DNA from: a virus
DNA: 45,505 nt
Reading direction: 5' to 3' (one strand)
IMG/VR virus record: IMGVR_UViG_3300005647_000011
Span: 1 to 45,505 of that record
Positions 1 to 45,505 of this stretch are shown here, in pieces. Numbering within the stretch: position 1 is the first letter of the stretch; the number at the start of each line of letters is the position of its first letter. Position numbers and translations under genes: made by a program. The notes beneath the pieces were generated by a model. The model had not been told where the DNA came from. It searched no databases and saw only the letters and a list, made by a program, of their open reading frames with translations.

Positions 1-998
1 CCGCCAATGCCGTACTTATGATGTGGCTTGTATGTGTCCCACACCTTCACCAATCCATCCATCTTGAGTTGGTCAGCAGCCAATTTGATAGCCCTATCCA
101 CCAATACACGATTGAAAAAAGCATCTTGCGCCTTGGATGGGTCACATAGGTAGTCACCTTCCCAGTCATCAGCATCATCTTTAATCTTTGCAATCTTCTC
201 CGGGGTATTCTTACTCCATGTAGATTTGCCGTCTGCATCAATGATGGGTGTGATATGTGTGACAATCGTTTTCTTTTGTTTAAACCATTCGATTGAGCCT
301 TGGTCTGATATGTAGTTGGCTGTCACTACATATGAACCGTCATCACTCATACCTTGAATAGCCTCATCACATTTCGCCACGATAGACTCCGTTTGAACCA
401 ATGATCTGATAGTCTCGCTATCCTCAATGTCCTCAAACCACAACCAATCCGGGCGAAACTCTGCCTGTGCGTGGCCACGTTGTCGCTGTCCGACTGTACC
501 GCCAAGGTACTTTACGCCGTTTTGCATGGTAAAGGACTTCATTGTTTCCTCACGTTTCTTGCCATCTCCACCGTCAAAGGCATTTCCATAGATACCCTCC
601 ACCTCAACAATGAGGTTGTAGACATCTGTTACGATCTGCTTTGAGTTCTGAATATCGCTTGTGAGTACCTTAATGTAGTGTCTACGGTCTTTTCTACCGT
701 CATTGAGCAATACATAAGCATCAAACAATTTCTTTATCGTTGTCTTAGCGCATCCTCGAAAGCCAATATTCAAGTAATTCTCTTCTCCAAGGTATGATTT
801 TATGTAATGCACGATCATCTCTTTATGAAATGGTGCACTCTCATGCTTGAAATAGTTAGGAAAATTACCCCTAACGAAATATTGAAACTTTTTGTAAATG
901 CGCTCTATGCTATCCTCTCCATCAAAGCCATAAAGTTTTTTCTTTTCTTGATTACTGCCGTATTTGATAATATTTTTGATCTCCTTTTTTGCGTCCAT
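1..998 (-). CDS. terL: Terminase large subunit, N-terminal ATPase half (runs off window start)
   Basis: This is the motor ATPase that pumps phage DNA into the prohead. I translated it from the ATG at 998, nine bases after the terS stop, and it stays open for 332 codons to base 3. A Walker A-like loop of the terminase RG-x-AK-T type (GFRGCAKTT) lies at residues 79-87. A hydrophobic Walker B strand ending in acidic residues (WLWFEDIED) lies at about 185-193. The last residues, HKYGIGG, look like the first strand of the RNase H-type nuclease domain, where the catalytic Asp would follow. The rest of that domain is at 45505-44946. Joining the ends directly leaves the frame wrong, so a few bases are probably missing at the junction. 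The start is preceded by GATACCACG, with no Shine-Dalgarno sequence. Confidence 0.9.
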   Translation of the reverse strand, partial: MDAKKEIKNIIKYGSNQEKKKLYGFDGEDSIERIYKKFQYFVRGNFPNYFKHESAPFHKEMIVHYIKSYLGEENYLNIGFRGCAKTTIKKLFDAYVLLNDGRKDRRHYIKVLTSDIQNSKQIVTDVYNLIVEVEGIYGNAFDGGDGKKREETMKSFTMQNGVKYLGGTVGQRQRGHAQAEFRPDWLWFEDIEDSETIRSLVQTESIVAKCDEAIQGMSDDGSYVVTANYISDQGSIEWFKQKKTIVTHITPIIDADGKSTWSKNTPEKIAKIKDDADDWEGDYLCDPSKAQDAFFNRVLVDRAIKLAADQLKMDGLVKVWDTYKPHHKYGIG

Positions 999-1007
999 CG
1001 TGGTATC

Positions 1008-1511
1008 TTAGTCAGTCATCTTGTCGATTGCATCATCAATCTCACCTTCACGTTCCTTGGTCAATGCGACTGCGCCAGAGTGTTTTACTGCTAGAGTGTC
1101 GCCGTAACCCATACTCTTGCCCTGCGTCTTTGCAACAAACTTTGCTGTGTCCTGCGCCAACTTCCGGTCTGCCTTATAGTCATCAAGCGTGTCCTCTAGC
1201 ACTTGCTCTGCCTTATCCAGTAGACGTGTCCTGCGCTCCATCGCGGTCTGAAACCACTCCGGGTTTTCATACGTTATCTGGTCTGCATACTCCTCTGAGA
1301 ACCCTGCTGCGATAGCGCTACCACGCGCATTTCCAAAGGTTTCACTCTGAGGATTGAGATATAACGACAAAAACTCTACTTGCCGGGGGCTTAGTAGCTT
1401 CTCCGGTGGGCTCTCTTTGACGGCCTTTTTAGCTGCCTTTTTTACCACCTTTTTAGCTACCTTTTTACGCGTAGCCTTTTTCTTTACTTTTCTTACTATT
1501 CTTTTTGCCAT
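1008..1511 (-). CDS. terS: Terminase small subunit
   Basis: Recognises phage DNA and recruits the large subunit for packaging. The core at residues about 40-85 reads LSPRQVEFLSLYLNPQSETF, then NARGSAIAAGFSEEYA. That is the helix-turn-helix pattern of small terminases ('plants' of the SPRQ..FL..Y and A..AGFSE..A type). The first 34 residues are almost entirely Lys, Arg, Ala and Val in KKxxxKK repeats, like a histone H1 tail, and probably bind DNA non-specifically. The gene is first in the late operon, directly after the promoter and attenuator-like leader at 1520-1655, and terL follows after nine bases. The start codon sits behind an A/T-rich leader without a Shine-Dalgarno. Assignment rests on the core pattern and position. 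Confidence 0.85.
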   Translation of the reverse strand: MAKRIVRKVKKKATRKKVAKKVVKKAAKKAVKESPPEKLLSPRQVEFLSLYLNPQSETFGNARGSAIAAGFSEEYADQITYENPEWFQTAMERRTRLLDKAEQVLEDTLDDYKADRKLAQDTAKFVAKTQGKSMGYGDTLAVKHSGAVALTKEREGEIDDAIDKMTD

Positions 1512-1519
1512 TTTGAAAT

Positions 1520-1566
1520 AAAAAAAAGCAACCAGATGTCGCGATATACTCGCGTTATCTGATTGC
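1520..1566 (-). terminator. Intrinsic terminator hairpin inside the terS leader
   Basis: Ten-pair stem (one G-U) between 1557-1566 and 1528-1537, with an inner CGCG/CGCG pairing, followed on the minus strand by a run of eight T just before the terS start at 1511. Placed after a promoter and before the first gene, it looks like a conditional terminator. Confidence 0.75.
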
Positions 1567-1620
1567 TTATTTTTCGGATGTCAGCAATGGGTAGATTATG
1601 TGCTACCTCACTATTCAATT
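1520..1620 (-). ncRNA. Attenuator-like structured leader, copy 1 (upstream of terS)
   Basis: On the minus strand the transcript from the promoter at 1627-1655 would fold in order into: a stem GGTAG/CTACC (1603-1607 with 1590-1594); a stem AGCAAT.../ATTGCT type (1583-1588 with 1562-1567); and a terminator hairpin GCAATCAGAT/ATCTGGTTGC (1557-1566 with 1528-1537) followed by eight U (1520-1527). The second stem and the terminator share bases 1562-1566, so only one can form. A matching leader lies at 24838-24940; both keep GAATAG-y-GA, TTGCTGACA-y-CCGAAAAA and AAGCAA. I do not recognise a known riboswitch class. It could be a ligand or protein controlled attenuator or a put-like antitermination RNA. 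Confidence 0.7.
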
Positions 1621-1626
1621 AACATT

Positions 1627-1655
1627 ATTATAGCACATAAGCCAACCCACAACAA
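1627..1655 (-). promoter_or_regulatory. Sigma70 promoter with extended -10 for the late (terS) operon
   Basis: On the minus strand: TTGTTG (1655-1650), a 17-base spacer, then TATAAT (1632-1627), with TGC directly before it giving TGnTATAAT. The expected start of transcription is near 1620, about 110 bases before terS. Confidence 0.75.
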
Positions 1656-1698
1656 CCACTTTAAGATTTGCCATATTCTTTATTTTTTCTGCTATCAA

Positions 1699-1791
1699 CT
1701 ACCAGTTACACGTCCAACATGTACCTTCCTCAATTTCTTTTTCGCTCTCAAGCTCACCGTTGCAAATCTTACATTTTGATTTCTTGCTCAT
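1699..1791 (-). CDS. 30-residue zinc-ribbon-like miniprotein
   Basis: A very short reading frame (MSKKSKCKICNGE..., ending in CWTCNW). It holds two Cys-x2-Cys pairs (CKIC at residues 7-10 and CWTC at 25-28), spaced like a four-cysteine zinc ribbon. The start sits after an A/T-rich leader. It is the last gene of the early operon, upstream of the late promoter. Function unknown; a small zinc-bound regulator is possible. The confidence reflects short length. Confidence 0.5.
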   Translation of the reverse strand: MSKKSKCKICNGELESEKEIEEGTCWTCNW

Positions 1792-1873
1792 AATTACTAT
1801 TTTCAATGATTATAAATATATAATGATATCCTCCATGTACTGTATACCCATATTCCACTGTTTGTCAATATTT

Positions 1874-2356
1874 CTATGACCATTTTATATTTTGAACATG
1901 CCACACAATATCTTTATGGTTGCAATTCTGCATCACCTTATCAGCCTTGCCCTGGGTATACGTGACACTTGTAACCTTCTTGCAATCATCACATTCTATA
2001 TGATTTACCAATGATAAAGGTTTACTTTTATTAATCCAATCAGCACTATCCTTGCACCGCTCCACAAAATCAGACATCCTATCCCAATCTCCTGCATTCA
2101 GTGTTTGTGGTTCTAGCATACGATAGCTTGTAAGATCACCCCAATCTTCCAAGCCTATAATATCTCTTACATACTTTTTGAAGTAGTCATGCTGCTCATC
2201 ATAAGTCTTGCCATTTTCCCACAGTGTCATCACTGAGGTGATACCGCTCATCATGCCAATGGCAATATAACCATTACTCACCTCAAGCTCAATCCTTATA
2301 GCGTCACACGTCCGCGATCTTTTCATTGTGACCAAAACATCTTCTAGTGTTTTCAT
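1874..2356 (-). CDS. Hypothetical early protein, 160 residues
   Basis: No family recognised. It has no membrane segment. The middle is acidic and rich in Trp and Tyr, and the C-terminal part holds Cys and His residues in the order HIECDDCKK...NCNHKD, possibly a metal site at about residues 118-147. It begins three bases after the stop of the 231-residue gene upstream, so the two are co-transcribed. It lies in the tail of the early operon, where phages often carry host-takeover genes. Confidence 0.7.
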   Translation of the reverse strand: MKTLEDVLVTMKRSRTCDAIRIELEVSNGYIAIGMMSGITSVMTLWENGKTYDEQHDYFKKYVRDIIGLEDWGDLTSYRMLEPQTLNAGDWDRMSDFVERCKDSADWINKSKPLSLVNHIECDDCKKVTSVTYTQGKADKVMQNCNHKDIVWHVQNIKWS

Positions 2357-2359
2357 AAT

Positions 2360-3055
2360 CTATACTTTTAAATCAATAAATCTCATATCTATCACACCCT
2401 TCATCTTCCAAAAATCGCCCCTTTGAAAGCTCCATATATCATCCCCATCCTTGCCTTTCACACTCACCCTAACAGTCATTACCTTACCATCATCACTAAC
2501 AATAATATTTTTACAAAATGCAGATAATTCACCGCGCTTCATGTCGCCAACATTTCTACCAACTACAAATAGCATTTTTCTATCGTGCATCCTTCCCACA
2601 TAGCAATCAATCTCCGGTGACGGCTTCCGGGGCTTTTTGTACACATCAAGTCTCATAGGCGCATATGCCGGAAACCAATCCTCCCAATACAAATGGCCAT
2701 ATCGTCTATCAATGTTAAAGATCATATACCCACCCTCCAAACAACTCATCACGACTCTCTCTCCAAAGTCCTCACCCATAATCGGCATATCAAATACATC
2801 GTATTCCTTTACAACAATTTTTTCAGATATACCCATGCACCTCTCTCCGCTCAATAAAACACAATACCCAAACTCGAAACACAGGTAGCCTACATCAGCA
2901 TATTCATTGTTGGTGGCTTTGATATATGGCTTCGCGTCATCATTCTTTATCATTTCTACCCATCTCTCTTGTTCGATCTCTTCTTTTTGTTTTGGTGGCT
3001 CGCACTCGGGCTTACCGCAAAACATCGTCCGTATCTCTGGTGTACATTTACACAT
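2360..3055 (-). CDS. Hypothetical early protein with Cys-rich N-terminus, 231 residues
   Basis: The N-terminus reads MCKCTPEIRTMFCGKPECEP, with four cysteines in the first 20 residues, probably a zinc knuckle. The rest is a mixed alpha/beta soluble protein of about 210 residues with no motif I can name. Short proteins that begin MCxCTPEIRT.FCGKPGCE occur in other phages as accessory genes, but I know no function for them. The leader is A/T-rich (ACAAAAATATATG), with no Shine-Dalgarno. Confidence 0.7.
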   Translation of the reverse strand: MCKCTPEIRTMFCGKPECEPPKQKEEIEQERWVEMIKNDDAKPYIKATNNEYADVGYLCFEFGYCVLLSGERCMGISEKIVVKEYDVFDMPIMGEDFGERVVMSCLEGGYMIFNIDRRYGHLYWEDWFPAYAPMRLDVYKKPRKPSPEIDCYVGRMHDRKMLFVVGRNVGDMKRGELSAFCKNIIVSDDGKVMTVRVSVKGKDGDDIWSFQRGDFWKMKGVIDMRFIDLKV

Positions 3056-3069
3056 ATATTTTTGTAATG

Positions 3070-3282
3070 TTATTTATTTTTCATGTGCAACTCATAGCAC
3101 TCTTTGTGATACTTCCAACATTTATCATGGTGTGTCGTACCCTCATTTACCTCAACAAAATCAATCTCTCTCACAAAATCCTCCTCTTCTGTCATGTTGC
3201 ACATGCAACAAGTAGAGTCCATGTCACAGCCATCACAAAATAAACTCTCACCTGTCTCAATCGCTAACTCTTCCTTTGTCAT
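3070..3282 (-). CDS. Small Cys/His-rich protein, 70 residues
   Basis: Seven cysteines and several histidines: FCDGCDMDSTCCMCNM at residues about 15-30, then HHDKCWKYHKECYELH near the C-terminus. The CxxC and HxxxC spacing suggests a structural zinc site. Very acidic in the middle. No family recognised. It lies 14 bases upstream of the 231-residue gene in the same operon. Confidence 0.6.
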   Translation of the reverse strand: MTKEELAIETGESLFCDGCDMDSTCCMCNMTEEEDFVREIDFVEVNEGTTHHDKCWKYHKECYELHMKNK

Positions 3283-3304
3283 AGTAATGTTATATGTGGG
3301 TTAG

Positions 3305-3397
3305 TTATAAACCTTTTAATATCTGTCCTATCGCATAAAGCTCTCCCACCATCAAGCCCATTAAACCTATTATTACTAAATATTGCCAGTCTTTCAT
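3305..3397 (-). CDS. 30-residue single-pass membrane peptide
   Basis: Short frame (MKDWQYLVIIGLMGLMVGEL...) made almost entirely of one hydrophobic helix at residues 6-22. It fits the gap between its neighbours, on the operon strand. Function unknown. The call rests on operon position, on an ATG after an A/T-rich leader, and on membrane character shared with the next three genes. Confidence 0.4.
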   Translation of the reverse strand: MKDWQYLVIIGLMGLMVGELYAIGQILKGL

Positions 3398-3416
3398 ATA
3401 CTTTATATCTATTGAT

Positions 3417-3563
3417 TTATAAAATTTTAGAAATTAGATACACGATACCGTAACTCACTGCAAATAGATTGATACATGCCACTGCGATGATAGACCAGAA
3501 GTAGTCCGGTGGCTTACCATAGTCTGCTACTTCCCATCCGGGCATAAATTTTTCGCGCTTCAT
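3417..3563 (-). CDS. 48-residue membrane protein
   Basis: Soluble head of about 22 residues (MKREKFMPGWEVADYGKPPD) followed by one membrane helix (residues about 22-45). Its ATG overlaps the stop of the 60-residue gene upstream by one base (TAATG), which supports translational coupling. Function unknown. Confidence 0.5.
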   Translation of the reverse strand: MKREKFMPGWEVADYGKPPDYFWSIIAVACINLFAVSYGIVYLISKIL

Positions 3564-3745
3564 TACTTCGTGATTAAAAAGATTGCTACCAATAGTGCGC
3601 CAATAAGTACTGAAAGGAAAAATGCTGCACCAAACCCCACGATTGAAAACAATCTGCGCTCATCCCGGTACTCATCACATTTCATGCAATGGCAACCCAC
3701 GGTGTACTTCCAATGCCTACGATGCGATCTTCTCTCTTCTCCCAT
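3563..3745 (-). CDS. 60-residue membrane protein with CxCxxC motif
   Basis: A basic, His/Arg-rich N-terminus with GCHCMKC at residues 17-23, a charged stretch (DEYRDERR), and a C-terminal membrane helix at about residues 33-57. The Cys motif may bind metal on the cytoplasmic side. Its stop overlaps the start of the next gene. Function unknown. Confidence 0.55.
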   Translation of the reverse strand: MGEERRSHRRHWKYTVGCHCMKCDEYRDERRLFSIVGFGAAFFLSVLIGALLVAIFLITK

Positions 3746-3766
3746 AAACTTTTTTAAAATTATTTA

Positions 3767-4030
3767 TTAGTCCCAACTCGATACCATGCCACCGGTCATA
3801 TCTCCAATCGGGTCAAGACCTGTCATGTCACCCACAGCGCCACCGGGCGTAAGTGGTATGTGCTCAACACTGCCTGTGCCACCGCCTGTGTCGCCCCCTC
3901 TGCGCTCAATGCCTGTAAGACAATTACTTGATGCCTCACACGCCTCTCTTCTCTCTTTCGCTGTAATTGAGACAAGCATGATAATCAAGACTATCAATAC
4001 ATTGAATAAGATTAAATGTCTGTTTGTCAT
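3767..4030 (-). CDS. 87-residue membrane-anchored Gly-rich protein
   Basis: An N-terminal hydrophobic helix (residues 6-24), then two cysteines in CEASSNC and a long Gly/Thr/Pro-rich tail containing two GDMTG repeats (about residues 67 and 76). It looks like a signal-anchored protein with an extended outer tail. I see no lipobox in the right place. It is one of a run of four small membrane proteins; function unknown. Confidence 0.55.
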   Translation of the reverse strand: MTNRHLILFNVLIVLIIMLVSITAKERREACEASSNCLTGIERRGGDTGGGTGSVEHIPLTPGGAVGDMTGLDPIGDMTGGMVSSWD

Positions 4031-4046
4031 ATGTTTTTGCTAAAAA

Positions 4047-4220
4047 TTAGTTATTCTTTGGTTTTTTCTCCTCGTTCTCCATGATAATTCTGGGCTTCAC
4101 ATAAATAAGCATCCCTTTCTTGTTTTTCTTAAATTCAAGAATTAATTTGCCACGCATAAATCCCGATTTTTCAATCAGTACAATATGCTTTTGTATCTCT
4201 GCGTAGTCCTCATGTTTCAT
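4047..4220 (-). CDS. Hypothetical 57-residue basic protein
   Basis: Frame MKHEDYAEIQKHIVLIEKSG..., lysine-rich, with a predicted helix followed by beta strands (KLILEF, GMLIYVKP). It fills the gap between its neighbours on the same strand. No family recognised. Confidence 0.5.
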   Translation of the reverse strand: MKHEDYAEIQKHIVLIEKSGFMRGKLILEFKKNKKGMLIYVKPRIIMENEEKKPKNN

Positions 4221-4236
4221 GTGTTTTTTTTAGACT

Positions 4237-4419
4237 CTATTTTTTATTTACCTCCTGTCTGATCTGCTTTTTTATCCGCTCCCTTCTGCGCCTCGTCCAC
4301 GCGCGACTATCAAATGGGCTGATATTTTCTTGGCGCTCTCTAAAGCTCAACATCTTTAAAGCCAATTTTCTTTTCAGACTCTTCTTGTGCCTTCTTTTCA
4401 TATTGTTATTTTTCGCCAA
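4237..4419 (-). CDS. Hypothetical 60-residue highly basic protein
   Basis: Very rich in Arg and Lys (KRRHKKSLKRK and WTRRRRERIKKQIRQ), with no hydrophobic core. It would bind nucleic acid or acidic proteins non-specifically. It overlaps the end of the upstream 63-residue gene by 14 bases, the overlapping style seen throughout this operon. No family recognised. Confidence 0.55.
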   Translation of the reverse strand: MAKNNNMKRRHKKSLKRKLALKMLSFRERQENISPFDSRAWTRRRRERIKKQIRQEVNKK

Positions 4420-4597
4420 TTACTTTTTTCTCATCCTCCATCTCTACCTCACACTCATTGCCCTTGTGTCCTTGACCGAAATGCAACTGAAACGCTGTTA
4501 ACATTTCCTTAATCAAAGGACTTGCTGCTTCGTACTGAGTTTTTGAGCCATACTTGATACGTATAGTTATCACTTCCTCGTCGTAAATCTTTGGCAT
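4406..4597 (-). CDS. Hypothetical 63-residue protein
   Basis: Small soluble protein with a strand-helix pattern (EEVITIRIKYG, then ASPLIKEMLTAFQLHF). No motif recognised. It lies 17 bases after the 87-residue gene upstream. Confidence 0.55.
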   Translation of the reverse strand: MPKIYDEEVITIRIKYGSKTQYEAASPLIKEMLTAFQLHFGQGHKGNECEVEMEDEKKVIGEK

Positions 4598-4614
4598 ATT
4601 TTTGAAATAGAAAA

Positions 4615-4878
4615 TTACATCATTATTGTGTACTCGATATATCCAAGTAAAGCCTCCTCTAATGTTTCCCCAACAAATACGCCGGGGTCGCCCATAAACG
4701 GCACAACACCATCACTCTCATACAATTTCTTGTCAAGCTCGTTGTTTATCAATTCTTTTGGTGAGTAAACAAAGAACTCATATCTGTGAGTATTTTGTGA
4801 TGAAACGCTGTGTACAGCCTTAATCTCAATGTCTGGCACTTCTCTTTGTAATATGTACAGATATTCTGCTTCTCTCAT
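4615..4878 (-). CDS. Hypothetical 87-residue acidic protein
   Basis: Small alpha/beta protein rich in Glu and Tyr, with no membrane segment or clear motif. It starts one base after the rusA stop, so the two are co-translated or at least co-transcribed. No family recognised. Confidence 0.6.
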   Translation of the reverse strand: MREAEYLYILQREVPDIEIKAVHSVSSQNTHRYEFFVYSPKELINNELDKKLYESDGVVPFMGDPGVFVGETLEEALLGYIEYTIMM

Positions 4879-4879
4879 G

Positions 4880-5251
4880 CTATTTTTTTAGATTGTTGAT
4901 AATTATTTCTGTTGAAAAATCTTTGTGCCCAGGGGACTTCTTGAAACTTCCCTCTATCACAAGTGCATCGTCTTTAATAATCCCTGCCTTCTGCAATACA
5001 TCATTGATTGACGCAATCATATTGTCCGTATCAGTGTCCATTCGACCCTTCATGCAAAACTCATAATGGATATGCACCGGCTGCGCGTAGTGGACTTTGT
5101 ATTTTTTCAACTGCCACAATGCTGCTTCCTCAAAGACTCCATATGCTTTGGACGATATGACAAAGGTTTTTCCTGTGTGCTTATTGCGACCCACCCTCTT
5201 GCTGTTCTTCTTGGATGCCACTCTCCCGGTCAAGTTTATTTTCGTTTTCAT
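4880..5251 (-). CDS. rusA: RusA-family Holliday junction resolvase
   Basis: Endonuclease that cuts four-way DNA junctions made during recombination and replication. The 123-residue length is typical of the family. The N-terminal KKNSKR region (residues 14-19) matches the basic DNA-contact segment. The active-site block RMDTDTDN at 70-77, followed by INDVLQKAGIIKDDALV (82-98), holds the conserved metal-binding Asp residues (D72, D74, D76, D84, D94, D95). It works with the ERF, YqaJ, SSB and NinB-like genes upstream as a recombination set. Its start lies inside the end of the preceding gene, an overlap of about 70 bases. Confidence 0.9.
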   Translation of the reverse strand: MKTKINLTGRVASKKNSKRVGRNKHTGKTFVISSKAYGVFEEAALWQLKKYKVHYAQPVHIHYEFCMKGRMDTDTDNMIASINDVLQKAGIIKDDALVIEGSFKKSPGHKDFSTEIIINNLKK

Positions 5252-5750
5252 GTTTTTTGTACTTATTGAGACTGTCTTTATGTGGTATGACCGTTACTAG
5301 CACATGACGCGTGTTGATGTTGTCCCAGTAAAAAATGAATATAAACTCATCGTGATACTTGTACAACCTATTCTTTTCTCCTCTATGTGTAGTGAGGTAA
5401 TCGTTTATCCAATCTTGATTGATTTTCTTGCCACGACTCAAAGCGCGTCCTGCCTTCTGAAAACGTAAGTATTTATTATCAATACCCATGCGACTTTCTA
5501 TGCGGTAATCTGCGTGTCCTGTCACATATAGCTTGTTACTCATTGTGTAAAAAACTCGCTTTGCCTTCGCTATCTCATTTGCAATATTTATACGCGTGAT
5601 CTCCTTGCGTAATGCTGTATCGGATATTGCAACATATTTCTCAAGCAACGCCTTTATCATCGTTCTATCCTGCTCTGTGAGTGGTGAGCCCTTAATTAGA
5701 CCCATCTCTTCATAGACAAATTTTCTGAATTGTTTTTTTGACTCTGACAT
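5181..5750 (-). CDS. Hypothetical protein with DUF4258/RelE-like C-terminal domain
   Basis: I chose the ATG at 5750 (MSESKKQFRKF), behind GCAAAAAA just after the upstream stop, giving 189 residues; the frame is open to 5840 but that part overlaps the gene before. Residues about 75-160 read GHADYRIESRMGI, a run of basic residues, YKYHDEFIFIFYW and RHVLVTVIPH. That order (H-x-x-R, R-GI, late beta strands ending V-T-V-I) resembles the DUF4258 and BrnT/RelE-like fold found in RNA-cutting toxins. No antitoxin partner is clear. The tail is acidic and Gln-rich and overlaps rusA. The fold assignment is an inference from the pattern only. Confidence 0.6.
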   Translation of the reverse strand: MSESKKQFRKFVYEEMGLIKGSPLTEQDRTMIKALLEKYVAISDTALRKEITRINIANEIAKAKRVFYTMSNKLYVTGHADYRIESRMGIDNKYLRFQKAGRALSRGKKINQDWINDYLTTHRGEKNRLYKYHDEFIFIFYWDNINTRHVLVTVIPHKDSLNKYKKHENENKLDRESGIQEEQQEGGSQ

Positions 5751-5757
5751 TTTTTTG

Positions 5758-6111
5758 CTAATTAGATTTCTTAAACGAAACGCTATACACTGGCTCATGC
5801 AATGCGTCGTACTCATCTCGCACTTCAACACTCTTACCATCCACTAAATTTGTGATTGAAATATCTGATAGCATTTCTGCAAAAGCCTTTACTTCTACTT
5901 TTAAATCTTCCAACTTCTCCCAACGCCTCCCCATGTCGCGCTGCGCTGCAAGCTCATGCTTCTTTTTTGTCTCCCTCAATTCCGCCATCGTTTGCAATAA
6001 CTCTTGGTATGTAGAGTCCTGTGCCAACGTGTCGCGGTACTCCTTGCGGATGTTGCGCATCTCTTTTTTTGCCTCCTTCTGGTCATTAAATACCTCTTGT
6101 AAATCTTTCAT
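5758..6111 (-). CDS. Hypothetical coiled-coil protein, 117 residues
   Basis: Residues 1-80 are heavily charged with heptad-like spacing (MKDLQEVFNDQKEAKKEMRN and following) and almost no proline, indicating a long coiled coil. A short beta-rich end follows (VDGKSVEVRDEYD). No family recognised. It lies seven bases before the start chosen for the DUF4258-like gene. Confidence 0.65.
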   Translation of the reverse strand: MKDLQEVFNDQKEAKKEMRNIRKEYRDTLAQDSTYQELLQTMAELRETKKKHELAAQRDMGRRWEKLEDLKVEVKAFAEMLSDISITNLVDGKSVEVRDEYDALHEPVYSVSFKKSN

Positions 6112-6136
6112 AGACTTGATTAAACTTGGTTAAACT

Positions 6137-6421
6137 TTATAAACTCACACGTCCGGTGTACTGAATATCAACATGGCTCTCTCCGTTTTTTTTGTGCCAA
6201 TAGATATAATATTTCCTGCTAGTCTTGCCTTTTACCTCTTTACGATGAACTTTTTTATCATCATTCAGCTCAGTAAGTCGCGACTGAGCTTTGTATGTGA
6301 TGTATTGCCATGTACCAAATACTTTGTGATCGCCTATAATGCTTCCACAGTCCCACTTCTTTTCTGGGTCTTGCCTCAAGACTTCAAGTATTATTTCTTT
6401 TTGTGAGTACTTTTTATCCAT
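6137..6421 (-). CDS. Small winged-helix-like protein, 94 residues
   Basis: Residues about 5-75 have the helix-helix-helix-wing order of a winged helix: SQKEIILEVLRQDPEKKWDC, then a helix ending QSRLTELND, then basic strands KKVHRKEVKG and SRKYYIYW. This suggests DNA binding. It overlaps the 83-residue gene upstream by eight bases. Among the small early proteins it is a reasonable candidate for a transcription regulator, but that is inference. Confidence 0.55.
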   Translation of the reverse strand: MDKKYSQKEIILEVLRQDPEKKWDCGSIIGDHKVFGTWQYITYKAQSRLTELNDDKKVHRKEVKGKTSRKYYIYWHKKNGESHVDIQYTGRVSL

Positions 6422-6665
6422 ATCTTTTTACTTTTTTAGAACGTATTACTTCGCTTGGTATCTCTGTGTGTGTGCATGTTGGGTGAAAATCTTTGAAACA
6501 AATGGGTACATGATCTTTGTACATGCCTTTACGCTTTACTTTCGCAACACGTTTCTCCATCGTTTCAATATCTCGCTCTTCAAATAGGTCTGCGTTATCC
6601 GTTACAAGAAAATGTGCAAACATGTAATTTTTCCTGCGCCATTGTTGATTGACGTAATTTTTCAT
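6414..6665 (-). CDS. Hypothetical 83-residue basic protein
   Basis: Basic soluble protein with two cysteines and several histidines near the C-terminal half (PICFKDFHPTCTH at residues about 54-66), possibly a metal site. No family recognised. It begins three bases after the stop of the 55-residue membrane gene and overlaps the next gene. Confidence 0.55.
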   Translation of the reverse strand: MKNYVNQQWRRKNYMFAHFLVTDNADLFEERDIETMEKRVAKVKRKGMYKDHVPICFKDFHPTCTHTEIPSEVIRSKKVKRYG

Positions 6666-6667
6666 AA

Positions 6668-6835
6668 TTATTTATCACCGCTACCGTTGTATACATCACT
6701 CGCTACACCCTTTAACCCTTCAACTCCAATCGTCTGATTAAACTTGAGTAGACCAACAAAGATTGCGCTCAATGATAAGAGTGTCAGAATTAGTATTAGT
6801 ACTGCTGCAAACTTGATTATTGTTTCTAAAATCAT
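6668..6835 (-). CDS. 55-residue single-pass membrane protein
   Basis: Frame MILETIIKFAAVLILILTLL... with a strong membrane helix at residues 7-30 and a short polar tail (GVEGLKGVASDVYNGSGDK). It fills the space between dnaB and the 83-residue gene on the operon strand. Function unknown. Confidence 0.5.
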   Translation of the reverse strand: MILETIIKFAAVLILILTLLSLSAIFVGLLKFNQTIGVEGLKGVASDVYNGSGDK

Positions 6836-6851
6836 ATTCTAAAATTAATTT

Positions 6852-8156
6852 TTAAATCGCATCCACTTGCTCCATGACTCCTGTGCTGCCAAGAAAATCA
6901 AGATCAACACTTCCACGCCTCCCATGCCTATTCTTTTTGACATGGCAATCAAGACGTACCGCTTCACCTGCTGCCTGTTGCCTTTCAAATACTTCCGGCT
7001 CTTCCACTGCCGATAGCTCAATGGCCAAGTCTGCTGCTGCTGCGATGCCACCAGACCCCTTGAAACCCATAAGCTGCCGGCTACCATTCTTTGCTTGCTC
7101 ATTACTCACCTGTGACAAAACAATGATCGGTACTTGTAATTGCTTCGCGACATTCTGCAATCGTGTGATCGCAACGGTTGTCGTTTCATACTCTCCACGC
7201 GCATCTTTGACGTTTGCTAGTTGCAAAAAGTCTATGAAAAATAGATCAACCGGTTTTCTCATCATCTGGTTTTGCATTTCAATCACGATAGCCTCAAGAT
7301 TATTTTCTCGCTCATAAACCTCTGTCTCTGCAAGGATGAAATCATCCTTAGCAGCTTGTATTTCTTTCAACTCCTCCGGCGTACCTCCTGCTTTACGTAC
7401 CTTGTACATTGACGTATTTGCCATGATGCCAATTAAGCGTCCAAGAATATCTGTGCTTGTCATCTCTAGTGAGAAAAATACACATCTCTTACCCTGTCTG
7501 ATTGCATTGCCTAGTATGTTCAAACTAAAAGCTGTCTTACCTGTGTTGGTATATCCGCCAATGACCCATAGATGGCTTTTTCTAATACCATCTATCGCGC
7601 CATCAAGTTTTGAATACCCTGTAGAAATGCCGTGTATTTTTTGCCCTGCTGCCATGCGCTCTTGATATTCTTTCTCAAGAACCTCATACGCTTGCACGAC
7701 TGACTGCGCATCTGTTTTCTCATCTGTGCCTACTGACTCCGAGACCGCCAACACTTCACCTTGTGCTCTCTCGATAAGCTCCTGCGACTCGACTGTTACA
7801 TCCTGTGCAATTTCGTTTATGTTTTGCGCTGCTACTTGCAACCTTCTTTGGGTGGCTATCTTTTTCACCAACTTGGCGTAGTACCCAACATTGCTTGCTG
7901 ATACAACTGCTGCAAAACAATCTGCGATAAATGATGCCGGGACGTGTGGTACTTTTTCACTCAAGATCAACACGTCAATAGCAGATTGTGCATCAAACAA
8001 CTCCTCGATACCCTTGTACAATTCTTTGTAGTGTCCATCCGGGAGATCATCACTTGACATGATGTGTCGCACCAACGGTATCTGCTTGTTGTCCAAGATC
8101 AATGAGCCTATGATATTTCTCTGGTATTCAATTTCTGCATTTTGATTTTCGCTCAT
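6852..8156 (-). CDS. dnaB: Replicative DNA helicase, DnaB family
   Basis: Hexameric helicase that unwinds DNA at the replication fork. Its 434 residues match the family. The N-terminal helical domain (1-100) is followed by a linker and a RecA-like motor. Walker A is GGYTNTGKT (200-208). FFSLEM (227-232) is the usual H1a region. Walker B is VDLFFIDFLQL (303-313). VLSQVSNEQ (346-354) and GSGGIAAAADL (367-377) are the H3 and H4 regions, and a basic KNRHGRRG end follows. Its start overlaps the stop of the initiator gene by four bases, the usual loader-helicase pairing in phages. Confidence 0.95.
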   Translation of the reverse strand: MSENQNAEIEYQRNIIGSLILDNKQIPLVRHIMSSDDLPDGHYKELYKGIEELFDAQSAIDVLILSEKVPHVPASFIADCFAAVVSASNVGYYAKLVKKIATQRRLQVAAQNINEIAQDVTVESQELIERAQGEVLAVSESVGTDEKTDAQSVVQAYEVLEKEYQERMAAGQKIHGISTGYSKLDGAIDGIRKSHLWVIGGYTNTGKTAFSLNILGNAIRQGKRCVFFSLEMTSTDILGRLIGIMANTSMYKVRKAGGTPEELKEIQAAKDDFILAETEVYERENNLEAIVIEMQNQMMRKPVDLFFIDFLQLANVKDARGEYETTTVAITRLQNVAKQLQVPIIVLSQVSNEQAKNGSRQLMGFKGSGGIAAAADLAIELSAVEEPEVFERQQAAGEAVRLDCHVKKNRHGRRGSVDLDFLGSTGVMEQVDAI

Positions 8157-8875
8157 AAACGTACTTTGTTATCCTCTACCTCTTCACGTTCTGGGAAATC
8201 CTTATCAAGTGCGTTTCTGAGAAATGCTTTGTAGTTTTTGTATTTCCTACCCTTTGCCTCACAATATGTGTGTAGCTGCTCTGCCTTTTTCACAACCTGT
8301 TTTTGTGTCGCAACAAACTTGAGTGTAAAAATCTCAACATCCTCTGATGGCACGGCAAGCAAATATGCGCGGCTCTTGAAAAGCGGAATATCCTTTTTAC
8401 TCTCAATGGGGGCAACCCGAGAAAGAGACTCCGCCTTTTCTTCCCTCTCTCTATCCTTACCTAACCTAACCTTACCTATACTGGGTTGCCGTGTGGTTGC
8501 CATGTGGTTGCCATGTGGTTTCAGCCCTTTATTTAAGCTATATTTCTTCGTTTCACCGTCAATTTCTAGTTGGTTCATCTCATCTACCCACTGTGTCTTG
8601 GTGTACCTATCTTTGCGTATGAGGTTGTGGATTAACCAATGCTTTATTACGCATACACCAGACTCAAATTCCATGAGATAACGCTTTGCCATCAAGACTT
8701 TATAATCGTCCGGGGACGCTCCTATCATCTTGAGAATTGTCTTTGGCTTCGCTATGAAACCGTCATCATCAGCCCTTAACATTAAGTGGAAATATAGTGC
8801 CTGTGTGCTGCTTGGCATTTCCATAAATATGTCAGTGTCGATGATCTTGTCACTCATCATTCTTCTCTGTGCCAT
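8153..8875 (-). CDS. Phage replication initiator / helicase loader
   Basis: The start, MAQRRMMSDKIIDTDIFMEM then STQALYFHLMLRADDDGF, is the well-known N-terminal winged-helix signature of phage replisome organisers (O- or DnaD-like). A hydrophilic linker at about 100-165 contains repeats of small polar residues. A C-terminal domain (KVVKKAEQLHTYCEAKGRKY...) probably contacts helicase. It is directly upstream of dnaB and overlaps it by four bases. A strong hairpin lies 15 bases before its start (8891-8963). If the origin lies in this gene, as in lambda O, the codons 8430-8530 with three near-identical GGTTGCC(A/G)TGTGGTT units are the place to look. Confidence 0.85.
   Translation of the reverse strand: MAQRRMMSDKIIDTDIFMEMPSSTQALYFHLMLRADDDGFIAKPKTILKMIGASPDDYKVLMAKRYLMEFESGVCVIKHWLIHNLIRKDRYTKTQWVDEMNQLEIDGETKKYSLNKGLKPHGNHMATTRQPSIGKVRLGKDREREEKAESLSRVAPIESKKDIPLFKSRAYLLAVPSEDVEIFTLKFVATQKQVVKKAEQLHTYCEAKGRKYKNYKAFLRNALDKDFPEREEVEDNKVRL
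8478..8523. repeat. Short tandem repeat inside the initiator gene, possible origin iterons
   Basis: The sequence has three closely spaced copies of GGTTGCC(G/A)TGTGGTT-like units (gggttgccgtgtggttgccatgtggttgccatgtggtttc). In lambda and its relatives, the iterons bound by the O protein sit inside the O gene, so these may be the origin. The repeat also encodes part of the linker (PHGNHMATTRQP), so it could instead be a slipped coding repeat. Confidence 0.45.
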
Positions 8876-8890
8876 ATTATTTTTTTTACG

Positions 8891-8963
8891 TCCACCACCC
8901 TATCCGACCCACTACTTGCAATTCACTGACAAGCGTGAGACATGAGCCGGATGGGATGGTGGA
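8891..8963. repeat. Long inverted repeat upstream of the initiator gene
   Basis: Arms TCCACCACCCTATCCG (8891-8906) and CGGATGGGATGGTGGA (8948-8963) pair over 16 positions with one mismatch and one G-U; the loop is 41 bases. A T7 run follows on the plus strand only (8964-8970), so a terminator would act against antisense reading. In the sense direction the hairpin lies in the initiator leader and may control its translation. Confidence 0.7.
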
Positions 8964-8972
8964 TTTTTTTGC

Positions 8973-9365
8973 TTAGTACTCTGGGTCTGGGGTGGTTATT
9001 GCATACTCCTGTGCAAGAAACACCCTCACTTTTTCTATGTACTCGTTAAACTCTTTTGTGTTTAGCTTTGCTGTACTTGCAACTTGCGTAACATTTTTTC
9101 CAAGTATCACCTTCTCAGTTTTCAGAAATTCATTTGCAAGAAATGCGTGTACCTCATCCTTATCTGAATTGCTGTAGTCCATCAGCGATTGCACCAACAC
9201 ACCAAAGTAGTAATTGTTTTGCGCCTCAGTACGATTTTTAAACCACTTTTTTATTGAGATCATTACCACTTCACCATCGAGATTTCCGAGAACATCCCCC
9301 CATAGCCTGTTATTTTCAAGAACTATCTTGCCATTTTGTATTCTTGCCTTATGTTTGATTTCCAT
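8973..9365 (-). CDS. NinB-like recombination protein
   Basis: Residues about 38-75 read KKWFKNRTEAQNNYYFGVLV, then DEVHAFLANEF. The RT.aQN.YYFGV...EVH..L motif recurs in small phage proteins beside recombination genes and resembles the NinB group, which binds single-stranded DNA and can act with recombinases. I could not confirm catalytic residues. Position between SSB and the replication initiator fits a role in recombination or replication. A 14-bp hairpin separates it from the SSB gene. Confidence 0.6.
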   Translation of the reverse strand: MEIKHKARIQNGKIVLENNRLWGDVLGNLDGEVVMISIKKWFKNRTEAQNNYYFGVLVQSLMDYSNSDKDEVHAFLANEFLKTEKVILGKNVTQVASTAKLNTKEFNEYIEKVRVFLAQEYAITTPDPEY

Positions 9366-9398
9366 TTTTTCTCTTTAAACTGCTATCAGAATAGGCGT

Positions 9399-9440
9399 AT
9401 TGCCCCTAAAAATGATCTGTGTGAGCTTTTTAGGGGCAAT
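9399..9440. repeat. Perfect 14-bp inverted repeat between SSB and NinB-like genes
   Basis: ATTGCCCCTAAAAA (9399-9412) and TTTTTAGGGGCAAT (9427-9440) are perfect complements around a 14-base loop. No U run follows on either strand, so it is not a textbook terminator. It may protect or process the mRNA between ssb and the next gene. Confidence 0.8.
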
Positions 9441-9447
9441 GTATACC

Positions 9448-10365
9448 CTAGAACGGTACGTCCTCAATCTTTACCTCCTCATCCTCAGCAAACGCATCTG
9501 CCTCATACGCCTCAATAGGTGGCACTTCTGCTGCTTCTGTTGGTACACCTGTCTGCGTTGGCGGTGTTGGTGCTGCTGTCTGCGGTTGCGCTTGCTCTTG
9601 TACTGGGGGCGGTGTTGCTGCAACGGCTGCTACTGGCGCTGCCACTGCTGCTTGAGCTTGTGGTGCTGCAATTTGTGCTACCTTCACGCTTCTTGCTGCA
9701 TCACCTAACGCCTCACGTGCGCCGTCAAAGTTTTCATTCTGGCCACCATCTGTGAATGTTGCTACAAAGTTTTTCGTACCCTTATCATTCTCAAGCTCAA
9801 CAATTTTCATCACTGTCTTTACTTTCAATCTATTTGCATCCTCAAAGATGATTGTGCTTTTGGTATAGTCAAACCACTGACCCTGTGATTGTCCTGTGAG
9901 CTGCACTTTAAAAACTTCGTCACCAACTAGCACATATATAATTGATGCGTAGTCATAATGGTTTATTGTTTTTCCGCCAATGTCTTTGTGTGAGTGCCGT
10001 GTTTGAATTTCTTTATACGTACCTTGGTCAACAATTTTTTGTCGCTTTGAGCCTTTTAGGTACAGAAAAACTTGACCGTCATTACCACTTATAAACTCGT
10101 TTGAGTACCATGATGGTGTATTTATATCGTCTGTAAACGGTGAGCTGATTTGAGCGCGCGCCATGATAACAACTCCTTCAATTTGCTTTCCGAACTTCTG
10201 CCTCTCAAATAGTCCTTGTGGTGTTTTTGTTTTAACCACCCAATCACCTGTTTTGTTTGTGCCGTTTTTATCGTCACCGTTGTCCACTACCATCTTGCGA
10301 AAATACTGTATTGATGGGCTCACTCCCATTGCTTCTTGCTCTTCTGGTGTTAATGCTTGTGTCAT
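9448..10365 (-). CDS. ssb: Phage single-stranded DNA-binding protein (SSB-like)
   Basis: 305 residues. A beta-rich region at about 40-215 has the strand content of an OB fold. A Pro/Ala/Gln-rich linker (about 225-280) and an acidic tail follow, ending in EDVPF. This is the same layout as bacterial SSB, whose C-terminal tip (D-D-D-I-P-F) docks partner proteins. The neighbours (ERF, exonuclease, RusA) would all need such a partner. The OB domain is longer than in the E. coli protein and is not recognisable by eye alone, so the call rests on the tail, the linker and the context. Confidence 0.7.
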   Translation of the reverse strand: MTQALTPEEQEAMGVSPSIQYFRKMVVDNGDDKNGTNKTGDWVVKTKTPQGLFERQKFGKQIEGVVIMARAQISSPFTDDINTPSWYSNEFISGNDGQVFLYLKGSKRQKIVDQGTYKEIQTRHSHKDIGGKTINHYDYASIIYVLVGDEVFKVQLTGQSQGQWFDYTKSTIIFEDANRLKVKTVMKIVELENDKGTKNFVATFTDGGQNENFDGAREALGDAARSVKVAQIAAPQAQAAVAAPVAAVAATPPPVQEQAQPQTAAPTPPTQTGVPTEAAEVPPIEAYEADAFAEDEEVKIEDVPF

Positions 10366-10369
10366 AGAT

Positions 10370-11080
10370 TTATGATTTGTATGTGTTAATTAACCTGTAA
10401 ATTTTTATCTCTCCGTTAGAACTTTTTTGTAGGATGTCAGTGTTTTTGTCGTATTCATTTTCTTTAAGAAACTTCTGAAACGCTGCATCTTTCTTCACAT
10501 TCTCCATATCCTCTTTAGCTTGTTGTATTTTTTCCTCCTTCTCTTTTTCCAATCGCGCATCAAGGTCACTCTTAGCCTTAGCCTCTGCATCCTTTTGCAT
10601 TTGCTCGCGCTGCTTCTCTTGCTCAACTTTTTCCTCTTCCTCTTTTTTCTTTTGACCGATCTCTTCCAACTTCTCTAGCTTGAAAGCTCCGTATGCCGTC
10701 TCATCCATCGCAATCAACTCTTCGTCAGTGGCCTCAATACCCATCGCATCTAGCTCTGCTCTCCGCGCCGGGATAAACTCTTTGCGCACCTCCCGGGCTT
10801 CCTTCTCCTTAGCGACTGCGATAACTTCCTTCATTTTTTCCTCATGTGGCACGATCATGTCCAGTAGTGATTTTTCTTTCTCCAACACTACATTTTTAAT
10901 GTCGTTAGCCTCTTTACGCATTGCCTTCCCTGCCTTGGTAATTTCAATGCGATTGTCTGCTAGTACCTTCTTGATGTCTTTTACATCATCAAGATTTGAT
11001 ACATCCACCTCACTTGCTTGCTTTGCAATATTTGCAACCTCAGCAATTTTGTGGTCAAACTTTTCCAAGTCTAGTGTCAT
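10370..11080 (-). CDS. DUF1351-like coiled-coil protein of the recombination cassette
   Basis: 236 residues that are mostly long charged helices; residues 130-195 form a very strong coiled coil of Glu, Lys and Gln. Proteins of this type (DUF1351 group) are commonly found beside phage exonuclease and annealing genes, but have no proven biochemical role. It starts four bases inside the end of the exonuclease gene and ends four bases before ssb, so it is part of the cassette. Confidence 0.65.
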   Translation of the reverse strand: MTLDLEKFDHKIAEVANIAKQASEVDVSNLDDVKDIKKVLADNRIEITKAGKAMRKEANDIKNVVLEKEKSLLDMIVPHEEKMKEVIAVAKEKEAREVRKEFIPARRAELDAMGIEATDEELIAMDETAYGAFKLEKLEEIGQKKKEEEEKVEQEKQREQMQKDAEAKAKSDLDARLEKEKEEKIQQAKEDMENVKKDAAFQKFLKENEYDKNTDILQKSSNGEIKIYRLINTYKS

Positions 11081-11697
11081 ACTTTTTTATTTAGTTTTTT
11101 TAAGAACTCATCAACCATTTTTTCTCCTGCACGCAAGCCAATGAGTATGCGTTCGTATGCAACCTTGTCCGGCTCAATCCTTTTAATGAGTAATGATTGT
11201 GTAAAGTTGGGATTGTATAGCGCATAATCAGCCCATAGCCTGTTTGAGATCATCATTTGCATCTGTGTCTGCATGTAATGCGATCTCTCAACTTTTATCT
11301 CCGGGTAGGTGAATATGTGCGCCATATGTTTTGTGTCCATCATGCACTTGTACTCAGTCACACCATCCTCTCCAACAATCCCATCAAGACTCGCCCCGGC
11401 ACGCTTTGAGATTTTGTCGTTTACCATGAACCCAACCTCTGTCACTGTGTTACCAGTCTCAAGCTCATACATTGAGCGTGCTTCTGGCTCTAGCTCGTTA
11501 CCTCTGTCTGTGTGTTCGTTTCCAAAACTTGGCTTTGGTCTGCCTGTGTGGATTTCTGCTGCAAGCTCCATGCAATAGGTCTCAAGTCCTTTACCGTTAG
11601 CAGCAATCACCCCTGCTTTGGATGCTGTAAACATCCCTGCTCTGTCCTTAAACCACTGCTCTGTGCCTTGCTCTGCCTCAAAGATTTTTATAGCCAT
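11077..11697 (-). CDS. YqaJ-family recombination exonuclease
   Basis: Chews the 5' strand of DNA ends to give the single strands that the ERF partner anneals. At 206 residues it fits the family. The N-terminal signature TEQWFKDRAGMFTASKAG (12-29) is the usual E..W...R.G..TAS. The active-site core GASLDGIVGEDGVTEYKC (101-118) contains the metal-binding D105, E115 and K117 of the restriction-like D...ExK motif. It ends at the start of the DUF1351-like gene and begins two bases after the ERF gene. Confidence 0.88.
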   Translation of the reverse strand: MAIKIFEAEQGTEQWFKDRAGMFTASKAGVIAANGKGLETYCMELAAEIHTGRPKPSFGNEHTDRGNELEPEARSMYELETGNTVTEVGFMVNDKISKRAGASLDGIVGEDGVTEYKCMMDTKHMAHIFTYPEIKVERSHYMQTQMQMMISNRLWADYALYNPNFTQSLLIKRIEPDKVAYERILIGLRAGEKMVDEFLKKLNKKV

Positions 11698-11699
11698 GA

Positions 11700-12266
11700 T
11701 TATTTTTTAGCTTTTATCTCCGCGACACGATTTGCAACAAGCCTTCCAAACACTCCACCTCTACTCTTCAATGGCTCGTAATACTTTTTTAACTCCCCAA
11801 GGTCATCTATCGCATCTATCTCAGATTTCCATGTGGTTGCTTCGTCCTGTGTTTGGTCTTGCTGCGCATAGCTTTTTGTTTCTGTTGCTGCTACGGTGTT
11901 GTCTGGGTCAATTCCATCATCAATGAGAAACATCTTGCCTAGTGCATACTTAGCTGCATATGAGGACGATGAGCCTGTTACCTGTGCGTCAGACATGCCA
12001 ATCTCAAACTCCGGCTCTCTGGCATACGCTGAAACTCTTTTGTTTTCTCTGCCGTCAAGGTCAATGAGTGACACTGTTGCCTTGACATAGACACGTCCTG
12101 CAATCGCTAGTATTTCGTCATTGATATAAGCTGCGCACTTATGCTTTGCCAACAATGGCTTTAGTGCTGCCATAATCTCTTCTGCGTTTCGACTTTTAAA
12201 CTCCTTACCTTGCACCACCTTCTTTGGTACACGCAATTCTTGTTGTATTGCTAATAGTTTTTCCAT
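11700..12266 (-). CDS. erf: ERF-family single-strand annealing protein
   Basis: Anneals complementary single strands during phage recombination. It is 188 residues long. The N-terminal domain (1-115) has the ERF family pattern, with AALKPLLAKHKCAA at about 34-47, RVSAYAREPEFEIGMSDAQ at about 81-99 and VTGSSSSYAAKYALGKMF at 100-117. A flexible Gln/Thr-rich linker and a basic C-terminus follow. It is paired with the YqaJ exonuclease, a common phage recombination combination. The motif AAGAGACC directly abuts its start codon (12267-12274). Confidence 0.88.
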   Translation of the reverse strand: MEKLLAIQQELRVPKKVVQGKEFKSRNAEEIMAALKPLLAKHKCAAYINDEILAIAGRVYVKATVSLIDLDGRENKRVSAYAREPEFEIGMSDAQVTGSSSSYAAKYALGKMFLIDDGIDPDNTVAATETKSYAQQDQTQDEATTWKSEIDAIDDLGELKKYYEPLKSRGGVFGRLVANRVAEIKAKK

Positions 12267-12436
12267 GGTCTCTTTTTTAAATGTTGTTTATTTGATGTCC
12301 CGTAGATCATCCTGTGCACTGTCCTGCGAAATGAGCGCCAATACGATACTTCGTCTTGCTGTATTTCTTGGCACATCTCTTTAAGCTCACCCTCTAGCTC
12401 TTCAACCAGATCATTTTTGTTGTGTTCATCTATCAT
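12251..12436 (-). CDS. Hypothetical 61-residue protein
   Basis: Acidic N-terminal helix (NDLVEELEGELKEMCQEIQQ) followed by a basic segment (WRSFRRTVHRMIYG). It overlaps the start of erf by 16 bases. No family recognised. Confidence 0.55.
   Translation of the reverse strand: MIDEHNKNDLVEELEGELKEMCQEIQQDEVSYWRSFRRTVHRMIYGTSNKQHLKKRPWKNY
12267..12274 (-). repeat. AAGAGACC leader motif (erf)
   Basis: On the minus strand AAAAAAGAGACC is followed at once by the erf ATG. One of five copies of this 8-mer, all in leaders or intergenic DNA. Confidence 0.5.
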
Positions 12437-12440
12437 CTTT

Positions 12441-13022
12441 TTATTTCCAACATGACTTACTAGCGTTCCATTTTCTGAGATACCCTTTGTTTATATGGTG
12501 TATTGCCATACGCGTGGCTTTGGTTAAATCTGTCCTATCCTCAAGACCCCACGGCTCTCGCATCTGATGCGCACCCTCTAGCCATGTGCCACTAAGATAC
12601 TGAAACGCGCCAAGTGCACTTGAGTATGGATTTGGTATGTCCGGGCGGATAAGTCCTGTGTCTCTGTCACCGCTCTCACACTGCGCGATATGCACCAATA
12701 GATCAGCGTTCTCAAATCCTTCGTTCTTTGCCACACTTCGTATAACTTCCTCATATGTCATTTCTACGATCTCGACCACCTCTTCATGTACTCCGTGTGC
12801 TTTTGCGATTTGTATGATGTTCACGCCCTCAAATTGCGCGTATATGTAGTCAGTAAACTTTACGACTGATATATGCCATCCAAGGATTAAAGTGCTACAT
12901 GCTATCGCCATATTTGCTATCAGAAACGATGTGCTATTTCTTGTCCTCACTTCCTCTCGCACTCTGATCTTTATGGGTATATCGTCCTCAATCGCAAATG
13001 GGTCAACCGTCCTTTTAGACAT
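12441..13022 (-). CDS. Membrane-anchored lytic transglycosylase (SLT-like)
   Basis: Cuts peptidoglycan glycan strands. A cytoplasmic N-terminus (1-31) and one membrane helix (about 32-54) are followed by a helical stalk and a C-terminal domain from about residue 105. That domain has the lysozyme-like pattern AQCESGDRD (113-121), with E116 as the probable acid. SALGAFQYLSGTW (135-147) corresponds to the GxFQ...TW block. It is only the second gene of the early operon, unlike a lysis gene, so it may instead remodel the wall after entry or act as a host-modifying protein. Confidence 0.75.
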   Translation of the reverse strand: MSKRTVDPFAIEDDIPIKIRVREEVRTRNSTSFLIANMAIACSTLILGWHISVVKFTDYIYAQFEGVNIIQIAKAHGVHEEVVEIVEMTYEEVIRSVAKNEGFENADLLVHIAQCESGDRDTGLIRPDIPNPYSSALGAFQYLSGTWLEGAHQMREPWGLEDRTDLTKATRMAIHHINKGYLRKWNASKSCWK

Positions 13023-13032
13023 AAGCGTGATG

Positions 13033-13239
13033 TTAAAATTCTGTTACCTCTACGTTTTGACATGCGGGGCATGGGTCAATATCAACTCCAAGGCTAAAGA
13101 TTGATGCTGATACGTTTGTTACTTCACCGCTACCGCCACACACATCACACGTTGCCTCTTCCTCTTGCATTTGTAGGTCATATACAAAGTCCATAAATGC
13201 CTCTCTTCCTGTTATGAGGGGGCATTTGATTGCTTCCAT
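13033..13239 (-). CDS. Small zinc-ribbon protein, DnaJ-finger-like
   Basis: First gene of the early operon. 68 residues with two CxxC pairs, CDVCGGSGEV at 31-40 and CPAC at 57-60, spaced like half of a DnaJ zinc finger. A small helical N-terminus (REAFMDFVYDLQMQEEE) precedes them. Many phages encode such fingers near early promoters; function unknown. Confidence 0.65.
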   Translation of the reverse strand: MEAIKCPLITGREAFMDFVYDLQMQEEEATCDVCGGSGEVTNVSASIFSLGVDIDPCPACQNVEVTEF

Positions 13240-13308
13240 ATATCTTTTTGTAGTTGTATATCCTGCGTACAGTGCATAAAACTACAGTGAATTGTTATAA
13301 GTAAAGAC

Positions 13309-13339
13309 AAAAAAACACTAGATTTTTTTTCTAGTGTTT
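13309..13339 (-). terminator. Intrinsic terminator in the early leader
   Basis: Perfect 9-bp stem AAACACTAG/CTAGTGTTT (13313-13321 with 13331-13339), followed on the minus strand by seven T (13309-13315, partly in the stem). It either ends transcripts from the int/HTH side or attenuates the early promoter. Confidence 0.8.
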
Positions 13340-13501
13340 ATATAGTTTTAGTTGTAGGCCACCTATGCGACCAATATATTTTTATGTTATGTCGTAGCTG
13401 TGTACCCACTTACTGCGACTATATAACTCACTAGAGTATAGTCTTTACTCTACACGCCACCACGTGAGTGATGATTTATAGAGTAAAGATTAAATTGTTA
13501 A

Positions 13502-13509
13502 GGTCTCTT
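13502..13509 (-). repeat. AAGAGACC leader motif (early leader)
   Basis: On the minus strand GGAAAAAAGAGACC, 17 bases after the -10 of the promoter at 13527. One of five copies of this 8-mer. Confidence 0.5.
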
Positions 13510-13526
13510 TTTTCCTAACTTATAAA

Positions 13527-13554
13527 AGTATAACATATGCACAAAATCGTGCAA
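13527..13554 (-). promoter_or_regulatory. Candidate early promoter with extended -10
   Basis: On the minus strand: TTGCAC (13554-13549), a 16-base spacer, then TATACT (13532-13527), preceded by TGT (TGnTATACT). The -35 is weak but the extended -10 is good. It overlaps the start of the non-coding region, just after the HTH gene. Confidence 0.6.
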
Positions 13555-13555
13555 G

Positions 13556-13723
13556 CTATTTTTCCCCCTCTTTTTCCCCCTCACCTGTGGATAACTTTTT
13601 GAGATATGTTGTTATCGTTCTTTCAGTTTTTCCAGTAGCTAATGCCAATTCTTTTCTAGTTATACCGCCGTTCTTTATACGTTTGATCTTTTCTAAAAGT
13701 AGTATGTCTGTAGAGCGTGCCAT
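13556..13723 (-). CDS. 55-residue helix-turn-helix protein
   Basis: The reading frame MARSTDILLLEKIKRIKNGG... contains ITRKELALATGKTERTITTY, a clear HTH pattern (residues about 21-40), followed by a short acidic tail rich in Glu and Lys. It begins 36 bases after the integrase gene and its stop lies just before the early promoter. Position next to int makes a lysogeny or excision regulator the likeliest role, but it is much smaller than CI-type repressors, and I see no second repressor gene in the window. Its start has a weak A/T-rich leader. Confidence 0.7.
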   Translation of the reverse strand: MARSTDILLLEKIKRIKNGGITRKELALATGKTERTITTYLKKLSTGEGEKEGEK

Positions 13724-13759
13724 GTTTATATTTTCATTTATAATTTCTCTATTGTATCA

Positions 13760-14698
13760 CTACGCCTCTTCTTGGTCAAGAAAGCCACGTGCTTTTGTCT
13801 CGAGCTTCTTATCATTGATTTGAGTGTACCTATAACTGGACTCCATATGCACGTGTCCAAGTACCAATGAGATCAGAGAATTGTTAGCGCCTTTCTCTGT
13901 GAGATCATGTCCTTTATGGTGACGATAAGAGTGTGCGTTGACTGTCTGTTTCAACTCAGCTTTTACAGATAGTACGCGCATCGCCTGTCCAAAGCCGGAC
14001 ACTTTTAATCTTCCTCCTGCACCAGACCCTTCAAAGTAATTGCCACCTACTCGCACAAACAAAGCATCATCATCTTCTAAATCAACTCTCGCGTCAAAAT
14101 ACTCATCACGCAAATCACACCATTCTTGTATTGCACTAGACGTTTCTAACGTCCAAAAAACTTGTCTGAAAGGTTTAGTCCCTCGCGACTTCTTCGTTTT
14201 AATAACGGCTTGTCGCTCTTGCAGATTAACATCACAAACATCTAGTGAAAGTAGCTCTCCTATGCGCGCGCCAGTGTCCCACAATAAGCACAGTATTGCT
14301 TTATCGCGCGCCTTCCGGTACTTCGTAGCCTTACCACTTAGCTCTGCTAATGTAGTTAATAACTTCTTATGCTCTTCCTCACTAACCACACGTGGTTGCG
14401 TGTAAACACGGCGCGGTATAGCCACGAGCTCCGGGTCAAATATATCAAAGTCTTTCATCTTGAGCCATTTGAAAAGACCTTTTATTGCTGTCATGCGTGA
14501 GATCATGCCGTTAGGATGCCACCCTAATTCGTGCATCATCATTGAATATTCAGTTACCTCTCTGTCCGTCACTTCTTCAACATCACAGTTTTTCATGTAT
14601 AGAACAAACTGCCGTATAAATTCGTATTCTTTCTTTGAGTTCTTGGTTCTCTGAGATCTCCAATCCATGTATTCTTTGGTTGCTGTATGTAGTTTCAT
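13760..14698 (-). CDS. int: Tyrosine recombinase / phage integrase
   Basis: Inserts and removes the phage genome from the host chromosome. I chose the ATG at 14698 (MKLHTATKEY...), giving 312 residues; the frame extends upstream, but that part crosses a hairpin and has no family character. An N-terminal SAM-like domain (1-95) is followed by the catalytic domain, with R145 (GARIGELL), a Lys in TKKSRG (168-173), H256 and R259 (AHSYRH), H282 (LGHVH) and the nucleophile Y291 (SYRYTQI). All the classic residues are present, so it is likely active. It makes this phage temperate or derived from a temperate one. Confidence 0.93.
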   Translation of the reverse strand: MKLHTATKEYMDWRSQRTKNSKKEYEFIRQFVLYMKNCDVEEVTDREVTEYSMMMHELGWHPNGMISRMTAIKGLFKWLKMKDFDIFDPELVAIPRRVYTQPRVVSEEEHKKLLTTLAELSGKATKYRKARDKAILCLLWDTGARIGELLSLDVCDVNLQERQAVIKTKKSRGTKPFRQVFWTLETSSAIQEWCDLRDEYFDARVDLEDDDALFVRVGGNYFEGSGAGGRLKVSGFGQAMRVLSVKAELKQTVNAHSYRHHKGHDLTEKGANNSLISLVLGHVHMESSYRYTQINDKKLETKARGFLDQEEA

Positions 14699-14812
14699 AA
14701 AATCAAAACCGCCAAGGGGTTCAGACCTCGGCGGTTCATATATTCTATCACACTTTGTAAGTGCACTAAAAAATATGCCTCCGCAAGCTGAACCGTACTC
14801 TGTGTGAGTACC

Positions 14813-14858
14813 TTGCAGGTGTATTAAATTTGTACCCAGTAATATACACCATGCAGCA
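14813..14858. promoter_or_regulatory. Large dyad overlapping the int promoter (operator or int arm sites)
   Basis: TTGCAGGTGTAT (14813-14824) pairs with ATACACCatGCAgCAA (14844-14858), with two unpaired positions. The right arm covers the -10 and the spacer of the promoter at 14841-14868, as an operator would. Confidence 0.5.
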
Positions 14859-14868
14859 ATATTGTCAA
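14841..14868 (-). promoter_or_regulatory. Candidate int promoter
   Basis: On the minus strand: consensus TTGACA (14868-14863), a 16-base spacer and TATATT (14846-14841), about 140 bases before the int start. It overlaps a dyad, so repression there is likely. Confidence 0.6.
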
Positions 14869-14927
14869 GGTTCAACAAATGAGTATAACATATACATGCC
14901 AATGTGGCAAGTCCATGACTACAAAAT

Positions 14928-14960
14928 AAAAAAATCCTCAGCTCTTTTTGACTGAGGATT
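14928..14960 (-). terminator. Intrinsic terminator after the moron-like cassette
   Basis: Perfect 9-bp stem AATCCTCAG/CTGAGGATT (14933-14941 with 14952-14960), followed on the minus strand by a run of seven T. It insulates int from the genes upstream. Confidence 0.85.
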
Positions 14961-15004
14961 TTATGTTTACATAGGGGTTTCCATATAGCTCTATTGACTA
15001 TTTC

Positions 15005-15190
15005 CTATACTCCTTTGTTGTCTTGCACGCGTATTACATGAGCTCTGTGTGAGTATCGCTCTCGAGACTCGCTCTGCCGTTTTGGTTCGCTGTGTATGCG
15101 CCTCGCGTTGCACACGCCACATTCCCACACGTTCTTGTCTGATAGGGATTGCCCCATGGGTGTATTGCATCTGTGACATTGTATTGTCAT
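15005..15190 (-). CDS. 61-residue zinc-ribbon protein
   Basis: I chose the ATG at 15190, which overlaps the stop of the upstream gene (ATGA). The product begins MTIQCHRCNTPMG and carries CHRC (5-8) and CGVC (25-28), the four ligands of a zinc ribbon, followed by a strongly basic tail (RRIHSEPKRQSESRERYSHR). The longer open frame back to 15373 runs through the signal-peptide gene and is a shadow. With the secreted protein before it, it forms a two-gene cassette. Function unknown; nucleic-acid binding is likely from the basic tail. Confidence 0.6.
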   Translation of the reverse strand: MTIQCHRCNTPMGQSLSDKNVWECGVCNARRIHSEPKRQSESRERYSHRAHVIRVQDNKGV

Positions 15191-15465
15191 ATCCCCTGCT
15201 CTGGTTGTGGTTGGATGTTTACGTAAGCAAAACTTCCATCTGGTCTGATCTCGATAGTGCTTTGCCATTGATTTGCTTTGCTGTAAGCAGCCATATAGAG
15301 CTTTCGCCCTTGCATGAAATTGATACACACACCGATCTTTGGCTCTGGATGCTCTACCGAGAAATACATGCAACCATAAGTGCTTAATACACTTGATTGC
15401 TGCGCGTGTACAGACACCGATAAAAAAAGAGTAAGTGCCACTCCTACCATTATTCTAAAGAACAT
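15187..15465 (-). CDS. Small secreted protein with Sec signal peptide
   Basis: 92 residues. The N-terminus MFFRIMVGVALTLFLSVSVHA has a short basic start, a hydrophobic core and an A-x-A-like end (VHA), so cleavage after residue 21 is likely. The mature part holds two cysteines (GCMYF, GVCINF) that could form a disulfide. It is one of the few genes here with a Shine-Dalgarno-like leader (GGGAGATC). With its own promoter and terminator it looks like a moron gene, possibly one altering the lysogen's envelope or blocking superinfection. That role is inference. Confidence 0.65.
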   Translation of the reverse strand: MFFRIMVGVALTLFLSVSVHAQQSSVLSTYGCMYFSVEHPEPKIGVCINFMQGRKLYMAAYSKANQWQSTIEIRPDGSFAYVNIQPQPEQGI

Positions 15466-15481
15466 AATGATCTCCCATCAT

Positions 15482-15521
15482 TGCCATGCTCCCAGTATTG
15501 AGCGCATGGCACAATGTTATA
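15482..15521 (-). promoter_or_regulatory. Candidate promoter and hairpin for the moron-like cassette
   Basis: On the minus strand TGATATAAC (15524-15516) is an extended -10; no good -35 is visible. Just downstream lies an 8-bp hairpin TGCCATGC/GCATGGCA (15482-15489 with 15504-15511). Confidence 0.45.
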
Positions 15522-15947
15522 TCACTTCTTACTTGCAATGATTTTATTTAACTGTTTTTTTGTCCACACCTTTTTTGTGCCACCATCGTACACATGTGCA
15601 TATTCCATTTTCAATAATGTTTGCGCAAACCATTTCCTATCTACTTTGAAATCCGCAAGGATGCGCCCATACTTTCCACTCTCATCTTTCTGCGTCTCGC
15701 CTGTTTTCCACTTGCCAAGCAACTTCTCTCTCGCAAAATCTCTCACAATGATACCTGCCTCACGCTGCTCACCTCTTACTTCCGGGGTATCAACACCATA
15801 CAACCTCACCTCTCGATCTTTCCATACAAGCGAAAACTCTATGTGTATGTTAAATCCTACGTCCACGCTATAGGTTTTCTTTATGTCACAACGAAACGTG
15901 CCATCACCATCATAGACACTGTGAAAAAAGAATTTATATACCCACAT
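15522..15947 (-). CDS. Thermonuclease (staphylococcal nuclease-like)
   Basis: I chose the ATG at 15947 (MWVYKFFFHSVYDGDG), which follows the upstream stop by one base, giving 141 residues. The SNase active-site order is complete: VYDGDG (D13), R48 and D53-T54-E56 in VRLYGVDTPEVRG, and R95 in KYGRILADF. These match D21, R35, D40, T41, E43 and R87 of the staphylococcal enzyme. The N-terminal hydrophobic stretch is too short for a clear signal peptide. It lies after the lysis genes, so it may degrade host DNA or clear released DNA. Confidence 0.88.
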   Translation of the reverse strand: MWVYKFFFHSVYDGDGTFRCDIKKTYSVDVGFNIHIEFSLVWKDREVRLYGVDTPEVRGEQREAGIIVRDFAREKLLGKWKTGETQKDESGKYGRILADFKVDRKWFAQTLLKMEYAHVYDGGTKKVWTKKQLNKIIASKK

Positions 15948-15948
15948 A

Positions 15949-16194
15949 CTATCGCGAAAGTCTAATGTGCATAGCGTAAATCGCCAAGAAAACAATGCCT
16001 AGTCGTATAAGGTACAACGATAAATCAAAGTTTACCTTGATAGCTGTTGCGAAACCAAACACTGCTGTGATGCTTAGAAATAATCCAAGGATATAATCAC
16101 TTGTATTTTCTTTGTATCTGAGATATAAGTACGCGCCATACAAACAAAACGCCACCGTGAATAAACCAAGAATACTTACAATTTGCTCTACCAT
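15949..16194 (-). CDS. 81-residue membrane protein, three helices
   Basis: Three hydrophobic helices at about residues 5-25, 34-52 and 58-77, with little else, so an integral membrane protein. Its start overlaps the stop of the 156-residue gene upstream (TAATG), and its stop is one base before the nuclease start. It may assist lysis, given its place in the cluster; no family recognised. Confidence 0.6.
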   Translation of the reverse strand: MVEQIVSILGLFTVAFCLYGAYLYLRYKENTSDYILGLFLSITAVFGFATAIKVNFDLSLYLIRLGIVFLAIYAMHIRLSR

Positions 16195-16664
16195 TATTCT
16201 TCCTTAGTTATTTTAAATGTCTTACCCTCTACGCAACCATCATAAATTTCAACCTTAGCAATACCAATCATGGGACTATAAATGATCTTAGACTGCAAAC
16301 AGTATGTACCCTCCTCAGTTGGTAAGGCACTTATATAATTCCATGTATTGTCATTTGCATTTGTTGGTCGCTTTTTTACTTGAGCATGATATGACTTATC
16401 AACTGCTCGTGAGATAAGCTGTCTACCACCATCACGCACTTTATACAAAGAGTCCTCCCATGTAATGTCTGTTGGTCTGTACCTTGCACTATCTGAGTGG
16501 AAAGATATTTGCTCGCCAACTTCGTATGATGCTTTCTCCGGGTACACCTCAAAGTACTCACCCCAGAAACTATGAGGCATAAGATAAAATGCAATAAACT
16601 GCGTTGCAAATACAGATGATGTAATGAGTATGTACGCTACAATAATGTCTTTAATAGCTTTCAT
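16194..16664 (-). CDS. Membrane-anchored extracytoplasmic protein, 156 residues
   Basis: One N-terminal hydrophobic helix (about 6-28) without a clear cleavage site, followed by a soluble beta-rich part with YEVGEQISFHSDSARY, WNYISALPTEEGTYCLQSKI and DGCVEGKTFKIT. Two cysteines could form a disulfide outside the membrane. It resembles a spanin-like or adhesion domain only in layout. It overlaps both neighbours by one base in a tightly coupled lysis-region operon. Function unknown. Confidence 0.6.
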   Translation of the reverse strand: MKAIKDIIVAYILITSSVFATQFIAFYLMPHSFWGEYFEVYPEKASYEVGEQISFHSDSARYRPTDITWEDSLYKVRDGGRQLISRAVDKSYHAQVKKRPTNANDNTWNYISALPTEEGTYCLQSKIIYSPMIGIAKVEIYDGCVEGKTFKITKEE

Positions 16665-16864
16665 TATTTTTTGTTAATTGATACAAGGTTGCTGATGTCG
16701 AAACCACCAAGCACTCCAATAAGTCCAAAGATAAAAATTGATAATCCGTCTTTGCTGTTGTAAATCAGAAACGCATGTATAGCAACAAGGATAACCAGTA
16801 AGACGGCGGAAACAATAAGCTGCACTTTGCGGAAACTGTTATCAGCTTCTTTGTTTACTTCCAT
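16664..16864 (-). CDS. Holin-like small membrane protein, 66 residues
   Basis: Two hydrophobic helices at about 14-35 and 42-58 with a charged N-terminal tail (MEVNKEADNSFRK), the layout of a class II holin. It overlaps the next small membrane gene by 23 bases and lies just downstream of the endolysin. Several other membrane proteins nearby compete for the holin role. Confidence 0.55.
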   Translation of the reverse strand: MEVNKEADNSFRKVQLIVSAVLLVILVAIHAFLIYNSKDGLSIFIFGLIGVLGGFDISNLVSINKK

Positions 16865-17033
16865 GACTTTTTATTTTATACGTCTTATATGCGTTCACTC
16901 CCATATTTCCTATCGCTCCTATCGCAACACCCGCGCTGAATATCAAAAACTGAAACCAGTGTGTCTCGATATAACCAAGTATTCCTGCAAGGAAAAGTGC
17001 AATGCCATTTGTCTTTGTGTAAATATCAATCAT
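16842..17033 (-). CDS. Holin-like small membrane protein, 63 residues
   Basis: Two hydrophobic helices (about 8-25 and 28-46) and a basic tail (YKTYKIKSHGSKQRS), as in class II holins. Its ATG overlaps the endolysin stop by four bases (ATGA), so it is translated with the endolysin. It could be a holin or an antiholin. Confidence 0.6.
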   Translation of the reverse strand: MIDIYTKTNGIALFLAGILGYIETHWFQFLIFSAGVAIGAIGNMGVNAYKTYKIKSHGSKQRS

Positions 17034-17653
17034 ATTTTTGACTTAATACTTTTCACTGAGCGCTCAATGTCGTCAAGATCTTTGGTTATGTCAATGGTAT
17101 CTTCCCCCACGATAAGTGACGGCATAGATGGCAACCCTGCACTTACAAGGTATGGCAACATCTCGATACTCCCAGAATAGCCATTATTCATATCCGGGTT
17201 GTTAGGCTTTCCGCCCCAGTGCAAATGCGGTGCGCTTGAGTCGCCGGTGTTATCAGTTAGTGCAATGACCTCCCCTGCTTTCACTGTGTCGCCTTCCGTA
17301 ATGTACAACTCTTCAAGGTGGCCATACGTAACTGTGAGCCCCACTTTTGGATAGTAGAGACGCAACATGTGGCCATATCCGGCCTTGCCTTTAATGGCTT
17401 CCGCGACACGTCCATCACACTGCGCATGTACAAAGATGTGGCCGTTGAGTGTATCTTCGTTTACAAGCACACCATCAATAACAGTTGATGCTTCTTGGTA
17501 ATACTCTGTGCTCTTAGGGTTGCGATCTGTGAAGCGTGTGCGGTTATCAATGCCATTATGACCAACCATGCCATACTTTGCGTAGTAAGAATTTTTACCA
17601 AACTTTTGTGTGGTTCGTATTTTTCTCAGTGGGTAATAGTCAAATTGTTCCAT
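17030..17653 (-). CDS. Endolysin, M23 zinc metallopeptidase
   Basis: Cuts peptide bonds in peptidoglycan at lysis. It is 207 residues long. The M23 zinc and catalytic residues are visible: H32 and D36 in GHNGID, H112 in YGHLEE, and H143 and H145 in SAPHLHW. No signal peptide is present, so it needs a holin to cross the membrane. A C-terminal segment after about residue 165 has no known fold. It is flanked on both sides by membrane proteins, a normal lysis cassette. Confidence 0.9.
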   Translation of the reverse strand: MEQFDYYPLRKIRTTQKFGKNSYYAKYGMVGHNGIDNRTRFTDRNPKSTEYYQEASTVIDGVLVNEDTLNGHIFVHAQCDGRVAEAIKGKAGYGHMLRLYYPKVGLTVTYGHLEELYITEGDTVKAGEVIALTDNTGDSSAPHLHWGGKPNNPDMNNGYSGSIEMLPYLVSAGLPSMPSLIVGEDTIDITKDLDDIERSVKSIKSKI

Positions 17654-17662
17654 ATGTTTTTG

Positions 17663-18148
17663 TTATCCCAATTTAGGCGCGTCTTTTGCATCAACATCAT
17701 GGTCAATACCATTGTTGCCACGCTCAAAGCTCTCTGGCGTCCCATAACTAACACTAGTAATGTTGTCGTTTATATGTGGATTTTTAAAGGCGCTTGTCAC
17801 ATCATCCATTTCTGCTGATGTTTCCATAGGCTTAATCGGCATAAACTTTGCATCGTTCTTATCAGACTTCATCCATTTTTGATACACGATCTGTGAGACT
17901 GTGAATACTGATGTCGCACTTGCAATGATGTCCTGCAAACTCGCAAATGTCAGTGATACGCCGTGTGTAACCACCGCAATGAGTGCACCAATCACCACTG
18001 AAAATGTAACGGCCACTGCAAAGCGTGCATCTGACTCATTGATTTTGTACTTGTGTACGATAAGCCCAACGATCTTTGGGGCTACTGTTCCTGTAAGAAA
18101 CGAGAACCCAAGCATGAACATTGCTGTTGACTCTGGTGTTAATTCCAT
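17663..18148 (-). CDS. Holin candidate, 161 residues with three membrane helices
   Basis: Hydrophobic segments at about residues 8-27, 45-62 and 65-90 and a long polar C-terminal tail (about 95-161) of Lys, Asp and Asn. It is immediately upstream of the M23 endolysin, the usual holin position, and downstream of the tail protein. Its length is above that of most class I holins, so it could also be another membrane protein of the lysis set. Confidence 0.6.
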   Translation of the reverse strand: MELTPESTAMFMLGFSFLTGTVAPKIVGLIVHKYKINESDARFAVAVTFSVVIGALIAVVTHGVSLTFASLQDIIASATSVFTVSQIVYQKWMKSDKNDAKFMPIKPMETSAEMDDVTSAFKNPHINDNITSVSYGTPESFERGNNGIDHDVDAKDAPKLG

Positions 18149-18164
18149 ATGTATATATTAGAGA

Positions 18165-21100
18165 TTAAAAGTCTATCTTATTGCCATCTGTACCTACTTT
18201 GAATTGTGCAAAGCGTAGGTATGTAGTCTTTGATGGACTCCATGAGCTATCACCGCCACCGTAAAATGTGCTCAATGTCATTTCAGTAACATCCCAGTCG
18301 CTACCAGATGCAATAAATTGGTGATTTTGTAGATCAATTTTCTTGACTCCATTGATATAAATAACAAGTGAGCCATCATTATTGCCCGGTGTACCTACAT
18401 TGAGATGGTGTGTAATGGTTGTCCATTTGTCTGGCTCAACATATACACCAGTATCAAAGTACTCACCCCAGTAATTAGGCTGATTGAGATGATACATGTA
18501 CAACTTAATCTGTTTGTCGCTGCCATCTGTATTTGCTTTCCACATCATGCGCGCCGTCATACCTTGCCCCGGTGTAGCACCTCCTGTTGGTGTGTCTCCA
18601 CCGCCCGGGCCGGGTAGCTTACCGCCACGTGAGTATTCAAACCCCGGCATAAACTTAAATTTGTACGATGTCCACACTTCTTTATGTGAGCCACCAATAA
18701 ACCACGGCGCAAGAATATGGTTAGAGCCGCCTGATGATGGTATCAACCTACACTCAAGTACATTGCCCTCCTGTGGGTCTGCAACAATCGCGCAATCCTG
18801 TGTGCCGTTAGGTGTGTAGTCAGCACCGTGAGGGCTGTAAGCAGCCATCTCTTGACCAGAAATTTGACCATACGCCTTCTGAGACTTCTTTGTGAAATCA
18901 ATGTGCAAAATATCTGGTGTATTACCATCCGTGCCGGCAACTACTGCACCACCTGTACCAGTATCACCGCTACCATTGCCACCTTGTACTCCGTCAATTT
19001 GACAATTCTCACGCGTAATTTCATAAGTGAATTGTGGCTCATCGTCATAGTGCGCAGCCATCGCATCAAACGTCTCATCATCATTTGTGATGCCATCGTT
19101 ATTTTTATCAAAGTATTGGTGTGACTCCCATACAATATTGTCGTCATCAATCCACGGGCCATTCGGGTGATGCTCCGGGGCGCTGTACGCTCCAGACCAC
19201 TGTGCTGTAGGTACATAGATCAATCCTGTGTAGCTGTTGTTGCGTAAGTGGTTGACGATAGATGTGCTCATGCCCTCCCATGTTTGACCTTGCTGCAAAG
19301 CAGATTGTCCAGTGTTGGGAAATACCTGCGATGGCTCATTCATAATGTCGATACCATGAAAACATGTGTAGCCCTTAATTTCATTTACAATATTAAGAAT
19401 TTGCGCATTACAATTTGCCTGTGTCCAACCTTGGCCAAGGCGCTGCGTTGCAAAAGGTGGTGTTGCACCTGTAATAAATGCACCATAGTTGTGGATGTCC
19501 ACAAGTACACGCACACTTGGGCTCACATTTTGTGCAAAGGTTAGTACGTCCTTTAGCCTATTCATTTCTAGTGGCTCAAAAGTTGTATCTGTTTGTGATG
19601 TGTAAAACTTCTCAAGTCGTACCGGTACACGTATAAATGTTAAACCTCTGTCATAGTGAAATTGCAAAAGAGCCTGTGATGGATAGCGGTTTTTATCTGA
19701 GGTATAATTGTCCTCCCATTCGTTCGTAAAGTTGTTTGCACTATGTACTGAGCTCGGGCCATCTGGTGCAAAACCAAACTCTGCGCCTGCCGTGTTAGAG
19801 CCTCGCAAATAATCTAGCGTTGTGACGTTAGCTTCATTTCCGTATGGGTTGTTTGTCTCAATAAATGGCTCTTCATTCCAACGTGGCGTGACAAAACTTC
19901 CTGAGTCATCATGGATAGAGTATGCGTATGAGCCCCAAAATTCACCTGTCGCCCATAGTGTCGCTTCAATCTTCCAGTTATTCCATATAGCAAATACTTT
20001 GTTGGTCATTCTAATCCACTTTGCACGATCTGCCGGTGGTATATCATTGTCCTTACCTTCAAAGGGGGTGTTCGCAAAAGCCCACGGTACACCAAACTCG
20101 CCAATCAAACCTTTTTTACCATTGAGCCAATCAACCCATTCTTTCGCAACACGCATTGCTCGCGCTTCCAGTGCATTTTCAGAAGTGATAACTCCACATG
20201 TTGGCAATCCACCGCCACCACCAGAGCCGCCGGTGTATGTGAAAGATCCTTGTCCTGCAAATCCGGATGCGTCATTTACTTCTTGCTGATATGTGCGTCC
20301 TGCAAAATTTCCAATGTGTGACTTCTCCGGGTAATAATGACCTTGATACACAATGTGGTTTCCTCCAAGTGGGTCATTTATCCAAGGGCCCCCACCATGC
20401 CTAAAGTTCAAGTCCTGTACACCAGAGTAATTGCCAAGTGGCACTGTGATGTCGCCTGTGTAACCAATCGTGCTACCACGCAATACATTGACAATGTTTT
20501 GTGAGATTGTTTCCCATTCGTTTGAGTCAACTTGTGATGGCTCATTGCATATATCAAGCATGAAAAGAGCTGGGTGATTTTTCAGTTGTACGTAGTTTCC
20601 ATTCGCATCATTAAACCCATGATTGCAAAGTGCCGTCATGTATTTAATGTAGTCGTTGTAGCCCTGTGTTGTTGCAAGTGTATTACCACCAATCTTTGCG
20701 TAGTTGCCACCGCCTGTGCCGGGATGTAGATAGTCAAGGATGATCTTAGTGCCATCTTTCTGTGCCTCATTAAGCACTCTTTCTACATGTAAGATAAGAC
20801 TTTCACCCTCAAATGTTCCAAAAGAGTCAGTGTTTACATTCCATATGTTGACATTCTGATTGTTTTCACCAATCGCATATCGCTGAACCGTAGCACCCTT
20901 TTCTCGAAAAAACTTAAAGTCGCTTGCCAGTGGCGCTTTAGATGCAAGCGTATTAACTGAAACAAACTCTTGTCCTGCATAAGCGTTACCTGTAAATGGT
21001 ACATCCCTATCTCCAAGGTTCGTATCAAGTGCTGCTGCTATCGCTGTTGGTGTCCAATTACCACCTGCTGCACCATTCTTCACCTCATGTGTAGATAGAT

Positions 21101-23006
21101 TGTAGCTTGCTCCCTGTTCATTATTCCAAAGATGGCTGTTGCTCCAATACGTCCAACCAATATTATCTGCCTTACACCGTAGTGCAATACAGTTAGCAAC
21201 ACCAATCCACTTCTCAATGTCTCCACGGTCTCGCGGTATACCCCATTCACCAAGATAAAGCCTCACGTCCGGACTGCCAGCCCATGCACGAAAACGTCCA
21301 AGCTCTGCGGAAACCATTGCTAGGAAGTTATCTGCCGGTGTGTATGTTGTCTCTACACCCTGTTCTGCTGTTGTGTCACCCTCCTCATTTGAGTATGCGC
21401 TTTCACCTACTGAATTGTAAGATTTAATTCTGTATGTATAGAGAACGCCCGGGTCTAAATTACTGTCTGTATATGTCGCCGTGCTCGCGCTCCCTGCGAC
21501 AATGATACTATCAATCTCAACGAAAGAACCTGTACCAATTTTTCTTTCAATCTTAAAGTTACTTTCTGTATTTCTCTCCCAAGAAAGACTTGCAAAGTTC
21601 GTACCAACACTTGAGATAGAAAGCGCTGTTGGCGCGCTTGGTGCTACCTCTGCCCCTGTAGACCGTAGCTCAACTGCTGCCATAACCCAATTTGAGTCAC
21701 CTGTAAATGACCATGACAATGTGTTAGCACCTGTTGTTGCAACTGCCTTATATGCTGCGCTCGACTGTCCAAGGTTCGCATCCGGGTTCGTCTTGTTGTA
21801 TGTTTCAATTCCATCGGTTGTAGAAATTTCTCTATCCTCCTGCACGTTTACCGCGTGTACAATCACTGAGTCATCCTTAGATGTTGTAAGACTTAAGGAC
21901 GGACTCGCTCCATAATTAGCATCTGAGTTTGTCACTCCAAAAGATGACACTTTATCAAATGTCTCTGCTGATATATTAAATAGCTTGTAATCAGATGCTT
22001 CAACACTGATAACCTTATCAGCTCCTTGTGGTGGATTAAGCAATCCAAAAATAATTACACCAGCTTGATTTGCTGTATGCTCTCGCACAAGCTCCACAAG
22101 GGGTGTTGCGTCAACTGTTGCGCCTGTAACCGCATCAACATCACGTGAGTAAACTTCAACAATAAGACAATTTTCAAAAATGTCGCGAGTAATCGTTGGG
22201 TTGTTTGTGTAGCCAAACTCACTGCCAGATGATGTACCCGGGACTGTTTCACCAGATACCGCAAGTGTAGTAGTTGCTGAAATCTCATCAGTGTACTCAG
22301 AATATCCGCCGTCATTCTTTGAACGTAGGCGATATGTATACTCTGTATCATCAGTTAATCCTTGGTCTGTGTAGCTGTAGCCAACTGCTGTAACAGCATC
22401 TGTAGTAGTAAATACCTCCTCAAAACTTCCTGCGCCGGCTTTTCTCTCAAGGTGATAGCTTGTAACACCAAGTGCTTCATTCTTCCACGTGAGTGCAAGT
22501 TCATTTTCTGAGCCAATATTTGCTGCCGTAAGCTCATATGGTGGATTAAATGGTGGCGTTGTTGTTGTAATAACTGCCTCATCTGTATAGCCAGAATTAC
22601 CGGTAGCGTTCTTTGCGCGCACACGGTATATGTATGACGTTCCTGCTGCAAGCAATGTATCAGTATAGCTCTCAACATTATTTGATACCTCCGCAATCAC
22701 AGAAAAATCATCATAACCAGACCTACGCTCAATCAAAACACCACTAGAATTTGAGCCATCATCTGTATTGCTCCATGCCAAACTGCTCTGAGTGTCACTG
22801 ATAACCTCTACAGTAAGGCCAGTAGGGGCTTCCGGCACAATGTTTTGTCCGGTCTGTCCTACAATAGTTTCTGATTTTAACCCTTGAAATGTTGACATAT
22901 CCTCTTCTAGCTTAATTACTCGCTTCTCAATACTCTCCACTGCTTCATCCTTCTTGTCTGACTCTTCAAAGTATCTGACAAGTAGATCGACCAATTTTTC
23001 ACTCAT
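18165..23006 (-). CDS. Giant tail protein: coiled coil, FN3, GH5 pieces, PL14-like lyase
   Basis: 1613 residues. Residues 1-45 form a charged coiled coil, likely for trimerisation or attachment. FN3 domains lie at about 57-150, 152-250 and 455-548 (each with the Y-T-Y-R-x-R/K pattern), and a beta-sandwich at 255-450. A C-terminal GH5 piece follows (558-650; nucleophile E587 in LGEWG, GWTYWS). Then a complete GH5 (670-1050; CNEPS with E822, IGEFG with E970). Then an N-terminal GH5 piece (about 1075-1310; IRVPVR, IHNYGAF, MNEPS with E1224, SHQYFD) that stops before its nucleophile strand. A Gly-rich linker leads to a C-terminal PL14-type lyase-like domain (1365-1613; GGKLPGPGGG, IYINGVK, STFYGGG). 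It probably binds and cuts host polysaccharides. Confidence 0.85.
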   Translation of the reverse strand: MSEKLVDLLVRYFEESDKKDEAVESIEKRVIKLEEDMSTFQGLKSETIVGQTGQNIVPEAPTGLTVEVISDTQSSLAWSNTDDGSNSSGVLIERRSGYDDFSVIAEVSNNVESYTDTLLAAGTSYIYRVRAKNATGNSGYTDEAVITTTTPPFNPPYELTAANIGSENELALTWKNEALGVTSYHLERKAGAGSFEEVFTTTDAVTAVGYSYTDQGLTDDTEYTYRLRSKNDGGYSEYTDEISATTTLAVSGETVPGTSSGSEFGYTNNPTITRDIFENCLIVEVYSRDVDAVTGATVDATPLVELVREHTANQAGVIIFGLLNPPQGADKVISVEASDYKLFNISAETFDKVSSFGVTNSDANYGASPSLSLTTSKDDSVIVHAVNVQEDREISTTDGIETYNKTNPDANLGQSSAAYKAVATTGANTLSWSFTGDSNWVMAAVELRSTGAEVAPSAPTALSISSVGTNFASLSWERNTESNFKIERKIGTGSFVEIDSIIVAGSASTATYTDSNLDPGVLYTYRIKSYNSVGESAYSNEEGDTTAEQGVETTYTPADNFLAMVSAELGRFRAWAGSPDVRLYLGEWGIPRDRGDIEKWIGVANCIALRCKADNIGWTYWSNSHLWNNEQGASYNLSTHEVKNGAAGGNWTPTAIAAALDTNLGDRDVPFTGNAYAGQEFVSVNTLASKAPLASDFKFFREKGATVQRYAIGENNQNVNIWNVNTDSFGTFEGESLILHVERVLNEAQKDGTKIILDYLHPGTGGGNYAKIGGNTLATTQGYNDYIKYMTALCNHGFNDANGNYVQLKNHPALFMLDICNEPSQVDSNEWETISQNIVNVLRGSTIGYTGDITVPLGNYSGVQDLNFRHGGGPWINDPLGGNHIVYQGHYYPEKSHIGNFAGRTYQQEVNDASGFAGQGSFTYTGGSGGGGGLPTCGVITSENALEARAMRVAKEWVDWLNGKKGLIGEFGVPWAFANTPFEGKDNDIPPADRAKWIRMTNKVFAIWNNWKIEATLWATGEFWGSYAYSIHDDSGSFVTPRWNEEPFIETNNPYGNEANVTTLDYLRGSNTAGAEFGFAPDGPSSVHSANNFTNEWEDNYTSDKNRYPSQALLQFHYDRGLTFIRVPVRLEKFYTSQTDTTFEPLEMNRLKDVLTFAQNVSPSVRVLVDIHNYGAFITGATPPFATQRLGQGWTQANCNAQILNIVNEIKGYTCFHGIDIMNEPSQVFPNTGQSALQQGQTWEGMSTSIVNHLRNNSYTGLIYVPTAQWSGAYSAPEHHPNGPWIDDDNIVWESHQYFDKNNDGITNDDETFDAMAAHYDDEPQFTYEITRENCQIDGVQGGNGSGDTGTGGAVVAGTDGNTPDILHIDFTKKSQKAYGQISGQEMAAYSPHGADYTPNGTQDCAIVADPQEGNVLECRLIPSSGGSNHILAPWFIGGSHKEVWTSYKFKFMPGFEYSRGGKLPGPGGGDTPTGGATPGQGMTARMMWKANTDGSDKQIKLYMYHLNQPNYWGEYFDTGVYVEPDKWTTITHHLNVGTPGNNDGSLVIYINGVKKIDLQNHQFIASGSDWDVTEMTLSTFYGGGDSSWSPSKTTYLRFAQFKVGTDGNKIDF

Positions 23007-23023
23007 AATTTTTTGCTAGTTTA

Positions 23024-24481
23024 TTAGCTGAGCTTTAAAGTTCCACCATCGCTATATAGTGTGTCGGGGTCTAATCCTGTAGCAGATGTTGGTATTTCGT
23101 GAAATGTTAGCGACCCATCATCATTTGCGTTAAATGGTTTTTTCATGTCATTTTCTGTAACCTCTCGTATTTTTATGTCATCAATGTATGCGGTACATGA
23201 CTCAGACGCACTACTACTTCTAAACCTAAAATATTCCACGCCAGTACTTGACGCTGTAACCTCTACTCGTAGCTCTTGCCATTCTGGGTCAGTTGGAAAG
23301 CTGCCTGATGTAGATAGCCGTGCTGCATTACTTGAGAAAAATAGTGTGCCAGATGTTGTCTTTACACGCATAAATACCTCATAAACCTTTCCGCTTGTAA
23401 CAGAGAAAGCCGGTGACATATACATCTGATTTGCGTATGTGTTGTTTTGTGAGTACAACTTGCGTGAGTGTGAGCCTTGATATACTTCTTCAGTGCTTTG
23501 CTCATTGATGTCGCCAGAGGCCGGTGTAGACCAATTCGCATCATTCTCTTGATCGCCATTTATTTGCAGATTACCTAGCAACTTGTTTTCTGCTTCATAT
23601 ACTTTTGAAACAGTCTTGTATTGGACATCGACATTAAAAAGGCTGAGTGATAGACAACCCTCATCAACAATGTTTTGTTTACCATTTCCTGCGTCGTAAG
23701 AGGCTGCAATAAAGCCACCAAAGACATTGATTGAGCGTGTATTTTTCCCAACCTTGATACCTTGGTCATTGAGCTCAAGATATGGTGAGAAAATATTTAT
23801 ATCAAAAGAGTCATCTTTAATATGTATGCCAGTCTTTGCGTGCGCTTCTACATTTACATTTATCAATGAAATAGAGTGTGATGCTTCAATCACAACTCCC
23901 TCTGTAGTACCAGAGCCGGCTGTAATATTTGCCGGCTTGATACGCGTACCAATAACGCGCATATCATTAGCAACATCTTTAAATTTGATTCCGTAGCTAC
24001 CCACTCCATCAGCATCAACTAGTGGATTTGTTATCTCGTTGTAATATGTGTCAAGTTTTTTGCCATCCACCAGAAATCCACCAATAACATTTCGCGCATC
24101 ACAATTATTAAACTTCGAGTGTGCCAAGCCTTCCAACTTAAAACCAACGCCCATGTGTGTAGCGTTTGTATTTTCTACAACAACATTGTCGAGTACTAAG
24201 TTAGATAGTGGTGTATAAGGGTCTGAACCATTGATAATAGGTGTGTCAAACAATGCCGCATCCCATAAAATCTTGCTTGATCTTCCAAAGTTAAAAATCG
24301 CTTGATTTGAAAATTTAAGTAAAGCTGGGGTTGTAAGTGTGAGATCACTTATGAGAGCTATGTCTTTGCCAGTGTTTAATGCGTCTTGTAAATTTGTGTA
24401 ATCCGCACCAAAGTTGCCAACTGTTACGTATGGCTTTGCACCAGCTTCACTACTACCAAGGTTTAATATCCGTATTCCCAT
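23024..24481 (-). CDS. Tailspike, right-handed beta-helix with C-terminal carbohydrate-binding domain
   Basis: 485 residues. A short N-terminal region (1-25) is followed by about 270 residues of parallel beta-helix, seen in repeating Asn/Val/Ile-rich turns such as LVLDNVVVENTNATHMGVGF. A beta-sandwich at about 310-440 resembles carbohydrate-binding modules (WSTPASGDINEQS..., then VSGKVYEVFMRVKT). The C-terminus ends GLDPDTLYSDGGTLKLS, a pattern typical of tail-fibre tips. It probably recognises the cell-surface glycan. The N-terminal motif GIRILNLGSSEAGAKPYVTV would attach it to the tail. It starts ten bases after the small protein upstream. Confidence 0.85.
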   Translation of the reverse strand: MGIRILNLGSSEAGAKPYVTVGNFGADYTNLQDALNTGKDIALISDLTLTTPALLKFSNQAIFNFGRSSKILWDAALFDTPIINGSDPYTPLSNLVLDNVVVENTNATHMGVGFKLEGLAHSKFNNCDARNVIGGFLVDGKKLDTYYNEITNPLVDADGVGSYGIKFKDVANDMRVIGTRIKPANITAGSGTTEGVVIEASHSISLINVNVEAHAKTGIHIKDDSFDINIFSPYLELNDQGIKVGKNTRSINVFGGFIAASYDAGNGKQNIVDEGCLSLSLFNVDVQYKTVSKVYEAENKLLGNLQINGDQENDANWSTPASGDINEQSTEEVYQGSHSRKLYSQNNTYANQMYMSPAFSVTSGKVYEVFMRVKTTSGTLFFSSNAARLSTSGSFPTDPEWQELRVEVTASSTGVEYFRFRSSSASESCTAYIDDIKIREVTENDMKKPFNANDDGSLTFHEIPTSATGLDPDTLYSDGGTLKLS

Positions 24482-24490
24482 ATAAATAAT

Positions 24491-24820
24491 TTATGCAATT
24501 TGTAGTCTCGCGGTTGTATTCGATGGAGCAATAAATGATATTGTTCGCCAGTTGATGGACTCATGTATATCAATTTCTACAGTTGCTCCGGCAGCAACTT
24601 TTATAGAACCTGTAGCATTTGCATCTACAGCATTACCATTTGCATCAATGCCAGATTCAAAATAAAGCTCACTATCAGCCTGTAAGACAATGCTTGGCGT
24701 AGCACCATTTACGCCACCACCTTTTGCGCCAAGCGTGTTCAAAAACTCACCTAGTTTTGTACCGTCACCGCTCAAGATAGTCTCCAAAGACTGTGGACTT
24801 GTTGTTATAGAAATCTGCAT
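24491..24820 (-). CDS. Small virion protein of the tail-fibre operon, 109 residues
   Basis: Beta-rich, with no membrane segment and a glycine-rich loop (GAKGGGVNGATPS). It is the first gene of the tail-fibre operon, after the second attenuator-like leader, and directly precedes the tailspike. It probably joins the tailspike or the GH5 protein to the tail, or caps a fibre. No family recognised. The start follows the terminator U run and an AT-rich spacer, with no Shine-Dalgarno. Confidence 0.6.
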   Translation of the reverse strand: MQISITTSPQSLETILSGDGTKLGEFLNTLGAKGGGVNGATPSIVLQADSELYFESGIDANGNAVDANATGSIKVAAGATVEIDIHESINWRTISFIAPSNTTARLQIA

Positions 24821-24837
24821 ATATATTTTTTAGAAAT

Positions 24838-24885
24838 AAAAAAAAGCAACCAAACCTTGCATCCGGAGATACTTTGTTTGGTTGC
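24838..24885 (-). terminator. Intrinsic terminator hairpin inside the tail-fibre leader
   Basis: Perfect ten-pair stem GCAACCAAAC/GTTTGGTTGC with a 20-base loop, then eight T on the minus strand, 18 bases before the first gene of the operon at 24820. Confidence 0.85.
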
Positions 24886-24940
24886 TTGTTTTTCGGGTGT
24901 CAGCAACGGTCTCTATAAGGCGGAGACTTCGCTATTCAAT
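24838..24940 (-). ncRNA. Attenuator-like structured leader, copy 2 (upstream of tail-fibre operon)
   Basis: Same design as the terS leader. In order on the minus strand: stem GTCTC/GAGAC (24923-24927 with 24909-24913); stem AGCAAC/GTTGCT (24902-24907 with 24881-24886); and terminator GCAACCAAAC/GTTTGGTTGC (24876-24885 with 24846-24855) followed by eight U (24838-24845). Copy 1 uses AGCAAT/ATTGCT and GCAATCAGAT/ATCTGGTTGC, so the pairs change together while the structure stays. The shared core TTGCTGACA-y-CCGAAAAA-y-AAGCAA is unpaired or loops between the stems. Confidence 0.7.
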
Positions 24941-24947
24941 TACTAGA

Positions 24948-24975
24948 ATTATAGCATTATTTCTTATTTTTGCAA
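24948..24975 (-). promoter_or_regulatory. Sigma70 promoter with extended -10 for the tail-fibre operon
   Basis: On the minus strand: TTGCAA (24975-24970), a 16-base spacer, then TATAAT (24953-24948), with TGC directly before (TGnTATAAT). The -10 and the bases around it match those of the terS promoter (GCTATAAT). Confidence 0.7.
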
Positions 24976-24980
24976 AACAA

Positions 24981-25004
24981 AAAACAGCCTTATATAGCTG
25001 TTTT
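24981..25004 (-). terminator. Bidirectional intrinsic terminator after the two-gene membrane cassette
   Basis: Stem AAAACAGC/GCTGTTTT (24981-24988 with 24997-25004), followed by A/T runs on both sides. It ends transcripts of the genes at 25346 and 25508, just upstream of the tail-fibre promoter. Confidence 0.8.
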
Positions 25005-25013
25005 TTATATCTA

Positions 25014-25346
25014 TTATCCAGTGATATACCCCCCATACAATGCTATTGCATTTGAAATGAAAACAAAACCGACTAGCATTTTCAATGATACGCTTGCGTG
25101 ATGCTCATTTTTTAGAACCATCACCAATCCTAAGAGAACACAGTAAAGACCTACAAATATTGAGTGCTCGCCATCAACTGCAAAAATGAGGAAATACAGC
25201 AAAGCAGCTAAAGATACCCCATGCCACAATGTAATTGCATCTCCATCCCTGCGTTTAAATCTCCAATGATATACTCCGTAAACCAATGAAAGCAGTACAG
25301 ACCATATCAGTAGCACCACTAATATTGTTGTTTGTGTATCACTCAT
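25014..25346 (-). CDS. Four-helix membrane protein, 110 residues
   Basis: Hydrophobic helices at about residues 6-25, 41-57, 62-79 and 88-108, with short polar loops, and MSDTQTTILVVLLIWSVLLS as the N-terminus. No family recognised. It is the second gene of a small unit with its own promoter and terminator between virion operons, which suggests a moron-type gene expressed in the lysogen or a second holin-like protein. Confidence 0.6.
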   Translation of the reverse strand: MSDTQTTILVVLLIWSVLLSLVYGVYHWRFKRRDGDAITLWHGVSLAALLYFLIFAVDGEHSIFVGLYCVLLGLVMVLKNEHHASVSLKMLVGFVFISNAIALYGGYITG

Positions 25347-25352
25347 ATCAGA

Positions 25353-25508
25353 TTAAAATGCTGTATGCGCAAATACTCCTCCTGCAATAAATGAGCTAAA
25401 AATCATTATCAGCATCATTTTTTCCTCTGCCGTCATAGCTCTAGTCTTACCACTAAAAATCCAATTCGATTTCATGTCGTAAGCAATTTCTTTTAGCAAA
25501 CCTTTCAT
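25353..25508 (-). CDS. 51-residue single-pass membrane protein
   Basis: I chose the ATG at 25508 (MKGLLKEIAYDMKSN...), downstream of the promoter and hairpin; the longer frame to 25556 starts inside the hairpin. Residues about 31-50 form a C-terminal membrane helix (LIMIFSSFIAGGVFAHTAF). Paired with the 110-residue membrane protein six bases downstream. Function unknown. Confidence 0.55.
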   Translation of the reverse strand: MKGLLKEIAYDMKSNWIFSGKTRAMTAEEKMMLIMIFSSFIAGGVFAHTAF

Positions 25509-25510
25509 AT

Positions 25511-25547
25511 GGTGTATGTTATTTCTGAGAACATTATAACATACACC
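25511..25547 (-). promoter_or_regulatory. Extended -10 promoter within an 11-bp inverted repeat
   Basis: The perfect inverted repeat GGTGTATGTTA/TAACATACACC (25511-25521 with 25537-25547) holds TGTTATAAT (25541-25533) on the minus strand. It drives the two membrane genes. The repeat may be an operator or a leader hairpin; it shares GGTGTAT with the dyad at the int promoter. Confidence 0.6.
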
Positions 25548-25569
25548 ACACGTCATTTTCTGTCAATGT

Positions 25570-28500
25570 CTAATCATCTTGCACCTTACGCTTTGCAATA
25601 TATGATGACCAACCCATCATCTGCCATAGATATTCTGGGTCTCCCTCGCGTACTGTTTTTACAATACTCTCTGTTTGGTCAACAAGTGTCTCAGCCGGCA
25701 ATCCTGTTACATTTCCAATCGTTCCTCCTGCGCCACCTAACGCCTTCCAAATGTCAGCTTCCGTAATGTCTTTGTCGTTTACCAGCCTTACCATATCTGT
25801 AATATCATCGACTGCACCATACACTGCCATTTCATTACCAAAGTCTTTTTGTCCCATTGCTGTTCTGATAATACTATCAAGACCAGTACCAACCAAAAAT
25901 ATTCCATTCATTGAGCCCAAGAGGCTTGCGCGCATCTGCCCTTCTTTTTCCCAATCAAAACCATTTGCAACAAATTGAAAAATGTTTGGTAGTAAAATGT
26001 GATAAATAAATATTGTTTTAGCATGTTGCTTTGGGTCTCCACGCTTCGCAATGATGTTACGTACCGCATCAACTTCTTTTCTGAAATACTGATTTGGTGA
26101 TGACAAAAATGATGTAAGCAGCTTTGAGACTGAATTTGAGCTCTGCCAAAAAGACTGCTCTGTTATATCACCGGACTGTTGTGTTTGCTCTGTTGCCTTT
26201 TCAAATTCATATATCGCTTCCTCTTGTGTCTTTCCTTGGTCAAGATGATACTTGTATACAGACCAACCGCCCATGACAATAGCGCCCTCATCTCCAATTT
26301 TGATATTGAGCATCAGCTTATTAAGAAATGTTTGGCTACCAGACCACTTGGCAAATTCGTCTGAGTTCATCGCATCTTTAATATCGCGCTCCATGTTTGA
26401 GCCACGTTCTTGTAAGAGCACTGAGCTCTCTTTCAGTGTTTTGTAGTTGTTTACAGGGTCTTTCCAAAAATCTGCATAGTTCTTAATGAAGTCCACAGTT
26501 GGTATGCTCTCAGCATATGCCGGGAAAGAAGTAAGCTGTTTGATAGCAATGGCCGGCTTTACCGCAAGCACGGCACGTGAAAAGTTAATACGCACCATAT
26601 CAAGTTTCGCAATATTCTGTTTGCTACTCACTCCACCTTGTATGATGCCACTGATTTGATGGTCAAGTGATTTAAGTATTCCATCACCAAAATTTTGCTT
26701 AATTGCCTTGCGCACATCTGCATTACTGAAAGTAGAATTGAGCTTTTTGCTTGTATCAGCAAAAGCGATAAAGTGCTCCATCTCAGCTACATGCTGCATA
26801 AGCACACCCATATCTGAGGCATCGCGCAATGGCTTCTTACTGCCAACACGGCTTTTCAATGAGCCCTTGGCTATGCTTTGACGCATTGATTGCTCATCCA
26901 AAAATGCTGTTATCGTTGCAAGTTGGTCACTTTCAACATCCCTACGTGCAATAGGACTATAAAACTCATTAAATGGTAGTTCAACACCATACATATCTTT
27001 GTACACCTCGTTCACGCGTCCATGATAGTCGCGGTAGAAGTCAAGTTGTTTCTGCACAAAAATCTTATCTTGTGTGCTAAGGACACCTTTGATCGCATCA
27101 ACCATTTCGTCTGTATAGCCCATTGAAACAAAAAATGTCTCCTGTAGGGATGGGTCTTGCATCTCCATGTATCTCTTGCGTAATTCTGCGCGAGACATCT
27201 TTATCTCAAACTTTTTTCCATAGGCATTTTCAAAAGTGCCAAGGTCTAACTCAATAGCATCCTCCGCATGTTTTTGCATCGCTTCTTTCTGATCGAGACC
27301 ATAAACCTCTGTAAATATATCTTGCACTTTTCTCAATGCTTCTGCGGTACTTTTTTTCTGTTCGTTCTTAGCAGCCAACATATCAAACTCCTGATTAAGA
27401 AAACTCTTTTTCGGGTCTGAGCCTTTGTCGTAAAATGACAATATGTCTAGCAAGTTGTCCCATCCAGTAAATGTCTTAAATGAGCTGATCGCGCCTCTCC
27501 TCGCTCTCTGCTTCCAATCCAAGCGCTTCTCTGCTGTAGAGTCATCAACAATACCATCGCCACCTGTAATAACATTGACAATCTCCTCGTTACGTGCCAT
27601 TGCCCCTTGATCAAATATCTCTTTGAAAAACTTGTTTGTAGATCGTCCATCATGTATCAAGCCCTCAATACCTGTCAAGAGACTTGATAGCTTCTCTGGG
27701 TCTTTACTCAAGATAGCTGTGATAAACTTATTCTCAAAAACTTTGTCATCAGAAATAACACCTTGGTCTGCACTGTCAATATTTTTTATCACTAAATCTT
27801 CCATTGCCTCGTTTGTCATACGTGAAAGATCGCGCATCTTATCGAGCACGTTTTGTATCTCCGGGGTAAACTTGCCAACTGGCTTACCACCCTGCGTCTT
27901 TACTTGTGTTTTTTTCAAGTTCTTTTTGATCTTACCTTTAAGGTGACGCACCTGTGCCTCACTCTGCAATCGGTCAATAAATGTGCGTGCAACCTCAATG
28001 TCCTTGGCATTTGTAGCATTTCTCACTGTTGCAAGCAATCGCTTCTTTTGCTCCGGGAAATCAGATAGCCGCTCATCCGCATAATCAGTAACAATTTTCT
28101 TCACTTCTTTTATCTCGTCACGCTCAATACGCATGTCCTCAATCTTCTCATCCTTTTTCTCCTTGGCATCACTCACAGCCTCTTTCATCTTATCTCTGAG
28201 CTCATCCAAACGACTCAATACACGCTCTTTCTGCTCCTGTTTCTCCTGTGTCTTTTTTTGCTCCCGGCGTGCTGCTTCCTTGGCTGCTATAATCTCATGC
28301 GCTTTAATAAGAATACGTGTGTCCATCGACTTCTTTGTAGGCTCAAGCGCTTTGATCTTTTTACGTAGACTAGCAACTTTTTTAGAGTCACCCTTCTTAC
28401 GCGCATCCTTCAAAGACTCTCGCAATCCTGCAAGCTCTTTTCCATATGATGCAATCTTCTGAGCCTTAGTGATAGTCTCAACATCTTTTTTCTGATACTG

Positions 28501-31500
28501 AATACTGGCTGCTATGTCCTCTTTAGAGTATCTGCGTATCGGCATTTTATTTGCCTCATAATCATGCATCGTAACATCTTGGCCTTCGATGCCATCAAGT
28601 AACATTGCATTAAGTCTTGCATCGTCTCCATCGCCATCATATAGTCCTGAGCCTACATCTGGTGATATAAACTCATAATGGTCTGGCAACAAAGTCATTT
28701 CTAAAACAGCGCTATTGCCTCCGCCTGTAGCTCTATTCTTATCAAACTCAACTGCTGTAAAATACACTTCCTCGTTCATGTCACCCTTAAATCCATCTTT
28801 TAAGATTTTCTCGGCAACATCCTCACTTGTTTGATGATACATCTTAACACCATCTGGGTACTTCGATTTTAATATTTCGATAGAGTCCTCAAGTGTTAGC
28901 TCATCAGACTTATTCTCATACACCTCAGTACCAAGAACACTTTTAATATCCTTTTTTATCTTGAGCGCATTTGCCGGTGATAGCACACGATTAAATAGCG
29001 CATCAACTTCTGACACTTTAAATGGTGTAAATACCTCTCTGAGCTTCGTGACAAGCCATGTGAGGTGTTGTTCTAGCTTAGACTTTGGCTCAATGTTCTT
29101 AACAAAGTGCTTTGCAAATTCCTCAGCAAGCACCTCCTCGCGCGCGACATTATCGCTTACACCGTGCTTCTTTTTGTATGCTGCAACTTCTTCCGGCATC
29201 TCTTTTGAAATAAGATCATACGCATCATTGCGCTCTTGCTCTGTAGCAACTAGATCATGGAAAGCATGAAACATCTCATGTGGCACTGTCGTTGCACGTG
29301 GGTTATCTTGAAATTTCACAATCGCATCAAAATATGAACCAAAAGCCTTGCCCCCGGCAACCTCTCTTGCGCTCTCAAGTGTCACACCCTTAGCAAAACC
29401 AAAGCGTTTAAATTGCTCTCTGGCCTGTTCATTCGTGATGACGGTATTAAACTCATCAGCCTTGCGCTGCATCTGTTCTTTTGGTAGTGTGCTGTACTCT
29501 GAAAAACGGTTGGCAATACCTGCTTCAACCATCGGCTTAATTTGTTTTTCAAAAACTTCCTTGCTCCAATAAGCAGATCGCGTGAAATATGCTGTTTGAC
29601 CACGACTGATCGCTACGTACTGCTCAATCATGCGCGCTGTCACTTCCACCTTAGATGCGTAGTATTTCCTTCTTGCTGAGGTGTTTATCATGTCACTGTA
29701 ATTATTCATGCTGCGAGCAAACTCTTTCAATCGGTAGTTGTCAAACAACATTGTGTCAACTTCATAATCAAGCATGTGGCCAAGCTCATGTGCCATAATT
29801 GTGTTCACTTTCTCAACAACCATCTTGCCATCTTTCTTGCCCTTAAAGCTCTCAGTGCCACCAACTGAAACACTTATACCATCATCTGTCTTTCTATATA
29901 GCCCTGCGACACCATTCATCAAAAATGGATTTTTGCCATTCAAATGCACAAGCACCCAACGCTTATCAGCACCAAGTCTTTCCATATCAAGATTAAGAGC
30001 TTTGGAAAACTCTACAACGCCATCAGCTATTTCATCAACTTGCTTTTTCGTTAAAGGTTCTCCATCTTGTCGCTTCATTCCAATGTTTGTCCGTCCGTCC
30101 GGGTCTGTGATAATCCTTGCATCATCAACACCAAAAGACGTAGCAAGCCCCTTTTCGTACCGCTCACGTGAGTTTACTGCTGTAGAAAAAGACTTGTCGT
30201 ATGCAACAACTTCCTCAGGGTACTTGTAACCTTTTGATATATCCTTCTTTACACGCTGCTTGTATACCTTCTCTGCAAAGCCTTCCTCTTTTACCTTCGC
30301 AACAAAAGCATCTTTATGTGTACCAAACTGTGTTTTTCTTTTCCTTGTACTTCCCTCAAAAGCAAAGTCCATTTTCTTTTTACCACTATTCTCAACAATC
30401 ATGTTTGTCATCTCGACATTTTTCATGTCTGGCAAGTTTTTATCATAATACTGCTGTGAGCTTGCGCTAACATCCTCACCGCTATTGAGCGCTTTTTCAA
30501 TCCTCTCCATGCTATTAAAAAAGCCTTTGCTTCCCTGTATAAACCGTGCGCCACCTTCTCTTTTCTCTGCCTTTTCGATAAATGCCAAGACATCGTCAAA
30601 CTCTTGCTTGACTGCTTGTATTCCTGCCTCTGGTGTCATCTGCTGTTGTGATATGCGGTCTGGTGCAATACGCTTAGGGCCAACTACTTTTGACTCAGTG
30701 GCAATATCAACATTTGCCGGCAATGTTTCCACGCTCTGAGCGGTCTGCTTCTTTACTTCATTGCCTTGCTTAATATTAGACTCTAAAACCTCATTCTTCG
30801 CTTTGTTATCACCTTTTCTAACTTCATCGCTTGGCAAACCAAAGTCTACATCCGCGGCACTATAAGTATCTTTCGCTGCAACATCTGACTGCTCAACACT
30901 CCCCACCGGCGCATCCGTCACGTTCTCTTGTATTTCTTCCCGGGGCTTCAATGATGCAACCTCAGCACGCGATATGATTTCTTTTTTTATCTCTGCCAAT
31001 AGCTCTATCTGTAGCACTGAGCCCTCTTTTGGGGTTTCACCATTCCTGTACATCTCCATCACTTTGTTAAATAGTGGCCTTTTGCGCAAGTGATCTGATA
31101 CCCATGATGGAAATGTGGACTTTACAGCCTCAAAATTTAGATCATTATTCTCATAATTCTCTGTCATCTGACGTGAACCTGCCTCAGCTTGCTCCATTTC
31201 TGTGAAAACTTGCGCCTCAGCTTCGCTATAGTCTACAACCTGTGGGCTTATTTCTCTATCATCAGCTGTTTCAACCTCATTGTTTTCTATTTTCGCAACC
31301 ATCTCCTCGATCTTTTGTTGCTGTTCTGGTGAAAACTTTGATACATCAAGCGACTCATCACCAAAAACAGGGTCAATCTCACCCTCAAGACTTTGCGCAT
31401 CCTCTTCAATCATAAGAGCATTAATACCACCCTTGCCAGCTTCAAGCTGCAATGCTTCTTTCTCACCTTCGATTAACGCATTTTCTTTACGTGTCTCAAT

Positions 31501-33024
31501 GAGCTTGAGCGCAACACTCTCAATCTGCGGTGATAAGTCTGCACTAGACATGATCTGCGCGTACGCATCTTTACGTACACGGTCTGATACACCCTCTTGC
31601 ACCTGCACAGTATCATTCTTTGCAAGGTAGTCAACAACTTCATCAACCTTCTTTGTTCGCGCATCAACCTCTTCTTGTACACTCACCACGATCTCTTGGT
31701 CAAGATCATTCATTGCGTCAATATCATTCTCAAGGTCTTGCAAGTCTGCAAAAGACATATCTTTCATATTGCGCTTTGCTTCTTTGACATCACCTTGTGC
31801 AAAGCTATCACGCGCTTTTTGCTCTGCTTCTGATACTGTCGGCTCATCCTTTTGCCCTCCACCATCCCTATCAACCGTTGTATTTGCTGCATCAGCAATA
31901 CCGCCGGCCAGTCCAAAAGTAAGCGCACCACCAATAGCGCCCTTTATCGTACTCTCAATCACGCCCTCGCTAATCTCAATATCTGGGTCTATCTCGTAAA
32001 GCTTTGCCATGAGATTTTGTGTAGCGTTCTGCAATCCCTCAGTAGCACCCTCGCCCGCACCTGTAAGCAACATTTCTTTTGCAATGGCATCCATCATACC
32101 AACAATGGATTTCTTTCCTGCCGGGGTACTTGTAAACTTTTTAAGTGTTTTCATTGGTATAACACTCTCAAGCGCACCGGCTGCCACGCCATATGTTGTT
32201 GACGCTTTATTTATCATCTCAATATCCTCATCGCTCAATTCCTCAACTGAGATACCTTTTCTCTCTGCAAGAATACTTTTATACTCCTCTGCGGATGACC
32301 CTTTTTCTATAGCGCCCATTACAGCCGTAGATGCTGCATATGCAAGCTTTGGGTTCTTGGTGGCTGCAAGTGTTGCGCCACTAGCTGCAAGTCCCGGGAC
32401 GGTACTACCAAGCGCCTCTGCTGCAATATGCGCGCCTGTACTCATAAAACCTCGCTCATCCTCTGGTATTGTATTTTGCATGTAGTCCTGCGCACCACCA
32501 TCATAAAATCCCTCAACTGCTTCACCACCTGCCTCTGTGCGCTCTCCTGCCTTATTCTGTGCATTTAGCCAATTCTCTTGTGCCTCAGACTCAATCACTT
32601 GAAACTCTTCTTGCGATAGCTTGCCACGCTCAACTCGGCCACGGTCAACTTTTAACTGATTTTCTAAGCCCTCTTTAAAAGCGCCTTTAAGCTCATCTGA
32701 TTGACCAGACTCACCGGCAACTTCCAACGCACTACCTGCACTAGAAATACCACCAGAAAGAGAACCCATGTATGTATTCTTTACACTCCCCAAGGTTTTC
32801 ATTGCACCTGCAATTTTACCCGGTTGCTTCTCGGGTATACCACCAGTAGCATCAAGAACATTAAAACCACCCCAAGGGTCGTTACTCTTACCAGACGTTG
32901 CAACCTTACGCATCTTCTCTCGCTGCGCCATTGCTTGAGCCATTCGCTCCTTTTTTATGTCCTCCAAAGTCCTCTCTTCTCTTTCATCCTCAGTAGATAG
33001 CGTATTGTAGAGTACTGATTTCAT
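25570..33024 (-). CDS. Giant polyvalent ejection protein with two HExxH motifs
   Basis: I chose the ATG at 33024 (MKSVLYN..., behind AACAACAAAAAA), giving 2484 residues; an earlier ATG at 33066 overlaps the upstream gene. The N-terminal 400 residues are Gly/Ala-rich and may insert in membrane. Two zinc-protease motifs follow: HELGH (1079-1083) with VNTIMA before it, and HEMFH (1249-1253). An ADP-ribosyltransferase-like region from about 1395 begins MYHQTSEDVAEKILKDGF. A charged coiled coil lies at about 1520-1620 and a C-terminal half has predicted hydrophobic helices. It fits the large polyvalent proteins that are ejected with DNA into the host. It is the last gene of the head/tail operon. 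Confidence 0.8.
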   Translation of the reverse strand: MKSVLYNTLSTEDEREERTLEDIKKERMAQAMAQREKMRKVATSGKSNDPWGGFNVLDATGGIPEKQPGKIAGAMKTLGSVKNTYMGSLSGGISSAGSALEVAGESGQSDELKGAFKEGLENQLKVDRGRVERGKLSQEEFQVIESEAQENWLNAQNKAGERTEAGGEAVEGFYDGGAQDYMQNTIPEDERGFMSTGAHIAAEALGSTVPGLAASGATLAATKNPKLAYAASTAVMGAIEKGSSAEEYKSILAERKGISVEELSDEDIEMINKASTTYGVAAGALESVIPMKTLKKFTSTPAGKKSIVGMMDAIAKEMLLTGAGEGATEGLQNATQNLMAKLYEIDPDIEISEGVIESTIKGAIGGALTFGLAGGIADAANTTVDRDGGGQKDEPTVSEAEQKARDSFAQGDVKEAKRNMKDMSFADLQDLENDIDAMNDLDQEIVVSVQEEVDARTKKVDEVVDYLAKNDTVQVQEGVSDRVRKDAYAQIMSSADLSPQIESVALKLIETRKENALIEGEKEALQLEAGKGGINALMIEEDAQSLEGEIDPVFGDESLDVSKFSPEQQQKIEEMVAKIENNEVETADDREISPQVVDYSEAEAQVFTEMEQAEAGSRQMTENYENNDLNFEAVKSTFPSWVSDHLRKRPLFNKVMEMYRNGETPKEGSVLQIELLAEIKKEIISRAEVASLKPREEIQENVTDAPVGSVEQSDVAAKDTYSAADVDFGLPSDEVRKGDNKAKNEVLESNIKQGNEVKKQTAQSVETLPANVDIATESKVVGPKRIAPDRISQQQMTPEAGIQAVKQEFDDVLAFIEKAEKREGGARFIQGSKGFFNSMERIEKALNSGEDVSASSQQYYDKNLPDMKNVEMTNMIVENSGKKKMDFAFEGSTRKRKTQFGTHKDAFVAKVKEEGFAEKVYKQRVKKDISKGYKYPEEVVAYDKSFSTAVNSRERYEKGLATSFGVDDARIITDPDGRTNIGMKRQDGEPLTKKQVDEIADGVVEFSKALNLDMERLGADKRWVLVHLNGKNPFLMNGVAGLYRKTDDGISVSVGGTESFKGKKDGKMVVEKVNTIMAHELGHMLDYEVDTMLFDNYRLKEFARSMNNYSDMINTSARRKYYASKVEVTARMIEQYVAISRGQTAYFTRSAYWSKEVFEKQIKPMVEAGIANRFSEYSTLPKEQMQRKADEFNTVITNEQAREQFKRFGFAKGVTLESAREVAGGKAFGSYFDAIVKFQDNPRATTVPHEMFHAFHDLVATEQERNDAYDLISKEMPEEVAAYKKKHGVSDNVAREEVLAEEFAKHFVKNIEPKSKLEQHLTWLVTKLREVFTPFKVSEVDALFNRVLSPANALKIKKDIKSVLGTEVYENKSDELTLEDSIEILKSKYPDGVKMYHQTSEDVAEKILKDGFKGDMNEEVYFTAVEFDKNRATGGGNSAVLEMTLLPDHYEFISPDVGSGLYDGDGDDARLNAMLLDGIEGQDVTMHDYEANKMPIRRYSKEDIAASIQYQKKDVETITKAQKIASYGKELAGLRESLKDARKKGDSKKVASLRKKIKALEPTKKSMDTRILIKAHEIIAAKEAARREQKKTQEKQEQKERVLSRLDELRDKMKEAVSDAKEKKDEKIEDMRIERDEIKEVKKIVTDYADERLSDFPEQKKRLLATVRNATNAKDIEVARTFIDRLQSEAQVRHLKGKIKKNLKKTQVKTQGGKPVGKFTPEIQNVLDKMRDLSRMTNEAMEDLVIKNIDSADQGVISDDKVFENKFITAILSKDPEKLSSLLTGIEGLIHDGRSTNKFFKEIFDQGAMARNEEIVNVITGGDGIVDDSTAEKRLDWKQRARRGAISSFKTFTGWDNLLDILSFYDKGSDPKKSFLNQEFDMLAAKNEQKKSTAEALRKVQDIFTEVYGLDQKEAMQKHAEDAIELDLGTFENAYGKKFEIKMSRAELRKRYMEMQDPSLQETFFVSMGYTDEMVDAIKGVLSTQDKIFVQKQLDFYRDYHGRVNEVYKDMYGVELPFNEFYSPIARRDVESDQLATITAFLDEQSMRQSIAKGSLKSRVGSKKPLRDASDMGVLMQHVAEMEHFIAFADTSKKLNSTFSNADVRKAIKQNFGDGILKSLDHQISGIIQGGVSSKQNIAKLDMVRINFSRAVLAVKPAIAIKQLTSFPAYAESIPTVDFIKNYADFWKDPVNNYKTLKESSVLLQERGSNMERDIKDAMNSDEFAKWSGSQTFLNKLMLNIKIGDEGAIVMGGWSVYKYHLDQGKTQEEAIYEFEKATEQTQQSGDITEQSFWQSSNSVSKLLTSFLSSPNQYFRKEVDAVRNIIAKRGDPKQHAKTIFIYHILLPNIFQFVANGFDWEKEGQMRASLLGSMNGIFLVGTGLDSIIRTAMGQKDFGNEMAVYGAVDDITDMVRLVNDKDITEADIWKALGGAGGTIGNVTGLPAETLVDQTESIVKTVREGDPEYLWQMMGWSSYIAKRKVQDD

Positions 33025-33034
33025 TTTTTTGTTG

Positions 33035-34126
33035 TTAGTCTTTGCTCTCAAATTGGTGTCCGGCATTAATATTGTCTTGCATTACTTTGTTGTGAGCCGG
33101 ATTGCTCAATGGGTCAAAGCCCATTTTTTGTAGTGCGCCCATATCATAAGAGCCTTTATTGAGAAATGGTGCTATAGCCTGTTGTGTTGATACAGCCTCT
33201 TGTTGTAGCATCGCCGGTTGATTTGCTTGCTCAAGATAATATTTCTCCTCAGCAAAGCTCATTTGCTCACTTGATGGCTCAACACGTGTATCAAGGTATG
33301 TATTAACACTAGATAGGCTCACACCTGCCAATAAAGCCTTACGCTCATACTCTTTGCGGTCTGTATCAGAGATAAAGCTAGAGCCATAGTTCTTGCCACC
33401 TGCGCCAAACGTAAAACCAATCTCTGTATCAATACCCTTGATGAAATCAAGTGTTTGCTGCGTCTTTGTTGCTGATGCACTCGCGGCTCTACCGCTCGCG
33501 CTACCGGTAGGCTGCATAGACTTGTTGAAACGTGCCACTTCCATAGCTCGCTGTTCTGCAATCCACGCATCCTCACGTTCTTTCGCTGCTGTTGTGTACT
33601 TATCAAACTTCTTGAAAACACCACTGCTCGGCTCTCCGCTATCAAGTGATCGCTTCTCGCTTTTAGATAGTGAGTCATACAGTCCCGGGTATTCTGCTGC
33701 CATCTTGTATTTAAAATCACGTGCACTCTCCTGCAACTGTGTACGTTCTGCTGTAAGCTGCTTGTACATAGAACCAATCTCGGCCTGTGATGTCTGATAC
33801 GCTTGCATCGTTCCTGCTGCAACACGCGATACATCACCACCACGCCTACTCTCAACACCCTTCATAATGCTAGAAAATGTACTACCACCAACCTTCTGAG
33901 GGTCAAATTCACCAGACAAAGACTGATATTCTTTTGCCTGTCGCTTGTTGTACGCAATGTTTGAGATGCCATCCATAGCAGCTTTAACAGTACTAAGCAT
34001 ACCGGGCTTATATGCTGCTGCGGTATTTGCGATATTTGTATTTAGGTCACTCATACGGTTGCCTGTGCCGTTGTCCACGATACTGACACCACCGCTAAAG
34101 CCCTCTGCTCCTACTACATCATCCAT
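33035..34126 (-). CDS. Internal virion protein, 363 residues
   Basis: Mostly alpha-helical, rich in Ala, Ser, Gln and charged residues. A coiled-coil stretch at about 105-145 (AEIGSMYKQLTAERTQLQES) fits an ejection or core protein. No catalytic motif or membrane helix. It lies between the other ejection proteins and the polyvalent protein and ends at the chosen start of the latter. No family recognised. Confidence 0.65.
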   Translation of the reverse strand: MDDVVGAEGFSGGVSIVDNGTGNRMSDLNTNIANTAAAYKPGMLSTVKAAMDGISNIAYNKRQAKEYQSLSGEFDPQKVGGSTFSSIMKGVESRRGGDVSRVAAGTMQAYQTSQAEIGSMYKQLTAERTQLQESARDFKYKMAAEYPGLYDSLSKSEKRSLDSGEPSSGVFKKFDKYTTAAKEREDAWIAEQRAMEVARFNKSMQPTGSASGRAASASATKTQQTLDFIKGIDTEIGFTFGAGGKNYGSSFISDTDRKEYERKALLAGVSLSSVNTYLDTRVEPSSEQMSFAEEKYYLEQANQPAMLQQEAVSTQQAIAPFLNKGSYDMGALQKMGFDPLSNPAHNKVMQDNINAGHQFESKD

Positions 34127-34130
34127 AGTT

Positions 34131-35105
34131 TTATATTAGTTGGCTATAATTCAGTGAGTCTTGATTGAGCTCTCCAAAGAAAGCGTCCTTACGTTGCTGC
34201 CTATCGACTACAACATCCTCATCAAACGTCCCGGAAACATTACCCATCGGGTTATATCCTTCAATGCCAAATTCAGCCACTCGATCTGAGCCGGCATAAA
34301 TCTCTGCGCTACGTCCAATTTCCTGTATACGTGAGCCATAGTCTCGAGTGTAGTCGTCAAGCGTCTCCTGCGCCTCCACATCGCCTCTCTGCGCTTGTAA
34401 TGTGAGATCGCGCACTTGGTTGCCATACTGACGCTTTGTGCTCTCCACAATGTCGTCATTCTTGATAGATAGATCACGCTCCATACCAAAACGCGATAGT
34501 TCGCCCTCACCAAAAGTCACACCACTATTAGCAGCGCTTTGTATTACTCCTCTTTGTTGTTCGATATAAACGTCCTCTGTCTGTGCAAGTTCTGCCTGTA
34601 GGTCAAGATCAAGGTCTGCAAGGTTGCGTGACAAGTCCTCTTTCAATTCATCCCTTCTGCGCTGTATACGTTCCACTGAAATATGATACTGTCCGTTTGC
34701 CTCTTCAAAATAGCGCATGGTCTCGTCCTGCATGATGCGCATGATCTGCTTCATGTAAGGGTCTGAGTCCGCTACAGCAAGATCAAACGCCTTATCCATC
34801 TTCTCAGCCTTATCATCAGCATCAGCAATCATAATCTCGTACGCACCAAAAACGCCCTGTTGCGTGTCATAGTCCAACTCCATAAATGATGGTACGTTTT
34901 CTATGATCTCCGCCGGGACTGTCTTTAGAAATTCGTCTTGTTCTTTTTGTGCCTCTGCCTGTACAGCTTCGTATGCCTTACCTGCGCGCTTCGCTTCACC
35001 AGATGTGAGTTTGCTTCCTGCATCAGCGTTAGCAAGAACCCATGCCTGTGCTGTTGCATCAAGTGAGTCAAGATATTTTTGCGCGTCTTTCGAGATTAGA
35101 GCCAT
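34131..35105 (-). CDS. Internal virion protein, coiled coil, 324 residues
   Basis: I chose the ATG at 35105 (MALISKDAQKYLDSLDATAQ) because a TGGTATAAT promoter (35149-35157) overlaps the earlier ATG at 35150, whose 15 extra residues would then lie in the leader. The protein is highly helical and charged, with long coiled-coil regions and no cysteine, so it looks like an internal core or ejection protein. It overlaps nothing and precedes the 363-residue gene by four bases. Confidence 0.65.
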   Translation of the reverse strand: MALISKDAQKYLDSLDATAQAWVLANADAGSKLTSGEAKRAGKAYEAVQAEAQKEQDEFLKTVPAEIIENVPSFMELDYDTQQGVFGAYEIMIADADDKAEKMDKAFDLAVADSDPYMKQIMRIMQDETMRYFEEANGQYHISVERIQRRRDELKEDLSRNLADLDLDLQAELAQTEDVYIEQQRGVIQSAANSGVTFGEGELSRFGMERDLSIKNDDIVESTKRQYGNQVRDLTLQAQRGDVEAQETLDDYTRDYGSRIQEIGRSAEIYAGSDRVAEFGIEGYNPMGNVSGTFDEDVVVDRQQRKDAFFGELNQDSLNYSQLI

Positions 35106-35129
35106 ATTCCATTTTATTTGTGGATATAT

Positions 35130-35137
35130 GGTCTCTT
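35130..35137 (-). repeat. AAGAGACC leader motif (internal virion protein)
   Basis: On the minus strand ACTAAAAGAGACCATATA, 25 bases upstream of the chosen ATG at 35105 and just after the start of transcription expected from the promoter at 35149. Confidence 0.5.
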
Positions 35138-35148
35138 TTAGTAAGTCC

Positions 35149-35157
35149 ATTATACCA
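35149..35157 (-). promoter_or_regulatory. Internal extended -10 promoter (TGGTATAAT)
   Basis: On the minus strand TGGTATAAT is an exact extended -10 (35157-35149). No clear -35 is seen. It would let the internal virion genes be expressed separately from the head genes. Confidence 0.6.
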
Positions 35158-35173
35158 CATATAGCGTTATTTT

Positions 35174-35410
35174 CTAGTTAAACTCCGTTTCGCCTGTGAG
35201 TGGGTCAAGCATCCACCCACTCTCTCCCTCTACGTAATTTCTACTCTGCACTGCAACATTCAACTCCCCCTCTGAAATACTTGATAATGGCGTGCCATTG
35301 TTATGCGCATTTTCCTGATATGGTAAACGCTCAAACATTGGCGGCTTCACACCCAACCTGTTATAGCCATACTTCTGCAATTCATCCTGATTTTCTTTTA
35401 CTTGTTCCAT
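35174..35410 (-). CDS. Hypothetical 78-residue structural-region protein
   Basis: Small polar protein without membrane helix or cysteine, with Asn, Gly and Pro in the middle and a C-terminal acidic end (LDPLTGETEFN). Its ATG overlaps the stop of the tail nozzle gene by one base. No family recognised. Confidence 0.6.
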   Translation of the reverse strand: MEQVKENQDELQKYGYNRLGVKPPMFERLPYQENAHNNGTPLSSISEGELNVAVQSRNYVEGESGWMLDPLTGETEFN

Positions 35411-38145
35411 TACTTCAATGCTTTACGTGTATCAGCAATCTCTGTACCACTCTCATCAAACTCGATACCATCAAATATTGTCTCGTTGCGCGATATACCT
35501 GCAACGGCAATATCAATCAAGTTGTAATCCTTATTGATAAACTCAACGGATGATACAGGGTGCTTACATGGAAATGGCTTACTCCATTTACTAAATCGAC
35601 TCCTGTTTGCCTTGATGCCTCTGTAAATAAGACTTGTATTCTCGCCACCGTAGCAAAGCACTGTGAGATACTTGAGTACCTTCACGCGTCCTCTCCGGCC
35701 AAGATCAATAGGATGTAACTGCACGCGCCACTCAATCGGCTTCTTTCCATCCATAAAGCCTTCGTTGAGAAATGCGATGTCATCACCTGCTTCACCGGCA
35801 ATAAGTATGCGCCGTGTTTGATTTTCTGGGTCAACCCATTGTGTCATTTGTGTAATGGGTCGTGGATATGTTCGTATATCCCACGTCTGATCTTCAATAT
35901 TAAACTTGAGTATCACGTTTTTATAGGTCTCACCCTGCACTGTAAGCGTTCCTACAGACCAATATGCGTGTACATCGTCTGAGTATGAACACAAGTTTTC
36001 AATATTAAGGTCGTCAAGTGCATCAATAAAGTCCTGTATAGGCCGTGAGATACGTACAGGTGCACCACCATTGGTAGCCCATACACCCTTTTTGTTCAAG
36101 AAATAAGCTGTGCCCTTACCAACACATACTGCTTCTTGTGTAAGCACGCCCTGTGTAAGCTCCTCATCCGGGAAAGCATTGTAGCCATTCCACCGGTGCA
36201 TAGTGTTTTCTTTCCATATCATCAAATACCCGGGTACTTTCGCAAGGGCTGTGATCTTTCCACCACCATCATTTTGCTCAAGTGAGATGAAGCCACCAGT
36301 CGTGAGTGCAAGTGTCTTGTCATTTTCATCGGGGATGTCCCAGAATACAGTCTTTGAATTGTTGTCTGCAATAGATGAATAGAATAGCTTACCAATATCC
36401 TCTTCTTTGTTTGTCGCGCCATAAATACGGTCACGCCATTCAATCGCTACAGATAAGTTGGGTATACTCTCAAGGCCAAAGGTTGTTGCCTCGTACAGTA
36501 TGTGGCTCTTAGGCGATGCGATTGTTGCTGTTACCGCGCTGCCATCTTCTTTCTCGGAAATCTGAAAACTATTATTATCTTTTTGGATGATGTGGTAAAC
36601 TTGCCTCTCTTCAATAGGCTCTGGTAGCTCTGTAGCGGTAGTAAAACGTACCTTGTCTCCAACACTTAAGCCATGACCCTCAATAGAAACCCTTACAGAT
36701 GAGTCATCTTGACAAATTGTTGATGTTGCAACTTCCGCGATAAGCTCAGTATCAATGATAGATGCTGATTTAGAACCAAAGCTACGTTTGATACTCACTT
36801 GTCCATTGTTATCTGTTGTGTCGGATATGGTGTATGTACTAGACCCATTCATTGAAAAGTCTTGTCCATCAGTACGCCGGATGATATTACCAAGTCTGTA
36901 ATATTCGTAGATATCACCATCCTCATCTAAACTTGCAATCCACACTTGATCGCCAAGCGCATACATAGCAAGAGATGTACCAGCCGTACCATCAATCGTC
37001 CAATCCTTCTCTTTCACACCATGCACATCATATGCACTGATTTTGTTTTCCTCATTCGTTCCCCTCTCTATCACATATAACTTATCGCCAGAAATAGAAA
37101 TCTCTCTGACATCAACTGCACTTGATATGGAAAAACTTGTCACACGCGTCTCTGCATTAGAGCCAGTGCTTTGCACGAGTGAACCATCTTTATAGAAATA
37201 ATTAACAGTGTTTGTGCCAGAGCCGTCAATTTTGTGTAGTACAGCAAGAAATGCACCGCGCCAATGTGCAATACCATATATCTTTCGATTGACTACAGCA
37301 TCAATTTTACGTCCTGTATACGCTCCAGTAGAGCCATTAAAAGAATATTCGTATGCAGCAAAGACACTAGAAACCCAAAAATTAGTACCATCAAACGTCA
37401 ATCCTGTTCCTGCGCGTCCAGTACCACCAACATGGTCACCCACATATATGAATTTACCTGTGTATTTCATTTCATAACTAAACTGATAGATGTTTCTACC
37501 TATGAGGAAATAATGAAAACCACCTTTATATAATTCAAAAGATCGTATATCACCCAGATCTGCTGCCTCAGACATATCATCAATCTGTCCTGTGAAATGT
37601 CCACCGTAGTCAAAGCTTGTGGTAATACACGGTGTATCGGTTTCAATAGTAGCTGTACGTCCGGAGTCTGCCTCTACCCAAGACTCACCATCAAATTCAC
37701 GTATATCTGGTGTACCAGACGTTACCTCTAACGGATTGCGCGGTATAGCAAACTGATAGCCACCATTAAAACGTATTGTACGTCCCAGAAACGTCAAGAA
37801 ACGTGTGCGTACGTTACCATTGATACCACTATCAGATAGACTCTCAGATCGCGGTGTGCCTTCCTTAACGCGGTACAGATCGCCTGTGTCGTATACAACA
37901 AACGTATCACGCTCTCCACCGCCATAATGTTGGAATAGACCTTTTACACTACTGTTTGCAAGCGTAGCAGTGCTATAAAAAAACTTTCTGAGACCTTTAC
38001 GTGTCACCAAAGAGCCAAGGACGCTATCGCTATCCATGTTGAGATTGAGTGCTACAGAATTAGATGGTGCTGCATTGTTTTGTATCTTACGCCAGACACC
38101 ACCTGCAAAGTTTCTGATATTGATTTGTTGTGATTTTTTGTTCAT
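35410..38145 (-). CDS. Podoviral tail nozzle protein (T7 gp12-like)
   Basis: 911 residues, predicted mostly beta. The N-terminus (NIRNFAGGVWRKIQNNAAPS, then DSDSVLGSLVTRKGLRKFF) has the opening pattern of podovirus nozzle proteins, and the sequence beyond it alternates short strands of beta-propeller type. It follows the adaptor gene and overlaps it by one base, the usual adaptor-nozzle order in podoviruses. It is the best single clue to tail type. One of the few genes with a good Shine-Dalgarno (AGAAGGAGATA) before its ATG. Confidence 0.75.
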   Translation of the reverse strand: MNKKSQQINIRNFAGGVWRKIQNNAAPSNSVALNLNMDSDSVLGSLVTRKGLRKFFYSTATLANSSVKGLFQHYGGGERDTFVVYDTGDLYRVKEGTPRSESLSDSGINGNVRTRFLTFLGRTIRFNGGYQFAIPRNPLEVTSGTPDIREFDGESWVEADSGRTATIETDTPCITTSFDYGGHFTGQIDDMSEAADLGDIRSFELYKGGFHYFLIGRNIYQFSYEMKYTGKFIYVGDHVGGTGRAGTGLTFDGTNFWVSSVFAAYEYSFNGSTGAYTGRKIDAVVNRKIYGIAHWRGAFLAVLHKIDGSGTNTVNYFYKDGSLVQSTGSNAETRVTSFSISSAVDVREISISGDKLYVIERGTNEENKISAYDVHGVKEKDWTIDGTAGTSLAMYALGDQVWIASLDEDGDIYEYYRLGNIIRRTDGQDFSMNGSSTYTISDTTDNNGQVSIKRSFGSKSASIIDTELIAEVATSTICQDDSSVRVSIEGHGLSVGDKVRFTTATELPEPIEERQVYHIIQKDNNSFQISEKEDGSAVTATIASPKSHILYEATTFGLESIPNLSVAIEWRDRIYGATNKEEDIGKLFYSSIADNNSKTVFWDIPDENDKTLALTTGGFISLEQNDGGGKITALAKVPGYLMIWKENTMHRWNGYNAFPDEELTQGVLTQEAVCVGKGTAYFLNKKGVWATNGGAPVRISRPIQDFIDALDDLNIENLCSYSDDVHAYWSVGTLTVQGETYKNVILKFNIEDQTWDIRTYPRPITQMTQWVDPENQTRRILIAGEAGDDIAFLNEGFMDGKKPIEWRVQLHPIDLGRRGRVKVLKYLTVLCYGGENTSLIYRGIKANRSRFSKWSKPFPCKHPVSSVEFINKDYNLIDIAVAGISRNETIFDGIEFDESGTEIADTRKALK

Positions 38146-39554
38146 TATCTCCTTCTATTGCGGTTATACATCACTCCAAAGACACGTGGGGCATATCTAC
38201 GCTTGTGAGAATTAACCTCAGTACCCTTCGCACGCTCCACTGTTACTTGATATTGGATATAGTCTGGGTCATCCTGTGGTATCACGCCGTCATGGTGGCG
38301 TATAGACCTTACAAAAGCCATCAGATAGTGATAGGCCATGTCATACCGGTCAACATCGAGCTTGTCACCTTCTGTTGTGATACGCTGTGCGCGGTCATAG
38401 TAGTCCAACGTAAGCCGTCTGCCATACCATTGTGGACTTGGTAATGGAAATATATGTAGTAATTCGTTGTATACGGTATAGAATTGCGGTGCTCCTGTGT
38501 GTGTAGATGTCTCACCCTGCCAGATATTTGTACCTGTTGTAAATACCTCACTCGCGGCATCCTTCAACGTCAGTGTATTCGTCACACGGTTATTCGCGGT
38601 GTACTCCAAGGGGGTATATCCTGCTTCATTGTAGACATTGATTGTCCCGGCATCATTGAGATCACTTGTGTCCTCAAGGTAAATCACACCATCCTCAAGT
38701 GCTGTGTCCTGTGAGACCTTGGTATTCACTGCATCGCGATATAATCCCTCCCATTCCGTACGCTTTTTAAACTTCAAAGGGTCTGTACCCTTGATTTGTA
38801 CTTGCAATATAGACTTATTTGAGTGCTTTGTATCAATATCATCGGGCAAAGCAAATGTATTACTCCCGGGCTGTAGCTTGCCAAGGGACTGTACAAAGCT
38901 CTGGTTGTTGCTCCACCTGTGCAAACGCCCTCTCACGTCCGCAAGCATACGTGTCAGTGCACCAAAGAGCATGATTTGTGATAGCTTATCGTCATATCCT
39001 ACGCCCTGTGTGGTCAATACTTCATCAATTACCTGTCCAACGGTATTCTCTCCATACCCTTCAACCGGCAAAGCTGCTGAAAATGCACTTACGCTCTGTG
39101 TAACTGAGTTGCCATAGCGCGCAAAGTAAAATCCTATCTCATGCTCAAAGTCATCAAAGATAAAAAATGTCTGCTCCGGGTTGATTGTTGCGCTTGTGAG
39201 GGCTGTCTTAGCGCCATCAATCGTATCAGCATGGTATATCTGTATCTGGTCAAAACTGATTGCATTAACACTGTCATCACGGAAATGATCTTTTCTTGGT
39301 GATGTTGTGATCTCCATGAGTGGTAAGGATGTGTCCTCATCTGTGCCAAAGTTTATATCTTTTATGTATAGAAACTCTGCACCCTCACTCCCAAACGTAC
39401 CCACAAGGATGATGTCATTATCAGAAAAGCCTACATTTGAGTAGACGGCCATTTCGATTGAGTCATCGTCATTGATATACAAAGCATCAGCAAGGCTTGT
39501 CTGCCCTGCCGGGTTCTTAATCTCCTCAATATTGAGCGTTATTCGTCTTGCCAT
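38145..39554 (-). CDS. Head-tail adaptor / tail tube protein (T7 gp11-like)
   Basis: 469 residues. The first 130 are beta-rich; from about 150 it is helical (VGQVIDEVLTTQGVGYDDKL, then RLHRWSNNQSFVQSLGKLQP) as in adaptors, with long inserts of beta sequence. The C-terminus is strongly basic (SHKRRYAPRVFGVMYNRNRRR), placed to contact DNA or portal. Located between the MCP region and the nozzle gene. The family call is by order and length; the sequence is divergent. Confidence 0.65.
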   Translation of the reverse strand: MARRITLNIEEIKNPAGQTSLADALYINDDDSIEMAVYSNVGFSDNDIILVGTFGSEGAEFLYIKDINFGTDEDTSLPLMEITTSPRKDHFRDDSVNAISFDQIQIYHADTIDGAKTALTSATINPEQTFFIFDDFEHEIGFYFARYGNSVTQSVSAFSAALPVEGYGENTVGQVIDEVLTTQGVGYDDKLSQIMLFGALTRMLADVRGRLHRWSNNQSFVQSLGKLQPGSNTFALPDDIDTKHSNKSILQVQIKGTDPLKFKKRTEWEGLYRDAVNTKVSQDTALEDGVIYLEDTSDLNDAGTINVYNEAGYTPLEYTANNRVTNTLTLKDAASEVFTTGTNIWQGETSTHTGAPQFYTVYNELLHIFPLPSPQWYGRRLTLDYYDRAQRITTEGDKLDVDRYDMAYHYLMAFVRSIRHHDGVIPQDDPDYIQYQVTVERAKGTEVNSHKRRYAPRVFGVMYNRNRRR

Positions 39555-39583
39555 TGTGATGTGTTTAATATTCTCACCTAGTA

Positions 39584-39609
39584 AGAGGGTCGGGGCTAGA
39601 TAACCCTCT
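39584..39609. repeat. Short hairpin between adaptor and HeH-like genes
   Basis: AGAGGGT/ACCCTCT (39584-39590 with 39603-39609), 7 bp with a 12-base loop and no U run. A weak mRNA hairpin in the adaptor leader. Confidence 0.5.
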
Positions 39610-39624
39610 CACATAGTCAGAACA

Positions 39625-39927
39625 CTAGAGTGCTGCCTTGATTGCTTTCGCAATGTCGGCTTGCTTCCTTGCGCCCTTGAGATCAATGTCATTGTCTTTT
39701 GCAAGCTCTCTGAGCTCCGCAACTTTCATACCATCAATCTCTTCGTCTGTGATGTCCTCTGCATCACCATCAGTTTCAGTACCGGTATCATCGGTATCAC
39801 CTTCTGCATCAATAGCTTCCTCAAGCAAAGCTTTACGCGTTTCAAGCGTTTCAAGCTCTGCCTTCGGGTCGCCAACGATACGGTTTGGGTGTACTTCCAT
39901 AATCCGGTGCAAATTTGGTGCTCCCAT
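39625..39927 (-). CDS. Small protein with C-terminal HeH/SAP-like domain
   Basis: 100 residues. An acidic middle (DAEGDTDDTGTETDGDAED) precedes a helix-extension-helix domain at residues about 65-100: GMKVAELRELAKDNDIDL, then KQADIAKAIKA. Such domains bind nucleic acid or protein and are common as one small gene near phage capsid genes. It could be a head-stabilising or connector protein, or a DNA-binding factor carried in the head. Confidence 0.65.
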   Translation of the reverse strand: MGAPNLHRIMEVHPNRIVGDPKAELETLETRKALLEEAIDAEGDTDDTGTETDGDAEDITDEEIDGMKVAELRELAKDNDIDLKGARKQADIAKAIKAAL

Positions 39928-39959
39928 AATTTTGCTTTAGAAATGAATTACCACCCGGA

Positions 39960-40961
39960 CTACACTGCTGCGTCTACACCAGTAGAACCAACAATCCATC
40001 GTCCATCAATCCAACCAAGGTCATACATCATGTTTGATTTGAAACCAATATCATCTGTATACCAGTCGATTGAGTTGTCGCTCACGTTCGGTGCAACAAA
40101 CTTTGGATAGTCAGAAATCTCACAAACAGCTCGACTTTCTTTCGTACAAGCCAAGTACCACTGATCTTTCTTAGTAGCATCGTACTGTCCTGCATTATCA
40201 GTAGCCAAGTATGGCAAGATAACGTGAGTGTACTTTCCACCATAGACGTTTGTGGTATCGTTTTGTCCGCGTCCGTTTGCATTACCCTCATTAACCTGTG
40301 ACGTTGATTTCAAGAACTCGCGTACTTTGTTAATCGTTGCCGGGTCATCACTTGTAACAATGATGTTAGGTCGCATGGTAATTTTCTCTCCAAGGTTGTC
40401 TTTCATGTTTGTGAAAAGCAATTCAGCCTCTTCAAGTGCTGCACGCCCAAACTTCTTTGTGATCTTGTTTGAGTATGTTTTATCAGTACCTGTGAGGGTA
40501 TGTGCTGCATGAAAGTTAGAAAGTCCATCTGCTGTAGCAGTTGAAACAGTCTCACCGTCAAGGTTTACATAGCTGTCCACGAAACCATAGGAAAGTTGAT
40601 GCGTCATATCAAGCTCAAGGCGGTTCGCTGTCGTTTCGCCAAGCATAGACATAAGACGTTCAATCTCCCTGTATTTGTCAAACTTACGCATTTCATACGT
40701 AATTTTCTTCTCAAGACCAATTCGTGTCTGAGAAAAATTGTACTTGTAACCTTGTACAACCTTACTCTCACGGTATTCGTCACCCTCCTTTTTGCGTAGT
40801 GCAAAAGTGCTTCCGTCCATCTCGCTGTGTTCGCTTGTTTTCTCATCAACGCGGTACACGTCATAGAGCTGTGCTGCTACCTTCGGCACGCCCATAAAGG
40901 CTTTGCGCCAGATAACCTTAGCGTTCTTCACGAGGTCTGGAAACTGTTGTGTAGTTATCAT
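39960..40961 (-). CDS. Major capsid protein
   Basis: 333 residues. The protein has the HK97-type arrangement: an N-terminal helical arm, a long helix with acidic and basic residues around 95-125 (EKKITYEMRKFDKYREIER), then beta-rich and loop segments. It is the largest simple beta/alpha protein between the scaffold-like gene and the adaptor, and matches MCP length. Ends in TGVDAAV. No cleavage site is visible. The call is by position, length and fold character. Confidence 0.7.
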   Translation of the reverse strand: MITTQQFPDLVKNAKVIWRKAFMGVPKVAAQLYDVYRVDEKTSEHSEMDGSTFALRKKEGDEYRESKVVQGYKYNFSQTRIGLEKKITYEMRKFDKYREIERLMSMLGETTANRLELDMTHQLSYGFVDSYVNLDGETVSTATADGLSNFHAAHTLTGTDKTYSNKITKKFGRAALEEAELLFTNMKDNLGEKITMRPNIIVTSDDPATINKVREFLKSTSQVNEGNANGRGQNDTTNVYGGKYTHVILPYLATDNAGQYDATKKDQWYLACTKESRAVCEISDYPKFVAPNVSDNSIDWYTDDIGFKSNMMYDLGWIDGRWIVGSTGVDAAV

Positions 40962-40985
40962 AAGACCAAGAAAATAGATTAAATA

Positions 40986-40993
40986 GGTCTCTT
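40986..40993 (-). repeat. AAGAGACC leader motif (major capsid gene)
   Basis: On the minus strand TGAATAAGAGACCTATT, 25 bases upstream of the MCP start at 40961. One of five copies of this 8-mer. Confidence 0.5.
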
Positions 40994-41032
40994 ATTCAGT
41001 CTCTATTTTTGGTTGGCCTCTTTTTTTAAAGA

Positions 41033-41440
41033 CTAAGCATCTTCACGGACGATCTCAAATTCTGCCTTTGTAGCAGAAATGATACGCACTAGACGCAAAC
41101 AGTTGATTGAGCTTGCGCCCACGTTTGCGCTATTGGCATCAGAGACATCGTAAGTCTTGCCCAATACTTTAGTACTTGCATCACCTGCGACACTATCACA
41201 GAGGATAGTTGCGTGCTTGTGACCTACCTGTGCATATGCAATCTCGCGTGTTGTTGCATCAGATGCGTCAACGCCTTCGAGACATACACCAACGAAAGTA
41301 GCTGCGTCAGATGTTGCCGTTGCCGGCTCAACTTCACCAGTTGTATCGTTGCGTACAAGTAGCATACCTACTGTATAGGCTGTGCTTGCCTTCTTGTTTG
41401 CGTGTTCAGTCGTAAAACGACCACTTTGAGTGTGAAACAT
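41033..41440 (-). CDS. Head decoration-like protein, 135 residues
   Basis: Beta-rich with Gly and Thr turns (STAYTVGMLLVRNDTTGEVE, then FVGVCLEGVDASDATTREIA) and no helix of note. Small beta proteins between scaffold and MCP in phage operons are often decoration or head-fibre proteins. The C-terminus is FEIVREDA. No family recognised beyond that. Confidence 0.6.
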   Translation of the reverse strand: MFHTQSGRFTTEHANKKASTAYTVGMLLVRNDTTGEVEPATATSDAATFVGVCLEGVDASDATTREIAYAQVGHKHATILCDSVAGDASTKVLGKTYDVSDANSANVGASSINCLRLVRIISATKAEFEIVREDA

Positions 41441-41459
41441 AACAAGTTTTAGCGGTAAA

Positions 41460-42302
41460 TTAGAACACTATCTCAGCGACATTACTATCATCAACGCTCT
41501 CAAGGTCTTTATCAGAGATACCTTTGAAACGCCCAGACATTTCCTTTGCTCCACGGTTTTCATTTTTCGAGCTAGTCTTTGTAGCCTTACCCTTACTCTT
41601 GCCTTTAGAGGCAATTTCTCGAGCTTTTGACTGCGCGACTGCCTTCTTTTTTTCCTTCTCAACATCATCGGATGATGCTGTAAGCTCGCCATTTCGCAAA
41701 CGCATTAGATCATACGCGTCATTGAGATCATTTGTGATACCCTCTTTGGTAGCATCGCCACCCTTCTTGTAAAACTTCATAACCTCAGTCCAACGCTCTT
41801 CATCTACTACATCGGGATGTGCCTTGTTGAAATCAGCAATCGCATCTTCCCGGACTTGCTTGCTCACCTTACGATCAGCAATTTGCTCCGGGGTCTGCTC
41901 CTCTCCCTCTTTAGGTTCTGCTTCGTCTCCGGGGAGACTACGCTTACGGCCTTTAAGGTCAAGTAGTCCATCGCGGTAGGTATCTCTATCCTTCGCGGTT
42001 TTCTCCTGCTCTTTCTCAAGTTCAGCAATACGCTCTTTTAGTGCTTCGGGTGAATTTTGCTTATCATCGTTCTCATCGTCAGTGTCGTCTTTGTCGTCCG
42101 CTTTATCGTCCACTTCGTCATCAGACTTTTTATCGTCATCAGCTTCCGCATCACGTTCTTGCGTATCAACATCATCGTCACCGCCTTCTTGTCCCGACTT
42201 TCGCATAGCTTCCTCCAAGCTAATAGACTCTTCGTTTTTGTCAATTTCGTCAGTTACTTTCGCATCTAACTCCGTTGCCTCAACGCCTTCTTGCTTCTCC
42301 AT
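41460..42302 (-). CDS. Scaffold-like head assembly protein
   Basis: 280 residues. It starts with a very acidic region (residues about 40-80, nearly all Asp, Glu and Lys), then a coiled coil (ALKERIAELEKEQEKTAKDR), and ends in a basic region followed by a short acidic tail (DKDLESVDDSNVAEIVF). No folded domain is visible. This composition and the place just upstream of decoration and MCP are typical of phage scaffolding proteins that are lost during maturation. Confidence 0.7.
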   Translation of the reverse strand: MEKQEGVEATELDAKVTDEIDKNEESISLEEAMRKSGQEGGDDDVDTQERDAEADDDKKSDDEVDDKADDKDDTDDENDDKQNSPEALKERIAELEKEQEKTAKDRDTYRDGLLDLKGRKRSLPGDEAEPKEGEEQTPEQIADRKVSKQVREDAIADFNKAHPDVVDEERWTEVMKFYKKGGDATKEGITNDLNDAYDLMRLRNGELTASSDDVEKEKKKAVAQSKAREIASKGKSKGKATKTSSKNENRGAKEMSGRFKGISDKDLESVDDSNVAEIVF

Positions 42303-42355
42303 AATATTTAAGGACTTATTTTAAGACGCTTCCCTACGTCCACAATTATTTAAGC

Positions 42356-42438
42356 TAGACTTTAAAAGTCTAACTACAGCAAGATAAGAAAGAGACCAAT
42401 CAAACTTATCCTGCCATAGTTAGAGCTTCAAACTCTAA
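42356..42438 (-). ncRNA. Three-hairpin intergenic structure with 19-bp central stem
   Basis: The central stem pairs 42405-42423 with 42370-42388 over 19 positions on the minus-strand RNA, 16 Watson-Crick and 3 G-U, around a 16-base loop UUUGAUUGGUCUCUUU. Two smaller hairpins flank it: TTAGAG/CTCTAA (42420-42425 with 42433-42438) and TAGACTT/AAGTCTA (42356-42372), each sharing bases with the central stem, so they are alternatives. The loop is complementary to the AAGAGACC motif seen in four other leaders. It may be a processed small RNA or a regulatory leader of the scaffold-like gene; no open frame crosses it. Confidence 0.6.
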
Positions 42439-42446
42439 TTGCATTT

Positions 42447-42773
42447 TTAAGGTGACGCGCCCACCTTGTTTTTCTTCTCTACCCTTCGCTCCTTGTCCAA
42501 TACTTCAAGCATGTGGCCTTCCATCAAGCGCATTGAGCGTATCTCTCCCAGAGCCATCAATCGCTCTTCCTCAGTCCGGGGGATGGATATATACTCTAAA
42601 CTCTTTTGAATACGTTGGTTTTTGTATGCCTTCCACCCTGCGCTACCGTGCAAACTCTTGAGAAATGGGCGCATTTCCTTGAGTGTCGTACCGTTCTGCT
42701 GCCTCAAGTCAGCCTGTATCAGTCGATACAAGAGCCATGTAAGCAATTTATGTTTGATTTTTGATACCCTCAT
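42447..42773 (-). CDS. Hypothetical small head-region protein, 108 residues
   Basis: Basic and helical, starting MRVSKIKHKLLTWLLYRLIQ and ending in a Lys/Arg-rich tail (DKERRVEKKNKVGASP). No membrane span long enough to be certain. It lies between portal and the scaffold-like gene, where phages often have a small connector or minor head protein. No family recognised. Confidence 0.6.
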   Translation of the reverse strand: MRVSKIKHKLLTWLLYRLIQADLRQQNGTTLKEMRPFLKSLHGSAGWKAYKNQRIQKSLEYISIPRTEEERLMALGEIRSMRLMEGHMLEVLDKERRVEKKNKVGASP

Positions 42774-42782
42774 ACACTTTTA

Positions 42783-44702
42783 TTATTGTGGTTGCTGTTG
42801 TGGTGCTCCTTGCTGCGCTGCTTCTGGTGGCAATGGCGGTGGCGCATCAAGGTTGTACTTACTTACATCGTCACCATTATCCCGGGCAAACTCTGTGAAT
42901 ATAGCTTTTTGGTTCGTTCCAAATATCTGAGGAAAGAATTGAGCCATCTGTGCCAACTTCCTATCCTGCTTGGCCTGTGCAAGCGACTCCTCTTGGTCTC
43001 CAATACTCGACTGCTCCACCAAAACATCAAAATGCCACTCATCAACATACTTGTTACGTATGGCCATAAACTCTTCACTGCGCCCCTCCTTCTCACTCTC
43101 GCGCTCCTTATCGTCCATATCTTCACGTGTTGGCATCTTCGCATCATCATCCACCATCTCGATATTGAGTGTGCCAGTGTTGCCATCTGATAGCTGCGCG
43201 TCTGTTACTGCAAAGAATTTACTCTTAACCTTCGGGTCTGCATCACTCAAAGCCATCTCAATAGCCGGCTGTGTGTAGAACGTGAGGATGTTTGCAATAC
43301 GTAGGATAGTCTTTTGCTTCCACAAATTTGCTTGAAACATCGTAAATACTCCTGCCAGCTTCTTTGCGCGCTCTGCTGCGATGATAACCTCACGTGCTGT
43401 ATTGCCTGTTCCTTGCACTCCCTGTTGGTTCTTGTCCACTGAGGTAAGGTCTAAGCCCTGTGAGATAAGGTTTACCATTGATAGCTCGCTCTGATTGACG
43501 CTAGATAGTGGCATCTCCTTCACTTCATTGACGCTACTAACATAGATAACAGGGTCACGTGGGTCATTCTCCCAGTCCAAAGCATCCCTATTGGCCTGTC
43601 CTGCGATTAACTGCCTGTCCAAAGTCCTGTATGTCTTGTCCATCAACATGTTATAGAGGCTGTTGATGATGTCCTGCTCGCCCATCATGCTGTTAGGTAG
43701 TGGGTTGCCATAAAAGAAATTACTTGCAAATGGCTCAAAGACTGTCTTTGCAAAGCCATATACCTTCTCACCCTTGTATGAAATGAGCATCGGTACATCC
43801 AAAATGACAATACCGTTAGCGATAACTACGTACTCATCAAGAAACTTGTCATAGTGTTTGATAACCTCAACGTCCTCACCCTCATTGCTGCAACGACTGT
43901 GCCACGCGTTTTCCTCATTCATAAAGGTATTGTTCGCGCCGTCTGGTGTGAGTGTAGTGTTTGCTTTTAGCTTTGGTACGTTGTTCTTATCAGCCTTAAC
44001 AACCTTCTGAGCATCCTTATACGCTCCAAATTCGTCTTGAAAGTCCGCAAGTGAGTAATATTTGATGCGATCTATGTATGGCATCTTCTGAATATTGCCC
44101 TTTTCTACTGTAAAAGTAGGGAAATACATCTCTTCAAGGGGTATGATGCTATCACTACACTGCGCCCTAACGATCTTTTCTTCCTCTTCCCAGTCAAAAT
44201 CCATCGTCTCCACGTTGTAACTTGTGATGGTCTTGTGCTTGCGCTTCACCGTTTCATATGTGCACTCTTCAATCACAGTACCTTTGGTTGCAAGCTCTAG
44301 CGCACTGAAAAAGTTGTCAGTCTGCAATGAGTCTTGCAAGTCCTCAATCTGCCGTGAGTAGTCAACTAAGTGAGATATAACCTCTGCACGCTTCTGGTCT
44401 GGTGCGCTCCCTTGCTTGTTGGCTCTAATATTTGCCGTTGGTACACTCCCGGATGCACCTGCGATAATAGCCTTTACTTTGTTTCTCGTTGTAGGATGGA
44501 AAAAGTTAGCTTGCCAGTCCTCCTTACCCTGCTCCTCCCGGGACGGCGTGTAACCATTAAAGCGCTTCTCCATGTCATTGATAAACTCAATCAATGTACG
44601 GTCATTAAAAAACCTCTGCGATGAATTACGCAAATTGATAGAGACCTGTGCCTTCTGGTAAATCTCTTTTGCTCTATCTTGTTTTGGGTTTTTCTTTGCC
44701 AT
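42783..44702 (-). CDS. Portal protein
   Basis: 639 residues. Portal is the dodecameric ring through which DNA enters the head. The N-terminal part has helical segments with W and F (FINDMEKRFNGYTPSREEQG, then DWQANFFHPTTRNKVKA). The middle has the usual beta and helix mixture and the C-terminal half a long helical stem with Lys/Glu. It ends in a Pro/Gln-rich tail (APPPLPPEAAQQGAPQQQPQ), common in podovirus portals. Position right after terL and the small Acb2-like gene is canonical. The length fits large podovirus portals. Confidence 0.8.
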   Translation of the reverse strand: MAKKNPKQDRAKEIYQKAQVSINLRNSSQRFFNDRTLIEFINDMEKRFNGYTPSREEQGKEDWQANFFHPTTRNKVKAIIAGASGSVPTANIRANKQGSAPDQKRAEVISHLVDYSRQIEDLQDSLQTDNFFSALELATKGTVIEECTYETVKRKHKTITSYNVETMDFDWEEEEKIVRAQCSDSIIPLEEMYFPTFTVEKGNIQKMPYIDRIKYYSLADFQDEFGAYKDAQKVVKADKNNVPKLKANTTLTPDGANNTFMNEENAWHSRCSNEGEDVEVIKHYDKFLDEYVVIANGIVILDVPMLISYKGEKVYGFAKTVFEPFASNFFYGNPLPNSMMGEQDIINSLYNMLMDKTYRTLDRQLIAGQANRDALDWENDPRDPVIYVSSVNEVKEMPLSSVNQSELSMVNLISQGLDLTSVDKNQQGVQGTGNTAREVIIAAERAKKLAGVFTMFQANLWKQKTILRIANILTFYTQPAIEMALSDADPKVKSKFFAVTDAQLSDGNTGTLNIEMVDDDAKMPTREDMDDKERESEKEGRSEEFMAIRNKYVDEWHFDVLVEQSSIGDQEESLAQAKQDRKLAQMAQFFPQIFGTNQKAIFTEFARDNGDDVSKYNLDAPPPLPPEAAQQGAPQQQPQ

Positions 44703-44711
44703 TACTCAGCT

Positions 44712-44936
44712 TTATTTGGTTGCTAACTCTTCACGATCTCGCTTTGCGTTTAAATCCTCACCGCCTAGATTGCCTAGCTCCTGTCCTAGCCACATCTTTG
44801 CCTCCTGTAACTTGGTGATTGCTAATGCTCTCTCGCGTGAGCCCCCTGTAAAAGTATTGAGATTGTTCACAATCACTTGTATCTCTGCTCGTAATATCTT
44901 GCAAGCCTCTTGAGTCATTTCGTTATCTGGTGTCAT
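44712..44936 (-). CDS. Acb2/Tad1-like small protein (candidate anti-CBASS/anti-Thoeris sponge)
   Basis: 74 residues, two predicted helices. The second helix reads GGSRERALAITKLQEAKMWL (about 31-50), then GQELGN. The pattern S-R-E-(x)2-LA-x-TKLQEA-x-MW is that of the Acb2/Tad1 hairpin group, small phage proteins that form ring-like oligomers and bind cyclic nucleotide signals of CBASS, or gcADPR of Thoeris. The first helix holds MTQEACKILRAEIQVIVNNL. It lies between terL and portal in the late operon, ten bases before the portal start. An alternative is an ordinary small head protein. Only structure or binding data would settle it. Confidence 0.5.
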   Translation of the reverse strand: MTPDNEMTQEACKILRAEIQVIVNNLNTFTGGSRERALAITKLQEAKMWLGQELGNLGGEDLNAKRDREELATK

Positions 44937-44945
44937 AATGTTGTT

Positions 44946-45505
44946 TTAATAATTTGATGCTCTACGATGTAATGCGTTCTTTACTCTGCGTACTCTACGC
45001 TTCTTTCTCTCTGGTTTTTTGTATGATTGAGACCTTGCTTGCCACCCGATAATTCCCGAGGTTAGCAAATCAAAGTGTCTGGTCAGTATTCCCTTGGTTT
45101 TACCTGCAAAATCAGTCTGTGTAAACGCTCTCATCTCCTGTAAAAATTCAATATCATAAATGGTGATGTTGCCGTCCTCAAAGTCTTTCTTAAATCCATA
45201 CCACGCTTCATGCTTTGTGCGACTTGTTGTGCGCCATCCCAACTTATCTGTTTGCTTGTCTGCTGTTTTCTCGATCTCCACTTGCCTATAGATGTTGGGG
45301 TAACTCTCAGACTTCAATGCTGCTACAGTCGCGTGTCCAGTGTTATTCACTTCCGGGGCTAAGATACATGAGCCATAGTTATTCCCCAGTCGCATCATCT
45401 CGTAACCAAATAAGTCTGGTGCAACGTCTGCGCTGTAGTATGTGCCGATCAGTGCACTCTTGGTGTAGTCAAAGAGTGATAGCGCATTTGCATCCCTTCC
45501 CTCAC
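44946..45505 (-). CDS. terL: Terminase large subunit, C-terminal nuclease half (runs off window end)
   Basis: The open frame from the stop at 44946 continues to base 45503, giving 185 residues. It opens EGRDANALSLFDYTK, which is the strand-loop after the first catalytic Asp of the RNase H-type terminase nuclease. Later come GSCILAPEVNNTGHATV (catalytic Glu) and RHFDLLTSGIIGWQA (catalytic Asp). The very C-terminus is strongly basic (KKPERKKRRVRRVKNALHRR). Together with 998-1 this makes about 520 residues, a normal terminase. The frames do not join directly: the gap must be 2, 5, 8... bases (or a one-base overlap, which would remove the expected Asp). Confidence 0.88.
   Translation of the reverse strand, partial: EGRDANALSLFDYTKSALIGTYYSADVAPDLFGYEMMRLGNNYGSCILAPEVNNTGHATVAALKSESYPNIYRQVEIEKTADKQTDKLGWRTTSRTKHEAWYGFKKDFEDGNITIYDIEFLQEMRAFTQTDFAGKTKGILTRHFDLLTSGIIGWQARSQSYKKPERKKRRVRRVKNALHRRASNY

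Follow-up and report, generated by a model that had tools for sequence, protein, structure and literature searches.

Two leaders at the heads of two late units

The window, that is the whole stretch of 45,505 nucleotides of IMG/VR record IMGVR_UViG_3300005647_000011, has nearly all of its genes on the minus strand, as are the two elements analysed here, copy 1 (1520-1635) before terS and copy 2 (24838-24956) before a fibre/depolymerase/lysis unit. The terL gene is split across the contig ends, with its N-terminal part at 1-1001 (minus strand; PHROG 38, E=6.5e-19; 55% to the relative L003) and its C-terminal part at 44946-45505, the contig end, where identity to the corresponding part of L003 TerL is 38%. 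From this split, which the original prediction did not note, we infer that the record represents a nearly complete phage genome in circularly permuted form, with a few bases missing at the joint, and since terL wraps the contig ends, each copy of the element heads one late unit. Late unit 1 starts at copy 1, contains terS (1008-1511, minus strand; PHROG 51, E=1.3e-7), terL and the portal, capsid and tail genes, and closes with a terminator at 25004-24981 (minus strand), directly upstream of copy 2. Late unit 2 (17030-24820, minus strand) begins after copy 2 with two genes to which no function was assigned (24491-24820, 109 aa, and 23024-24481, 485 aa), followed by a 1613-aa tail protein with fn3, GH5 cellulase and PL14 matches (18165-23006), which is probably a polysaccharide-degrading fibre, a gene at 17663-18148 and an M23 peptidase (17030-17653), all on the minus strand. 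Across 52 gene starts in the window, almost none is preceded by a Shine-Dalgarno sequence, the upstream positions being A-rich instead.

Both copies contain the same parts in the same order and with nearly equal spacing: a -10 box, a first hairpin, a core, a terminator and a U8 tract, so that the promoter, leader and terminator originally described before terS, and their second occurrence at the fibre operon, are all present on the minus strand. The extended -10 box TGCTATAAT is identical in the two copies (1627-1635 and 24948-24956), with transcription likely to start near 1620 and near 24941, respectively. In copy 1 it is followed by segment 1 (TAGTGA, 1608-1613), a short hairpin at 1590-1607 (GGTAG 1607-1603 with CTACC 1594-1590) and the core ATTGCTGACATCCGAAAAATAAGCAAT (1562-1588), which comprises segments 2 and 3 and forms the proposed antiterminator hairpin, with arms ATTGCT (1588-1583) and AGCAAT (1567-1562) around a conserved 15-nt loop. 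The intrinsic terminator hairpin (1526-1568, -23.7 kcal/mol) has a 12-bp stem with arms AAGCAATCAGAT (1568-1557) and ATCTGGTTGCTT (1537-1526) and an inner hairpin, and its U8 tract (1520-1527) ends 8 nt before the terS ATG at 1511. The corresponding parts of copy 2 are segment 1 (TAGCGA, 24929-24934), a short hairpin at 24909-24927 (GTCTC 24927-24923 with GAGAC 24913-24909), the core GTTGCTGACACCCGAAAAACAAGCAAC (24881-24907) with antiterminator arms GTTGCT (24907-24902) and AGCAAC (24886-24881), the intrinsic terminator (24844-24887, arms 24887-24876 and 24855-24844, -22.0 kcal/mol) and a U8 tract (24838-24845) whose end is 17 nt from the ATG at 24820.

The proposal that one signal serves two late units is supported by the likeness of the leaders at both heads: a blastn search of copy 1 against the window returned copy 2 at E=2e-13, the next match having E=0.09. 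The common core reads TTGCTGACAyCCGAAAAAyAAGCAA; the core TTGCTGACAnCCGAAAAAnAAGCAA occurs exactly twice in the window, and allowing up to three mismatches in the core adds no further site (0 expected from shuffles). From the -10 box downstream the copies are about 71% identical, whereas upstream of it they agree at 18 of 65 positions, which is the background level of unrelated DNA. Because the copies are alike solely from the -10 box down, their common control should lie in the transcribed part; an upstream activator site shared by both is thus unlikely, and control after initiation is the likely arrangement.

No canonical terminator on the coding strand is stronger than the two in the leaders, each of which has a U8 tract, and the gaps of 8 and 17 bases between these tracts and the first ATG are too short to hold a promoter, so late transcripts from upstream must pass the terminator. 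A scan for extended -10 boxes and two-hexamer promoters found no other convincing promoter in the late units; an extended -10 box TGGTATAAT at 35149-35157, upstream of a late gene, was rejected as it overlaps a start codon. Judged from this arrangement, both late units are likely to be controlled by read-through.

Other units of the genome were also inspected. In the integrase unit (14887-14698, minus strand) an extended -10 box is followed by a leader and by a terminator (14737-14706) that lies 8 nt upstream of the ATG; the motif CGGTTC (14795-14790) is complementary to the 5' arm of the terminator, with p=0.03 by pairing length and 0.32 by duplex energy. The early unit (13535-13239, minus strand) has an extended -10 box, a structured leader of about 200 nt and a terminator (13339-13313), and there TCTAGTG (13435-13429) repeats the 3' arm of the terminator (p=0.08). 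Four units of the phage may thus start with a promoter, a leader and a terminator.

Competing stems and paired changes

The leader RNA contains four segments able to pair: 1 (UAGyGA), 2 (UUGCUG), 3 (AAGCAA) and 4 (UUGCUU). State A combines 1:2, formed around the short stem, with 3:4, the terminator; in the copy 1 folds, segment 1 pairs with TTGCTG at 1587-1582. State B is the 2:3 hairpin, which has 6 bp and a loop of 15 nt and to which 1:4 may be added. The stems 2:3 and 3:4 have bases 1562-1567 in common in copy 1 and 24881-24886 in copy 2, so that the mutual exclusion predicted for them holds at both copies; segment 1 (1613-1608 in copy 1) had been missed, and competes with the antiterminator for TTGCTG. 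The general mark of an attenuator, mutually exclusive terminator and antiterminator stems, is therefore present, with a weak antiterminator.

Compared with shuffled sequences the leaders fold with z-scores of -5.5 and -5.2, mostly owing to the terminators. Folding of the growing transcript gives the short stem first, with or without 1:2; once segment 3 emerges, 2:3 and 1:2 have nearly equal energy, and once segment 4 emerges the terminator wins. Forcing the 2:3 state with no helper costs 10-13 kcal/mol relative to the best fold. Since the terminator is favoured by this amount, termination would be the default and State B would need a helper, and for the same reason a switch made of RNA only is unlikely. 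The suggestion of a switch or antitermination RNA is partly supported: control of read-through is likely, a switch that operates unaided is not. The complementarity of the leader to the 5' arm of the terminator, tested against shuffles, gave p=0.11 by pairing length and 0.20 by duplex energy for copy 1, and 0.018 and 0.005, respectively, for copy 2; it is suggestive of the 2:3 stem, not proof of it.

Between the copies, none of the stems is broken by a change. With the short stems aligned to each other and read directly, four of the five pairs are changed on both sides; the terminator stem has paired changes at 2 of 12 positions plus one wobble, the 2:3 antiterminator stem at 1 of 6, and in copy 2 the 1:2 pairing shows one change from wobble to pair. 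The single double change in 2:3 turns A-U into G-C while the partner base in the terminator stays G, and is therefore not explained by the terminator, but it is one event. The core stays unpaired when the terminator forms and has nonetheless been kept, while the hairpin loops have diverged. The paired stem changes noticed originally are therefore real, but they do not carry the weight of covariation as evidence for a switch: with two copies in one genome, one paired change in the antiterminator and no homologue in the databases searched, phylogenetic covariation is not demonstrable.

Relatives of the leader and of the phage

The exact core is absent from 2.9 million viral contigs (IMG/VR) and from GTDB genomes. 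Relaxed core patterns gave chance matches alone, which lay for the most part within coding sequence and in no case had the flanking layout, and one core match, in the locus L004, was likewise put down to chance, lying inside a coding sequence. The covariance model search that had been proposed was run with a model (R1) on the TerL-relative loci and 380 CPR genomes, and returned no true match and no further copy; four weak matches lacked the terminator or the layout and correspond to the number expected by chance over the 380 CPR genomes. A DNA search of INPHARED yielded short matches only, to the terminator or A-T-rich parts or to the -10 region. No Rfam 15 family scored above its gathering threshold, in keeping with the original remark that no known class has this core. 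Searches for close relatives through a 911-aa protein and through the 109-aa protein after copy 2 found none.

Of the relatives whose terS region is complete, L003 (TerL 55%) is the nearest. Its terS is preceded (L003:8958-9086) by an extended -10 box and a terminator, with a leader between them whose stems may compete; the sequence is unrelated, and this supports a conserved layout, not homology. A second extended -10 box (9078) between the L003 terminator and terS counts against the favoured reading described below, since it could bypass the terminator there. The relative L005/L028 has just 52 bp before its terS, and no terminator in it.

Two CPR MAG loci, L020 and L021 (26% TerL identity), carry a different leader before a 446-aa gene and were not counted as homologous. 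It consists of a hairpin, GGGyGGGCUAAGACCCCrUCC, with one paired change, and a terminator (L020:7950-8156, L021:4450-4678); the 446-aa gene lies upstream of the distant terL, and LOOT RNAs occur nearby on the other strand. Among known phages TerL has distant matches only. These distant TerL matches hint at a CPR host, but the DnaD-like helicase loader (8153-8875, minus strand) is 43% identical to the loaders of streptococcal phages.

Mechanism and comparison with known systems

We favour, at a probability of roughly 0.55, the reading that the two elements are paralogous 5' leaders heading both late transcription units of one phage genome, one for packaging, head and tail and the other for fibre, depolymerase and lysis, and that they act as late-operon antitermination leaders, probably needing a trans factor from the phage or the host. 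Both promoters would fire without a dedicated upstream activator, transcription would halt by default at the leader terminator, with UAGyGA:UUGCUG and the terminator formed, and read-through would switch the late genes on. With less certainty, an early phage protein or a host factor would recognise the core GACAyCCGAAAAAyA in the loop that UUGCU and AGCAA enclose, and would stabilise the 2:3 hairpin, which takes the 5' arm of the terminator. The copy 1 terminator would in addition shield late unit 1 from early transcription coming from upstream.

Among the window proteins scanned, none was recognised as an antiterminator. The early region encodes many small proteins without a family, of which two small zinc-ribbon-like ones are suggestively placed: the early unit has as its first gene one (13033-13239) with a weak match to the DnaJ zinc domain/Anti-TRAP, and directly before copy 1, at about 1700-1791, there is a 30-aa frame. 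To name either of these as the trans factor would be speculation.

The layout is fitted about as well by a processive (Q-like or put-like) leader as by an attenuator switch. In such a system RNA polymerase would be modified to ignore terminators here and further on, either by the leader RNA or by a Q/N-like protein that loads at the promoter or on the leader, and the 2:3 stem would be irrelevant. The terminator lies about 100 nt after the start, as in the Q-dependent lambda pR'/tR' leader, and the first hairpin (1:2 and the short stem) has paired changes; two similar copies just after two promoters also recall putL and putR of HK022 (PMC9378689). However, the core overlaps the arm of the local terminator exactly, for which a processive system has no need, the second of the two stem-loops that make up put is weak here, and the scanned window proteins include no recognised Q- or N-like protein, so that we consider processive antitermination possible but rather unlikely. 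Between the two modes, the coincidence of the conserved core with the antiterminator hairpin leads us to prefer local action, by stabilising 2:3, at about two to one.

That the terminators are plain, partly leaky insulators, which exclude early transcription and set late expression by constant leakage, the core being kept since the duplication is recent, agrees with the position of copy 1 at the end of the early region, where no other strong terminator lies between 1874 and 1632, and with the A-run beside the terminator, typical of two-way terminators. It is nevertheless improbable: the terminator is downstream of the promoter, not upstream, copy 2 already has a separate terminator before it (24981-25004), and recency alone is insufficient where the short-stem and terminator-loop sequences have fully diverged and the unpaired core has not. 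We find it still harder to credit that the elements are stand-alone small RNA genes, whose terminated RNAs of about 100 nt act in trans while the late genes are read from elsewhere. A promoter, a structured RNA and a terminator do make a complete small-RNA gene, and the second -10 box of L003 follows its terminator, but the absence of room for a promoter in the gaps means that terS and the fibre unit are transcribed through the terminator, and such genes would have no need to sit at both late heads. A metabolite-binding riboswitch of a class not previously described would account for the conserved unpaired core with alternating stems and for the lack of an Rfam match; it is unsupported, and we rate it as very improbable, since the leaders control no metabolic gene, have some 15 conserved loop bases with no further conserved junction, and have an exact core without a homologue in the viral contigs or GTDB genomes.

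Returning to the favoured antitermination leader, a bolder version of it, which we hold to be doubtful, would make the leaders a new class of phage antitermination RNA, in which one recognition hairpin overlapping a terminator is used on two late operons and worked by a phage factor and in which, as the integrase and early units also seem to begin with promoter, leader and terminator, the whole lytic programme would be timed by read-through. If the favoured reading is true, the late genes of this uncultured phage are timed by read-through at two matched leaders, not by promoter activation; the leader itself is a 110-base part suited to reporter testing.

In lambda, the late promoter pR' is followed by a short leader and the terminator tR', and the late genes need read-through, which depends on Q; such a leader is marked by a DNA site that Q binds and by a sigma-dependent pause at the promoter. 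The present leaders share this order of late promoter, short leader and terminator, but differ in having two copies for two late units, a core that overlaps the terminator arm and no recognised Q homologue; given that there is no upstream likeness (18/65), a Q site common to both would be confined to the stretch from the -10 box to the leader. As in the RAT antiterminators of BglG and LicT, which need protein, a hairpin with a conserved core has bases in common with the 5' arm of the terminator. By eye, the leaders show no RAT consensus, and no BglG-family gene was found among the window proteins scanned. Like trp- and pyr-type attenuators, the leaders have four segments that pair either as 1:2 and 3:4 or as 2:3. 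Coupling to a leader peptide through the ribosome was rejected, as no leader frame is kept in both copies: read directly, the TTG frame is open for more than 30 codons in copy 1 and for 8 codons in copy 2, and the TTGCTG frame stays open in copy 2 but closes after 6 codons in copy 1. The targets of ANTAR proteins (EutV, NasR, AmiR) consist of two hairpins with hexanucleotide loops bearing A at position 1 and G at position 4 (PMC3369931); here too there are two small hairpins in a row, of which the second overlaps the terminator, but with loops of 8/9 nt and 15 nt, which rules out an ANTAR target RNA. The put RNAs of HK022 are two adjacent stem-loops of about 70 nt that act directly on RNA polymerase, in early operons and at distant terminators (PMC9378689). 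Both systems have two similar leader RNAs near two phage promoters; in the comparison with INPHARED no sequence likeness of our leaders to any phage record was found, and here it is the first, composite hairpin that folds, while the second (2:3) is a weak hairpin that the terminator outcompetes. The leaders would work like an attenuator or antiterminator leader and, if the favoured reading holds, would provide a compact RNA recognition site unlike those of RAT, ANTAR or put, and a second means of gating a late regulon, alongside Q.
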